This document shows positions 1 through 42,538 of a stretch of DNA of 42,538 nucleotides, piece after piece. The stretch is from a virus. Under the pieces are notes generated by a model that was not told the origin of the DNA, did no database searches, and was given only the letters and a program-made list of their open reading frames with translations. Numbering within the stretch: the first letter of the stretch is position 1; every line of letters begins with the position of its first letter. The DNA is taken from positions 1 through 42,538 of IMG/VR virus record IMGVR_UViG_3300046012_000602. The stretch is one strand, 5' to 3'. Position numbers and translations under genes: made by a program.

Positions 1-126
1 GCCTGGCGCATTTTACTATACGTTTCCATACCTTCCTTTGCCTTCGTATATGCCTCAGTTAATAAACTCATACCCTCTTTTAGGGTGGATAATTGCTCTG
101 ATACTTGATCGCGCATGGTTCGCAAT
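1..126. repeat. Terminal direct repeat, left copy
   Basis: These 126 bases are identical to 42411-42536; the two bases after the right copy differ. A repeat of this size at contig ends usually means a circular or circularly permuted molecule assembled once round. The coiled-coil gene reads in frame through it, which supports a circular map of about 42,410 bp rather than true short terminal repeats, though those are not excluded. Confidence 0.9.
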
Positions 127-284
127 CGATTAATCTCCTGGGTATATTGGCTATACTCTTGTTTTTTGCTATTGTCTAAACGCTCTATTTCAGAAAGAAT
201 GGTACTCTTTTGTTTTTCAAGCAAGCGAATTTCAGAGATGAGGATTTGGTTTTGGCGTTGTTCTCTATCTTGTAGCGACATCAT
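1..284 (-). CDS. Coiled-coil virion-module protein, N-terminal part (continues at 42410)
   Basis: The gene starts at ATG 284-282, which overlaps the TGA of the upstream gene as ATGA, runs to base 1 and continues in frame at 42410 down to 41873, giving 273 residues on the circular map. This part (first about 94 residues) begins MSLQDREQRQNQILISEIRL and is a nearly continuous charged heptad-type helix rich in Glu, Gln, Lys and Arg. It lies between small structural genes and a fibre-like gene, so a rod-like virion, chaperone or assembly role is plausible. No family is recognised. Confidence 0.8.
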   Translation of the reverse strand, partial: MMSLQDREQRQNQILISEIRLLEKQKSTILSEIERLDNSKKQEYSQYTQEINRLRTMRDQVSEQLSTLKEGMSLLTEAYTKAKEGMETYSKMRQ

Positions 285-595
285 ACCTCTAATACTACAT
301 AAGAAGGACTAGTTCCCGCAATAGTGATAATGCCGGTATACACAATGCCATCCGATTGATTCCACACGCCACCGGTTCCATCCGCTGCAACAACACTAGC
401 AGAAAGGACAGCATGATATTGACTACTTGTTGCCCCCGTGCCTAATAAGACAAAAAGCGGGTTTGTACTAAGGTTTTGTATACGCCAGGCGCAACGGTTA
501 GCATTAGCCGCTAAAGCGGTTGTGGATGTTTGTACGGCAGGTGTTGGATTATTTGTACTGCTCTTTGGGCATATAATAGCGCGTGAGTCGGCCAT
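281..595 (-). CDS. Small beta-rich virion protein
   Basis: 104 residues. The segment around WRIQNLSTNPLFVLLGTGA and the later YTGIITIAGTSPSYVVLEV resembles a type of small beta-sandwich protein common downstream of phage capsid genes, where a repeating unit of about 100 residues decorates capsids or tails. No signal peptide or catalytic motif is seen. It follows the 599-1015 gene with a 3-base gap and overlaps the coiled-coil gene by 4 bases, so the two are translationally coupled. The structural role is inferred from context and from remembered similarity. Confidence 0.65.
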   Translation of the reverse strand: MADSRAIICPKSSTNNPTPAVQTSTTALAANANRCAWRIQNLSTNPLFVLLGTGATSSQYHAVLSASVVAADGTGGVWNQSDGIVYTGIITIAGTSPSYVVLEV

Positions 596-598
596 AAG

Positions 599-1015
599 TT
601 AGGATGCGACGGCTTTGATAACCGCGAAGTTAATAATAATAGCACCGGTTTCGGCAGTACCGGCAGAGGCATTGTTGTTACTTACCATGATACTAAAGGA
701 GCCGTTGGTTACCGCAGTAACCACTAGATCAGTATTACCACCGTTTGAACCGGATTGCTGGGAAACAATAACAACATCATTAATAGCAACCGTTGAGTTG
801 GTAACCACAAAAACAGCCGATGCTTCGGCAGCAAGAGAAGCGTTATTCGTCGTAATTTGTCCGCTAATGTTATTAATTGTTACGGCTGTTGTTCTATTCG
901 TCGCCTGCGTAACGGTAGCACCCGCACCGGCGGCATAGCCCACGCCTTTACGACTTGCGGTAACAAGTCCATTTTCTCGAACACCTGGTAAATATGTTTC
1001 TATTCCTTGTGCCAT
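599..1015 (-). CDS. Small virion protein, capsid or tail decoration type
   Basis: 138 residues, rich in Ala, Thr, Val and Asn. The segment GVGYAAGAGATVTQATNRTT and the ending IIINFAVIKAV are hallmarks of a short beta-rich phage structural protein found beside capsid genes in many podoviruses and siphoviruses; its exact site in the virion is usually unassigned. A good ribosome site (AAAGGAATAATT before ATG) supports the start. Virion role probable, precise function unknown. Confidence 0.65.
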   Translation of the reverse strand: MAQGIETYLPGVRENGLVTASRKGVGYAAGAGATVTQATNRTTAVTINNISGQITTNNASLAAEASAVFVVTNSTVAINDVVIVSQQSGSNGGNTDLVVTAVTNGSFSIMVSNNNASAGTAETGAIIINFAVIKAVAS

Positions 1016-1017
1016 AA

Positions 1018-1284
1018 TTATTCCTTTCCCGTTCCCTTACATGTCGGGCAAAGCGAGCCATTAATCAAGAGCCCTTCTCCTCTACACTCTTTGCAGTTAA
1101 AGCTAGGATCTTTTTCAATATGTGCTTTATCTTCGTGAAAAGTTTGTTCAACTTGTTCATTCGTTTCTATAACCTCCTCTGTAACCATTATTGGCTGTTC
1201 TTCTGGTTGTGTTGTTTGATCGTCCATATGTATTGGCTGGAATAACGCTTCATCAAGCAGTTGCCGAAAAGTCTTACGCGTCAT
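1018..1284 (-). CDS. DnaJ-type zinc-motif protein in the head module
   Basis: 88 residues. Residues 1-60 are acidic and Gln/Glu-rich, probably disordered. The C-terminus carries two CxxCxGxG motifs, CKECRGEG and CPTCKGTG, the signature of the DnaJ/Hsp40 zinc-binding domain. DnaJ has four such motifs forming two zinc sites, so this protein could form one. No J-domain (HPD) is present, so it cannot stimulate Hsp70 by itself. It sits between the capsid and decoration genes and may bind unfolded virion subunits or simply use the fold structurally. Confidence 0.7.
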   Translation of the reverse strand: MTRKTFRQLLDEALFQPIHMDDQTTQPEEQPIMVTEEVIETNEQVEQTFHEDKAHIEKDPSFNCKECRGEGLLINGSLCPTCKGTGKE

Positions 1285-1295
1285 AACGAGGATAC

Positions 1296-2057
1296 TTACC
1301 CGATGTTAAACCATTCCGGTTCAACCTGTGCCGATACTGGCACAACGATGTAGTATCCAATGCTATCTTTTAACGTTATAGCCTTGGTAATACAACCAGC
1401 GGTTGTCACGGATGGGGAAATGCCATTGCCAACAGCTCCTAATGTTGCATCTGATAACGCTCCAAAGACTCCAACCTGTCCTACCCAACTATATACGGGC
1501 ACCGTTGCGGTACTTGCAGGAACGGCAGTAATTGCAACGCCTGCGGAAAATCCGGTAAGTGTCGTTGGTGATTGCACAACCGCATTATATGGGTGTGGTG
1601 TTACTGTTACCTGACTACTTGTCGTCAATGCAACATAAATAGGTTCCTCGGTATAAAAGTTACAAAGTCCGGTTGTGGATGATTGTACATCATGGCTGGC
1701 AATAGTATATTGCGTGCCGATGCCGGGAGTAATAGAGACAACTAAGCGACCACCGACAAATTGATTACTTGTTACCGCCGTACCACCGAGCGTTAAGCCA
1801 ATTTTATTATTCGCTGTTGGTGAGTTACCCGTGGTTCGTGTAGGAACCGCTGTAGGAACAACGAGATCCTTAAAATTGGTTGGCTGCGGGTTGGATTGAA
1901 TTAAATTCCCCGCAACAAGAGCGGAGGTTGCATTAGATACATAGCGATATTTATTTCCAAAAGCATCATAGCCAATCGTGCCTAATGGCAATTGCTGTGT
2001 TGTTTCATTGCCCCATGGGTCAATTCCGTAAGCGTTTGGTAATCCTGTTAATCTCAT
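1296..2057 (-). CDS. Hypothetical virion protein next to the capsid gene
   Basis: 253 residues, almost entirely Thr, Val, Ala, Gly and Asn in beta-strand-like patterns, with no lysine-rich or catalytic segment. It starts 4 bases downstream of the capsid protein stop, so the two should be expressed at linked levels. Such high-copy neighbours are often capsid cement or decoration proteins. No family is recognised; the assignment rests on position and composition only. Confidence 0.6.
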   Translation of the reverse strand: MRLTGLPNAYGIDPWGNETTQQLPLGTIGYDAFGNKYRYVSNATSALVAGNLIQSNPQPTNFKDLVVPTAVPTRTTGNSPTANNKIGLTLGGTAVTSNQFVGGRLVVSITPGIGTQYTIASHDVQSSTTGLCNFYTEEPIYVALTTSSQVTVTPHPYNAVVQSPTTLTGFSAGVAITAVPASTATVPVYSWVGQVGVFGALSDATLGAVGNGISPSVTTAGCITKAITLKDSIGYYIVVPVSAQVEPEWFNIG

Positions 2058-2061
2058 AATT

Positions 2062-3141
2062 TTATATACCTGTTATCCCTGTAATTCGTCCTTGTCGTCG
2101 TGGTTGCGTTACAATTTCATTACCCATCAAGATCAAATAGCCCGCTGAGCCGTATTGGTTAAATGAATCACGAAGTCCGGTAAATTGAATGCCTGTGTTA
2201 TTACTTGGCGCATCATTATATACCCCCTCAACGACTTGAGCGGTTAGGGAGATTTGCGAAAGGCCAACGCCTCGCAATGCTCGCCACTCTAAGAAGTTTT
2301 CATTGTTAATCCAAGTCGTTCCAACCGGCCCCTTCTCATCTTTTACCCAAGGCGTACCACGCCAGGAAAGACAAGTATAGCCCATTCCAGCATTTAATTG
2401 GTTACGAGCAATTGGGCCGCGTGAGTTTCGCGTCACCACCATGCCACCTTGTGCATTATAGTTTTCTCGAACTGTTGGGGACAATAGTTGTTCAAAAAGT
2501 GTCCATTCCGCCTCGGAAGATTGGAAAAGTGTTGGATGCTGGAGCATTGAGTTGCCACCTGCAACTGCGTCGTAAGATGTGCCTAACAAGTTAAGGGATA
2601 AAAGACCGTTGGTTGCCGCTGTTCGGTAGCCTTTAAGCATAGGGTTTGTTGATCGGGAAAGACCACCGATAAGATCAGTACTTGTGCCATCGTCATTAAG
2701 CGTATCAAGACCTAAAAAGTCTTTATTGTTATTTCCCGTCCCGTTTAAGTAAAAAATAGTACCGATGCCATCCATTAAATCGTTCCCGGTTGATTCCATT
2801 TCGGCTCGTAACAAGTCAATAATTTGTGATTCATTCACGGCATTAGTAGAAAGTTCCATTCCGGCTACCGCAACGGATGCCTCAATGCCTCGCGGATCAT
2901 AGGTTAAAAGCTGTCGAGTTTCAACTTGGTTGGTTCCAAATGTATCCATGCCTTGAAATGATTTTACCTGTGTATTGGTTGATGTTTTAATGGGGACGGT
3001 TAACACGCGGCCTGACCAGTTACCTTTTTTACCGTTACCGATAAAACGATAGGTAATGAAATTGTCATTAAGCACTTGATCGTAAATCTTTGGAACGATG
3101 GTGTCTAATGTAATTGTATTGATTCGGTTTGTAAATAGCAT
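2062..3141 (-). CDS. Major capsid protein (HK97-like fold)
   Basis: 359 residues. Forms the icosahedral shell. Features fitting HK97-fold capsid proteins are a basic N-terminal region with VLTVPIKTS, a long acidic helix around residues 105-125 (ESQIIDLLRAEMESTGNDLM), and the central FLGLDTLNDDGT...GGLSRSTNP stretch, which in relatives precedes the peptidase-like core. It has no N-terminal scaffold or protease-cleaved delta region of HK97 length. It has its own promoter (3236-3264), a leader of roughly 85-90 nt and a leader hairpin, unlike most genes here, which suits high expression. Confidence 0.85.
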   Translation of the reverse strand: MLFTNRINTITLDTIVPKIYDQVLNDNFITYRFIGNGKKGNWSGRVLTVPIKTSTNTQVKSFQGMDTFGTNQVETRQLLTYDPRGIEASVAVAGMELSTNAVNESQIIDLLRAEMESTGNDLMDGIGTIFYLNGTGNNNKDFLGLDTLNDDGTSTDLIGGLSRSTNPMLKGYRTAATNGLLSLNLLGTSYDAVAGGNSMLQHPTLFQSSEAEWTLFEQLLSPTVRENYNAQGGMVVTRNSRGPIARNQLNAGMGYTCLSWRGTPWVKDEKGPVGTTWINNENFLEWRALRGVGLSQISLTAQVVEGVYNDAPSNNTGIQFTGLRDSFNQYGSAGYLILMGNEIVTQPRRQGRITGITGI

Positions 3142-3160
3142 AGGTTCTTAAAACAACAAA

Positions 3161-3184
3161 AGACAAGCTCTCTTTGGCTTGTCT
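3161..3184 (-). terminator. Leader hairpin upstream of the capsid gene
   Basis: AGACAAGC and GCTTGTCT form a perfect 8-bp stem with an 8-base loop. On the minus strand it is followed by TTTGTTGTTTT and then the capsid ATG about 20 bases on. It could be a weak terminator for portal read-through or a 5' stabilising hairpin on the capsid mRNA; since it lies downstream of the capsid promoter, stabiliser or attenuator is more likely than a full stop. Confidence 0.55.
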
Positions 3185-3235
3185 TCGCTGGGTCACATAT
3201 GTACCACTTCTTTGTCTCTTTTACTGTCATATATA

Positions 3236-3264
3236 ACGATAGAAGAATTGCACAACTCTGTCAA
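3236..3264 (-). promoter_or_regulatory. Promoter for the capsid operon
   Basis: On the minus strand TTGACA (3264-3259) is followed after exactly 17 bases by TATCGT (3241-3236). The -35 box is a perfect sigma70-type match and the -10 is 4 of 6. The position, in the only sizeable gap between portal and capsid genes, supports it. Confidence 0.65.
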
Positions 3265-3329
3265 TAAGCAAAATGAGAAATTGGGAAGAAATATGTAAGA
3301 ATACGATTAGACTACTATAGCAATATAAA

Positions 3330-5333
3330 CTAACTAAATAGGGTTTTCTTTACACCATTTTTAGCACCCTGTAGTATTTTTGATAAGAAACCTTGTTTCT
3401 TTGGTTGCGGTTGTGGAACGCCTAATTTTTCTTTGGTTTTGGCAACGACATTGGTAGCATGATCGGTTAATATCTTTTGTGCAACCGGTGACATTTGTTT
3501 AAAACCGGGGCTTTGTATATGGGTATTTAATTGATTGACGTAGTTTTGTGATGGACTAGCGGGCACCTGCGGTACCTTTCCTTGACTTGCTTGTTGAATG
3601 GCATTAACAGCGTCGGGATCATGGTTGCCCTCGGGCTTAATGCCTAAATACTTTTCCCCGTAAGCAACAGGATTTGATTTAAGTAAAAACATCCGCTCCG
3701 CTTTATCTTTTGGATCATCTAGCCCCGATTCTTCGGCAAAGGTTAAGGGATCATAAATCGGTGCAAACTCTTTAGCTTTTTGCGCCTTCGTGGCGGGATC
3801 ATCGGGCATAATCGTCCCCGCCCGGATAGATAGGCCGATGCCTGATTCTATATTCATATTACTAAATTGGATAAACTCGGTTTTACCGGTTTGGCCGGTA
3901 TATTTTACCCAGTCGGGCTCGGTCATAAATACCTTATCAAGCTGGGTTATAGCCTTATATAACCCATCCGCGCCGTTTTCTAATGCGGTGACTAACGTGC
4001 CTAAACGGCTACTATTACGTTGTACCGATAATTCGTCTTGGCCTAGCGTTGGATTCCCTGATTTTTCCCCTAACATCGGCGCATTAGCACCCATGATTGT
4101 ATCAATTTGGGCTCGCATATCCTGTTTATCTTCAATCACATACTCCTCTAATGTATTAATAGGCAGACGGGATGCAGCCTCACGGACATCACCTTTAGCA
4201 CCTATTTTCTCATTTGGATCACCGATTAGCTTACTCATATTCTCCTCGGTTATCATTGTGGTGTTATATATTGTGCCCGCATTTGCGCTATCAGCGTTTA
4301 AATCAATCTGTCGTCCTCGTTTTTCTAATTGCCGTTGCAAATCGCGCACCTGGGAAACTAATGAAGTAGAATCAACAATATACTTACCCTGATTTAGCCA
4401 GTTAACGATAATATATGGCTTTTTTGGCCGGTCAAAGAAGTTTAAATATTCTAACTCCCCTTTGTCATTTGTTTTAAACTCATCATAGTTATAATTAGGG
4501 TTTTTCATCTTATCTAACACCACCTGTTGCAGTTTATGGGTAACCCCTTCGTATGACTCACCGCTTGTAGGATGGTGGCCGGTAAAATGGACCTCGGCGT
4601 ATTGGGTTAAATCCGTCATCGGGGACTGCGTGCCTTTTGAAACGCCGCATACCTGCATAATCTCATTGCTCTTACTAGGATACATCCAGATAAGGTTTTC
4701 CCAACTATCCTGCATATACTCGGCTATTAAGGGGATGTTATCCTTATCCGTAGCTCCGGCGTCAAAGACAATCTTATCGGGGCGTACCGCATCTATGGCA
4801 ATCCCGCCGGTTCTCGTCCCATCACGTTTTAGCCGACCTATTGAGGTATCCCAGCGATATTTCCAAACAGCATAGCGAAAGCCTGAGAGTAAATGCCGAG
4901 CGACCATTTGCATCTTTGCATGTAAATATAAATCACGATAGCGGGCAAGTAACACCTTCTCATAATTACGCGCTAGCTCATAGGAGGCATCGGTATCAAA
5001 TGCTTGCGTCACCATTGGCTGCGGGGGTTGTCCGACGGCTTGACTAACTAATGTCTCAATGTTTTGAAAGATTCTATTTTCCGAATACGGATCTTGATAA
5101 TCATATAAATCAACATCCGCCGAGGAGAGCCCAAGCCAAATACCCTCCGCTTGTTTTTGTACTTGCTCTAATTGCATTTCCCCATTCCACCAGGATTTAG
5201 AATTTGCAACCCGATTACCAACGGCGCGGGCAACATCATCATCCGTAAGATCAAGGGCTATGGCATCACTTTGAAGTAAAACACCCTCTTGTTGGTCTAT
5301 AACTCCTATAGATTGGTTGTTCGTATCAAACAT
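3330..5333 (-). CDS. Portal protein
   Basis: 667 residues. Forms the dodecameric vertex ring through which DNA is packaged and ejected. An N-terminal head with WWNGEMQLEQVQKQAEGIW and DPYSENRIFQNIETLVSQAV is typical of phage portals, followed by an alpha/beta core with RYRDLYLHAKMQMVARH and a long helical crown (about 560-660) rich in Gln, Lys and Pro, as in P22-type portals. It follows the terminase and a small zinc gene. An extended -10 box 8 bases before the ATG fixes this start and implies a nearly leaderless mRNA, separated from upstream genes by a terminator. Confidence 0.88.
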   Translation of the reverse strand: MFDTNNQSIGVIDQQEGVLLQSDAIALDLTDDDVARAVGNRVANSKSWWNGEMQLEQVQKQAEGIWLGLSSADVDLYDYQDPYSENRIFQNIETLVSQAVGQPPQPMVTQAFDTDASYELARNYEKVLLARYRDLYLHAKMQMVARHLLSGFRYAVWKYRWDTSIGRLKRDGTRTGGIAIDAVRPDKIVFDAGATDKDNIPLIAEYMQDSWENLIWMYPSKSNEIMQVCGVSKGTQSPMTDLTQYAEVHFTGHHPTSGESYEGVTHKLQQVVLDKMKNPNYNYDEFKTNDKGELEYLNFFDRPKKPYIIVNWLNQGKYIVDSTSLVSQVRDLQRQLEKRGRQIDLNADSANAGTIYNTTMITEENMSKLIGDPNEKIGAKGDVREAASRLPINTLEEYVIEDKQDMRAQIDTIMGANAPMLGEKSGNPTLGQDELSVQRNSSRLGTLVTALENGADGLYKAITQLDKVFMTEPDWVKYTGQTGKTEFIQFSNMNIESGIGLSIRAGTIMPDDPATKAQKAKEFAPIYDPLTFAEESGLDDPKDKAERMFLLKSNPVAYGEKYLGIKPEGNHDPDAVNAIQQASQGKVPQVPASPSQNYVNQLNTHIQSPGFKQMSPVAQKILTDHATNVVAKTKEKLGVPQPQPKKQGFLSKILQGAKNGVKKTLFS

Positions 5334-5341
5334 TACTATTT

Positions 5342-5350
5342 AGAGTAACA
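5342..5350 (-). promoter_or_regulatory. Extended -10 promoter of the portal gene
   Basis: Minus strand TGT-TACTCT, with TACTCT at 5347-5342 and 8 bases to the portal ATG. The TG dinucleotide makes it an extended -10 element. It sits just after the terminator at 5363-5402, so the portal is probably transcribed as its own leaderless unit. Confidence 0.5.
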
Positions 5351-5362
5351 CAACTGGAAATA

Positions 5363-5402
5363 AAAGAAAAACACCCGACCAGGCAGGTAGCGGGTGTTTT
5401 TT
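5363..5402 (-). terminator. Bidirectional intrinsic terminator between terminase unit and portal
   Basis: ACACCCG (5371-5377) and CGGGTGT (5391-5397) pair, extended by A-T pairs on both sides. A T run follows on either strand (TTTTTT on plus, TTTTTCTTTT on minus). It should end transcription coming from the terminase and zinc-protein genes. Confidence 0.8.
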
Positions 5403-5437
5403 CCAATACGAAAAGCAACAACTTTTTTATAGTACCA

Positions 5438-5656
5438 TTAACATATTTGGTATACAACCTTACAACGAAAACAAGTTATTTCTATTTGTCGCTGTTGGGG
5501 TTCTGAGTGGCCGTCAATAATAATACTCATCTCATCAAAATATGAAAACAGATAGCCACCACAAGACATACAATAGACCTTTTTTCGTAATAACTTATTG
5601 CCATTACGTAAAACAATCCGTACTTCCTCCCGATCAATTGCGGCTATACTACTCAT
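5438..5656 (-). CDS. Small zinc-ribbon protein (Com-like)
   Basis: 72 residues with CMSCGG at residues 29-34 and CFRC at 62-65, the two knuckles of a zinc ribbon. The size and the spacing recall Com-type phage translational regulators and other zinc-ribbon proteins encoded beside terminases, but sequence similarity cannot be tested here. It overlaps the terminase stop by 4 bases (ATGA), so it is coupled to terminase translation. Confidence 0.65.
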   Translation of the reverse strand: MSSIAAIDREEVRIVLRNGNKLLRKKVYCMSCGGYLFSYFDEMSIIIDGHSEPQQRQIEITCFRCKVVYQIC

Positions 5657-7293
5657 CGTTTATGTTTATATTTACTCTCCGCTATAGCTGCATCAATTGC
5701 CTCATCAATATTAATACCGCTCGTTTCTCCATACTCATCAACATGGATGGGCGGAAGTAAATCTTTACGGTTTGGTCGGGGCGGGCGGATGATTGCACCG
5801 TGGGATAAGGTTTGCTCCATGGCTAATTTCCAATAGACGGTCGCAAAAATGAAATGATCGGGGCGCGAGCCTATGGTTAACCAATCCTGCGTCACCTCGC
5901 CAGTTTTACCTCCCTCGGGGGATAATCGCTCTTGTGTTACGCGGTACATATTACGCGCATGGCTAATATACTCCTCTAAACCATTAGGCGGGATATTAAA
6001 GACAATATCTTGCGTACGTATATCCGCGACGACAGCATCAATTATTTTTGTCCGGTCTGAATATACAACCCCTCTTTTATCTCCCTTGCCCCATTCAATA
6101 ACCTCAAGTTGTTTTTTGTTTTTGGAAAAGTACGACATGAAGATTTTTCCAGAATACTTTTGCACCAGACGCATAACGGGGTCGGGCATGGGCATAGCAT
6201 CAATGACCATATAAGCCGAGTAGCGATTGCGTAAATCTTCGATTTCTTCCCAGGAGGTACACGTACCCACACGAAAGATACCATATTTGTTCCCAATAAC
6301 GTAATGTTTGGTGATGCCAATGTCAACTCCTATCGCCACGTCTGTACGTGGATTCTCCTCTAATATAATAGCACGCCGTATAGAATCCTCGCTTATTTTA
6401 TCCTCGGCGGAGACATAGGGCAAGCCTAATGTAAAGTTATGAAAGATTTGCTGATCCTTTTTACTATTTAAAATAATCTTACTCGCGGGTATCCATGGCA
6501 CCATTAATTGATTAATCCAATAGCCCGATATATCGCTTCGATGGTGGGCGTACCAATGCCCATTTTTTCGATCCATAGGCGAAAGGGGTAATTTACAATG
6601 CTTACAAATATATACTTCATTCTTCATGTCAATATTATCCGGCCATTCTAAAAACTGCTCTTTATTACAGCGGGAGCATTTGATATACCAATGTTGTTGG
6701 TTTGAGTCTGTCCATAATCCATCAACCCCCGCACCAGGCGTTGAGGGATTACTAAAATGCCATTCAAAACCTAGATCGGGATTGTTTAAGGCCGAGGCAT
6801 CTAAACGCGTCTTATATGTTTCTAAGACCAATTGGTTTGATCGATCATATTCATCATTAATCAATACATCCCCGGATATGGTAATAGCTGAGGACTGTTC
6901 CCACGACCCACGAAAGTAAATAAACCGCTTGCCAACCGCTTTAAGGGCGGTCGAGTCGGTTTGACCGATCATCTTTTTAATAACCGGGTTTGCTTCAATT
7001 AATGGGTCTACTTTAGGTGTCACGAAATCCTTGACAACTGATTTAGAGGGGAGGGTATAGATAACATTGGCCTTAGTATAGTTACATAGATGGATAGCCC
7101 GAACGATAGCAAGCGTTGACCAGCCTACCTGCGTACTCTTACGCGCTACTTGTCGTTTGCTCATATCGCTATATGGTTTTAATAAAAAGCGGTGATTATC
7201 AAACTCAATAGGTAAATCATTTTCATTCTTGATTTGGTTAAAGAAGACAAACGCCGCAGCGTTAACAGTTGCCCCATCTTGTAGTGATAGCAT
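5653..7293 (-). CDS. Terminase large subunit, GpA-like
   Basis: 546 residues. Packaging ATPase and nuclease that moves phage DNA into the prohead. The Walker A-like segment RKSTQVGWST (51-60) has the KSxxVGxS form of lambda gpA rather than GxGKS. Walker B is VLINDEYD (143-150) and SNPS (181-184) is the coupling motif. A zinc ribbon (CSRC 206-209, CKHC 230-233) precedes the RNase H-like nuclease with GVDIG (Asp324) and a second acidic site at VIDAMP near 378. Shorter than lambda gpA (641) but typical of podoviral GpA-type proteins. Confidence 0.88.
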   Translation of the reverse strand: MLSLQDGATVNAAAFVFFNQIKNENDLPIEFDNHRFLLKPYSDMSKRQVARKSTQVGWSTLAIVRAIHLCNYTKANVIYTLPSKSVVKDFVTPKVDPLIEANPVIKKMIGQTDSTALKAVGKRFIYFRGSWEQSSAITISGDVLINDEYDRSNQLVLETYKTRLDASALNNPDLGFEWHFSNPSTPGAGVDGLWTDSNQQHWYIKCSRCNKEQFLEWPDNIDMKNEVYICKHCKLPLSPMDRKNGHWYAHHRSDISGYWINQLMVPWIPASKIILNSKKDQQIFHNFTLGLPYVSAEDKISEDSIRRAIILEENPRTDVAIGVDIGITKHYVIGNKYGIFRVGTCTSWEEIEDLRNRYSAYMVIDAMPMPDPVMRLVQKYSGKIFMSYFSKNKKQLEVIEWGKGDKRGVVYSDRTKIIDAVVADIRTQDIVFNIPPNGLEEYISHARNMYRVTQERLSPEGGKTGEVTQDWLTIGSRPDHFIFATVYWKLAMEQTLSHGAIIRPPRPNRKDLLPPIHVDEYGETSGINIDEAIDAAIAESKYKHKR

Positions 7294-7298
7294 ATAAT
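7269..7298 (+). promoter_or_regulatory. Plus-strand promoter overlapping the terminase start
   Basis: TTGCCC (7269-7274) and a perfect TATAAT (7293-7298) are 18 bases apart. Transcription should start near 7305, a few bases before the ATG of the plus-strand gene at 7309. It overlaps the first codons of the oppositely oriented terminase gene. Confidence 0.45.
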
Positions 7299-7308
7299 AG
7301 AAAACAGT

Positions 7309-7539
7309 ATGAGAGTATCATTAAAGAAGTTTGCAAATGATCCCTATAAATACGCAAAGAAAGCCCCCATCACCATTATGTTAGGTGATACCCCTACCTA
7401 TACGCTTATTCCCTACATTACCTATAAAGAGCATTTTAAAGTAGTTGAGGAGAAACATAATCAGGTCGTCGTTACCCCCGAACTACCAATAGATAAACCA
7501 AAGAAGCCAAACTTTTTACAGCGCATCCTCTTTAGTTAG
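7309..7539 (+). CDS. Small plus-strand protein, Phd/antitoxin-like N-terminus (weak)
   Basis: 76 residues, basic. MRVSLKKFANDPYKYAKKAP followed by an ITIMLGDTPTYTLIPY strand resembles the N-terminal dimerisation half of Phd/YefM-type antitoxins, but the match is short and no toxin gene lies beside it. It fills exactly the gap between the terminase start (7293) and the next minus gene end (7541), and a TATAAT box precedes it, which makes a real gene likely although it opposes the whole late operon. A local autoregulator is one possibility. Confidence 0.55.
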   Translation: MRVSLKKFANDPYKYAKKAPITIMLGDTPTYTLIPYITYKEHFKVVEEKHNQVVVTPELPIDKPKKPNFLQRILFS

Positions 7540-7540
7540 T

Positions 7541-7786
7541 TTACTTTTTTACTAATGTAGGTGTAACAGTTACTAAAACAACCCGTTTAATTGTCGCGCT
7601 TGGGCTCGCGGTTGGTAGTACCGTTGTCGGCGTTGCTAGGGCCAAGGGAGCTAGGTTAATAGCCGCCGGTTTAGCATTAATCATCTTTTCTAATTTTGTT
7701 ATCTGGCTCGTTGTTACTAATGTATTCGCCGCTATAGCTATTAAAAGCACCAGTGAGCAGATAAGATAAAATATTCCTTTTTCCAT
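7541..7786 (-). CDS. Small membrane-anchored or secreted Thr/Pro-rich protein
   Basis: 81 residues. Residues 5-24 (IFYLICSLVLLIAIAANTLV) form one hydrophobic segment, a signal anchor or signal peptide, followed by a short helix and an Ala/Pro/Thr-rich tail. The start was chosen because AAAGGGGGTGA lies 6 bases before ATG 7786; longer in-frame starts have no ribosome site. It lies between the terminase subunits. A spanin-like or envelope protein is possible, but there is no lipobox and no recognised family. Confidence 0.65.
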   Translation of the reverse strand: MEKGIFYLICSLVLLIAIAANTLVTTSQITKLEKMINAKPAAINLAPLALATPTTVLPTASPSATIKRVVLVTVTPTLVKK

Positions 7787-7911
7787 ATAATCACCCCCTT
7801 TCACCTTTAAAGTGTACATCAACTCAACTGAAAAGAGAAATAGAGGAGATACACAAGCAACACAAGTAATAATAGAAAGAACCAAAGGATACTAAATTTC
7901 ATAAAAACTGC

Positions 7912-8001
7912 GGTAAGTAGAGAAAGATAGGAAGAAATCTAATAAAGTCCCGATAATAAAAGACTCTATAAATAAGTTCGAGTAATCAATCTCCACTTAC
8001 C
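7912..8001 (-). other. Nested inverted repeat after the small terminase gene
   Basis: GGTAAGTGGAGA and TCTCTACTTACC (minus strand) form a 12-bp stem with one mismatch enclosing 66 bases; inside, AGTC and GACT can pair around an A/T-rich loop. GCAGTTTTT follows on the minus strand. It may end or slow transcription after terminase small subunit, stabilise the upstream mRNA, or form part of a packaging site. Only the sequence symmetry is observed. Confidence 0.45.
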
Positions 8002-8020
8002 AATAGTATAAAGACACTAC

Positions 8021-8530
8021 CTAGCCAACCGTTTCTATTGCTATTTTCGGCTGGTCAGGCGTGGAATACTTTTGATCGATAAATGATTCAAACTCATTAC
8101 TAAACTTTTGTGCCTGCTCTTTTTCAACCTGTACGTTTGTGATATTGACATTATTTTGAATAGCTACCACCGATTGCATTTTATACGCGCCGGATACTAA
8201 CATGATATTCTTCCACCAATTTGCTCCTTTATCTTTTGAGGCAATCATCTGCGTAATGGCAAAATCTAACATTTTTGGTATGCCCCACGATTTCTGCTCT
8301 AACAGGTCTTGGCATAAGTTGTTAGCCTTAGTTATATTCTTTGAGCCTGTTACCCGTGCTACCTGATACTGTCGGACAGGATCATAACTATAGGCTTTTA
8401 TTGCAGCTTGGGTAGCATTTGCGTAGGTATCTTTACATTCGGGGTTTGACCAGTAGTAGAACCAAAGACGGTATTTTTCTGTCTCAACGTAATCTGGATG
8501 ATCGGTATGTACTAACGATGAATCGGGCAT
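8021..8530 (-). CDS. Terminase small subunit (probable)
   Basis: 169 residues. DNA-recognition partner of the large terminase. The segment YANATQAAIKAYSYDPVRQY matches the helix-turn-helix entrance of small terminase subunits (NATQAAIRAGYS-type), followed by a helical oligomerisation region and an acidic, flexible C-terminus that would contact the large subunit. It precedes the large subunit in transcription order with one small membrane gene between. An extended -10 box lies 16 bases before the ATG. Confidence 0.72.
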   Translation of the reverse strand: MPDSSLVHTDHPDYVETEKYRLWFYYWSNPECKDTYANATQAAIKAYSYDPVRQYQVARVTGSKNITKANNLCQDLLEQKSWGIPKMLDFAITQMIASKDKGANWWKNIMLVSGAYKMQSVVAIQNNVNITNVQVEKEQAQKFSNEFESFIDQKYSTPDQPKIAIETVG

Positions 8531-8546
8531 ATCGTTTATACATGTA

Positions 8547-8555
8547 AGTATAGCA
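8547..8555 (-). promoter_or_regulatory. Extended -10 promoter of the terminase unit
   Basis: Minus strand TGC-TATACT (TATACT at 8552-8547). The longer string TATGCTATACT also occurs at 17607 and, with one change, at 18066. There is no convincing -35 box, as expected for extended -10 promoters. Confidence 0.55.
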
Positions 8556-8557
8556 TA

Positions 8558-8803
8558 CTACTTTTTTTTATGATTTTTCCAGCGGTTAGCCATACCTTTT
8601 TTTCCCAACGCCGAATAATCGGTATTGGTTGCTTTTGTTGCATCCCCTCCCTTTTTGCCTAAACTTACCGCTGCTTTATTCTTTACTTTCTTTTTCATCA
8701 TTATATAATTCCAAATGCCCGCTGGTTTGGTAGTGTGCGCGTAGTCCCCACCAGGAGGAAAACCGTTTTTTACAATATAAGCAAGCTGCTGGTACCGCCT
8801 CAT
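8558..8803 (-). CDS. Small basic KGG-repeat protein
   Basis: 81 residues if translated from ATG 8803. The C-terminal half contains two related LGKKG units (SLGKKGGDAT and ALGKKGMANRW), the pattern of small KGG-type proteins, and ends in a basic KNHKKK tail that could bind nucleic acid. An internal start at 8701 (MMKKKVKNK) is preceded by GGA and would give 47 residues holding only the repeat part. Function unknown. Confidence 0.55.
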   Translation of the reverse strand: MRRYQQLAYIVKNGFPPGGDYAHTTKPAGIWNYIMMKKKVKNKAAVSLGKKGGDATKATNTDYSALGKKGMANRWKNHKKK

Positions 8804-8815
8804 TAAATGCCATAG

Positions 8816-9013
8816 TTACCTCGCAAATCCCGAAAAACTCACCGGTTTATACTTCATTTTATATTTAGTTGCCATTGCTTTTCCTTTTGTATTTATCTCA
8901 TCTATCAATGGCTGAGCTTTTTGCTTTGCCTCGCTATAATCTATAACCCCTTGTCTCGCCGCGATAACTAATGCGCGTATTTTAGCTATTCTATCTTGTG
9001 CTTGTATATTCAT
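8816..9013 (-). CDS. Hypothetical small helical protein
   Basis: 65 residues, mostly helical, with Ala/Lys-rich helices and a basic C-terminus (MATKYKMKYKPVSFSGFAR). It starts one base after the TAA of the upstream gene (TAATATG junction), so reinitiation is the likely mode of translation. Family not recognised. Confidence 0.6.
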   Translation of the reverse strand: MNIQAQDRIAKIRALVIAARQGVIDYSEAKQKAQPLIDEINTKGKAMATKYKMKYKPVSFSGFAR

Positions 9014-9014
9014 A

Positions 9015-9275
9015 TTATTTAGCCTCGTACTGTCGGACTATTTGCCATGTTAGCCCTGATCCTGATATTCTGCGTACAAGCTGTCCATTTTTTCCTAAAA
9101 CAGGCTGTAATATAAAATTTTCCTCAGTTACTTGATTGTTGTAAGGCATACCATCCTCTATAGTCATGCGTGATAACCATAGTCGTCGTCCTTGATCTTC
9201 ATATTTCAAATCATCCGTTTGACTACTTTCTAAAGTTTTTAAATGTTGTAACCATTCGAGTTTATATATTCTCAT
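9015..9275 (-). CDS. Hypothetical small protein
   Basis: 86 residues, no cysteines or membrane segments. Mixed alpha/beta pattern with RRISGSGLTWQIVRQYEAK at the end. A perfect TATAAT lies 9 bases before the ATG, so it probably heads a short transcript with the two small genes downstream. Family not recognised. Confidence 0.6.
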   Translation of the reverse strand: MRIYKLEWLQHLKTLESSQTDDLKYEDQGRRLWLSRMTIEDGMPYNNQVTEENFILQPVLGKNGQLVRRISGSGLTWQIVRQYEAK

Positions 9276-9284
9276 AGTACAAGC

Positions 9285-9290
9285 ATTATA
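9285..9290 (-). promoter_or_regulatory. -10 box upstream of the 9275 gene
   Basis: Minus strand TATAAT at 9290-9285, 9 bases before ATG 9275. No clear -35 box. The short distance predicts a leader of only about two bases. Confidence 0.45.
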
Positions 9291-9322
9291 TAACGAGCGG
9301 TTGTTATTTGTCCAGGGGTAAT

Positions 9323-10750
9323 TTAGCCCTGCGAGGCGGGGAGATTATCAGCAATAGTGGTATCGAAATTATCTTTAATTGTTTGCGGGTCGCCTTTAAA
9401 GAAGATAAGGACATTTTGATGGGTTTTACCTAATTTTCTATACTTCCCAAAGGGAGCGTTAACGCGTAAGGGTAATGAGCCTGCCTGCGTCACTAATATA
9501 GCCTCATTGTAATATGACATGCCCGCGCTTAAAAAAGCACTCGTCGTATCACCGACGAAGTTTCTATAGATTCCTTTTTTATCTCGTATCTCCCCGACGA
9601 CAAATGCGGCGAAGCGATTGTCTTTTAACTTACTACATGCTTTTTGAATTATTTGGGTATACATTTGCACAAACGCGGGGTATTCCATATTGCTTAAATC
9701 ATTCGGGTCGTCGCTATATACCTCTAAATCTGCGTACGGGGGACAACTAAATACAAAGTCATATTGCTCATTTATCGTATCAAGTACCGTATTACTATCG
9801 CCTATATGCCATACCGGCGCGGGCTTCTCGCCTAATACCGTTGGGGCTTGCTCTCTATTGGCAATAACTTGCTTTTCGGAGAGATCAATACCGGTATATA
9901 AAAAGTCTAAATAATTAGCGACGATGCCCCGAACACTTCCCCCCGCAAAAGGATCAAGTATTAGCCCATTCTTCGGCGTAAACCATTTATACATAATCTC
10001 GCATAAAACAGGATCAAAAATACTTGTCGCTCCCCCAACATCGCCAATAAGCGTACTTACCACATCAGTTCGACCCTCTAAATCTCCGTAAAGTAGCGTA
10101 TCATCCCTTCCCTCCTCCGATGAAATACCTAATTTTATCCAGTTACGCTTCCTCTCTTGCCAATAACCTTGTCGGGCATCTAATACGCTAAATGGGGGGA
10201 TGAGAAACTTGCCAACTAAAGAGTCTTTTTCCTCGCCCGAAAGCCCATCCTGCGGGGCTAATTGTTCAAGCATAAACTCAACCGTCTGCGGTGGGGTAAA
10301 AGAAAGTGAGAACCGACTTGCATCTAGCTGCCACTCTGCCCATTTATTTGCAATCGCTTCGGGGTCATCATATGCCGCCTCGGTATTACGGGTAATTGAG
10401 TATGCTTTGTATAATGCCTCGGGGGTAATATAGAAGTGGGGGATAACATCATGGTCGGTGACCGTTACCCCATCGATAATTGCGTAGTAGGATTTTTCGT
10501 TTTTCTCCGCTTTTGTGGGGTCTTGGCCGTAAGTAAGGACGCGACATTGCACATCTTTATTTTCCCAGCCCGCATCAAAGCGTACGTTCCAGCGGTTATT
10601 TCCATCAATAATCATCCCCTCGGGCGTAATAAGAAAGGTTGAATGATCGCCCATCGACATTGCATGAAGGAGCAATGTTTTTCCTGCCTCGTCTAAAATG
10701 CGGTCATTATTAGGGTTTGGTCTAAGGGTTTCGATGTTACGTAGTTCCAT
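9323..10750 (-). CDS. ParB-like domain fused to DNA methyltransferase
   Basis: 475 residues. The N-terminus (IETLRPNPNNDRI...GMIIDGNNRW) is a ParB/sulfiredoxin-like domain of the kind fused to phage methylases. The C-terminal half is a SAM-dependent methyltransferase: LDPFAGGSVRG (about 266-276) is the SAM-binding motif I, with YTGIDLSEKQV after it, and FSCPPYAD is the catalytic motif IV, of the N4-cytosine or N6-adenine amino-methylase type. It probably modifies phage DNA against restriction. No partner restriction enzyme is nearby. It is the last large gene of the early operon. Confidence 0.82.
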   Translation of the reverse strand: MELRNIETLRPNPNNDRILDEAGKTLLLHAMSMGDHSTFLITPEGMIIDGNNRWNVRFDAGWENKDVQCRVLTYGQDPTKAEKNEKSYYAIIDGVTVTDHDVIPHFYITPEALYKAYSITRNTEAAYDDPEAIANKWAEWQLDASRFSLSFTPPQTVEFMLEQLAPQDGLSGEEKDSLVGKFLIPPFSVLDARQGYWQERKRNWIKLGISSEEGRDDTLLYGDLEGRTDVVSTLIGDVGGATSIFDPVLCEIMYKWFTPKNGLILDPFAGGSVRGIVANYLDFLYTGIDLSEKQVIANREQAPTVLGEKPAPVWHIGDSNTVLDTINEQYDFVFSCPPYADLEVYSDDPNDLSNMEYPAFVQMYTQIIQKACSKLKDNRFAAFVVGEIRDKKGIYRNFVGDTTSAFLSAGMSYYNEAILVTQAGSLPLRVNAPFGKYRKLGKTHQNVLIFFKGDPQTIKDNFDTTIADNLPASQG

Positions 10751-10752
10751 AA

Positions 10753-10923
10753 TTATTTTTCGTCTATTACTTTAAATTGCTCATTCCATTGCAAAATCTT
10801 GCTTACAACTGGTAATAAATGCTCTTCGCATACCCGTTCTATATTACCATTAAGTAAGCGTTTATCAATAGCTGACAATTCTATAATTGCCTTTTTTTCA
10901 CAATGCGGGTCGTGACATTTCAT
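10753..10923 (-). CDS. Zinc-binding microprotein (C-x4-C ... CxxH)
   Basis: 56 residues beginning MKCHDPHCEKKA and with VCEEH at 31-35; the C-x4-C plus C-x2-H pattern recurs in the protein at 24409-24666. Probably a single zinc site. It starts one base after the preceding TAA (TAATATG) and ends two bases before the methyltransferase ATG, so it fits the operon exactly. Confidence 0.6.
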   Translation of the reverse strand: MKCHDPHCEKKAIIELSAIDKRLLNGNIERVCEEHLLPVVSKILQWNEQFKVIDEK

Positions 10924-10924
10924 A

Positions 10925-11101
10925 TTATTTTTTCTTTCGTTTTACTAATGCCTCAACGCGTGCCTCCTCGGCAGCATCTAAACATTCTTGACAGGGATCA
11001 GCTGCCTTATTAATTGATTGCATACCGACCTTAACAACACGAAACTCAATCGTCGCGTCATATGATTTTCCACAATTGTCACAAGTATATAGTAAGCTCA
11101 T
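10925..11101 (-). CDS. Zinc-ribbon microprotein
   Basis: 58 residues with CDNC at 7-10 and CQEC at 37-40, and a basic tail KRKKK. The arrangement is a small zinc ribbon. Both ends show the TAATATG stop-start junction, so it is read as part of the same polycistron. Function unknown; RNA or DNA binding is possible. Confidence 0.6.
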   Translation of the reverse strand: MSLLYTCDNCGKSYDATIEFRVVKVGMQSINKAADPCQECLDAAEEARVEALVKRKKK

Positions 11102-11102
11102 A

Positions 11103-11417
11103 TTATTTTAGTATCTCTGTTGTGTTGCCGGTTACATTTTCCCATTCGCTAAATAATTCCTTTGCCTTATCGGGAAAGGCGCGGGCAAAATCCTCGCTTG
11201 GCCGCCCGTTATGATCGTAAGGGGACATAATATCAGCCTCATGATTGTCCCGCTGCTCTTGAACGCGCGTTTGCATAGTTTGTGCATAAAACTCCGGGGA
11301 TTTTGTTGCCCGACGTTTTGCATGATCCTCAGCTAAACACGTCGCACCAATTAATATCCCGTAAACGGGATGTTGTCTACAAGGTTCCTTTTTGCACCTG
11401 GGACATAAGATTGTCAT
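11103..11417 (-). CDS. Small zinc-knuckle protein
   Basis: 104 residues. N-terminal CPRCKKEPCRQHPVYG resembles a treble-clef or zinc-ribbon half-site; Cys33 (GATCLAEDH) may complete it. The rest is polar and helical. It overlaps the start of the neighbouring 11377 gene by 41 bases, a large overlap that leaves the exact start uncertain. Family not recognised. Confidence 0.55.
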   Translation of the reverse strand: MTILCPRCKKEPCRQHPVYGILIGATCLAEDHAKRRATKSPEFYAQTMQTRVQEQRDNHEADIMSPYDHNGRPSEDFARAFPDKAKELFSEWENVTGNTTEILK

Positions 11418-11535
11418 ATCGCTTCTTATTCTCTCTCTTTACTGCTTGTTTGCCAAGTCCTTTCACCCGACGCTCGATAGCATATTTATGAATTTCCCAA
11501 TCGCTTGAGGTTAAACGATGCAATAATGCGCTCAT
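11377..11535 (-). CDS. Small basic helical protein, start uncertain
   Basis: 52 residues from ATG 11535 (MSALLHRLTSSDWEIHKYAI), Lys/Arg-rich. That ATG has no ribosome site. The same frame extends to 11598, where an ATA codon, overlapping the TAA of the upstream gene, lies 7 bases after GGAGG; it would add 21 residues (KTFLTRQILRKAKRGLHQRK) of matching basic composition. If AUA initiates, the protein has 73 residues. Function unknown. Confidence 0.5.
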   Translation of the reverse strand: MSALLHRLTSSDWEIHKYAIERRVKGLGKQAVKRENKKRYDNLMSQVQKGTL

Positions 11536-11594
11536 TTTTCGCTGATGCAGGCCCCGTTTTGCCTTGCGAAGAATTTGCCGAGTAAGAAAAGTTT

Positions 11595-11891
11595 TTATAC
11601 CTTCCCCTCCAATTGTGCATTTAAACTTACGTCCCTATTTTGTTCTTTACGCTCGGCCTCCGCTCGAAGTTCATCGGGGCTGGGTGGTCGAACAATTTTT
11701 GACCCATTGGTATCATCAATAGTATAACTATGACTCAATTCATTATGAACAATGAATGTTCCATCAGGAAAAGTATACACAACGTCTTTTATGCCCATCG
11801 TATTTCTCATTCCTTCTAATAAAATATCATTTTCCCCTGAGGTTAAAATAACCTCCTTACCACTTTTAAAAACTATCATATATTCTTTCAT
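11595..11891 (-). CDS. Hypothetical protein after GroEL
   Basis: 98 residues. The first 70 look like a small antiparallel beta domain (MIVFKSGKEVILTSGENDIL, VVYTFPDGTFIVHNE); the C-terminal 30 are charged and helical. It overlaps the groEL stop by 4 bases (ATGA), so its translation is coupled to the chaperonin. A GroEL-linked accessory role is only a guess from position. Confidence 0.6.
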   Translation of the reverse strand: MKEYMIVFKSGKEVILTSGENDILLEGMRNTMGIKDVVYTFPDGTFIVHNELSHSYTIDDTNGSKIVRPPSPDELRAEAERKEQNRDVSLNAQLEGKV

Positions 11892-13480
11892 TGTGTTGCT
11901 TGTTTAACAGGTACTTCAACAATTAGTCCCTCAGCCGTAAACATAGATGAGGCAACGGTTACCGCATTTTCTAAGGCCAAGCGGATCACCTTGACCGGAT
12001 CAACAACCCCAGCGTCGAGTAAGTTTTCTACTTTATCAGTATTGACGTTAAACCCTCTATTTGTCTGCGTCGGCACGATCTTGTTAATAATACGCGTCGC
12101 CTCTATTTCGCTTTTCCCCGCGTTTTGTAAAAGTTTTCGTAATGGTTCATCTAAGGCATTGCCTAAGACAACTGACCCCTCATCGAGCCGATCTGCCCGC
12201 GCTAACTGCTCGGCAAGCAAAATAAAGGCCATACCCCCTCCGATCACAATGCCCTCCTCTAGGGCTGCTTTTGTTGCACCGACGGCATCTTTGACCTTTT
12301 CAAGTTTTTCCCGCTTTAATGTATCTGATCTTGCGCCGACTTTAATAAGGGCAACGCCTGCGGTCAATTTCCCTAACCGCTCCTCATATTTTTCCCGCTC
12401 ATATAAGCTAATATCTCCGGCCCCTTTTTTCTCTCGTAGTTCCGCAACGCGAACATCAATAACCGCTTGCGCTCCGGTTCCACCTACTATGGTAGTTGTG
12501 GTTTTATTTGCCGAGATATGGGAGGCCCCCCCACAATGCGAATTATGAAATGACTCAGTCTGTGCGGTAATCACCCGTGCGCCAGTAATTGCCGCAATAT
12601 CATTTAGTACGGCTAATCGCTGCTCTTGGTAGCCGGGGGGGTTAACGGCAAGTATTTGAAATACACCGCGTACCTTATTTAAAATAACTACATTAAGCGC
12701 ATCCCCGCGCACATCACCAAAAATAACAATATTTTTACTTTTCTTTGCCGCCTCGTTTAACACGGGGACGATCTCATTTTGTGAAGAGACAACTTTCTCA
12801 AACACAATAACAGCGGGCTCAACAATAATAGACTCCATACGCATATCATCGGTAACAAACATCGGGTCGATATAGCCTTTTTGTAATTGCATCCCTTTCG
12901 TTATCTCATTGGTGATCGTTAGTCCGTTTCCCTCCTCAACGGTAACAATACCATCTCGTCCCATCTCATAAACGGTATGAGAAACAATCTCGGCTATTTC
13001 CTCATCATACGAAGAGGAGATAAGCGCGACTTTTTTTAACTCAGCTTGGGTTTTTACTTTTGTGGATAACTTGTGGATATCTTTTAATAAATAGGCCAAA
13101 CTAGCCAGCATTTGCGAACGCAGTACCATGGGATTTATTGGGGATTCCGTTCGATCAATCGCCTCGATAGAGGTTTTGAGAATATGGTAGGCTAAAATAA
13201 TAGAGGTGGTTGTCCCATCCCCCGCATCGGTGACGGTATTTTGCGCGGCCTCGCGGATGAGATCAATACCAACATTGGCAAACTCATCCTCCGAGCCTAT
13301 TTCTTTGGCTATTTCAATACCATCGTTAATAATACGCGGTAAGCCCCAGGGACGAGCGTAGGCAATATTTCTTCCTTTTGGGCCAGAGGTAGGTGAAACA
13401 AGATCATAGACAATTTTTGCGCCTAGAAGCAATTTCTCCCGTGCCTCTCGCCCAAGTAAGAATTTCTTTTTGACAGCCAT
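11888..13480 (-). CDS. groEL: Phage chaperonin GroEL (Cpn60)
   Basis: 530 residues, full length for Cpn60. ATP-driven ring chaperone. Conserved elements are TSGPKGRNI (31-39, nucleotide loop), NDGIEIA (52-58), AGDGTTT (86-92, containing the catalytic Asp88), the apical domain in the middle, IGGGMAF (about 403-409) and AGVVDPVKV near the end, the second ATP-site Asp. The GGM-repeat C-terminal tail of bacterial GroEL is absent; it ends VEVPVKQATQ. It lies 2 bases after a GroES gene in the bacterial groES-groEL order, so a complete two-part chaperonin is encoded. Confidence 0.95.
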   Translation of the reverse strand: MAVKKKFLLGREAREKLLLGAKIVYDLVSPTSGPKGRNIAYARPWGLPRIINDGIEIAKEIGSEDEFANVGIDLIREAAQNTVTDAGDGTTTSIILAYHILKTSIEAIDRTESPINPMVLRSQMLASLAYLLKDIHKLSTKVKTQAELKKVALISSSYDEEIAEIVSHTVYEMGRDGIVTVEEGNGLTITNEITKGMQLQKGYIDPMFVTDDMRMESIIVEPAVIVFEKVVSSQNEIVPVLNEAAKKSKNIVIFGDVRGDALNVVILNKVRGVFQILAVNPPGYQEQRLAVLNDIAAITGARVITAQTESFHNSHCGGASHISANKTTTTIVGGTGAQAVIDVRVAELREKKGAGDISLYEREKYEERLGKLTAGVALIKVGARSDTLKREKLEKVKDAVGATKAALEEGIVIGGGMAFILLAEQLARADRLDEGSVVLGNALDEPLRKLLQNAGKSEIEATRIINKIVPTQTNRGFNVNTDKVENLLDAGVVDPVKVIRLALENAVTVASSMFTAEGLIVEVPVKQATQ

Positions 13481-13482
13481 AG

Positions 13483-13785
13483 TTATTGTTGTATTGCTCC
13501 CATGATAAATTTTGTGCGTATAAAATTATACTCCTTGCCCTGGTAAGGTATTTTATTAGCCGTATACCGTTCATAAAAAATAAGATCGCCCGGCTTTAAT
13601 GCAATGGGAAACTTATGTTTTGTATCTGAATTTTTCCCAATAGCCACCACAACACCCTTTTCCGGCGTGCGTGCTTTTTCCTCAGCCGAGGGCGCGTTGC
13701 CGATAAGCACACCATTTTCCGTTACATCCTCCGGCGGTTCGGTAACAATAATAATATCACTCCAGGGTAAAATGGCATTTGGCAT
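13483..13785 (-). CDS. groES: Co-chaperonin GroES (Cpn10)
   Basis: 100 residues, the usual Cpn10 length. Lid of the chaperonin ring. PWSDIIIVTEPPEDVTENGVLI resembles the GroES start (LxDRVLV...), with the hydrophobic tripeptide of the mobile loop as GVLIG at 25-29. Later KGVVVAIG, LKPGDLIFYERY and the final strand before GAIQQ fit the Cpn10 barrel. Two bases separate it from groEL, so both are made from one message. Confidence 0.88.
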   Translation of the reverse strand: MPNAILPWSDIIIVTEPPEDVTENGVLIGNAPSAEEKARTPEKGVVVAIGKNSDTKHKFPIALKPGDLIFYERYTANKIPYQGKEYNFIRTKFIMGAIQQ

Positions 13786-13808
13786 AGACGGTACTAACTT
13801 GACTAATG

Positions 13809-14009
13809 TTACAATATCGAGGGCTTCTTTTCAACTATCTCTTTTCGTTGCTTTTTTAACTTTTCTAACGCATCAACCCCGCCGCGGATATACACACTTG
13901 CCAAAAGTTCGCGGATAAAAGGGGATAACTCAGCAAACTCTATCCCCGATTTTGCCACAACCGAACGGATTGCTCGCTCAGCCTCTAAAAATGTTTCTTG
14001 GTTGTTCAT
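13809..14009 (-). CDS. Hypothetical small helical protein
   Basis: 66 residues, acidic first half and basic second half (LEKLKKQRKEIVEKKP). It overlaps the upstream DNA-binding gene by 4 bases and lies 23 bases before groES, so it probably shares the groESL transcript. Family not recognised. Confidence 0.6.
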   Translation of the reverse strand: MNNQETFLEAERAIRSVVAKSGIEFAELSPFIRELLASVYIRGGVDALEKLKKQRKEIVEKKPSIL

Positions 14010-14926
14010 GCGGTGTTGTCAATGTGATTTGTTGTTGGTTGTAATTTTGTTTTGAGCCTATCAATGAAATCTGATTTACCTGCTTCAATTTGCTCTTTAA
14101 GGCTTTGATTCTCGGCGCGTAAGCGATTATTTTCCGCTACTAACTCGGCTTGGGTTGCTGCTATTTCTTTGACGATAAAATCTGCTAACACCTCATCAAA
14201 GCTCTCCCTCATTTGCTTTAAACGTATAAAATGGAAGGACTCTTGCGAAGCAGTAGCCTTCTTATTTACCCGTAGATTTTTAAGTTTCGGTGCAGCACCA
14301 CCATTTGCAAAATATTCCTCAAGCGTTGCGGCATGTTTTACCGCCCAAATGGTTGAGGTACTTCTTCCCGTCGCCGACGTAATATCTATATTATTATCGC
14401 CACGAAAAAGCATTTCTTTTATTTTATCAAATAATTCCTGCGTTAATGCAGTATTGATTCTATTTCTTCGTTTTTCTTCCATATTTTCCTTTCGTATATT
14501 TATCCTATTAACTTCCAAAAGAATATTTTTGGATATATTGCTCACCCTTGAGAAGCTAATAGTAAATAATTCTGCAACTTTTTTTAATGTTGTCTCGTTA
14601 TCCAAATACGCATATGCTATATCAAGCGTGCGCTGATTAAATTTATTACGTAACTTTTGCTTAAAATATTCCGGGTTAGCCGCGTATATCTCATATCGCA
14701 CTCGCACTTTTTCCTGTATATTCTTTCGTTTATTTCCATTTAATAATAACCTCTTTTGTTTTATTTTTTTATTAAGTTCCTCTCTATGTCTAGAGTAATA
14801 TGCACGTTGTAATTTCCTTATAATCTCTTGGTGCGCGTGTGCGTATTGCCTATTAGATGCGCGAATTTTATCTTTATGTCTAAGTCGATACCGTCGTTTT
14901 GCTGCTAATTTTGCGGGTGATTGCAT
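14006..14926 (-). CDS. DNA-binding protein with basic N-terminus and coiled-coil tail
   Basis: 306 residues. Residues 1-75 are very Arg/Lys/Tyr-rich with YRLRHKDKIR and YYSRHREELNKKI repeats. Two helix-turn-helix-like stretches follow: TTLKKVAELFTISFSRVSNI (about 112-131) and NIDITSATGRSTSTIWAVKH (about 180-200). A coiled coil (AELVAENNRLRAENQSLKEQ) ends it. Ribosome site AGGAAAG precedes the ATG. It could be a transcription or replication factor; no family is recognised. Confidence 0.65.
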   Translation of the reverse strand: MQSPAKLAAKRRYRLRHKDKIRASNRQYAHAHQEIIRKLQRAYYSRHREELNKKIKQKRLLLNGNKRKNIQEKVRVRYEIYAANPEYFKQKLRNKFNQRTLDIAYAYLDNETTLKKVAELFTISFSRVSNISKNILLEVNRINIRKENMEEKRRNRINTALTQELFDKIKEMLFRGDNNIDITSATGRSTSTIWAVKHAATLEEYFANGGAAPKLKNLRVNKKATASQESFHFIRLKQMRESFDEVLADFIVKEIAATQAELVAENNRLRAENQSLKEQIEAGKSDFIDRLKTKLQPTTNHIDNTA

Positions 14927-14949
14927 ATCTTTCCTGGGCAGGATTTTTG

Positions 14950-15705
14950 TTATACTAACTCAATATCCTTATTATTTCCCCCCGCTTTAAGGATATTTTC
15001 AAACTCTCGTAAGTAATCTTTTCGACTGACGCGCCGAGTAATGACCGATTGATATCGATCGAGTGCCGAAACGAATAACTGCGGCTTAACCTTCTCAATA
15101 AGCGTTGCCAAAGCCTTGACGCAGGCTTGATGTGTCCATGCACCGTCCGGTGTATGTTTTCGTACCTCAGAGACTAAACTGGCTAAGTTCTCAGCTTTTT
15201 GTCTATCAACAATCTCAAATTTCCCTGCCCTAAAATTTGCCATTAAATTATGTTCCTCAAACGTATCCGCTAAAATACGCATAGCAATAGGCACGGAGAT
15301 CCTATATTCATCGGCAAATTCTTTTAACTCAATATACGATTTTACCCCCTTCGTAATGTATGAGTTCATATAATCATAGGTTGACCAGGTTTTACTTGTT
15401 GCGTTAAGCATCTGTACCTCAGCTAAATTAGCATGAGGCTTAATCGTGTAATAAATCGGAACACCTAATGCTTTTGCTGCTAACAATCGGTGTTGCCCAT
15501 CAATCACGCGCATTTCCTCATTAACGATAATTGGATTTTGTTCAAGCATATTATTTTGATTAATAGAGGCAATAAGTCGTTGTAAATGTGGCTCATAAAT
15601 ATCTCTATTTCCAATAATTGTTTTAAACAAATCATAATTAGTTGTACTTAAAAGCTCGTGACTTGTTGTTGTGTGTTGTGTTCTTGTCATATCATTTGGT
15701 TGCAT
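14950..15705 (-). CDS. ParB/Srx-like nuclease-domain protein
   Basis: 251 residues. Residues 30-90 carry a ParB N-terminal domain: NRDIYEPHLQRLIASINQNN, then PIIVNEEMRVIDGQHRLLAA, where IDGQHR is the conserved phosphate or nucleotide-binding loop. The remainder is helical. In phages such proteins act in DNA binding or nicking. The start at 15705 was chosen over a longer frame because AAAGGGGGTGA lies 6 bases upstream. That site is inside the upstream 43-residue gene, which overlaps by 14 bases. Confidence 0.8.
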   Translation of the reverse strand: MQPNDMTRTQHTTTSHELLSTTNYDLFKTIIGNRDIYEPHLQRLIASINQNNMLEQNPIIVNEEMRVIDGQHRLLAAKALGVPIYYTIKPHANLAEVQMLNATSKTWSTYDYMNSYITKGVKSYIELKEFADEYRISVPIAMRILADTFEEHNLMANFRAGKFEIVDRQKAENLASLVSEVRKHTPDGAWTHQACVKALATLIEKVKPQLFVSALDRYQSVITRRVSRKDYLREFENILKAGGNNKDIELV

Positions 15706-15823
15706 TTGTTTCACCCCCTTTCTGTTTCTTGCCATAAAAGGCGATAACATCAGCTATTTTCCAGGGCTTCTTTGCTTGTTTTCGTTGCTCTGATAAAGTT
15801 ACTCGTTTAATAAAATTGCTCAT
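15692..15823 (-). CDS. Small basic protein upstream of the ParB-like gene
   Basis: 43 residues (MSNFIKRVTLSEQRKQAKKP at the start), basic, probably helical. It begins one base after the preceding TAA (TAATATG junction) and its end overlaps the start of the ParB-like gene, whose ribosome site lies inside its coding sequence. No family recognised. Confidence 0.6.
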   Translation of the reverse strand: MSNFIKRVTLSEQRKQAKKPWKIADVIAFYGKKQKGGETNATK

Positions 15824-15824
15824 A

Positions 15825-16013
15825 TTATTTTTTATTTTCAATCATTTCGATCTTTAATTTAATAGCTTCCCAGCAAGTAGCAAATTGTTCCTGTACCAGT
15901 TTATTAAATTTTTGCTGTAATACGTTTATATCATGTTGCTGTTTCCATAAAAACAAATCTATTACATGTAAAATAACGCTCATGAAAAGAAATAATAAAA
16001 TCCAGACATTCAT
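15825..16013 (-). CDS. Small single-pass membrane protein
   Basis: 62 residues. Residues 3-22 (VWILLFLFMSVILHVIDLFL) form one transmembrane segment, followed by an amphipathic coiled-coil-like helix ending KK. It lies between the Erf gene and small early genes. Could act as an inner-membrane effector or holin-like factor; nothing specific is recognised. Confidence 0.65.
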   Translation of the reverse strand: MNVWILLFLFMSVILHVIDLFLWKQQHDINVLQQKFNKLVQEQFATCWEAIKLKIEMIENKK

Positions 16014-16022
16014 ACTATTAAT

Positions 16023-16886
16023 TTACTCTCCTTGCCCCTCAATTGCATCATAATCAGCCTCGGTTATATCCACCTCTTGTATGGATATATCAATCGATTC
16101 TAATTTTTTAATCGTTCTACTCGCTTCGTCTTTAGTTAACTCGGTAACGCTTTTTTTAGCAAAGGCTTGGGTAATATATCGGTGTAAATCATCATGCGTT
16201 TTATTCTTCTCCGTAAGTAGGGCATAAATGCGGCGTTGTTGGGGTAATGTTATTTTCTCTGCAACTGGCGGTTTAACAACGCTTTGGGAAGGGGTCGCAT
16301 TGCCGCCAGGATGGCCTAGGACTTGTTTATCTTCCGTTTTGGTAGTTTGATCCATTGTCGCTCCATCAATGTCCTCGTCCCCCGTTAAAATGCCAAACGC
16401 ATTACAAAAAGCATAACGCTTGCCATATGTCATGGCTGCGCCGGATTGTTGGGAGGCGTTCATCTTGGTTGTTGTTTCTTTTTTAATAAGGGCCTGGCTT
16501 GTTTCCGTATACCCCCCGGTGTGTTTTACTTTACAAAATACAGTTATGCCATTTTCTGCCTCCTGCGTATCAAACGTATAGGAAAAACCATTCTCGGCTA
16601 ATAATCCCCGAACTTGCTCAACAATACTTTCTAAGGGGGCGTATTTATAATTATAGCCTTGTTTTTTTCGTTCAATAGTTGGACAAGCAGCTTGAAATGT
16701 TGCCATTGCGCCATCATAATCCTCTTTTGCTTTCTCGGCCCGAAGCTCCCGACGCATTGCAATAAGTTTTTCCATAGTTGCAACATCAATACCCTTGTTA
16801 ATCGCCTGGGAAATAAGTGCGGTTGCTTCGTCTTGCGGAACGATATTAGCGATTTTTGTTTTAATTAATTTAGGTGCTTTGTTCAT
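16023..16886 (-). CDS. Erf-family single-strand annealing protein
   Basis: 287 residues. Recombinase that anneals complementary single strands, as in phage P22 Erf. The signature core runs from MATFQAACPTIERKKQGYNYKYAPLE (written in part) through IVEQVRGLLAENGFSYTFDT and HTGGYTETSQ to GAAMTYGKRYAFCNAFGI and TGDEDIDG, all typical Erf-superfamily elements. A variable linker and a C-terminal helical domain follow. No exonuclease partner is seen. Its start overlaps the upstream stop by 4 bases. Confidence 0.88.
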   Translation of the reverse strand: MNKAPKLIKTKIANIVPQDEATALISQAINKGIDVATMEKLIAMRRELRAEKAKEDYDGAMATFQAACPTIERKKQGYNYKYAPLESIVEQVRGLLAENGFSYTFDTQEAENGITVFCKVKHTGGYTETSQALIKKETTTKMNASQQSGAAMTYGKRYAFCNAFGILTGDEDIDGATMDQTTKTEDKQVLGHPGGNATPSQSVVKPPVAEKITLPQQRRIYALLTEKNKTHDDLHRYITQAFAKKSVTELTKDEASRTIKKLESIDISIQEVDITEADYDAIEGQGE

Positions 16887-17056
16887 AGTTTTATTGATTC
16901 GATAACCTCATCAAACTTTAATAATATATCTTGTTTTTGTTCTTTTATCTTTTGATCTATAAAATCTTGATCCTGTTCTAAGAAAAACCATATATCCTCA
17001 ATGGGTGTACCATTGTCATTTGGGTCTTCGTTATAAAAATCATCAGTCATGCTCAT
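16883..17056 (-). CDS. Small acidic protein upstream of Erf
   Basis: 57 residues from ATG 17056 (MSMTDDFYNEDPNDNGTPIE), strongly acidic, then a Lys/Glu helix. Start chosen because the upstream gene ends at 17061, just 4 bases away, and the longer frame runs into it. ATGA overlap with erf implies coupling. Function unknown. Confidence 0.55.
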   Translation of the reverse strand: MSMTDDFYNEDPNDNGTPIEDIWFFLEQDQDFIDQKIKEQKQDILLKFDEVIESIKL

Positions 17057-17060
17057 AGTA

Positions 17061-17276
17061 TTAGTTTTTTGTCTCAAGCGTATCTTTTATCATTTCCTCT
17101 TCTAAAAACACCTTGGTTGCTGCCAAAATAATGCCTGCAAATTCCTTATTTTCCTCCATAGCAGCGATAAGCGAGCGAATAATATCATCAGTATTTCCAT
17201 CAATTTTAACTCCTATGGTAATAGTCGCAGACTCATCATCAACCGCCTTTATAGTGATACGTGCAATTGTTCTCAT
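17061..17276 (-). CDS. Hypothetical early protein
   Basis: 71 residues from ATG 17276 (MRTIARITIKAVDDESATIT), two beta strands then helices. A longer frame to 17381 would overlap the regulator gene by about 100 bases, so the shorter start, two bases after the regulator TAA, is preferred. Family not recognised. Confidence 0.6.
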   Translation of the reverse strand: MRTIARITIKAVDDESATITIGVKIDGNTDDIIRSLIAAMEENKEFAGIILAATKVFLEEEMIKDTLETKN

Positions 17277-17278
17277 AG

Positions 17279-17467
17279 TTATTTGGCTTGTGCTATAAAT
17301 TGCTCTACTTGTGCCCGTTGGTACTTTCGTTTTGCATTTGGCACCAATCGAATACTTTTTATTTTTCCTTCTTTTTCCCATCGTCGAAGCGTATCAACGG
17401 TAACGCCTAACATTCTCGCTGCATCACCTATGCTTATTAAGTTTGGAAATGAATTGTCTTTTTTCAT
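17279..17467 (-). CDS. MerR/excisionase-like helix-turn-helix protein
   Basis: 62 residues. ISIGDAARMLGVTVDTLRRW followed by EKEGKIKSIR and a strand is the winged helix-turn-helix of MerR-type and excisionase-type (HTH_17) proteins. It is the first gene of the leftward early operon, behind a strong promoter whose -10 box is 11 bases from the ATG, so it may autoregulate the operon. No integrase is present, so a control role is more likely than excision. Confidence 0.78.
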   Translation of the reverse strand: MKKDNSFPNLISIGDAARMLGVTVDTLRRWEKEGKIKSIRLVPNAKRKYQRAQVEQFIAQAK

Positions 17468-17478
17468 AGTACTAACGT

Positions 17479-17507
17479 AGTATATATATGTTTATATAGA
17501 TTGTAAA
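17479..17507 (-). promoter_or_regulatory. Promoter of the leftward early operon
   Basis: Minus strand TTTACA (17507-17502), 17-base spacer, TATACT (17484-17479). Both boxes match the consensus at 5 of 6 positions. The ATG of the regulator is 11 bases downstream, so the leader is about four bases. Confidence 0.75.
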
Positions 17508-17524
17508 GAGGCAATTTAAACCAC

Positions 17525-17570
17525 AAAAAAGCCGCCGGTGGAAGATGTTGCGTAAAAACCACCGACGGCT
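17525..17570 (-). terminator. Intrinsic terminator after the tRNA cluster
   Basis: AGCCGTCGGTGG and CCACCGGCGGCT (minus strand) form a 12-bp stem with one wobble pair and a 17-base loop, followed by TTTTTT. It ends leftward tRNA transcription before the early-operon promoter. Confidence 0.85.
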
Positions 17571-17606
17571 GAGAAAAATGTTCCCGCGCCATCAGAACCA
17601 TTTAAA

Positions 17607-17615
17607 AGTATAGCA
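17607..17615 (-). promoter_or_regulatory. Extended -10 element between tRNA-Asn and the terminator
   Basis: Minus strand TATGCTATACT, with TGC-TATACT at 17615-17607. The string is shared with the terminase promoter at 8547. Transcription from here would give an RNA of only about 75-80 nt ending at the terminator. Confidence 0.4.
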
Positions 17616-17620
17616 TATTG

Positions 17621-17692
17621 CTCCACAGAGAGGACTCGAACCTCCAACTTACCGATTAACAGTCGGTTACTCTACCGTTGAGTTACTGTGAA
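17621..17692 (-). tRNA. tRNA-Asn(GTT)
   Basis: 72 nt cloverleaf. Acceptor TTCACAG pairs with CTGTGGA, D arm ACTC/GAGT with a GG-containing loop, anticodon stem ACCGA/TCGGT with loop CTGTTAA (anticodon GTT at 17660-17658), T loop TTCGAGT, discriminator G. CCA is not encoded. Confidence 0.93.
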
Positions 17693-17697
17693 GTATG

Positions 17698-17769
17698 TTC
17701 CGCCTCGTGGAGTCGAACCACAATTAGCTGTTCCAGAAACAGTCGTCCTACCGATTAGACGAAAGCGAA
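17698..17769 (-). tRNA. tRNA-Gln(CTG)
   Basis: 72 nt. Acceptor TTCGCTT/AGGCGGA with wobble pairs, D stem GTCT/GGAC, anticodon loop TTCTGGA (anticodon CTG), T arm TGTGG-TTCGACT-CCACG, discriminator A. The outer pair of the anticodon stem is an A-C mismatch. The weak first acceptor pair is usual for glutamine tRNAs. No encoded CCA. Confidence 0.88.
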
Positions 17770-17775
17770 TAGTTG

Positions 17776-17846
17776 TTCCGCTCCAAGGAATCGAACCTCA
17801 ATCTCTGGGGCCAAAACCCAGCGGTCTACCTTTAACCTAGAGCGAA
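17776..17846 (-). tRNA. tRNA-Gln(TTG)
   Basis: 71 nt. Acceptor TTCGCTC/GAGCGGA, D stem GGTT/GACC, anticodon stem CTGGG/CCCAG with loop TTTTGGC (anticodon TTG), T loop TTCGATT, discriminator A, no encoded CCA. Its acceptor is nearly identical to that of the neighbouring Gln tRNA, so the two may be an old duplication. Confidence 0.92.
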
Positions 17847-17847
17847 G

Positions 17848-17919
17848 TCAAGGAGGGGAATTATGCTATCCCGATCTCATGTTCCCAAAACATGCGCTTT
17901 TCTTCTAAGCTACTCCCTG
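17848..17919 (-). tRNA. tRNA-Pro(TGG), atypical elbow
   Basis: 72 nt. Acceptor CAGGGAG/CTCCTTG, D stem GCTT/AAGC, anticodon stem CATGT/ACATG with loop TTTGGGA (anticodon TGG), discriminator A as in proline tRNAs. The D loop AGAAGAA lacks the conserved GG, and the T arm GGGAT-AGCATAA-TTCCC lacks TTC and has a T-T mismatch at the 53-61 pair. Both sides of the elbow contact are missing, so it may be degenerate, decoy-like or specialised. Confidence 0.7.
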
Positions 17920-17938
17920 GAATGTTTTTAAGATGATG

Positions 17939-18009
17939 CGGGGTTGGCAAGAATCGAACTTGCGGTGTAGAGTTTGGAGGTCTATGGTTTACCACTAACC
18001 TACAACCCC
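17939..18009 (-). tRNA. tRNA-Trp(CCA)
   Basis: 71 nt. Perfect acceptor GGGGTTG/CAACCCC, D arm GGTT-AGTGGTA-AACC, anticodon loop CTCCAAA (anticodon CCA), T arm GCAAG-TTCGATT-CTTGC, discriminator G as in tryptophan tRNAs. The innermost anticodon-stem pair is C-C. It reads UGG only, so UGA is not recoded. No encoded CCA. Confidence 0.92.
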
Positions 18010-18065
18010 AATATATTGGGTTGCTGAGGTTGTGGTTGTTGCCAGTATTTAAATATCATGCACTT

Positions 18066-18074
18066 ATTATAGCA
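18066..18074 (-). promoter_or_regulatory. Extended -10 promoter of the tRNA operon
   Basis: Minus strand TGC-TATAAT, a perfect extended -10 box with TATAAT at 18071-18066. The start would be near 18059, about 50 bases before tRNA-Trp. The -35 region is weak. Confidence 0.7.
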
Positions 18075-18188
18075 TATCGGAAAAAGTGCGTTTATTCCTC
18101 GGTATTTTCACGCCTCAAAACGATTAAATTTTGTGCGTGTGAAAAATCATACACAATTCTCATAAAAGCAGTGATATATTTATATTAT

Positions 18189-18302
18189 ATGGAAGTGCTA
18201 ATCGTTATGTTTCTCGTTTTCATGTGGGATTTTCTGCGTTTTAAGAAGCCTGAGAAAAAAAAGAAGCGGCGTTTATTCCTCCCATGGAAGCGGTTGGCCT
18301 AA
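18189..18302 (+). CDS. Possible plus-strand membrane microprotein
   Basis: 37 residues: a hydrophobic segment MEVLIVMFLVFMWDFL followed by a very basic tail (KKPEKKKKRR). TGA-TATATT lies 8 bases upstream of the ATG and could serve as a leaderless promoter. It overlaps the end of the minus-strand 18273 gene by 30 bases, and only one of them may be real. Small basic-tailed membrane peptides include toxins and holin-like factors. Confidence 0.35.
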   Translation: MEVLIVMFLVFMWDFLRFKKPEKKKKRRLFLPWKRLA

Positions 18303-18377
18303 TCCATTAAAATATGGCTCATCTTCCTCTTTTTTCTTTTCTATTTGCACGAATATATCAAGTTGTTCTTCTTCCAT
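18273..18377 (-). CDS. Acidic microprotein
   Basis: 34 residues (MEEEQLDIFVQIEKKKEEDE at the start), very acidic, ending PLPWEE. Its ATG overlaps the TAA of the upstream gene as TAATG, a coupling junction also used by the amidoligase pair, which supports it. Function unknown. Confidence 0.5.
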   Translation of the reverse strand: MEEEQLDIFVQIEKKKEEDEPYFNGLGQPLPWEE

Positions 18378-18664
18378 TAGCGTATCGATTTTATCGTATT
18401 ATGTAATTTTTTTCTAAAATCGTTCACTTTTTCTTGATCTACTATTTCCTCTGTAAGTTTTGGTAAAGTCGGGTACTGATTTTTTTCTCGCTCAATTCGT
18501 TCCATATAAGAAATATGGGGAATTGAGATTGTAAGATCATCAAACCAAATAATCGTCTGCCCTTTACTCGAAGAAAGTTTCATAAATTGATATTGTTTTT
18601 CAGAGATATAAAAATCTTTTTTATCGTAATGAATAACCCAGTCAGCCTGATTGTATTGTAACAT
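18377..18664 (-). CDS. Hypothetical protein downstream of the initiator gene
   Basis: 95 residues from ATG 18664 (MLQYNQADWVIHYDKKDFYI), chosen because GGAAGGAGGCGA lies just upstream; the longer frame has no such site. Mixed alpha/beta followed by Lys-rich helices. Its start overlaps the end of the initiator gene by 23 bases. Family not recognised. Confidence 0.65.
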   Translation of the reverse strand: MLQYNQADWVIHYDKKDFYISEKQYQFMKLSSSKGQTIIWFDDLTISIPHISYMERIEREKNQYPTLPKLTEEIVDQEKVNDFRKKLHNTIKSIR

Positions 18665-19415
18665 TGTCGCCTCCTTCCGTATAAAAGGCAGATTTCCCAT
18701 TTGTTGTTTTTCCTCGTAGGCGAGTAATCAACTTGATCCGATTGTAATACAAATTCTTACTACTCGTGATATTGTTTTTCCAAAACTCATCCTCAGAGGC
18801 AATATCAATCAGCCACTTTACCCCTTGTTTCCCGGTTCGTGACGCTTTGAGTAGATGCGACCAGTATATCCGTGAGTCTTTGAACGAAATATCTTCTTTG
18901 GGTATCTGCAACTTATAAAGGAAATAACTAGCTATTTCGTTTATGTCAGGATTACCAACAGAAAAACTTTTTTTCTGTATAGATTTATCTATACTTGTCT
19001 TGTCTAGTGTCTTGTCTAATTGTCTTGTCTTATTAGGTTTAATGTTTTCGTTGTGAGGTTTAATGTTTTCGTTGTGAGGTTTAATGTTTTCAGTAAACCT
19101 CTTATCTGATTTTTGATTGAATATTTTTCTTGCTTTATTAACAGTGATTACTAAACCATACGGAGCATGTATTACGTTTATATATCCTTCCTCTGTAAGT
19201 TTAGTTAAATTAAGTGATATGTTTGGTTCTACTATGCCTGTTCCAAACTCTTTTAATTTTATTGGCCGACCACCTAAAACCTTTCCTATTCCTTCCTCAC
19301 TCACTGAGGTGATTTTATCCAACAGCCACATAAACTCCCACACGGCAGAACCCATACGTTTTCTGTGATCCCCCTCAAGAAGGCCATTATTGACTGTGAT
19401 AAAAAAACCATTCAT
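18642..19415 (-). CDS. Probable replication initiator / replisome organiser
   Basis: 257 residues. The N-terminal 95 (WEFMWLLDKIT...GIGKVLGGRPIKLKEFG... LTKLTEEGYINVIHAPYGLV) form a winged helix typical of phage replication initiators. A polar linker with the tandem peptide ENIKPHN, repeated because of the 21-bp DNA repeats at 19035, joins it to a basic C-terminal helical domain (FKDSRIYWSHLLKASRTGKQ) that could load host helicase. It is the only replication-type gene seen. In lambda and relatives the origin lies inside the initiator gene, which fits the repeats here. Confidence 0.6.
   Translation of the reverse strand: MNGFFITVNNGLLEGDHRKRMGSAVWEFMWLLDKITSVSEEGIGKVLGGRPIKLKEFGTGIVEPNISLNLTKLTEEGYINVIHAPYGLVITVNKARKIFNQKSDKRFTENIKPHNENIKPHNENIKPNKTRQLDKTLDKTSIDKSIQKKSFSVGNPDINEIASYFLYKLQIPKEDISFKDSRIYWSHLLKASRTGKQGVKWLIDIASEDEFWKNNITSSKNLYYNRIKLITRLRGKTTNGKSAFYTEGGDNVTIQSG
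19035..19091. repeat. Tandem 21-bp repeats inside the initiator gene (iteron-like)
   Basis: AGGTTTAATGTTTTCGTTGTG occurs at 19035-19055 and 19056-19076, with the first 15 bases again at 19077-19091. Just to the left, the string TCTTGTCT recurs three times at about 11-base spacing (19000-19030). Direct repeats in A/T-rich DNA within an initiator gene suggest an origin. Confidence 0.7.
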
Positions 19416-19449
19416 ATTATTTTTATTACTATTTTCTTACGGCTACTTA

Positions 19450-19478
19450 TTGACTTTTATTGTATTTTCGTATAGTAT
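19450..19478 (+). promoter_or_regulatory. Plus-strand promoter for the ncRNA candidate, with palindromic operator
   Basis: TTGACT (19450-19455) and TAGTAT (19473-19478) are 17 bases apart; TATAGT at 19471 is an alternative with a 15-base spacer. A perfect palindrome ATTTGTATACAAAT (19477-19490) covers the predicted start site and could be a repressor site. Confidence 0.55.
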
Positions 19479-19483
19479 TTGTA

Positions 19484-19614
19484 TACAAATAAATGGTGGC
19501 GTATAGCACCTCATAAGGCTTCTACCATCAACATAAAATCGGATAGTCGAAAGACTATTATTTATTTGTATACTTTCCAATAAAGCCTCTATTTTGTACA
19601 TGGGAGGCTTTTTT
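19484..19614 (+). ncRNA. Candidate structured ncRNA antisense to the initiator leader
   Basis: Promoter, body and terminator on the plus strand bracket about 130 nt with no credible reading frame. GTATACAAATAAAT (from 19481) pairs perfectly over up to 14 bp with 19560-19573. Inside are GGTG/CACC (or the alternative ATGGT/ACCAT) and ATAGTC-GAAA-GACTAT with a GAAA tetraloop. It begins about 65 bases upstream of the divergent initiator ATG (19415), on the opposite strand. A countertranscript controlling the initiator, as in plasmid copy control, is a reasonable hypothesis. I do not recognise a known RNA class. Confidence 0.5.
19582..19614 (+). terminator. Intrinsic terminator of the ncRNA candidate
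   Basis: AAAGCCTC and GAGGCTTT pair over 8 bp with a 14-base loop, followed by a T6 run ending at 19614. Orientation and U tract fit plus-strand termination; on the minus strand the tail is only TTTATT. Confidence 0.75.
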
Positions 19615-19618
19615 GGTT

Positions 19619-19720
19619 TTATATTCTTTTTAATCCTATCAATATTCCCGCCACCACACTTACGATGATAAACAGATTAACGCTTGTTTTGTAGAGAGTA
19701 AATACTTGATCGTGTGTCAT
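19619..19720 (-). CDS. Single-pass membrane microprotein
   Basis: 33 residues: MTHDQVFTLYKTSVN then a hydrophobic LFIIVSVVAGILIGL and KRI. The clean membrane segment with flanking charge fits a real microprotein. It starts 6 bases after an in-frame-compatible K-rich region downstream of another membrane microprotein. No ribosome site is obvious. Confidence 0.45.
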   Translation of the reverse strand: MTHDQVFTLYKTSVNLFIIVSVVAGILIGLKRI

Positions 19721-19742
19721 GACAATTTATTTTTTTTTGGTT

Positions 19743-19847
19743 TTAATATCCCTCATACGCTGCAAAGAATACTAGTAAGAATCCAAGAAAAAGAATAATA
19801 AACGGAGTTGTCAGCGTATAGAATATGATAAGAAGATATTTAGACAT
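19743..19847 (-). CDS. Single-pass membrane microprotein
   Basis: 34 residues, MSKYLLIIFYTLTTPFIILF continuing LGFLLVFF, almost wholly hydrophobic with an acidic end. The ATG directly follows the T7 run of the 19848-19917 hairpin, so an attenuator upstream could control it. Function unknown; holin-like or toxin-like peptides look similar. Confidence 0.45.
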   Translation of the reverse strand: MSKYLLIIFYTLTTPFIILFLGFLLVFFAAYEGY

Positions 19848-19917
19848 AAAAAAACCCTAGCGTCAGGATGCCGTGTCGTGTAAAGCTGCGATTATACGAC
19901 ACCCTAGCGTTAGGGTT
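19848..19917 (-). terminator. Compound hairpin with alternative pairings (attenuator candidate)
   Basis: On the minus strand AACCCTAACG (19917-19908) can pair either at once with TAGGGT (perfect 6-bp stem, loop ACGC) or with CGCTAGGGTT (19862-19853), which is followed by TTTTTTT. Between them TTATACGACA-type arms (19892-19901 and 19874-19883) form a 10-bp hairpin with one wobble. Mutually exclusive stems ending in a U run are the form of a transcription attenuator. Confidence 0.5.
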
Positions 19918-19936
19918 GCTTTACAGGTTTTTGACG

Positions 19937-19952
19937 GTTAGCCCCGGCTAAC
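19937..19952. repeat. Perfect 6-bp dyad GTTAGC/GCTAAC
   Basis: GTTAGC-CCCG-GCTAAC between the attenuator-like hairpin and an AT-rich run AAATATATATAA. No T run follows on either strand, so it is more likely a protein-binding or origin element than a terminator. Confidence 0.4.
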
Positions 19953-19986
19953 AAATATATATAACTACATTCTGTGAAAAATGTCA

Positions 19987-20040
19987 ATAGTTATCTTTCT
20001 CTCCATAAGGGGGGAACCTTATGAAGAGGAGAATAACTAT
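19987..20040 (-). terminator. Large hairpin terminator after the lysis cassette
   Basis: A 24-position stem with four mismatches (ATAGTTAT and CATAAGG ends perfect) and a 6-base loop. ATTTTT follows a few bases later on the minus strand, and CGTTTTTTG on the plus strand. It overlaps the stop codon of the last lysis gene, so it should end the late transcript. Confidence 0.75.
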
Positions 20041-20303
20041 ATCGTTTTTTGTCCCGTGATTATTGTCGTCTTAATTGCTGTTCTGCTTTTTATATACTCA
20101 CGAACAATAGCAAAGATAAACAAAAGTCCACTTGCACCGGCGTATATTTGACCTACCGCATCTATTATGGGATTGACATCGGAGAGTTTCACGTAGCCCT
20201 CCATTGCCGCAAAGGTTAAAAGCGACGTGAGAATAATACCAGCAGCACCCATCTTAAACTCAGATGTGGTAACTCCTGCCGCTAATGGGTTTGTATTTTT
20301 CAT
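20037..20303 (-). CDS. Holin-like membrane protein
   Basis: 88 residues. Two hydrophobic segments, about 19-34 (GAAGIILTSLLTFAAM) and 48-66 (AVGQIYAGASGLLFIFAIV), with a short loop and a basic C-terminal tail (REYIKSRTAIK): the layout of class II holins or holin-like phage membrane proteins. It is last in the lysis cassette, has its own promoter 10 bases upstream and a terminator at its end, so it can be expressed separately to set lysis timing. Confidence 0.7.
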   Translation of the reverse strand: MKNTNPLAAGVTTSEFKMGAAGIILTSLLTFAAMEGYVKLSDVNPIIDAVGQIYAGASGLLFIFAIVREYIKSRTAIKTTIITGQKTI

Positions 20304-20313
20304 CTCTCTATTA

Positions 20314-20342
20314 ACTGTATGATGTTTTTATACCCCTGTCAA
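20314..20342 (-). promoter_or_regulatory. Promoter of the holin-like gene
   Basis: Minus strand TTGACA (20342-20337), 17-base spacer, TACAGT (20319-20314), ATG 10 bases on. The -35 box is perfect and the -10 is 4 of 6. The leader would be about three bases, although GAGAG just before the ATG may act as a weak ribosome site. Confidence 0.65.
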
Positions 20343-20346
20343 GATA

Positions 20347-20535
20347 TTACTTTAATACGGGGAAAGTGCCTTGGAATAAATACGACCCAAATAATATCCA
20401 GACAACAACAACTAGTAATAAAATCATTCGTAATATTTTTGCTTGTTCTGGTTTTGTCACTAATGTATCAATAATGTAATTGAAGAGCCAGAGAGCTAAA
20501 CAGCCGATTGCTAATGCGAAAAAAAATGCTTGCAT
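20347..20535 (-). CDS. Small two-pass membrane protein of the lysis cassette
   Basis: 62 residues from ATG 20535, chosen because AAAGGAGGAAGT lies directly upstream. Two membrane segments, AFFFALAIGCLALWLFNYII and ILRMILLLVVVVWILFGSYL, separated by a short charged loop. It resembles a holin or antiholin subunit. Placed between the coiled-coil membrane protein and the holin-like protein. Confidence 0.68.
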   Translation of the reverse strand: MQAFFFALAIGCLALWLFNYIIDTLVTKPEQAKILRMILLLVVVVWILFGSYLFQGTFPVLK

Positions 20536-20572
20536 ACTTCCTCCTTTCCCTCCGTATACAATATGTACACAG

Positions 20573-20591
20573 AAATGATAATTTATCATTT
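20573..20591. repeat. 8-bp palindrome in the lysis cassette
   Basis: AAATGATA and TATCATTT are separated by 3 bases and overlap the stop codon of the 20586-20951 gene. It may protect or process the mRNA, or bind a regulator; there is no T run. Confidence 0.4.
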
Positions 20592-20951
20592 AATAAGTTG
20601 ATGGAAAATTGTAAAGACAATATTTGAAAAATACCCTATAAGCGTAAAGGCTGCACAGGCAACTACCCACGCTATATGTTTTGAGTTATTAAAATTGGTA
20701 ATCCATTCATTATTTTCCCGAACGATTTGAGCAAGTGCTTTGGGGTCTAATTCCTTTAATTCGTTCTCTAATGCAACAAGACGAGCATCTGTTTGCTTAG
20801 TTTGTTGGGAAAGAAGAGTTTGAATGTTGTTTATCCCCGTTGCACTTGCCAGCATTTGCTTATTAAACTCCTCAACTGAGTTATTAAAGTCAGTAATCAG
20901 GGCAACGATCACGTCATGGTCGGATTGGAAGGGGTATTGTATTTGTTGCAT
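20586..20951 (-). CDS. Coiled-coil tail-anchored membrane protein (hemolysin XhlA-like)
   Basis: 121 residues. A long amphipathic coiled coil (about 22-85, with TKQTDARLVALENELKELDP) is followed by one membrane segment HIAWVVACAAFTLIGYFSNI near the C-terminus. The same layout is found in XhlA-type phage lysis proteins, which are shorter. It follows the peptidase gene and precedes two holin-like genes, so a role in membrane targeting of the lysin is plausible. Confidence 0.6.
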   Translation of the reverse strand: MQQIQYPFQSDHDVIVALITDFNNSVEEFNKQMLASATGINNIQTLLSQQTKQTDARLVALENELKELDPKALAQIVRENNEWITNFNNSKHIAWVVACAAFTLIGYFSNIVFTIFHQLIK

Positions 20952-20960
20952 ATATGTATA

Positions 20961-21914
20961 TTAGCCTAACCAAAAGACAATTTGTTGCCAGATACGCAAA
21001 AGAAGACTTGAGGTTGATGCCTGGGCCGTTGTAGAACCGTTGACTACTACTGGAATGGTCGGAGTGCTAGAAATGGCTTGAGATCCATTTGTAAAGCTCG
21101 GTACTTGTGCGCTTATTGTCGCGGGTGTGGGCGTTGCTACTTGTAAATCGTGTATGGTTGTTTGTAACTCTGCGTTTTGCTCTTGTGCCTGCTTGAGGTT
21201 TGCCTCAAGCAGGTTAACCATGTCTAAGATCTGTTGACCGCATGTGGTTGTCACTTGCGCCTCCGGGGTGATACCCAGGCCCACCGCAAGGGTTTTGAAG
21301 TTATTAGCCATAGTTATCGCATTATTAAAGCTCGTCGCAAGAGCTGAGGGGGTTTGCGACGCTGCGGGCGGGCTAATTGTTGCAACTACCGGCCCAACAT
21401 AGATCAGAACGTGCAATCTTGCCGTAATGGGATTTCCGTAATTTTTCGCGAAATCCTCAATAGCTCCGGTTAATGGATTAGCGATGTGAAGCGTTGAGCC
21501 ATCACAACTGACCGCCTCGACGAAATGATAGTTTCCCGAACCCAGATTAATACGAAGCGTAAGGGTCGTGGCCGGATCGGTTAGCAATGCTTGTATATTG
21601 CTCAGGTCGGTAGGTATTGGCTCATAGTCTATAGTTTTTAGATAGCTCATCTGGGAATACACCAAAGACAAAGCGTTATCACCCAAAAGGTCTTTATCTC
21701 CCCCCGAAACACTGATATAAATATTCTTATTTTTAAATAATTGGTTTAATGAGGGCGGGTCAACACTTACTCCATAAAAACAAGCCTTCATAGCAAATGA
21801 GGTAACAAAACAACCCCCCATTGCAATCGTTTCGGTAAGGGAGAAGCCTAACAGATCATCGGGGATTTTACTATAATTCTGTTGGTTATAGAGGGTGGGG
21901 TAATTCTTTTGCAT
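20961..21914 (-). CDS. C39-like papain-fold cysteine peptidase, probable lysin
   Basis: 317 residues. LYNQQNYS (about 8-15, oxyanion Gln), GGCFVTSFAM (33-42, catalytic Cys35), GNYHFVEAVS (His near 130) and HIANPLTG (Asn near 147) match the Gln-Cys-His-Asn/Asp order of C39-like (Peptidase_C39_2) enzymes. A coiled coil (EANLKQAQEQNAELQTTIHD) and a Ser/Thr/Pro-rich linker lead to a hydrophobic end LLLRIWQQIVFWLG that could anchor it to membrane. Its place before holin-like genes suggests endolysin; the substrate is unknown. Confidence 0.65.
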   Translation of the reverse strand: MQKNYPTLYNQQNYSKIPDDLLGFSLTETIAMGGCFVTSFAMKACFYGVSVDPPSLNQLFKNKNIYISVSGGDKDLLGDNALSLVYSQMSYLKTIDYEPIPTDLSNIQALLTDPATTLTLRINLGSGNYHFVEAVSCDGSTLHIANPLTGAIEDFAKNYGNPITARLHVLIYVGPVVATISPPAASQTPSALATSFNNAITMANNFKTLAVGLGITPEAQVTTTCGQQILDMVNLLEANLKQAQEQNAELQTTIHDLQVATPTPATISAQVPSFTNGSQAISSTPTIPVVVNGSTTAQASTSSLLLRIWQQIVFWLG

Positions 21915-21916
21915 GG

Positions 21917-22207
21917 CTATGTATTATTCATTAACCGTGGCGGGTTTGCCTGCTCCGCTGTTGCGCCTTTATGTAATGCGTTTACATCCGGGGTAACACG
22001 TTTAAGATGTTCAGTTAACGCCCGGATCACCATGGTGCCATGTGTTTCCCCGTCTTTGTTTGGTGTCATTGCCATGGCATGAAGTACCATGTTGTGAATT
22101 GGACCATTAGCAACAGGTTGAGGAATAGCGGAGGTACCCCCCCCTTTATACTTTGTTTTATAATCCGTATAGGCCGCATGGATAGCGGGAAAATTCAAAT
22201 CACTCAT
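21917..22207 (-). CDS. Small protein at the head of the lysis cassette
   Basis: 96 residues, His and Met-rich (HNMVLHAMAMTPNKDGETHG), no membrane segment, no cysteines. It precedes the peptidase gene with a 2-base gap and is probably cotranscribed. Family not recognised. Confidence 0.6.
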   Translation of the reverse strand: MSDLNFPAIHAAYTDYKTKYKGGGTSAIPQPVANGPIHNMVLHAMAMTPNKDGETHGTMVIRALTEHLKRVTPDVNALHKGATAEQANPPRLMNNT

Positions 22208-22216
22208 GATATAACT

Positions 22217-22245
22217 AGTATGGGTTATTTTTTATGAAAAGACAA
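22217..22245 (-). promoter_or_regulatory. Possible promoter of the lysis cassette
   Basis: Minus strand TTGTCT (22245-22240), 17-base spacer, CATACT (22222-22217), 9 bases before ATG 22207. Each box matches 4 of 6. It overlaps the start of the plus-strand HNH gene. Confidence 0.4.
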
Positions 22246-22545
22246 GAGGATTACAAAAACTACCTTAAAACGCCGCATTGGCGGGCAATAAAGAACAAAA
22301 TGTATACCAAACACCGCTACTGTCAACACTGTGGAAAAGGCTATACACTTGAAGTACATCACAACCAAGGATATAGGAATAGAGGAAGGGAGCGTTTAGG
22401 CGAACTAAAACTCTATTGTCATTCCTGTCATATGCGGGCGCATAGATTACAAAGCCTTAACTGGCGAACGATATTTGACGTACCAATATTTATTTATAAA
22501 TGGGTAAAATACAACTATGCTATTTCCACGTCCGAGTGGCAATGA
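22234..22545 (+). CDS. HNH endonuclease on the plus strand
   Basis: 103 residues. YLKTPHWRAIKNKMY, then CQHCGKGYTLEVHHNQGYRN and LYCHSCHMRAHR: two CxxC zinc knuckles enclosing the VHH catalytic core and the final His, the standard HNH layout. It is oriented against its neighbours, as mobile HNH genes often are, and its end overlaps the minus-strand 22520 gene by 26 bases. TGA-TATAAC lies 18 bases upstream. Confidence 0.85.
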   Translation: MKRQEDYKNYLKTPHWRAIKNKMYTKHRYCQHCGKGYTLEVHHNQGYRNRGRERLGELKLYCHSCHMRAHRLQSLNWRTIFDVPIFIYKWVKYNYAISTSEWQ

Positions 22546-22882
22546 TTTTATCAATAAACTTTGCCATTTTCTTATGTGGCAACGCTTCTAAAATAGAATG
22601 GCACGGGATACAGACAAGGATAACAGCGGTAAGCTCACCGGGTTTGAGATTGTTGCGTTTCTCGCGGTGGGCGAATGATAAAGCGTTATTTTTCCAGCAT
22701 CCACCTAGCCCAGCCTCACAAGTCGTTACACCGTGTTTTTTAAAACGCTCTTTTAATACGGCGCGTGTATTATCCCAGGCAATAGTTTTTTTTCCAGGTT
22801 GTATCGGCTTAGGCTCTTTTTTTGCCTTATATACTTTAGGCACGGGATGATAGGAATTAGTTAGATCGGGGGTTTCCAGCAT
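22520..22882 (-). CDS. HNH-like zinc-binding protein
   Basis: 120 residues. GVTTCEAGLGGCWKNNALSF then AHR and later LVCIPCHSILE: four Cys and His positions like an HNH nuclease, with AHR replacing the usual VHH and the final H present. Basic N-terminus. AAAGGAAG before ATG 22882 supports the start, which overlaps the ribbon-helix-helix gene. It could be a nuclease in recombination or an inactive zinc protein. Confidence 0.6.
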   Translation of the reverse strand: MLETPDLTNSYHPVPKVYKAKKEPKPIQPGKKTIAWDNTRAVLKERFKKHGVTTCEAGLGGCWKNNALSFAHREKRNNLKPGELTAVILVCIPCHSILEALPHKKMAKFIDKIIATRTWK

Positions 22883-23036
22883 TAACTTCCTTTCGCATCT
22901 GCTCCTCTAGCCAAGATGAAAAAGTCATACCATCTAAAAACATTTTCGCCTTCATTGTACGATACAATTCAGGATCAACAATCACCTGCTTTTTTACTTT
23001 TTTACCCCCTTTTTGTTTTTTAGCAAATAAATTCAT
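22857..23036 (-). CDS. Ribbon-helix-helix DNA-binding protein
   Basis: 59 residues. After a basic start (NLFAKKQKGGKKVKK), QVIVDPELYRTMKAKMFLDG and MTFSSWLEEQMRKE give one strand and two helices in the Arc/CopG ribbon-helix-helix pattern. Such dimers are phage and plasmid repressors. An extended -10 box lies 12 bases upstream, so it likely starts the unit that continues into the HNH-like gene. Confidence 0.68.
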   Translation of the reverse strand: MNLFAKKQKGGKKVKKQVIVDPELYRTMKAKMFLDGMTFSSWLEEQMRKEVNAGNPRSN

Positions 23037-23048
23037 TCTTGCCCTCTA

Positions 23049-23057
23049 AGCATAGCA
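23049..23057 (-). promoter_or_regulatory. Extended -10 element before the ribbon-helix-helix gene
   Basis: Minus strand TGC-TATGCT, 12 bases before ATG 23036. It belongs to the TATGCTAT family of strings seen before terminase and tRNAs. A short palindrome-like GCATAAC...GTCATGC lies beside it. Confidence 0.45.
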
Positions 23058-23113
23058 TAACTTGTCATGCTAATAAAGTCTATTTTCTCTCAAGGCGAGA
23101 AGCACCGCTCCAA

Positions 23114-23206
23114 TCAAAACGTACACTTTCGTAATCCACATCCACACTCACACACTTCCTCATAGATACCTAAATACCATAAAATGTGCCAGAAAAGTTG
23201 TTTCAT
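23114..23206 (-). CDS. Cys-rich microprotein
   Basis: 30 residues: an aromatic first half (MKQLFWHILWYLGIY) and EEVCECGCGLRKC with four cysteines. GGAGGATAT sits directly before the ATG, which is the main support. It may bind a metal. Function unknown. Confidence 0.4.
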   Translation of the reverse strand: MKQLFWHILWYLGIYEEVCECGCGLRKCTF

Positions 23207-23257
23207 ATATCCTCCAATTGTGCCAGTCGTATTTCTATCATACTTCGCCACATACCA

Positions 23258-23425
23258 TCATTCTTCATATTGTCTTGAATACATTATATTTTTTGCTTCC
23301 TCAATCGTTTCTTGTCTGACTGCCGTTGCCATTTGATCGATAGCAGCAGGAATCCAACCCCAGTCATCCATATCAAGACCATCTAGTATCTCTTCTCTCA
23401 CTTGTGCAACTGATTTGTTTTTCAT
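23258..23425 (-). CDS. Small acidic protein
   Basis: 55 residues, with LDGLDMDDWGWIPAAIDQMA in the middle and a helical end. It starts one base after the TAA of the preceding gene (TAATATG junction). Family not recognised. Confidence 0.5.
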   Translation of the reverse strand: MKNKSVAQVREEILDGLDMDDWGWIPAAIDQMATAVRQETIEEAKNIMYSRQYEE

Positions 23426-23426
23426 A

Positions 23427-23570
23427 TTATTTTCTTTCCGATTGCTTTAAAAGCAATATAATTCCTCCACAAAATATGATAAATCCAATAAGAACTTGAT
23501 ATAAAATGAAACCATCTAATCCACCCGCAACCATTAATAAAGCTCCTGTGATTGTCAATGCTTCTTTCAT
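23427..23570 (-). CDS. Two-pass membrane microprotein
   Basis: 47 residues: hydrophobic ALTITGALLMVAGGL and FILYQVLIGFIIFCGGIILL, then a charged KQSERK tail. ATGA overlap with the upstream gene. A small membrane effector or holin-like factor is possible. Confidence 0.5.
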   Translation of the reverse strand: MKEALTITGALLMVAGGLDGFILYQVLIGFIIFCGGIILLLKQSERK

Positions 23571-23695
23571 TTATCCTTTCCTTCCGATTGCTGGGTAAGT
23601 AATTTTATAAATAGATCTACTAGTTGATCGAGCGTTATCCCATCTTCGAAGCCAATTATATTCCCAATCTGTTGTATTAATTCTTTTCTAGTCAT
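23567..23695 (-). CDS. Small hypothetical protein
   Basis: 42 residues (MTRKELIQQIGNIIGFEDGI), helical. The ATG lies two bases after the TGA of the zinc-ribbon gene and the GAGGA that ends that gene is its ribosome site. Family not recognised. Confidence 0.5.
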   Translation of the reverse strand: MTRKELIQQIGNIIGFEDGITLDQLVDLFIKLLTQQSEGKDK

Positions 23696-23696
23696 A

Positions 23697-23909
23697 TCAT
23701 TCCTCCCCTTTCTTTTCTTCCGCTTGCTTATGATCGATTTGATAAGTATCTTTTCTAATAGGATTCAAAAAATTGCATATAGGACATTGCCAAAATCTTA
23801 GCGGTTCATATCTAATACCTCCAATTTTTTCTTCAACTAATATTAATCTAAATTTCTTCACTGTCTCAATTGAATTTCTACAATCCTGACAATTATAAGT
23901 ATATTTCAT
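23697..23909 (-). CDS. Zinc-ribbon protein
   Basis: 70 residues with CQDC at 7-10 and CPIC near 42-45, a zinc ribbon, then an acidic Lys/Glu end. Overlaps the upstream gene by 4 bases. One of many small zinc proteins in this segment. Confidence 0.6.
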   Translation of the reverse strand: MKYTYNCQDCRNSIETVKKFRLILVEEKIGGIRYEPLRFWQCPICNFLNPIRKDTYQIDHKQAEEKKGEE

Positions 23910-24412
23910 TTCTCCCCTTTCTTTTCCGTCTTATATTCAGGAAACTTATCTGGCTGGCAATGCGGACATTCCTTGCCGATTGTACTATGATCTAATTCCC
24001 CCCAGTCACCATGACAGAGACAATTACAATCCATCCAGTTTGGTGCTTCTTTCTTTTCCGTGACAGAGGACGTGAGAGGATCTAATTTTTTACGTAATTT
24101 CTTTAATATTTTCATTCCAGTAATATCATGATCTGTTAATTCATCTTTGAGAGCATCATTTCCTACTACAGTTCTAGTGAACATACCCGAAACACGCATA
24201 AGACCTTCGTAGTCGAGTAACATGACTTTTAGTTCTTCTTCTGTAAATATTTCCTTCACTAACAATTCACGCTGTTGTGCGAGTAATTCCTGAAAAACAG
24301 ATAACAAACTTTCGGCTTTTTCTTGTGATAGCCCATATTCAACACGCAACTTTGCTTCCCACCATGCTTGGTTATGACTTTTAATAGCTTGTTCCTCGAA
24401 TGGTGTTTTCAT
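23906..24412 (-). CDS. Helical protein with C-terminal zinc cluster
   Basis: 168 residues. A helical body (about 1-115) with EKAESLLSVFQELLAQQREL is followed by DCNCLCHGDWGELDHSTIG and ECPHC, enough Cys and His for one or two zinc ions. Overlaps both neighbours by 4 bases. Function unknown; nucleic-acid contact through the zinc end is possible. Confidence 0.6.
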   Translation of the reverse strand: MKTPFEEQAIKSHNQAWWEAKLRVEYGLSQEKAESLLSVFQELLAQQRELLVKEIFTEEELKVMLLDYEGLMRVSGMFTRTVVGNDALKDELTDHDITGMKILKKLRKKLDPLTSSVTEKKEAPNWMDCNCLCHGDWGELDHSTIGKECPHCQPDKFPEYKTEKKGEK

Positions 24413-24666
24413 AAATCAAACTCCTTACAAAATCTACAATTTTTACCATTAGGACATTCGATTTCATCATATTGTTTTCCTGCGATTATACCTATAATTG
24501 CATTAGCCTTGCGGTTAGCCTTTTCTTTGTCGTGAACAATACGTTCCATTTCCTCATAATGTTCTGTACATAATTTAAGTCTCCAGAAAAAAGGTGCTTC
24601 AGCTTTACAACCCGGAATAGAACATTCTTTCAATTGTTTTGCTAGTTCGAGTGATGTTGTACGCAT
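24409..24666 (-). CDS. Zinc-binding protein (C-x4-C ... CxxH)
   Basis: 85 residues from ATG 24666 (MRTTSLELAKQLKECSIPGC); a longer frame would overlap the upstream gene and lacks a ribosome site, while GAGGGAAATAATATT precedes this ATG. CSIPGC and LCTEH repeat the pattern of the 10753 microprotein, and CPNGKNCRFC near the end may hold a second zinc. Confidence 0.6.
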   Translation of the reverse strand: MRTTSLELAKQLKECSIPGCKAEAPFFWRLKLCTEHYEEMERIVHDKEKANRKANAIIGIIAGKQYDEIECPNGKNCRFCKEFDL

Positions 24667-24670
24667 AATA

Positions 24671-24940
24671 TTATTTCCCTCGCAATGCTCGTGCTTTGGC
24701 ACGCAGTTCTTGACGTAATTTGTTACGATTTGTTGAAGTAAAGATACGTCCACATTCTGGACAAGTGACTTCTTCCTCTGGTATTAGTTCCATGTGTATG
24801 TCGAGGAAAAGGGTGAAAAGATCCTCAGATAGAATATTTTTCTTCACTGAACTAGGTTCATCTGGGTCCATTAGCATCTCGGCATTGTCTCTTATTGTTT
24901 TGCTTATCCTCTCTTCGATTGTTTGTTTGGTAAGTGTCAT
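24671..24940 (-). CDS. Small protein with one zinc knuckle
   Basis: 89 residues. Helical and acidic for 55 residues, then VTCPECGRIFTSTNRNKLRQ, a single CxxC knuckle as in C2H2-like or half zinc ribbons, and a basic end. GAGGATTAAC before the ATG is a fair ribosome site. Function unknown. Confidence 0.58.
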   Translation of the reverse strand: MTLTKQTIEERISKTIRDNAEMLMDPDEPSSVKKNILSEDLFTLFLDIHMELIPEEEVTCPECGRIFTSTNRNKLRQELRAKARALRGK

Positions 24941-24941
24941 G

Positions 24942-25175
24942 TTAATCCTCTTCGAGCCATTTTTTTATATTTTTCTTCACTAACGTTGCATATTGATTAA
25001 ATCCGACATATTCGCTATTTGATAATTGCTTCGTATCATTTTTGGGCAATAAACCAAGCATAACCTCGCTTATTGCATAATACAACATATTCAACTCGTC
25101 GCGGCTCAAGTAGATATTATTTCGTTCAAGCATTTGTTGTATTTCCTTGCGATAAATATATTTATGATTCTTCAT
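24942..25175 (-). CDS. Hypothetical small protein
   Basis: 77 residues, helical, basic (MKNHKYIYRKEIQQMLERNN). Overlaps the end of the amidotransferase gene by 14 bases and is followed one base later by the next gene, so it is part of the same polycistron. No family recognised. Confidence 0.58.
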   Translation of the reverse strand: MKNHKYIYRKEIQQMLERNNIYLSRDELNMLYYAISEVMLGLLPKNDTKQLSNSEYVGFNQYATLVKKNIKKWLEED

Positions 25176-26229
25176 AATACGGTGAATGTTTTAGAAAAAA
25201 CTCATAATATTCCTTTTCTGATAACAATAGAGCATCTTTAATACCATGCGTATTAATACAAGTAGAACAAACAACCGATCGTATATCATTATCTAGGTGA
25301 ATGCCGTTTTTAGGAGAAATAATACTCGCACAATAGCCACAATAGAGTAGTTCCCATTCGTCAGTGATTATTTGTGATGTTGCTGGTTTCTCAATTAAAG
25401 TAGCAGCCGTTGTTGTCTTTTTTCCTTTTGCAAAATGACCTGTTTTCTCATTAAAGACATATGCTTCACTTCCGGTATCAATTTTTGGAGCTTTGTATTT
25501 TTGCCAGTTATCTTTTATCACATATTTTTTAAACGATATAGGATTAACTTGTATAGAAAGATCGGTTAAATCAACAATATGCACCATATCTGTTTCCGGT
25601 TTCCAATAAGTATAATTTCCTTGTGGGAGTACCGCGCTAACGACTGATTGAAGCGCAGTAAGCTCACTACACCAAAACATACACTGTAATTCTGGTACAT
25701 CAACAAGAAAAAGAGGATTTCCAGAGACAACAAAATAAAACAAAGTTGGCTTAGTTATATCATACCAAGTAAGCGCAAATTGTCCGGTTAGTTTTGCAAA
25801 TGTTTTTTTATAGTCATTATGCGACTCACGTAGGAGATTAAAAATAACCTGACTATCAACCTCAACTTTTGGATCAATTGATAAATAGTTTGTTACCACA
25901 CCATTATGACACCCCACGATTGTCCCACGACGGTAGGGATGAGCGTTAGGCCGTGTAATTGCTCCATGCGTTTTCCACCGCGTATGCCCGATAACAATAT
26001 GTGGGCTATCCTTAAAAATATCATTAAAATCTTTTGTATGGGCAAAAGTATAGGAGTCAATAATATCTTTCACAATGCCATTGGTAGTAATTCCATGGTA
26101 TGCAACGCCGGTGCTATCCGTTCCACGCGATTGCATGGCAACAAGTAGGCCGGTAACAATAGCGCGTTGTTTTTTACGAATACTTTTTGTTACTCCTTGT
26201 TGTGAAACAACACCAGATAATCCACACAT
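25162..26229 (-). CDS. Class II glutamine amidotransferase with zinc-ribbon tail
   Basis: 355 residues. Ntn-hydrolase glutaminase: releases ammonia from glutamine for a partner synthetase. The chain starts MCGLSG, placing the catalytic Cys at position 2. SRGTDSTG, IGHTRWKTHG, VGCHNGVVTN and VDSQVIF are the expected GATase II motifs, in order. No synthase domain (such as sugar isomerase) follows; instead residues about 295-335 carry CGYC and CSTC, a zinc ribbon. The ATG overlaps the amidoligase TAA (TAATG), so the two are made together and likely form one amidation system. Confidence 0.9.
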   Translation of the reverse strand: MCGLSGVVSQQGVTKSIRKKQRAIVTGLLVAMQSRGTDSTGVAYHGITTNGIVKDIIDSYTFAHTKDFNDIFKDSPHIVIGHTRWKTHGAITRPNAHPYRRGTIVGCHNGVVTNYLSIDPKVEVDSQVIFNLLRESHNDYKKTFAKLTGQFALTWYDITKPTLFYFVVSGNPLFLVDVPELQCMFWCSELTALQSVVSAVLPQGNYTYWKPETDMVHIVDLTDLSIQVNPISFKKYVIKDNWQKYKAPKIDTGSEAYVFNEKTGHFAKGKKTTTAATLIEKPATSQIITDEWELLYCGYCASIISPKNGIHLDNDIRSVVCSTCINTHGIKDALLLSEKEYYEFFLKHSPYYEES

Positions 26230-27569
26230 TATGTTTGTTCCTCCACATTACCAACGCCAGTTATTCTAGTTTCTAAATTACCATATCTAGATATGGTAAG
26301 CTCATTACTTCTCCATGTTAATTGCTCCACGCTTGCGCTACTAAGAATAGGTTTTTGTACCGGCTTGAAGGAATGGGATCGCTTCTGTTGCATCCACGAC
26401 GGATGGTGTCGATTAATTCTTGTTTTCATATAGGCTGTCATTTCGGGTGAAAGGCCAAGTATCTTTACTGTTTGCTTAAAAAGAGAGTTATTACTTGAAA
26501 GTCGATACAATCGAGTAACCGCATTGCTATTATATGATGTTGCCGCATAGTTGATTATATGTAATAACAACTCACACCAGCGAAGTATTTTAATAGGATT
26601 GATTGTGCCCGTGTGGTGGCGAAATTCAACCGTTCCACGAAAAAATATACTATGAAGATTAAGCCCAAAATATCGAGTTAAGTCATATTTACCACATCGA
26701 CTAATATTCGTCGTTCGTTTATACCATTGTCTGCGTACTTTTTTATCTCTCATTCTACTCGTAATATCTGAAAATTGGTAACGGTTTGCAAGCGGCATAC
26801 AATACCGACTTTGTCCGCGTTCAGGCGAAAGCATTGCGTAAAGGATTGGCTCAATAGCATACATAAAACGAAATAACTTCCCAATACGATCTTGATGCTC
26901 TTTAAAATCTCTGGCATCAATATGCACATGCAAACCACAGCGACTGCTTACTGAAAAACCGCTTTGTTTAAACGCAGCACATGCGTTAAAAATACCCTCT
27001 TCAAGTAGATCTAAGCTATTTGGTGGTGTTTGCACCTCGGTGCCACTGGTAAGTGAACCATCATTACAAACCCCCGCTGTTTTATGGATAAGGGTTAATA
27101 ATTTAGTTCTATTGCCGTCCTCTGCCTCTATTTCACACCCGACAAGACGATTAATAGTAATATATTTGCCTTTTACTCCATATTTGTAAGCATTGGAAAC
27201 TCCCCGAGTTACCGAGGCATGTCCTCTAGCCAAATGATCTCCGAGACAGCCCGGACAATATGTTAAATTACAAAAATCACAGCGCATGTTTGATTGTAAA
27301 AAAAGACTACAAAGCGCACATGGAGGGCCAAATCTTGCCTCCCCACAGTTGCGACAACATATACCATCAGGGCTTCTATATGCAACATAGGAATGTGCAT
27401 AGTGCCATTCGTCACAAATTGTACATACAAACGCTATGTCCTTGCAGTTATTGCAAATAATTACACTTTTATGATCTTCTACTCTCATTAAAAATGAAGA
27501 ATCCTTAGCAACGATATTATTGCAACGCACACACATAACCATTGCTGTATTATTTTCTCTATTTTCCAT
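26229..27569 (-). CDS. Amidoligase (COOH-NH2 ligase) with N-terminal zinc ribbons
   Basis: 446 residues. The first about 115 carry at least seven CxxC knuckles (CVRC, CNNC, CTIC, CRNC, CALC, CDFC, CPGC), several zinc sites. The rest matches the AmidoLig_2 family of the glutamine-synthetase/GCS fold: GCEIEAED (about 144), NDGSLTSGTEVQTPP, CGLHVHID, and FRGTVEFRHHTGTINP, which provide ATP, metal and carboxylate binding. It joins ammonia or an amine to a carboxylate. The paired glutaminase suggests ammonia. The substrate could be a peptidoglycan peptide, a host protein or a small metabolite. Confidence 0.88.
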   Translation of the reverse strand: MENRENNTAMVMCVRCNNIVAKDSSFLMRVEDHKSVIICNNCKDIAFVCTICDEWHYAHSYVAYRSPDGICCRNCGEARFGPPCALCSLFLQSNMRCDFCNLTYCPGCLGDHLARGHASVTRGVSNAYKYGVKGKYITINRLVGCEIEAEDGNRTKLLTLIHKTAGVCNDGSLTSGTEVQTPPNSLDLLEEGIFNACAAFKQSGFSVSSRCGLHVHIDARDFKEHQDRIGKLFRFMYAIEPILYAMLSPERGQSRYCMPLANRYQFSDITSRMRDKKVRRQWYKRTTNISRCGKYDLTRYFGLNLHSIFFRGTVEFRHHTGTINPIKILRWCELLLHIINYAATSYNSNAVTRLYRLSSNNSLFKQTVKILGLSPEMTAYMKTRINRHHPSWMQQKRSHSFKPVQKPILSSASVEQLTWRSNELTISRYGNLETRITGVGNVEEQT

Positions 27570-27584
27570 AATATTTTTATTTTT

Positions 27585-27615
27585 GTGCGTTTTGAAAAGG
27601 ACGCACCCCCTTTTC
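27585..27615 (-). other. Overlapping alternative hairpins before the amidoligase gene
   Basis: GTGCGT/ACGCAC (27585-27590 with 27601-27606) and GAAAAGG/CCTTTTC (27594-27600 with 27609-27615) overlap so only one can form at a time. They lie 16-46 bases upstream of ATG 27569, in the gap after the 27622 gene. A leader switch or simple mRNA hairpin is possible. Confidence 0.4.
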
Positions 27616-27621
27616 TCAAAA

Positions 27622-27867
27622 TTATCCCTGATCTTTGCCTTCTGCTTTGAGTGCAGTTAGTTCTTGGGCAACTTTTTTTGCAATTTCAACTTTGTTTTTT
27701 TCAAAGAGATATTGTAAAACGTATTCGCCACCAAAATCTCGCAATTGGAATTTTGCATTCATGATGCCTGCCTCTATAAGTGCCTTATCATCCTCTTTAA
27801 GATTTGCTTTTTGTGCAGAAGTTAATTCGTTTAGCGTAAATGCTGTAATAGTTGGATTGTATGCCAT
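27622..27867 (-). CDS. Small helical protein with a very strong ribosome site
   Basis: 81 residues (MAYNPTITAFTLNELTSAQK), helical, Ala/Lys/Glu-rich. AAAGGAGGTGA, the best Shine-Dalgarno match in the genome, precedes the ATG, and an extended -10 box lies 63 bases upstream. Such signals mean abundant protein. It follows the ejection-protein genes. Family not recognised. Confidence 0.68.
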   Translation of the reverse strand: MAYNPTITAFTLNELTSAQKANLKEDDKALIEAGIMNAKFQLRDFGGEYVLQYLFEKNKVEIAKKVAQELTALKAEGKDQG

Positions 27868-27929
27868 AAATGTTTCTCACCTCCTTTCAAAATATTTTCA
27901 TCTAAGAAAATTCATTAATTAGTAGACTA

Positions 27930-27938
27930 ATAATAGCA
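27930..27938 (-). promoter_or_regulatory. Extended -10 promoter before the 27622 gene
   Basis: Minus strand TGC-TATTAT (TATTAT 5 of 6) with TCA upstream as in other TATGC-type boxes. A leader of about 55 bases carries the strong ribosome site. Confidence 0.5.
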
Positions 27939-27961
27939 TGACTAACATTACTAGTAAAGGA

Positions 27962-30298
27962 TCAATTTGAGGCTATTGCGGGTTGACCGCCGGAGAACTG
28001 CGGCATTGTGGCATTAGGGTTAACGCTCCCACCTGTAAAATGAAAACCCGGAGCTGCGGGTGCTGCTTGGCTTGTTGTATCAGGCGGTGTTTGGATTGTC
28101 GTATCGGGAACATTGCCCGATGGAGAAACCCCACCTTCTGCGCCACTGATTTGCGAATAGTAATCATTAAGTAAATTTGCATGAACGGATTTAATAATTT
28201 TCATAACGCCCTGTTGTGTTTTTGCCTTAGATAACATATCGGCTGCCGCTGGATAGGCCGCGATAATATTATTAAATGATTGTTTTAATGCGTCATATTT
28301 AGGATCTGAGGCATTTCGCATTGCATCATAGGAAAATTGTCCACTTCCAAATGCTTGCGATAACTCAGGGGCAACTGATGTGAGTTGTTGCTGCGCTGTG
28401 TTTATAACATGCTCGGTAGCGGAATCTTGGGCATATGCTTTATTTAACGCAACATTGCTCGGATCATTATATTTGGTACTAAGCGCGTCAATACTATTAT
28501 CGACCTGCTGTTTAAAATATTGATTATTTAGATAGGCAGGATCACTTTTTTGCTTGATAAGTTGGTTATATTTTTTTTGATAGGAAGCATACGATAAACC
28601 CACCGTACTTGCACCATCACTCCCCGTAATCGTATCAGGACTTTGAATAGTATAATTATCATTCCCACCCTGGACATCTGTAAGCAAATTAGGTATACTA
28701 TTGACATTATTGATAGGGTTTGATATACTTGAACTATGAATATTACTGACATTATTGGAATTTTTATCTTCTTGGGAAGCCTGGCCTATCTGGCTATTTG
28801 GCTGTGTGTTGCCTACTTTGTGGGAAAATGCATCCTCAAGATTATTGAGGCCTTGTGATCCCCAACCTAATGCCGTAGAGGCTGCCTGTGCTGGGTTAAC
28901 TCCTAATCGTGAGGCTGCATCGGTTATTATCGCCCCAGGAAGTGCATATTTTTTTATTGTATCTACTAAACTAGGTTTAACAGGTGGTGCATAGTTTTTT
29001 AATAGTTCTCCTTGTTGATCCCCCGCTGCCTTAGCCACGGATGGTCGAGCGTCTATCATGGCACTTTGTCGATTTAGTGCCTCTTTTGTCGTAGGATATA
29101 AATTCGTTAACGCATTATCTATCGTTCTTCGAAAAGTTAATGTCGCATTTTCGGTAGGTGTTAATGATGTTCCATTGTCTATTTTTTTATAGACACTTTG
29201 TAGACGATCATCTAATAAATTCTTATATTTTAATAAATCATTCCCATTGGCTTGTTCGATGGGCGCAATATTCTGATTTCCTGCGTTTAGTTGTGAGTTA
29301 AGGTCTTTTACTAAATCTTTGCTTGCCTGCTCTCCTGTTGTGTTACTTCCCGGCACAATACCCGCTTTTTGCATATTTACTTCATTTTGAGCAATTATGT
29401 CATTTACAGGAACGGTTTTCGGATCGCTACCAATAATGTTTTGAATTCGTTTCGTTTCCTCACCTAGCTTTATGGGAAGATTTTGCTCAACTTCCATGGG
29501 CGTATTGCCGGGAACATGTTTGTTAAGAACATTCTGGGCGTTTGTTTGATCTTGAAGATAATATGGATTTTTTGCGGCTTGATTTCGTAAATCAACAAGG
29601 ACGGGGCTTCCTCCGGTAATAGGGTTGTTATTTGTCCGTTGTGCCGATATATCCTCGGGTTGTATGGGTATTTCAGGATGGGGAATACTAGGAGAGCCCG
29701 CAGAGGTATTATTAATAGGTAATTGCTCTGCATTCGGATTCAAAGGAGTTGTTTTTGCGCCTGTTGCTGTTTGGACTGTTGTATCAAGAGGTGCAGCTGG
29801 CGTTGTTTTAAATGCGGGATTTCCCTGTTTAAAACGCATGTCGCGACTCATTTTAGCTCCATTTGTTACCACCGAATCTGCAGTTTTTATATCAGGAGCA
29901 GTATGGTCTACTAATTTCATACCCGCAATAACAGGGGCAACCGAGGCGATCGCAGGCGCAGCTCCATGAATAAATTGACCGGCAACATTTGCCACGTCAG
30001 CAGCGGGATCAATCGGTGATCCGACCATATTTCCTAGTGTCTCCGATGCTCCCATATTTGCGGGGGTAGGATTTTGATAATCTGATGCCTCATTATATCC
30101 TTTTGCAAAGTTCTTAGCGGGCTGACTATTCGCAGCCGCACCAATTGCATTTACTGTATTATTAATAGTGCTTTGAGGGTTTAAAAGGGCATTTGCGACG
30201 GTCATTCCTCCCTGTCTTGCGAGGTTAGCCGCATTTTGAAAAAATCCCTCAAACGGATTAATTGGCGGCGTTGGAACATTTCTTGGAAGGGTTGGCAT
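27962..30298 (-). CDS. Large internal virion / DNA-ejection protein
   Basis: 778 residues, rich in Asn, Gln, Ala, Ser and Pro, of low complexity, with an Ala-rich amphipathic start (NPFEGFFQNAANLARQGGMT), a possible membrane-active segment near 455-475, and a helical C-terminal part (YQKKYNQLIKQKSDPAYLNN). Podoviruses place two or three such proteins inside the capsid and eject them to build a channel. Together with the CHAP protein and the 30816 protein it occupies that place in the gene order. A -10 box 6 bases before the ATG fixes the start. Confidence 0.6.
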   Translation of the reverse strand: MPTLPRNVPTPPINPFEGFFQNAANLARQGGMTVANALLNPQSTINNTVNAIGAAANSQPAKNFAKGYNEASDYQNPTPANMGASETLGNMVGSPIDPAADVANVAGQFIHGAAPAIASVAPVIAGMKLVDHTAPDIKTADSVVTNGAKMSRDMRFKQGNPAFKTTPAAPLDTTVQTATGAKTTPLNPNAEQLPINNTSAGSPSIPHPEIPIQPEDISAQRTNNNPITGGSPVLVDLRNQAAKNPYYLQDQTNAQNVLNKHVPGNTPMEVEQNLPIKLGEETKRIQNIIGSDPKTVPVNDIIAQNEVNMQKAGIVPGSNTTGEQASKDLVKDLNSQLNAGNQNIAPIEQANGNDLLKYKNLLDDRLQSVYKKIDNGTSLTPTENATLTFRRTIDNALTNLYPTTKEALNRQSAMIDARPSVAKAAGDQQGELLKNYAPPVKPSLVDTIKKYALPGAIITDAASRLGVNPAQAASTALGWGSQGLNNLEDAFSHKVGNTQPNSQIGQASQEDKNSNNVSNIHSSSISNPINNVNSIPNLLTDVQGGNDNYTIQSPDTITGSDGASTVGLSYASYQKKYNQLIKQKSDPAYLNNQYFKQQVDNSIDALSTKYNDPSNVALNKAYAQDSATEHVINTAQQQLTSVAPELSQAFGSGQFSYDAMRNASDPKYDALKQSFNNIIAAYPAAADMLSKAKTQQGVMKIIKSVHANLLNDYYSQISGAEGGVSPSGNVPDTTIQTPPDTTSQAAPAAPGFHFTGGSVNPNATMPQFSGGQPAIASN

Positions 30299-30304
30299 AT
30301 ATCT

Positions 30305-30313
30305 AGTGTAGCA
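30305..30313 (-). promoter_or_regulatory. Extended -10 element, leaderless start of the 778-residue protein
   Basis: Minus strand TGC-TACACT with only 6 bases to ATG 30298. The same nine bases precede the tail-hub gene at 36056. Transcription would start at or next to the A of the ATG. Confidence 0.5.
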
Positions 30314-30314
30314 T

Positions 30315-30812
30315 CTATGGTTTCACAAATCCAAGAGGGGTCTGTCGTGTTGAACTAATCCATTGTTGTAAAGGAATAGTTTGTACGCCATTATATGTCG
30401 CGCTAATAAGATTTCCTTTAGCATCCAATAGTCCCACATGTCCATCGTTGCCATTTGTCCCATCTGCCTTAAAATAAATCATAGAGCCTGCTGGGGCATT
30501 TTGTATATCTGGGTTAAGTTGTCCCTTTTGCGAGTAGTAGTTTGCAGCATCGGAGGCCGTTGGAAATATGCCAGTTTTGCCATAGACACTCTTTTCAATA
30601 AAACGCTCACATTCACCGTTTTGATCCTGACTACCTAATTGTGCTTGGGCGTTTTGTACATCTTGCGGATTATCCTGTTGTTGCATATATGTTGATAATT
30701 GCTGTACAGAGGCAGTATCCGGATTAATTGGCGAAGAAGCATTACTACTATTTCCTCGTAGTGCGGTTTGTAGATCTGAAATCGAGGCAGTATCGGGATT
30801 AATTGGTGACAT
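30315..30812 (-). CDS. Virion-associated CHAP-like peptidoglycan hydrolase
   Basis: 165 residues. The disordered first 65 contain the peptide SPINPDTAS twice, a small DNA duplication. The catalytic part has GECERFIEKS (Cys near 68), PAGSMIYFKADG and DGHVGLLDAKGN (His near 125), the Cys...His order of CHAP/NlpC-type amidases or endopeptidases. It sits among ejection-type proteins, so it probably opens the cell wall locally during infection rather than at lysis. Confidence 0.75.
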   Translation of the reverse strand: MSPINPDTASISDLQTALRGNSSNASSPINPDTASVQQLSTYMQQQDNPQDVQNAQAQLGSQDQNGECERFIEKSVYGKTGIFPTASDAANYYSQKGQLNPDIQNAPAGSMIYFKADGTNGNDGHVGLLDAKGNLISATYNGVQTIPLQQWISSTRQTPLGFVKP

Positions 30813-30815
30813 ATT

Positions 30816-31625
30816 CTAAGAGCCTTGATAAACGCCTTTTGATCCGGTCAGTATACCAGGATTAATAATTTGTCCCGTCAATGTATTGACTAGATTATTT
30901 CCTACTGTTTGGAATTGATTTGTTTGTTGTATTTTTCCTAATGCTTGTTGATAACTTTGTTTATTTGTTGCCAATGTTGAGAGTGTTTGCCATTCTGAAT
31001 TATCTAATGTGCCCTCAATGTCTAGTTTTTTTAACAAGCCTTGTAATTGGTTATCCTCATCGGTGGTATAGCCCGACATTTGCATGGCTTGATTTTGCTG
31101 GGCGGTTGAAACCCCCATAGCCCCAACGCCTAATTGATTTGTATTTTGGGTATTTTGTGCGTTTACTTGCCCCTGTACATTCTGCTGGGCGGTTGATATA
31201 TCGTTATTAATTGCGGCTAATGAGTTAGCTTGCGGAGTTAAGGCCATTTGCATAGGTAATTCTTGGGCGGCAATCATACCCTCTCGTTGCGAATTAGTAG
31301 CCAGCGAATTTCCCGTATTTGCCGTGACATTTGGGGTCACGCGATAAATACTATTTTCTAAATCATTAACGCTGCCTTGTAAATTATTACTGGTTTGTTG
31401 TAATTGGGGGATGCCATTTTGTTTTTCAAGGTCTTGGTAGGTTGTGCCAACGTTGGGTAATGAATCAGCATAGTTTTTATACGCATTAAACGCATTTGTT
31501 GATTCATTTGATAGATTCGTGGCCTTATCCCCTAAACTTCCGCCTAAATCAGCGGTTGAGGGCGCATGTATATTTGAATAGACGGATGATAATGAAGGTA
31601 AACCGGCACTAGTAAGCGAGTCCAT
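30816..31625 (-). CDS. Gln/Asn-rich internal virion protein
   Basis: 269 residues with very high Gln and Asn, helical coiled segments (LQGLLKKLDIEGTLDNSEWQ) and no cysteine. Low-complexity composition and place before the CHAP and 778-residue genes fit a second ejection protein. It uses many CAA and CAG codons, which the phage Gln tRNAs read. The start is fixed by TGC-TACTAT 6 bases upstream. Confidence 0.6.
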   Translation of the reverse strand: MDSLTSAGLPSLSSVYSNIHAPSTADLGGSLGDKATNLSNESTNAFNAYKNYADSLPNVGTTYQDLEKQNGIPQLQQTSNNLQGSVNDLENSIYRVTPNVTANTGNSLATNSQREGMIAAQELPMQMALTPQANSLAAINNDISTAQQNVQGQVNAQNTQNTNQLGVGAMGVSTAQQNQAMQMSGYTTDEDNQLQGLLKKLDIEGTLDNSEWQTLSTLATNKQSYQQALGKIQQTNQFQTVGNNLVNTLTGQIINPGILTGSKGVYQGS

Positions 31626-31631
31626 AGATTA

Positions 31632-31640
31632 ATAGTAGCA
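31632..31640 (-). promoter_or_regulatory. Extended -10 element, leaderless start at 31625
   Basis: Minus strand TGC-TACTAT with 6 bases to the ATG. The pattern TANNNT directly before a start codon is a hallmark of leaderless genes. Confidence 0.45.
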
Positions 31641-31644
31641 CATT

Positions 31645-31920
31645 TTAGGATAGCGTTACATGTTTCCATGCAACACCCGTCCAGATGTATAACTTAAAAC
31701 TATCAGTAGCAAAGTAGATGCCATTTGATCCCGTGGTCGTTGTTTCTCCCACCGCGGGTAAATTCGCATCTAATCCGGTACGTATATAGATATTACTTTC
31801 TCCTAAATGTCGTTGTTTTATGGCATTGGGCGCAACGTCTAATTGTTGCGTACGTTTGGCAACTAAGCTAGCTACTGTTTTTTCTAGTTGTGTAATGCGG
31901 TTGGCTATAGACTTGTCCAT
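31645..31920 (-). CDS. Small tail protein, coiled coil plus beta domain
   Basis: 91 residues. Residues 1-25 form a short trimer-type coiled coil (ITQLEKTVASLVAKR); the end YFATDSFKLYIWTGVAWKHV resembles the small beta head found in phage fibre tips. Its ATG overlaps the hub stop (TAATG-type), so it is made with the hub and may attach to it. Confidence 0.6.
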   Translation of the reverse strand: MDKSIANRITQLEKTVASLVAKRTQQLDVAPNAIKQRHLGESNIYIRTGLDANLPAVGETTTTGSNGIYFATDSFKLYIWTGVAWKHVTLS

Positions 31921-34900
31921 TATAATGATGCGCTCTCATCCGATTCAGTTAAGAGCATATCGACATCTTGTGAATGTTCTAAGAGCACCGGAGAGATACC
32001 CGAGGAGGCATATAAATCAGTTGCAATTTGGATAGCATGAAATTGTCCCCCATCGGCAGCGGGAATGGGTAAGCGGGTTTTTGTATCACCGACAACTTGC
32101 CCGCTTATGCCTAAATTATGCCAATTATCCTCATAATTAATTTTATACTTCACATCAACATTGGCCCCGATGCCTAAAGGTAAATGATCGGCGCGTATTG
32201 TTAGCTCCTCTTTATTTTTATAATATGCCCCTAAATCAGTAATAATCTCCTCAAGCGTGCCGGTTGTTTGCGGGGCGTTATTAATATTAACATTGTCAAT
32301 GCCATTTGCGACGTTATCTTGCCAGCCGATTAATAAATCACCACCGACGGGTAAAAGAAGCCCCATTGCGACACTTGTTCCCCGGTTACCGGTTGAAATA
32401 GGGTAATCATACGAAAGGGATTTATTAGGATAGTTAATAGTATTCGGCGTTCCCCAGGTATATACGCCCCGCTCAAGCGTGGTACTATCCGAATTATAGC
32501 CTACAGAAATACGCAGTAATGATTGCCAATACGTCATACCCGAGGGCAATACTTCCATATAGTTCCCCTTGCCAATTTTGGGAATGCGTTTGACCTTAAC
32601 AGCCATATCCGCTCCGGTATACTCCAATAAATCCCCCTTATACCCGGCCATAATATATAAGGTTCCATTTTCCCCATACATTGCATTGACCGCGCCTTGC
32701 GGGGTATAGAAGAAGGAATTGTAGGTGACGGAGTACCCATCCCATAAAAACACCATGCCCTGATCGAAATCTTTTATGGCCGAACCTTTCCAGCAACCAA
32801 TGGCATAATATTCATTCCATACCGCAAAACACCGAACGCGCCAGCCAGCAGGTAAACGCAAGCGTTGCGCCTTATATCCCGCCGCGTTAAAACCCGGCTG
32901 CCCATCCCCACCCGCTGCGGATAGCTTTGCAACGTAGCGACCATTACCGATAAGCAGATCATTAATTGCTTGATAAATAGGGTGAAAATCATAATCCGTT
33001 AATAAAAATTGATAGTAGGTATTATAAGTCGCGGTTGTAATATCCGAGGCCGATCCGGTGACAATACTCCCATCACCTACCGTGCTATATAAATGAATAT
33101 GATAGGTTGCCCCAACAACGGGCGTAAATACCGCAGAATAAACAAATTCATACAGTCCGCTACTGGGTAAACTTGCCGTTACTACCGTCATTTGTTCCAC
33201 AACTTGATTAAGGCCATTATGTACGACAAGCGTCCAATCGCCCGTTCCTTTCGCCGATATATTTATTTGAAATGATTTTTGTGGGTCTTGTGCGGGAACA
33301 AAACTTAACGCAGCGGCCTCAGTTAATACCGTCGGTAATGTATAGATTTGCCCGGTACCGCCGCCGGTTTGATCTAAATCCAATCGCGCCGTCGCGCCGG
33401 AAAAAGGCACATCGGTTACATACCCAGGCGTAGACGATCCGGTGGGCACAACATTATTTGCGTTAGCGGTAAGATCATTAGGCGAGGCGGTTAAAAACCA
33501 TTCACCAACTAGCCCACCTCCAACCCCTTCTAAGTTAATAAGATTATTTGCAATAAACTGTGCCTGGGTTTGTTGAGTATTCCATACGCGTACATCATTG
33601 ATATATCCATCAAAAAAGTTTCCATAGGCCGAAGCACCAAAATCAGCACCAATAGCAAAATCAGCAGAGGAGGCACTAATTGCGGTTTTCGTCCCCGTTG
33701 CCGTGCCGACAAGGTTTCCTCCCTCGTAAAATGTTGCGGTAGACGTGGCAGAGGTCCACGACACTTGCACACGATCCCATGTTCCAATTGCTATATTTTG
33801 TAATGTTTGGGTTAAATATTCAAACGCTGTCCCATCATTAGAAATGCCTAATCGTACTTCATAACTCGTCGTAGTAACTAAGGTATTATCTTGAATGGCA
33901 TTAAGCGTGGGAGTCGTCGTCCCGCTCACCGAGGTTAAATAATCAATAACACAATACCCGCTTCCCCCATGTCCATTCGAGGAACCTCCGGCCTCTTGTG
34001 CTGATATTTGGGCTGTTCCTAGCGTAGCGGTTTGAGCGCGGAGAAGAATAGAGCCGCCACCACCACTTGACCCGCCGACCGTTGTTGCATTTGCGCTAAT
34101 AGTTGCCGAGGCCCCCATGGTTAAACTAGCCGTAATAATATACACAATACCTCCACCATTACCCCCTGTTGCATTTCTACTTAGTGTCTCATCGGCCGTT
34201 CCGCCCCCACCCCCGCCAAAAGTTAACGTCGCTAGGTCAGTTGATCCAGATGTGCCGCCTGGTGTCCCCCGTTGGGCTAAATTAGTAGCGGTGCCATACG
34301 CTCCGGCGGTTTGATTACCCCCGCCGCCTCCGGCTGATTCGGTATGGTCTTGTAAGCCTCCGCCCCCACCATTACCGTTAGCGGCTTGTGATTGCGTTCT
34401 TGTGCCCCCCGTTCCCTCTCCTTGAAAGGCTTGATAGGGCGACGTTCCATCTCCACCCGCACCACCACGAAAGCCACAGCCATCTGCCACAATAGAGCCA
34501 TTATTAACGGTATTTTGTGCCCTGTAGGTAATAATACCCCCCACGGTGCCATTCCACGCCTTTGCCGTAAGTGCAACACCGCTATTAATAGTAACCGTTG
34601 CATATTGTTTTTGAACAATCACCTGGGCAGTATTTCCCCCCGAGGAGTTATAGGAAAAATTGAGTGCATCTTGTGTCGTGATAATATTATTCGTGCCGTC
34701 GTAGCCTTGTATGGTGGTTTCTTGTCTCGTTCCCGCCCCGCTTCCTTGCATTTGAATGATTAAAATTTTCTGTCCCACTGCAAAAGAGGCATTGGTGGCA
34801 AAAAGTTGATTTGTATTAATAGTCCCCGAACAGGCCGAATCAATAGGACTATCGGTTGTATTACTAGATATAGTTAAAGATCCATCAGCTTGCGTACCAA

Positions 34901-36047
34901 ATACGCCCGATATGCCCAAAATATCCATAATATAGCCTCGGTGATTACCGCTTTCCTTCCATAAGCCAACTAGTGTCATAGAACTCCCCACGGCGGGAAG
35001 CGAGGCGGGTTTGATAAATGCCTCAAGTGAAAGATCGCCCGTTACTTTTAACGCTGAGGAGGGAGTTGTTTTGACCGCATAATCAGAATTTGCCGCTACG
35101 ACAGAAAATGAATTAGTATTTGTCGGCACACCGCCTATTGAAGCTAGATAATCAGATACAAACGTCGGTGTTCCCGAGGAGATAGGGCCATATCTTCCAA
35201 TAGCATTATCGCTTGTAATATATAAATAATCCTGCTCGCCGTAATACCCTAACCCATTACCATGCGAGTTAGGCATAGTAAATAGGTTAACCGAGGCACC
35301 ATTTGAATATCTTTTATAGACATTTCCTATATCATCGGTGATAAATGTCGCCAGGGAATTAATTTGTATAAGGCTAAACGCATCATAAAAAGCTGTCAAA
35401 TTCCCACCGGCGTTAAAGATGTTAAGAAAGATACTGGTATAAATACCACTGTTAAATGTTACGGTAATAGGCACCCAGGAGGAAGCAGTATCGCCAAGTA
35501 CCGTATCGGCAATAAGTAAATTAGCCCCGCCTATGGCCCCGCCTTGAATTTGTAAATGTGCCCCTGAGCCGCTAGTAATTGCCACCCTTGTATAAAAAAT
35601 AAGCTGATAATCGGTAAACTGCGTCGTGGGAATGCCCGAGCCTGAGGCCGTTGTAAACGCTACTGATCCGGTTGTGGATACCTGTTTAATCGAGTGTGTG
35701 CCAAGATATGCTTGTGTGGTACTCCGCGAAAAGTCTGCACCCAACGTCCAACCGGTTGTATTAGTCTCAAAAGAATTATTACTAATAAGGTTGGTACTAT
35801 TTCCCAAGGGTGCGGTTCTTCCGACAACTTGCTCGCCCCATTTTGGCAAGCCTTTTACTAATGATTGGCCGACTTCAAGAATTGGTTGGGGTAAAAGGCT
35901 AATTTGGGAGGGTTCAGTTCGATAATCAACCCCGCGCGCCCATAGATAGGAACCGCCGAGCTTATTAAAATCAGAAAGACCATCAATCCATGAATTGATC
36001 GGAAAGACACGCCGAGAGTTTTTTGTATTCGCTAGAAACGATGCCAT
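31920..36047 (-). CDS. Tail hub / adhesin with nested lectin-type domains
   Basis: 1375 residues. Residues 1-82 look like the start of a podoviral tail hub. About 83-231 resembles a CBM4/9-type jelly roll (NLISNNSFETNTTGWTLG). About 232-331 has propeller-like strands. A LamG/concanavalin domain starts near 332 (LKVTGDLSLEAFIKP), is interrupted near 395-715 by a glycine-rich module with GGGGG runs, and resumes at about 715-870 (YINDVRVWNTQQTQAQF). A second jelly roll and more propeller strands follow. Probably the receptor-binding hub at the tail. A promoter sits 8 bases before the ATG. Confidence 0.7.
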   Translation of the reverse strand: MASFLANTKNSRRVFPINSWIDGLSDFNKLGGSYLWARGVDYRTEPSQISLLPQPILEVGQSLVKGLPKWGEQVVGRTAPLGNSTNLISNNSFETNTTGWTLGADFSRSTTQAYLGTHSIKQVSTTGSVAFTTASGSGIPTTQFTDYQLIFYTRVAITSGSGAHLQIQGGAIGGANLLIADTVLGDTASSWVPITVTFNSGIYTSIFLNIFNAGGNLTAFYDAFSLIQINSLATFITDDIGNVYKRYSNGASVNLFTMPNSHGNGLGYYGEQDYLYITSDNAIGRYGPISSGTPTFVSDYLASIGGVPTNTNSFSVVAANSDYAVKTTPSSALKVTGDLSLEAFIKPASLPAVGSSMTLVGLWKESGNHRGYIMDILGISGVFGTQADGSLTISSNTTDSPIDSACSGTINTNQLFATNASFAVGQKILIIQMQGSGAGTRQETTIQGYDGTNNIITTQDALNFSYNSSGGNTAQVIVQKQYATVTINSGVALTAKAWNGTVGGIITYRAQNTVNNGSIVADGCGFRGGAGGDGTSPYQAFQGEGTGGTRTQSQAANGNGGGGGLQDHTESAGGGGGNQTAGAYGTATNLAQRGTPGGTSGSTDLATLTFGGGGGGTADETLSRNATGGNGGGIVYIITASLTMGASATISANATTVGGSSGGGGSILLRAQTATLGTAQISAQEAGGSSNGHGGSGYCVIDYLTSVSGTTTPTLNAIQDNTLVTTTSYEVRLGISNDGTAFEYLTQTLQNIAIGTWDRVQVSWTSATSTATFYEGGNLVGTATGTKTAISASSADFAIGADFGASAYGNFFDGYINDVRVWNTQQTQAQFIANNLINLEGVGGGLVGEWFLTASPNDLTANANNVVPTGSSTPGYVTDVPFSGATARLDLDQTGGGTGQIYTLPTVLTEAAALSFVPAQDPQKSFQINISAKGTGDWTLVVHNGLNQVVEQMTVVTASLPSSGLYEFVYSAVFTPVVGATYHIHLYSTVGDGSIVTGSASDITTATYNTYYQFLLTDYDFHPIYQAINDLLIGNGRYVAKLSAAGGDGQPGFNAAGYKAQRLRLPAGWRVRCFAVWNEYYAIGCWKGSAIKDFDQGMVFLWDGYSVTYNSFFYTPQGAVNAMYGENGTLYIMAGYKGDLLEYTGADMAVKVKRIPKIGKGNYMEVLPSGMTYWQSLLRISVGYNSDSTTLERGVYTWGTPNTINYPNKSLSYDYPISTGNRGTSVAMGLLLPVGGDLLIGWQDNVANGIDNVNINNAPQTTGTLEEIITDLGAYYKNKEELTIRADHLPLGIGANVDVKYKINYEDNWHNLGISGQVVGDTKTRLPIPAADGGQFHAIQIATDLYASSGISPVLLEHSQDVDMLLTESDESASL

Positions 36048-36053
36048 ACTACT

Positions 36054-36564
36054 CTAGTGTAGCATGTCGTTTAAAGTTCTTCTAGGCTTGCCATGTGAAA
36101 TCCAATATTTTTTCTTTCTCGCATTCTTAACCGCCTCGCTTATTTTTCTCCTTGTCTCTACAGACTTTGTACGATGAGAACTATGATGAGACATATGCTG
36201 GCTGGGAGTAAGTAATTCTAAATTATCAATTCTATTATCGGTTTTAATCTCATTCTTATGATGAACAACCTCTTTGGGCAAAAAGATAACGTCCTAAATG
36301 TTTTTCCATAACTAAACGGTGTTCTAGGACATACCCATTTGCTTTTACATACGGGTGTTCTTTTGCTTCAATGAGAATGTATCCTAGTTCTGTTTTAGCA
36401 ATTCCCCCTTTCCACCATAATGAGTTCTTCCCACCCATAGCTTGTTTCTGAAATTTATGACGACATTCTTTAGAACAAGTTTTACCTCGACCTTGATCTA
36501 ATTTCCATGACATAATAGAGAATTTCTTATCGCAGACTTGGCATTGAACGATAGTATATTGCAT
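36054..36564 (-). pseudogene. HNH homing-type endonuclease with a +1 frameshift
   Basis: Frame one (from 36564) has a zinc start CQVCDKK...CSKECRHKF, an NUMOD-like GYILIEAKEHP and VLEHRLVMEKHLGRYL, then loses the frame at the T5 run 36284-36280. Frame two continues LPKEVVHHKNEIKTDNRIDN and a helical DNA-binding end. Joined, they give an intact HNH nuclease of about 169 residues. One extra base separates the frames. It may be inactivation, sequencing error in a homopolymer, or +1 frameshifting at CUU-U. It is inserted between adaptor and hub genes. Confidence 0.8.
36056..36064 (-). promoter_or_regulatory. Extended -10 element of the tail-hub gene
   Basis: Minus strand TGC-TACACT, 8 bases before ATG 36047, identical to the box at 30305. 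It lies within the last codons of the HNH gene, so the hub promoter survived or came with the insertion. Confidence 0.5.
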
Positions 36565-36570
36565 ATTGAA

Positions 36571-36579
36571 AGTATACCA
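36571..36579 (-). promoter_or_regulatory. Extended -10 element of the HNH gene
   Basis: Minus strand TGG-TATACT (5 of 6) with 6 bases to ATG 36564. A private promoter is usual for free-standing homing endonuclease genes. Confidence 0.5.
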
Positions 36580-36602
36580 TGTTTAAGTATAAATTAAAGC
36601 TA

Positions 36603-37529
36603 TTATGAGCCTGATGAGATTGAGATGGGGAAAAGATTTGGATTACGTAAACGCGCCCCGCGTAAGCGGCGTTGCGAGGGAATAACTCCCATCTCAACGC
36701 GGCTGCTAAAGGTTGCCTTACCCCAAGCGGCCCATTTATCATATAACGAGCGGAAATAAATACCCTTTGTTGCGTCTTTTTTAATACCCTCGTAGTATTC
36801 AGCCATAGCCGCGTAGTAAAGCACCATATGTATCGCCTCGGGCAATCGTGGCATCTCAGCTATAGTATACGTAAGATCGGGAAAGCCCGAAATTGCTATC
36901 CCCGCATATGCTTTGCCTAGCGTCATTTGCGTGGTACTTGTCCAGCCGGTTATTTTATACCATTGTTTATCCCCGCTCATTTGGAAAAATCGCCCGACCA
37001 TATTTGGTGTCCAGGTTGTCCCATTGCCCACAACCGTTGCATACGGCAGGGCCAATAGGGGCGTAGTATTGGTAATAGAGGTAATGGTACCGGTTGTATA
37101 ATCATCATATTGCATATCTTTTGATTCTGAAACGTATTGGAGGGTGTAGGGAAGGATAGAGGAAGGAATAGGAAATAACTCCATGTAATCAATACGGGGG
37201 AAGACATTAGTTAAATAGTTAGTACTCACCGTTTGTTGAAAGGCAACGATTTGTTGCCATCGATCCTCAGAATATACCGGCGTTGCATCATAGCGTATCG
37301 TTCCGTTAAGCACATATAAAAACTTTAATCGCAAATAGTCCTCAGGCGTGGGGATTTGATTAAATCCGGCTATGGTATTGCCTGTGCGTGTTTCTTCAAC
37401 AACAAAATTATCTAATTCATTTTCTAGCGTCTTTGCATATGAATTAATCGTATCTTTAAAAAACTGGGTGTTTTGAAAATCTGAGGCGGCCTTTTCCGCT
37501 TTCTTATAGAGGGACATAAAAGATAGCAT
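36603..37529 (-). CDS. Head-tail adaptor (connector) protein
   Basis: 308 residues. A helical start, a beta segment (ATVVGNGTTWTPNMVGRFFQ... KQWYKITGWTSTTQMTLGKA) and the motif EMPRLPEAIHMVLYYAAMAE match a widespread adaptor-like phage protein that docks below the portal, functionally like P22 gp4. The C-terminal tail is basic (RRLRGARLR). It precedes the hub in transcription order, as expected. TGG-TATAGT 8 bases upstream supports the start at 37529. Confidence 0.7.
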   Translation of the reverse strand: MLSFMSLYKKAEKAASDFQNTQFFKDTINSYAKTLENELDNFVVEETRTGNTIAGFNQIPTPEDYLRLKFLYVLNGTIRYDATPVYSEDRWQQIVAFQQTVSTNYLTNVFPRIDYMELFPIPSSILPYTLQYVSESKDMQYDDYTTGTITSITNTTPLLALPYATVVGNGTTWTPNMVGRFFQMSGDKQWYKITGWTSTTQMTLGKAYAGIAISGFPDLTYTIAEMPRLPEAIHMVLYYAAMAEYYEGIKKDATKGIYFRSLYDKWAAWGKATFSSRVEMGVIPSQRRLRGARLRNPNLFPISISSGS

Positions 37530-37537
37530 ATATATTA

Positions 37538-37546
37538 ACTATACCA
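37538..37546 (-). promoter_or_regulatory. Extended -10 element of the adaptor gene
   Basis: Minus strand TGG-TATAGT with 8 bases to ATG 37529, in the 24-base gap after the upstream gene. Confidence 0.45.
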
Positions 37547-37553
37547 CAGGGGA

Positions 37554-38486
37554 TTAGGGTTGAGATAGTCGGGCTTCAATAAGATCATCAATATTCATAT
37601 TATGTATTGTGTTGTAATCTTTTGCTCCTGGCTTTACCGTTGCAATACCTCCGCCACCCTTGCCAATACGTCCCGCCGCCTGTTTTTGTGCCTCTATTTT
37701 CTGTTTAGCAGTCGCACCGCTTGATTGATAATCTAATCCCCCACCTTTATCAACCGGAATAATTGACCACAATTTATACGCATCGGTAATATTTGTCTTG
37801 CCATGTGCATCCCCTATAGCAATAATTGCATCATGTACTTTTTTATACTCATCGGCCTGTGTAGATGGGTCGGGTATTAATTTATTTGTCGCTAAGGTTT
37901 TAAATTCATTCTCAAACGCTGCATACACAGCCTTTTGCGTATCGCTCATTTGCTGGCGTTGTGCGGTCTTTTGCGCCTCCGCCGCTTCTAATTTCGCAAA
38001 AAATCGCTTTTCTAAAATAGGTGCTACTTTGTCTAAAAATTGTGTACTATATTCATTCCAATCTTTAGGCGTATACCCCTCATCAAATAATTTTTCTATT
38101 TTATCCTGTTCTGTTTTTTGTTCAGCGGCTGTTTTTCCCTCCGCCTCCCATTCCTTGCGCTTCCCCTCTATATAGCTATCAAGTTTATCCTGCGTAATTA
38201 CATTATCCGGTAAAACAGGCGGTGTTGGTACGGTGGGTACTGGTGGCTCTATTACATGCGTAACAGGTTCATCACCTGCCGTCGCAATGGCTTGCTCAAG
38301 TGGGTCAACATCGGGGATAGCCACATCGGACTCTGTATTTCCCGCTTCGGGTGTAAGGTTAAGCAGTGTTCCAAAGGCTGCTTTTTCCTCATCGTTAAGT
38401 TTATCCTTATTTGCACTTAATACCTCAATATCATGCGCGTCCATCTCGTCGGCTAACTTCCAGCGTGTTTTTTCAAATTCATCCAT
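37554..38486 (-). CDS. Charged helical protein, possible scaffold
   Basis: 310 residues. Acidic Pro-rich first third, a long Lys/Glu/Ala/Gln helical middle (EAQKTAQRQQMSDTQKAVYA) and a C-terminus with KQKIEAQKQAAGRIGKGGGG and a helix. Acidic helical proteins with a basic end next to head genes are often scaffolds. Here it is far downstream of the capsid gene, so scaffold is tentative; internal head protein is an alternative. Confidence 0.5.
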   Translation of the reverse strand: MDEFEKTRWKLADEMDAHDIEVLSANKDKLNDEEKAAFGTLLNLTPEAGNTESDVAIPDVDPLEQAIATAGDEPVTHVIEPPVPTVPTPPVLPDNVITQDKLDSYIEGKRKEWEAEGKTAAEQKTEQDKIEKLFDEGYTPKDWNEYSTQFLDKVAPILEKRFFAKLEAAEAQKTAQRQQMSDTQKAVYAAFENEFKTLATNKLIPDPSTQADEYKKVHDAIIAIGDAHGKTNITDAYKLWSIIPVDKGGGLDYQSSGATAKQKIEAQKQAAGRIGKGGGGIATVKPGAKDYNTIHNMNIDDLIEARLSQP

Positions 38487-38487
38487 A

Positions 38488-39246
38488 TTAAATAGCTCCT
38501 AACGCCTCATCTAAGGGGTCAATAACTTCGCCTACCGGGGTAGTTGTTGGGTTTAATTCGGGTAATTCAGCGGCAAACTCTTGTTTTAATTGATCCAGCG
38601 GTGTTGCATCAAATTTCTCCCGTGTTGGCGTATGGGTTAAATCGAGATGGAGTTTTTCCGACATTAAAGTATAAATAGCCTCCCTATCGGGATCAATAAC
38701 TGGCGTATCTATGGTATTTATAGGCGTGGCTAAAGGCGCATTGGCAGGAGCTAAAGGCGAGGGAACTGTTGAAACATCTACCGTCGGCAATACGCCTATG
38801 GTTTGCGTCATCGGCGCGGGGGGTGCTACTTGTGCTAATTTTGCCGCCCGTTCCTGCTCTGCTTTAATATCGCGTGCCTTTAATAATTCCTCATAAGGGT
38901 CACTATCTTTCTTCCGTTGCATCTCCTCAAGCATAATTTCATTAGGTGTTTTTTCCCGGACTAAATTAATATGCTCTAAACCGACGACAATTTGATCGCG
39001 TAGTTCTTTGCGAAACAGCGGGTTTGTATGCGTTCTATTTTGCCGAAGCAGCATTTTATCAATTAACTTTTCTACTCCATGCTTTGCAATATAAAAAGGT
39101 AGTTTTCTGGTTTCCCCCGCTCGTAAATAATAGGGTAATGGGGTTTTTACCGCGTCATATTGCCATTCATGATCGTCTGTATCAATGTTTTGGATGATTA
39201 AAAGGTCATTTGGATTGCGTGGTTTTTTTTGCTCTGTCTCATCCAT
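38488..39246 (-). CDS. Hypothetical virion-module protein
   Basis: 252 residues. First half folded-looking (DHEWQYDAVKTPLPYYLRAG, with HINLVREKTPNEIMLEEMQR after it), then an Ala/Pro/Thr-rich linker and a short acidic end. The N-terminal RKLPFYIAKHGVEKLIDKML pattern is known from phage proteins of unknown role beside adaptor genes. It precedes the scaffold-like gene with a 1-base gap. Confidence 0.55.
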   Translation of the reverse strand: MDETEQKKPRNPNDLLIIQNIDTDDHEWQYDAVKTPLPYYLRAGETRKLPFYIAKHGVEKLIDKMLLRQNRTHTNPLFRKELRDQIVVGLEHINLVREKTPNEIMLEEMQRKKDSDPYEELLKARDIKAEQERAAKLAQVAPPAPMTQTIGVLPTVDVSTVPSPLAPANAPLATPINTIDTPVIDPDREAIYTLMSEKLHLDLTHTPTREKFDATPLDQLKQEFAAELPELNPTTTPVGEVIDPLDEALGAI

Positions 39247-39290
39247 AAGGTAAAAGACATGTAAAAGAAGAAAGAAGTTTCTATAGTATG

Positions 39291-39548
39291 CTAGGTTGTT
39301 GGCGTATTGTCAACTGCCGCATCAACTACCGGCGCGGGATCTGTAGTGGGAGGCGTTGCAACATCAGGTGTTAATTGAACACCCGAGGGCTTTGGTGATT
39401 TATCCCTCACCTCAAGACGAGCAACAATAGCATCATCATACTGTTGTAATTTTGCAAAGATTTCATATTGGTATTTATCACAAAGAGCTTTTAATTCATC
39501 ATTAAAATCAATGAGTTTTTGTGGAGCGGGAGGAGTAGTTGGTTGCAT
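39291..39548 (-). CDS. Small virion-module protein, leaderless
   Basis: 85 residues from ATG 39548 (MQPTTPPAPQKLIDFNDELK). A longer frame begins upstream but runs into a near-perfect promoter whose -10 box is 7 bases before this ATG, so this start is preferred. A central helix (LCDKYQYEIFAKLQQYDDAI) is flanked by Pro/Thr-rich tails. Function unknown. Confidence 0.6.
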   Translation of the reverse strand: MQPTTPPAPQKLIDFNDELKALCDKYQYEIFAKLQQYDDAIVARLEVRDKSPKPSGVQLTPDVATPPTTDPAPVVDAAVDNTPTT

Positions 39549-39555
39549 CTCTTCT

Positions 39556-39584
39556 ATTTTATGAAAACGACGCATGTTTGTCAA
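39556..39584 (-). promoter_or_regulatory. Strong promoter of the 39548 gene
   Basis: Minus strand TTGACA (39584-39579), 17-base spacer, TAAAAT (39561-39556). 6 of 6 and 5 of 6 matches. The ATG is 7 bases after the -10 box, so transcription starts at the start codon. Confidence 0.75.
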
Positions 39585-39608
39585 TGTGAGTTATTGATCT
39601 CTGATACT

Positions 39609-40751
39609 TTATGCTCCTACCCCCATCATACTCATTAAAGGGGCACTTAAAGTTACAGACGGCGCAACGCCTGGAATATAAGCAACAACAATGCCCGCCT
39701 CATACAGCGTAATAGTTGTGGAGGTTGTTGCTGTTAGTATTCCTATATCTGTACCCGATCCCGCAGGATATGTCGTTGAACCGGCAATGTTTGTGAATAA
39801 TGATTGTGAGCTTGTCAACGAAATATTTGTTTGCACATTATTCACAATGATTTTGCCTGTTTCTGATACCAATGCTTTTGCAAAAAGCCATCCTGTATAA
39901 TCAACAATCGTCCCGCCTGTAAGATCATTATCCCCAACGGAGAGTCCTTCAATAGTATATTCCTCTGTTTTTGCCACCCCGCCGGAAACAACTGAGACAA
40001 AATTACTTGTGCTAAGGGGCCGTTCATTCACATATCGAGCGTTGCCAGTGCCATAACTACTCGGCGTACCCGTCCCTGTAAAGTTATTTGTTGTCCCATT
40101 GGCAAAGGGCCGCTTTGCCGTTACCTTTATATTTCCTATATCACCCGTGGTTCCATTATCAATAAAGATATGCGCATAATAGATCGAGACATTTGCGCCG
40201 ATTGTATTATCCCAATCAATAGCAAACGCCACCCGCGTCGAGTTGGTATTTGATGCGGCATTTGTTGCGACCATTTCTGAAACACCATTAAGATAGACGG
40301 TGGTGACGTTAACCGATGAAGAAGTAATCGTATAAGCAACTGAGATACGATAGTCGGTACTAGCGGTAAGTGTGGTTGTGCCCGTTGCGGCGACATTTAG
40401 ATTTGCATCAAGAATAACAAGTTTATTCGCATTTGTAATGGCAATATGAAAAGAAATATTAGAGGTAGGGCCCACCATTAAAAAATCTGCACCATTGCCG
40501 CTTGCGCTGATCGTCCCGGTAAATCGAAAGTAAAAAGAAATACGTGAGCCTAGATCATTGATGGCCCCATCAATCCAACATTGCCCCCAGCCATTACCCG
40601 ATCCAGAACTGGCCTTTATAGAACGACCAGAACCAGCAAGTGCTTGCGCATCACTGGTAATAGTACCCGTTGAGCCGCTTGAGGTGGAAGTGAAAAATTC
40701 AAATCCTTGCGTGGCCGCGGTACCCGCCTCAATAAATTTTGTTGTTGCCAT
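39609..40751 (-). CDS. Lectin-fold virion protein
   Basis: 380 residues. The first about 215 read as a concanavalin/LamG-like sandwich: RISFYFRFTGTISASGNGAD, ADFLMVG, VAYTITSSSVNVTTVYLNGV and YYAHIFIDNGTTGDIG are its strand pattern. The rest is Thr/Ser-rich beta with an Ala/Met end. It lies 3 bases after the fibre-like gene. Likely surface-exposed and glycan-binding. Confidence 0.6.
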   Translation of the reverse strand: MATTKFIEAGTAATQGFEFFTSTSSGSTGTITSDAQALAGSGRSIKASSGSGNGWGQCWIDGAINDLGSRISFYFRFTGTISASGNGADFLMVGPTSNISFHIAITNANKLVILDANLNVAATGTTTLTASTDYRISVAYTITSSSVNVTTVYLNGVSEMVATNAASNTNSTRVAFAIDWDNTIGANVSIYYAHIFIDNGTTGDIGNIKVTAKRPFANGTTNNFTGTGTPSSYGTGNARYVNERPLSTSNFVSVVSGGVAKTEEYTIEGLSVGDNDLTGGTIVDYTGWLFAKALVSETGKIIVNNVQTNISLTSSQSLFTNIAGSTTYPAGSGTDIGILTATTSTTITLYEAGIVVAYIPGVAPSVTLSAPLMSMMGVGA

Positions 40752-40754
40752 AGG

Positions 40755-41876
40755 TTATTTATTGGTTATATAGCTCCCGGTAATGATTATCGAGGACACG
40801 CTTGTAGTACATTTTGCCGTCCATGCAGTATTAACCGCAGCTTGTGGGAAAGGAGTGGAAAAAACAACACCACGCATATCCCCTGCGGGAACATACAAAG
40901 AAAGACGAATTGTTCCTCCTGTACTATCTCGAAAATCAACCTGCGTCGCAATTGCCGAGGTATTAATAACAACAAGGGAAATAAGATCAAGAAACGTAGA
41001 AGCAACCGCGGTGATAAGACTGGTTTCTGAGGTGGAGGCCGTAAGCGTAAGCTGCGTCATGGGTAATACAATATCCCGCTGTCCAAAAGGAAGCACCACT
41101 TGTCTGCCAAATAGATCAGCATTCTTTCCTACTAATTGCCCCGCCGTGACGGCCGTGGGGAGTGCTTGGCGTGCGGTTGCCCCTCCTAATGTTGCCCCTG
41201 TTGGTGTCGTCGCTCCCGTTGCCCCATGTCCCCAGTTGGCAACGCCTGTATTATCTGAGGCAAGCGTCACCCGTTGTGAGCCGGTACCCGTTACGCCGTT
41301 TCCCATCAATAAGGCAGCACCGTTCATTTGCGATAAATTAGTAACGGTTGTCACCGCGGTAAGCGTACTAGCGGGCTTAAGTAGCGTATTGACCGAGGTA
41401 TTAAGCGTCGTAAGTGACGCATCGAGCGCGTACCCCGTATTAGAGGGGGGAGTAAGGGCGGTTTGCTGTATAGCCGTTAGCACAATGGGAACAGACGAGG
41501 CTGCTAATGCCTGACCTAATGAGGGGATTTTATTTGTATTTGTTACTAATGTGGCTAAATTGCCCCCGGTTTCTAGGGCATAGTTAGTTAAAGAAAATGA
41601 ACCGCTTACGGGAAGAGGATTTGCAGCGGAGACAAACGTTTGCGTTCCCCCGTTATTATAAATAATACCTGTCCCAATAGGATGCGTTGGTGCTGATGCC
41701 CCGTCCGTGTATTGTGTATCACCGGTGCCGCTTGTGCCTATATCAACTAATAAGCGGTGCGTCGTCGGATCAGCATACACATCCACAACCGGATCAGACC
41801 GCACCCCAGTATTTGATTGGGCAATTAATCCTTTCTCATGATTTAACCCCGTAGGGGCTGAGCCGATATTTGTCAT
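40755..41876 (-). CDS. Fibre-like virion protein
   Basis: 373 residues with many Thr, Ser, Asn and Leu. A repetitive central part (LTTLNTSVNTLLKPASTLTA) looks like a fibrous stalk, and the C-terminal 120 residues, from VVLPFGQRDIVLPM, look like a beta-sandwich. GGAAAGGGTGCGAATAT precedes the ATG, and the start overlaps the coiled-coil gene by 4 bases. A tail or head fibre is the best guess. Confidence 0.6.
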   Translation of the reverse strand: MTNIGSAPTGLNHEKGLIAQSNTGVRSDPVVDVYADPTTHRLLVDIGTSGTGDTQYTDGASAPTHPIGTGIIYNNGGTQTFVSAANPLPVSGSFSLTNYALETGGNLATLVTNTNKIPSLGQALAASSVPIVLTAIQQTALTPPSNTGYALDASLTTLNTSVNTLLKPASTLTAVTTVTNLSQMNGAALLMGNGVTGTGSQRVTLASDNTGVANWGHGATGATTPTGATLGGATARQALPTAVTAGQLVGKNADLFGRQVVLPFGQRDIVLPMTQLTLTASTSETSLITAVASTFLDLISLVVINTSAIATQVDFRDSTGGTIRLSLYVPAGDMRGVVFSTPFPQAAVNTAWTAKCTTSVSSIIITGSYITNK

Positions 41877-42538
41877 ATATTCGCACCCTTTCCGCGCATT
41901 TCAACAACTGCCCGATCAAGGGTCGCTCGTTGATCTGCTAGTAATTTTTGTGCCTCTTGTACGGCTGCCTCTTTTTTCATAAGCACCTCTTGTCTATTAA
42001 GAATATCGATTAAATACTCATCTGCCTGTTTATTTTTTACCTGCGCCTCTTGTAGGGCAATTGCTGCCTCGCGTGTTGCTTGTACTATATCCTCGGCAAT
42101 CGTTTTGCGTTGTTCTTTTAAGCTGCCTATTTCCTTTTCTAAAACAAGTCTACCCCCCTCATATTCGGCCATCTTAGCCTCCCATACTTGCCGTTCTTTG
42201 CTAATTGCCTCTCTTTTTTCATCTAAACGTATCGCTAAGGCGTTTAGCTCCTCGGTACGCATACTTACTATTTTCCCCTCTACTTCTACTTTTTGTTCTT
42301 TTATTGCCACCTCTTTTAACCATGCCTCCGCCTCGTCATGTTTGCTTAATGCCTCTTTCTCAATACGTTTTGCCCCGGCAATTATTGCCTCCGCCTGTTC
42401 CTCCGCATCAGCCTGGCGCATTTTACTATACGTTTCCATACCTTCCTTTGCCTTCGTATATGCCTCAGTTAATAAACTCATACCCTCTTTTAGGGTGGAT
42501 AATTGCTCTGATACTTGATCGCGCATGGTTCGCAATTC
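41873..42538 (-). CDS. Coiled-coil virion-module protein, C-terminal part (begins at 284)
   Basis: Continuation of the gene that starts at 284 across the circular join. Bases 41873-42410 encode the last about 179 residues; 42411-42536 repeat its earlier part. The chain stays a charged coiled coil (EEQAEAIIAGAKRIEKEALS, AIALQEAQVKNKQADEYLID) to near the end. An apparent TTG start near 42535 is an artefact of the contig edge. Confidence 0.8.
   Translation of the reverse strand, partial: ELRTMRDQVSEQLSTLKEGMSLLTEAYTKAKEGMETYSKMRQADAEEQAEAIIAGAKRIEKEALSKHDEAEAWLKEVAIKEQKVEVEGKIVSMRTEELNALAIRLDEKREAISKERQVWEAKMAEYEGGRLVLEKEIGSLKEQRKTIAEDIVQATREAAIALQEAQVKNKQADEYLIDILNRQEVLMKKEAAVQEAQKLLADQRATLDRAVVEMRGKGANI
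42411..42536. repeat. Terminal direct repeat, right copy
   Basis: Identical to bases 1-126. The last two bases of the window (TC) do not match CG at 127-128, so the repeat or the assembly ends there. Confidence 0.9.

Follow-up and report, generated by a model that had tools for sequence, protein, structure and literature searches.

An amidoligase gene coupled to a glutaminase gene

The window, by which we mean the whole stretch of 42,538 bases that was analysed, is a virus record whose completeness is not stated. Its minus strand carries two adjacent open reading frames, one for a COOH-NH2 ligase of the Amidoligase_2 family with an N-terminal region of putative zinc ribbons (446 residues; 26229-27569) and one for a class II glutamine amidotransferase, or GATase (355 residues; 25162-26229), hereafter the ligase and the glutaminase. 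Such a pair had been recognised in an earlier note on this DNA and it proved to be real, as both proteins match their Pfam families above the curated cut-offs. The same note had described the two as fused by a TAATG junction. The TAATG is indeed present (26227-26231, minus strand), with the TAA of the ligase and the ATG of the glutaminase sharing base 26229, but the frames are separate and overlap only as stop and start, which rules out a literal gene fusion. A GGAGG (26240-26244, minus strand), located 10 nt upstream of the glutaminase ATG, is the likely ribosome-binding site of the second gene, and the one-base overlap of stop and start recurs in three loci of other phages (L004, L005 and L032). 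Judging from this arrangement, the two frames appear to be translationally coupled genes.

The ligase matches Amidoligase_2 (PF12224; E=7.9e-23, 82 bits against a cut-off of 22) and the PHROGs amidoligase family phrog_2443 (E=9e-28). Its catalytic core, spanning residues from about 141 to 345 (26535-27149, minus strand), is modelled by AlphaFold with pLDDT mostly above 88 (78.6 on average for the entire protein). E146, E148, D170, S172, E178, G212, H214, H216, R251, N304, E315 and R317 are identical in 36 of 36 homologs. The top PDB structural matches of the model are YbdK and glutamine synthetase, with low TM-scores (about 0.3) for a query that holds extra domains and low-confidence parts. 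Taken together with the PF12224 assignment, these matches point to a glutamine-synthetase-like fold. The PDB sequence search with the ligase returned only lipocalin matches at chance level.

The assignment of the glutaminase is based on GATase_6 (PF13522; E=1.5e-11, above the curated cut-off), phrog_4736 (E=5.3e-36) and the GlmS glutaminase fold. The domain occupies residues 1-230 (25540-26229, minus strand), up to the end of which pLDDT is at about 90 or above (mean for the whole model, 79.6), and the model matches the glutaminase domains of GlmS, PurF and EgtC in the structure search. The residue set characteristic of class II glutamine amidotransferases is complete: a Cys directly after Met1, R84, N109, G110 and D125. 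Cys2 is kept in 29 of 30 homologs, the remaining one having a gap, and all 30 keep H82, R84, T87, H97, P98, H108, N109, G110, D125 and S126. We considered whether the protein might be a GlmS orthologue and ruled this out, as it scores 69.7 bits against an equivalog cut-off of 418, the match stops at residue 245 and there is no isomerase domain. As the earlier note had proposed, a putative zinc ribbon lies at the C-terminus, where GlmS has its isomerase domain. Loss of the catalytic residues, which that note had named as a point against the pair, is not seen at the sequence level: Cys2 is present and the acidic, His and Arg set of the ligase is identical in all 36 homologs. Both enzymes thus look catalytically intact, and both would be expected to be active.

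The pair follows tail-type genes and precedes small genes of unknown function. A terminase, a portal protein and a major head protein were identified in the window, together with a sub-threshold match to an SU10-type adaptor; among the window proteins tested, neither a tail tube nor a sheath or tape measure protein came to light. The podovirus-like character that the earlier note had suggested is therefore a possibility only. When the right half of the window was compared with phage genomes at near identity, nothing matched, and single-protein scans of IMG/VR gave one weak locus. Directly downstream of the pair, a small protein (24671-24940) has a CPEC motif resembling the Rad50 zinc hook (PF04423, E 3.2e-6) and may be another zinc-binding partner. 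Elsewhere, the window encodes a complete GroES-GroEL-like pair (11888-13785; Cpn10 at 13483-13785 and Cpn60 at 11888-13480), and GroEL models score above their NCBIfam cut-offs for this Cpn60 of a 42.5-kb virus record. Four tRNA genes (Asn, Gln, Gln and Trp; ARAGORN) are clustered at 17620-18009, and a fifth, at 17848-17919, comes from Rfam only. A protein of 1375 residues with a LamG-type lectin domain (31920-36047) is probably a tail fibre or adhesin.

Zinc regions of the two proteins

The N-terminal region of the ligase (residues 13-108; 27246-27533, minus strand) was delineated from alignments of 22 and of 7 homologs and by a shuffle test. It consists of three conserved CxxC..CxxC units, formed by C13, C16, C39 and C42, by C49, C52, C72 and C75, and by C84, C87, C105 and C108. 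Each of these twelve cysteines is kept in 20 to 22 of 22 homologs, whereas a further CxxC (C97/C100) and H112 are not conserved among them. The "about four" N-terminal zinc sites of the earlier note can therefore be narrowed to three conserved ribbons, with C97/C100 as a possible additional site of local occurrence. A chance cluster of cysteines can be rejected, since the seven CxxC pairs found in the 125 N-terminal residues were reached by only 3 of 20,000 shuffles of those residues. The alternating pattern is reminiscent of LIM or treble-clef zinc ribbons. In the Pfam scan of the isolated zinc regions no zinc family rose above its cut-off, and the model of the third unit has low confidence values; metal binding by the ligase is for this reason predicted from its cysteines. 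Among the structural matches of the ligase model is A0A6J7X2B6 of an uncultured Caudovirales phage (BFVD; 408 alignment columns), annotated as "LIM-domain containing", this name being the only source of its likeness to LIM proteins.

The ribbon of the glutaminase (CGYC...CSTC; C297/C300...C321/C324) covers residues 297-324 (25258-25341, minus strand). C321 and C324 are aligned with cysteines in 25 of 30 homologs, and two CxxC pairs were reached by 175 of 20,000 shuffles of the C-terminus. The window protein has one such ribbon, many of its relatives two or three. CxxC pairs are also present at the C-terminal ends of the glutaminases of PaP3, TC6, GP100, QDWS535 and KpnP_VR7901. Since PaP3, TC6 and GP100 have the glutaminase ribbon even though their ligases lack a zinc region, the ribbon does not depend on a zinc-bearing ligase.

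Distribution and neighbourhoods of the zinc-type pairs

For the comparison of neighbourhoods, only the ligase was used to collect IMG/VR loci, so that their selection took no account of the glutaminase. The broad alignments A1 and A2 offered no stretch conserved enough to serve as a query, and A3, A4 and A9 were used instead. The sample comprised 56 non-redundant viral amidoligases, 26 with and 30 without a zinc region, classified simply by how many CxxC pairs they contain. In this sample, which was seeded with the window's own family so that its figures lean towards the relatives of the window, a glutaminase lies within 3.5 kb of 25 of the 26 zinc-type ligases but of only 11 of the 30 others (p 2.7e-6). 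Of the 25 glutaminases next to zinc ligases, 24 end in a ribbon, as opposed to 4 of the 11 next to the others (p 2.8e-4). That the zinc ribbons of the two proteins belong together, a suggestion of the earlier note, gains indirect support from this co-occurrence. GGCT shows the opposite trend, being found within 5 kb of none of the 26 zinc-type ligases and 14 of the 30 non-zinc ones (p 2.7e-5), while ATP-grasp does not separate the groups (3/26 and 4/30).

Distances between ligases are correlated with those between their glutaminases (Mantel r 0.52, rising to 0.67 for loci having the gene order of the window; p 2e-4), although such a correlation would also arise if both genes were inherited along with the genome. 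When mapped on a quick tree built from the ligase cores, the zinc label changes five times, compared with a mean of 26.7 for shuffled labels, and the starred branches force two of these changes. The label is clustered, then, but does not form a single clade in this quick tree; the five rows nearest to the window are all of the zinc type. With twelve cysteines in three units ahead of the core, the window ligase fits the lineage of zinc-ribbon amidoligases that we propose.

The nearest relatives of the pair (L234-L237) have the ligase followed by the glutaminase, as in the window. Apart from the pair, these loci have almost nothing in common with the window, and the two genes accordingly behave like a movable unit. 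A different order prevails in a large group of environmental phages, namely (first ligase), glutaminase, a protein of about 100 residues, zinc ligase, PD-(D/E)XK nuclease and two more conserved genes. In many environmental phages (for example, at L024:2659-7239, L241:2796-7122 and L245:2736-7053), two amidoligases flank one glutaminase, and a conserved gene for a protein of about 100 residues separates the glutaminase from the second ligase. Tandem duplication of the set into ligase-glutaminase-ligase-glutaminase was seen in L034:3862-8594 and L038:3881-8312.

The pair also occurs near TraG/TraD-like coupling proteins in contigs assigned to Omnitrophica (L178 and L180) and Paceibacterota (L177). 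RadC and a replication-relaxation protein accompany it in L178, and homologs of these are present in L180. All three contigs derive from metagenome bins or single cells, and their host labels may be wrong; the neighbours are nonetheless conjugation genes. In L178 (5304-12402), the pair is situated between RadC and a CBASS-like cyclase with a patatin phospholipase, a CapP-like gene lying between. PADLOC matched no defence model to the ligase or the glutaminase of the window. Occurrence in unrelated viruses and beside conjugation genes makes a role in lysis alone unlikely. Protection from the phage lysin, which the earlier note had considered, accordingly becomes less likely as a general role, given that the same pair adjoins conjugation genes.

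Possible function and relation to known systems

A glutaminase and one ATP-dependent carboxylate-amine ligase constitute the minimal set for glutamine-dependent amidation, a logic familiar from MurT-GatD and AsnB/LtsA-type enzymes. We consider it fairly probable that the present pair forms a two-subunit complex of this kind, in which zinc ribbons hold the subunits or the target and which alters a host structure for the resident element. The class II glutaminase would free ammonia from glutamine at Cys2, a step to which its residues point strongly. The ligase, to judge from its glutamine-synthetase fold and conserved residues, would use ATP to activate a carboxylate and join the ammonia to it, yielding an amide. 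The tandem ribbons of the ligase and the ribbon of the glutaminase might, as their co-occurrence suggests, keep the subunits attached to each other or anchor the complex to its target, be it a macromolecule or the cell wall. Both partners retain zinc regions, whose probable purpose is therefore either contact between the subunits or the recognition of a large target. Thus, sequences and models allow the reaction class, glutamine-dependent amidation, to be inferred well, and a docking role of zinc only weakly; for the substrate, the best reading is a carboxylate on a macromolecule or on a peptide of the wall. Given that unrelated viruses carry the pair and that it also accompanies conjugation genes, it would most likely change a host structure to the advantage of the resident element, this structure being either the envelope (leading to exclusion of competitors) or a host protein.

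These two targets correspond to two readings that we regard as possible, though neither as probable. According to the first, the pair is a reduced form of a published phage cassette and amidates a D-Glu or diaminopimelate carboxyl of a wall peptide or its precursor, thereby altering envelope recognition and excluding superinfection. Homologous ligases and glutaminases do stand within the cassettes of PaP3, TC6, GP100 and QDWS535, and AsnB/LtsA-type class II GATase enzymes amidate diaminopimelate. On the other hand, wall-related genes are absent from the immediate surroundings of the pair, the additional cassette genes were not found in the window, GGCT is missing throughout the zinc lineage of our sample, and zinc ribbons are more usual in protein or nucleic-acid recognition. 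The earlier note had arrived at the same idea; as a specific claim it is not supported, nothing in the window or in the relatives points to D-Glu or diaminopimelate, and what is left is a hypothesis already in print. The ligase and glutaminase pair in phages and the proposal of wall modification against superinfection had both been published before (Iyer 2009 via PMC10580990; PMC5498523; see also PMC3890496, PMC6209634 and PMC11945000). We found no experimental test of the wall or superinfection role in the literature.

According to the second reading, which we hold equally tentatively, the complex amidates Glu or Asp side chains or the carboxy terminus of a specific host or viral protein recognised by the ribbons. 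The tandem LIM-like ribbons of the ligase are kept across the lineage, one structural match is annotated as containing a LIM domain, and the depupylase Dop, an enzyme acting on protein tails, shares the ligase fold (rank 49 among the structural matches). That the pair accompanies conjugation genes and is not confined to phages is in keeping with this reading. Against it, the neighbourhood of the pair holds no conserved protein that could be a candidate substrate, the nearest relatives having almost nothing but the two genes in common with the window. A broader reading, in which viruses and conjugative elements share a zinc-ribbon-targeted, glutamine-dependent amidation complex that acts on a host macromolecule, whether protein or envelope, to exclude competitors or blunt host defence, distinct from the known multi-ligase cassette, is more speculative still.

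Alternatively, a class II GATase could supply some other amine in place of free ammonia, or the ligase could link one amino acid to another. It seems unlikely, however, that the ligase links an amino acid or another amine to the carboxylate of a peptide or small molecule, with the glutaminase acting separately or transferring the amine. Gamma-glutamylcysteine ligases, which are relatives in fold, do join amino acids, and amidoligases without a nearby GATase are common among the non-zinc viral cases (19/30); yet zinc-type ligases hardly ever lack the glutaminase (25/26 have it) and the two genes are tightly coupled. Modification of nucleic-acid bases is a weak candidate, as supporting genes were not seen among the proteins scanned.

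Amidoligase and glutaminase genes are common in phages and have remained unexplained, the wall or superinfection role being repeated from paper to paper. With two genes, intact active sites and no accessory ligases, the form described here represents a simple system for finding the product, and its zinc signature makes the lineage recognisable. The pair itself and the wall idea have been published, whereas open-access papers gave us no account of the conserved zinc domain of the ligase or of its co-occurrence with the glutaminase ribbon, although Iyer 2009 may mention zinc ribbons on these enzymes.

Among individual enzymes, YbdK (a GCS2-like ligase) and glutamine synthetase share the fold of the ligase core, but at about 10% identity; the window ligase has the additional N-terminal zinc region and a different substrate is expected. 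The glutaminase domain of GlmS, PurF and EgtC have the fold and active-site residues of the window glutaminase, which instead of an isomerase, phosphoribosyltransferase or other synthase domain carries a zinc ribbon. Among gene sets, a close counterpart is the "peptidoglycan modification cassette", named as such in many podoviruses (PMC5498523) and exemplified by phiEco32, PaP3/LUZ24, PA11/TC6 and PSA-HP1 (Iyer 2009 and Hardies 2013, as cited in PMC5498523 and PMC10580990). It too contains Amidoligase_2 and class II GATase homologs, which frequently lie side by side in the order seen here, and some of its GATases likewise end in a CxxC ribbon. In contrast to the window, the cassette adds ATP-grasp, a PF14395 ligase and often GGCT, and its ligases have no N-terminal zinc region. 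None of the three additional genes was found in the window, either with profiles built from phage members (E<=1e-4) or in Pfam scans, and we reject a full cassette in this record. Two-gene arrangements are known as well. OM43 phages have PF12224 and PF13522 genes by the report of PMC10580990, the source of this likeness, which for phiEco32 cites Iyer 2009. In Arthrobacter phage Ottawa, gp65-66 encode the ligase and then the glutaminase with no ATP-grasp, as in the window, but neither protein carries zinc regions. The chemistry of the window pair is ordinary; what is unusual is the paired zinc regions and the presence beside conjugation genes. Within the known phage amidoligase/glutaminase pairs, the zinc regions appear to mark a distinct lineage.
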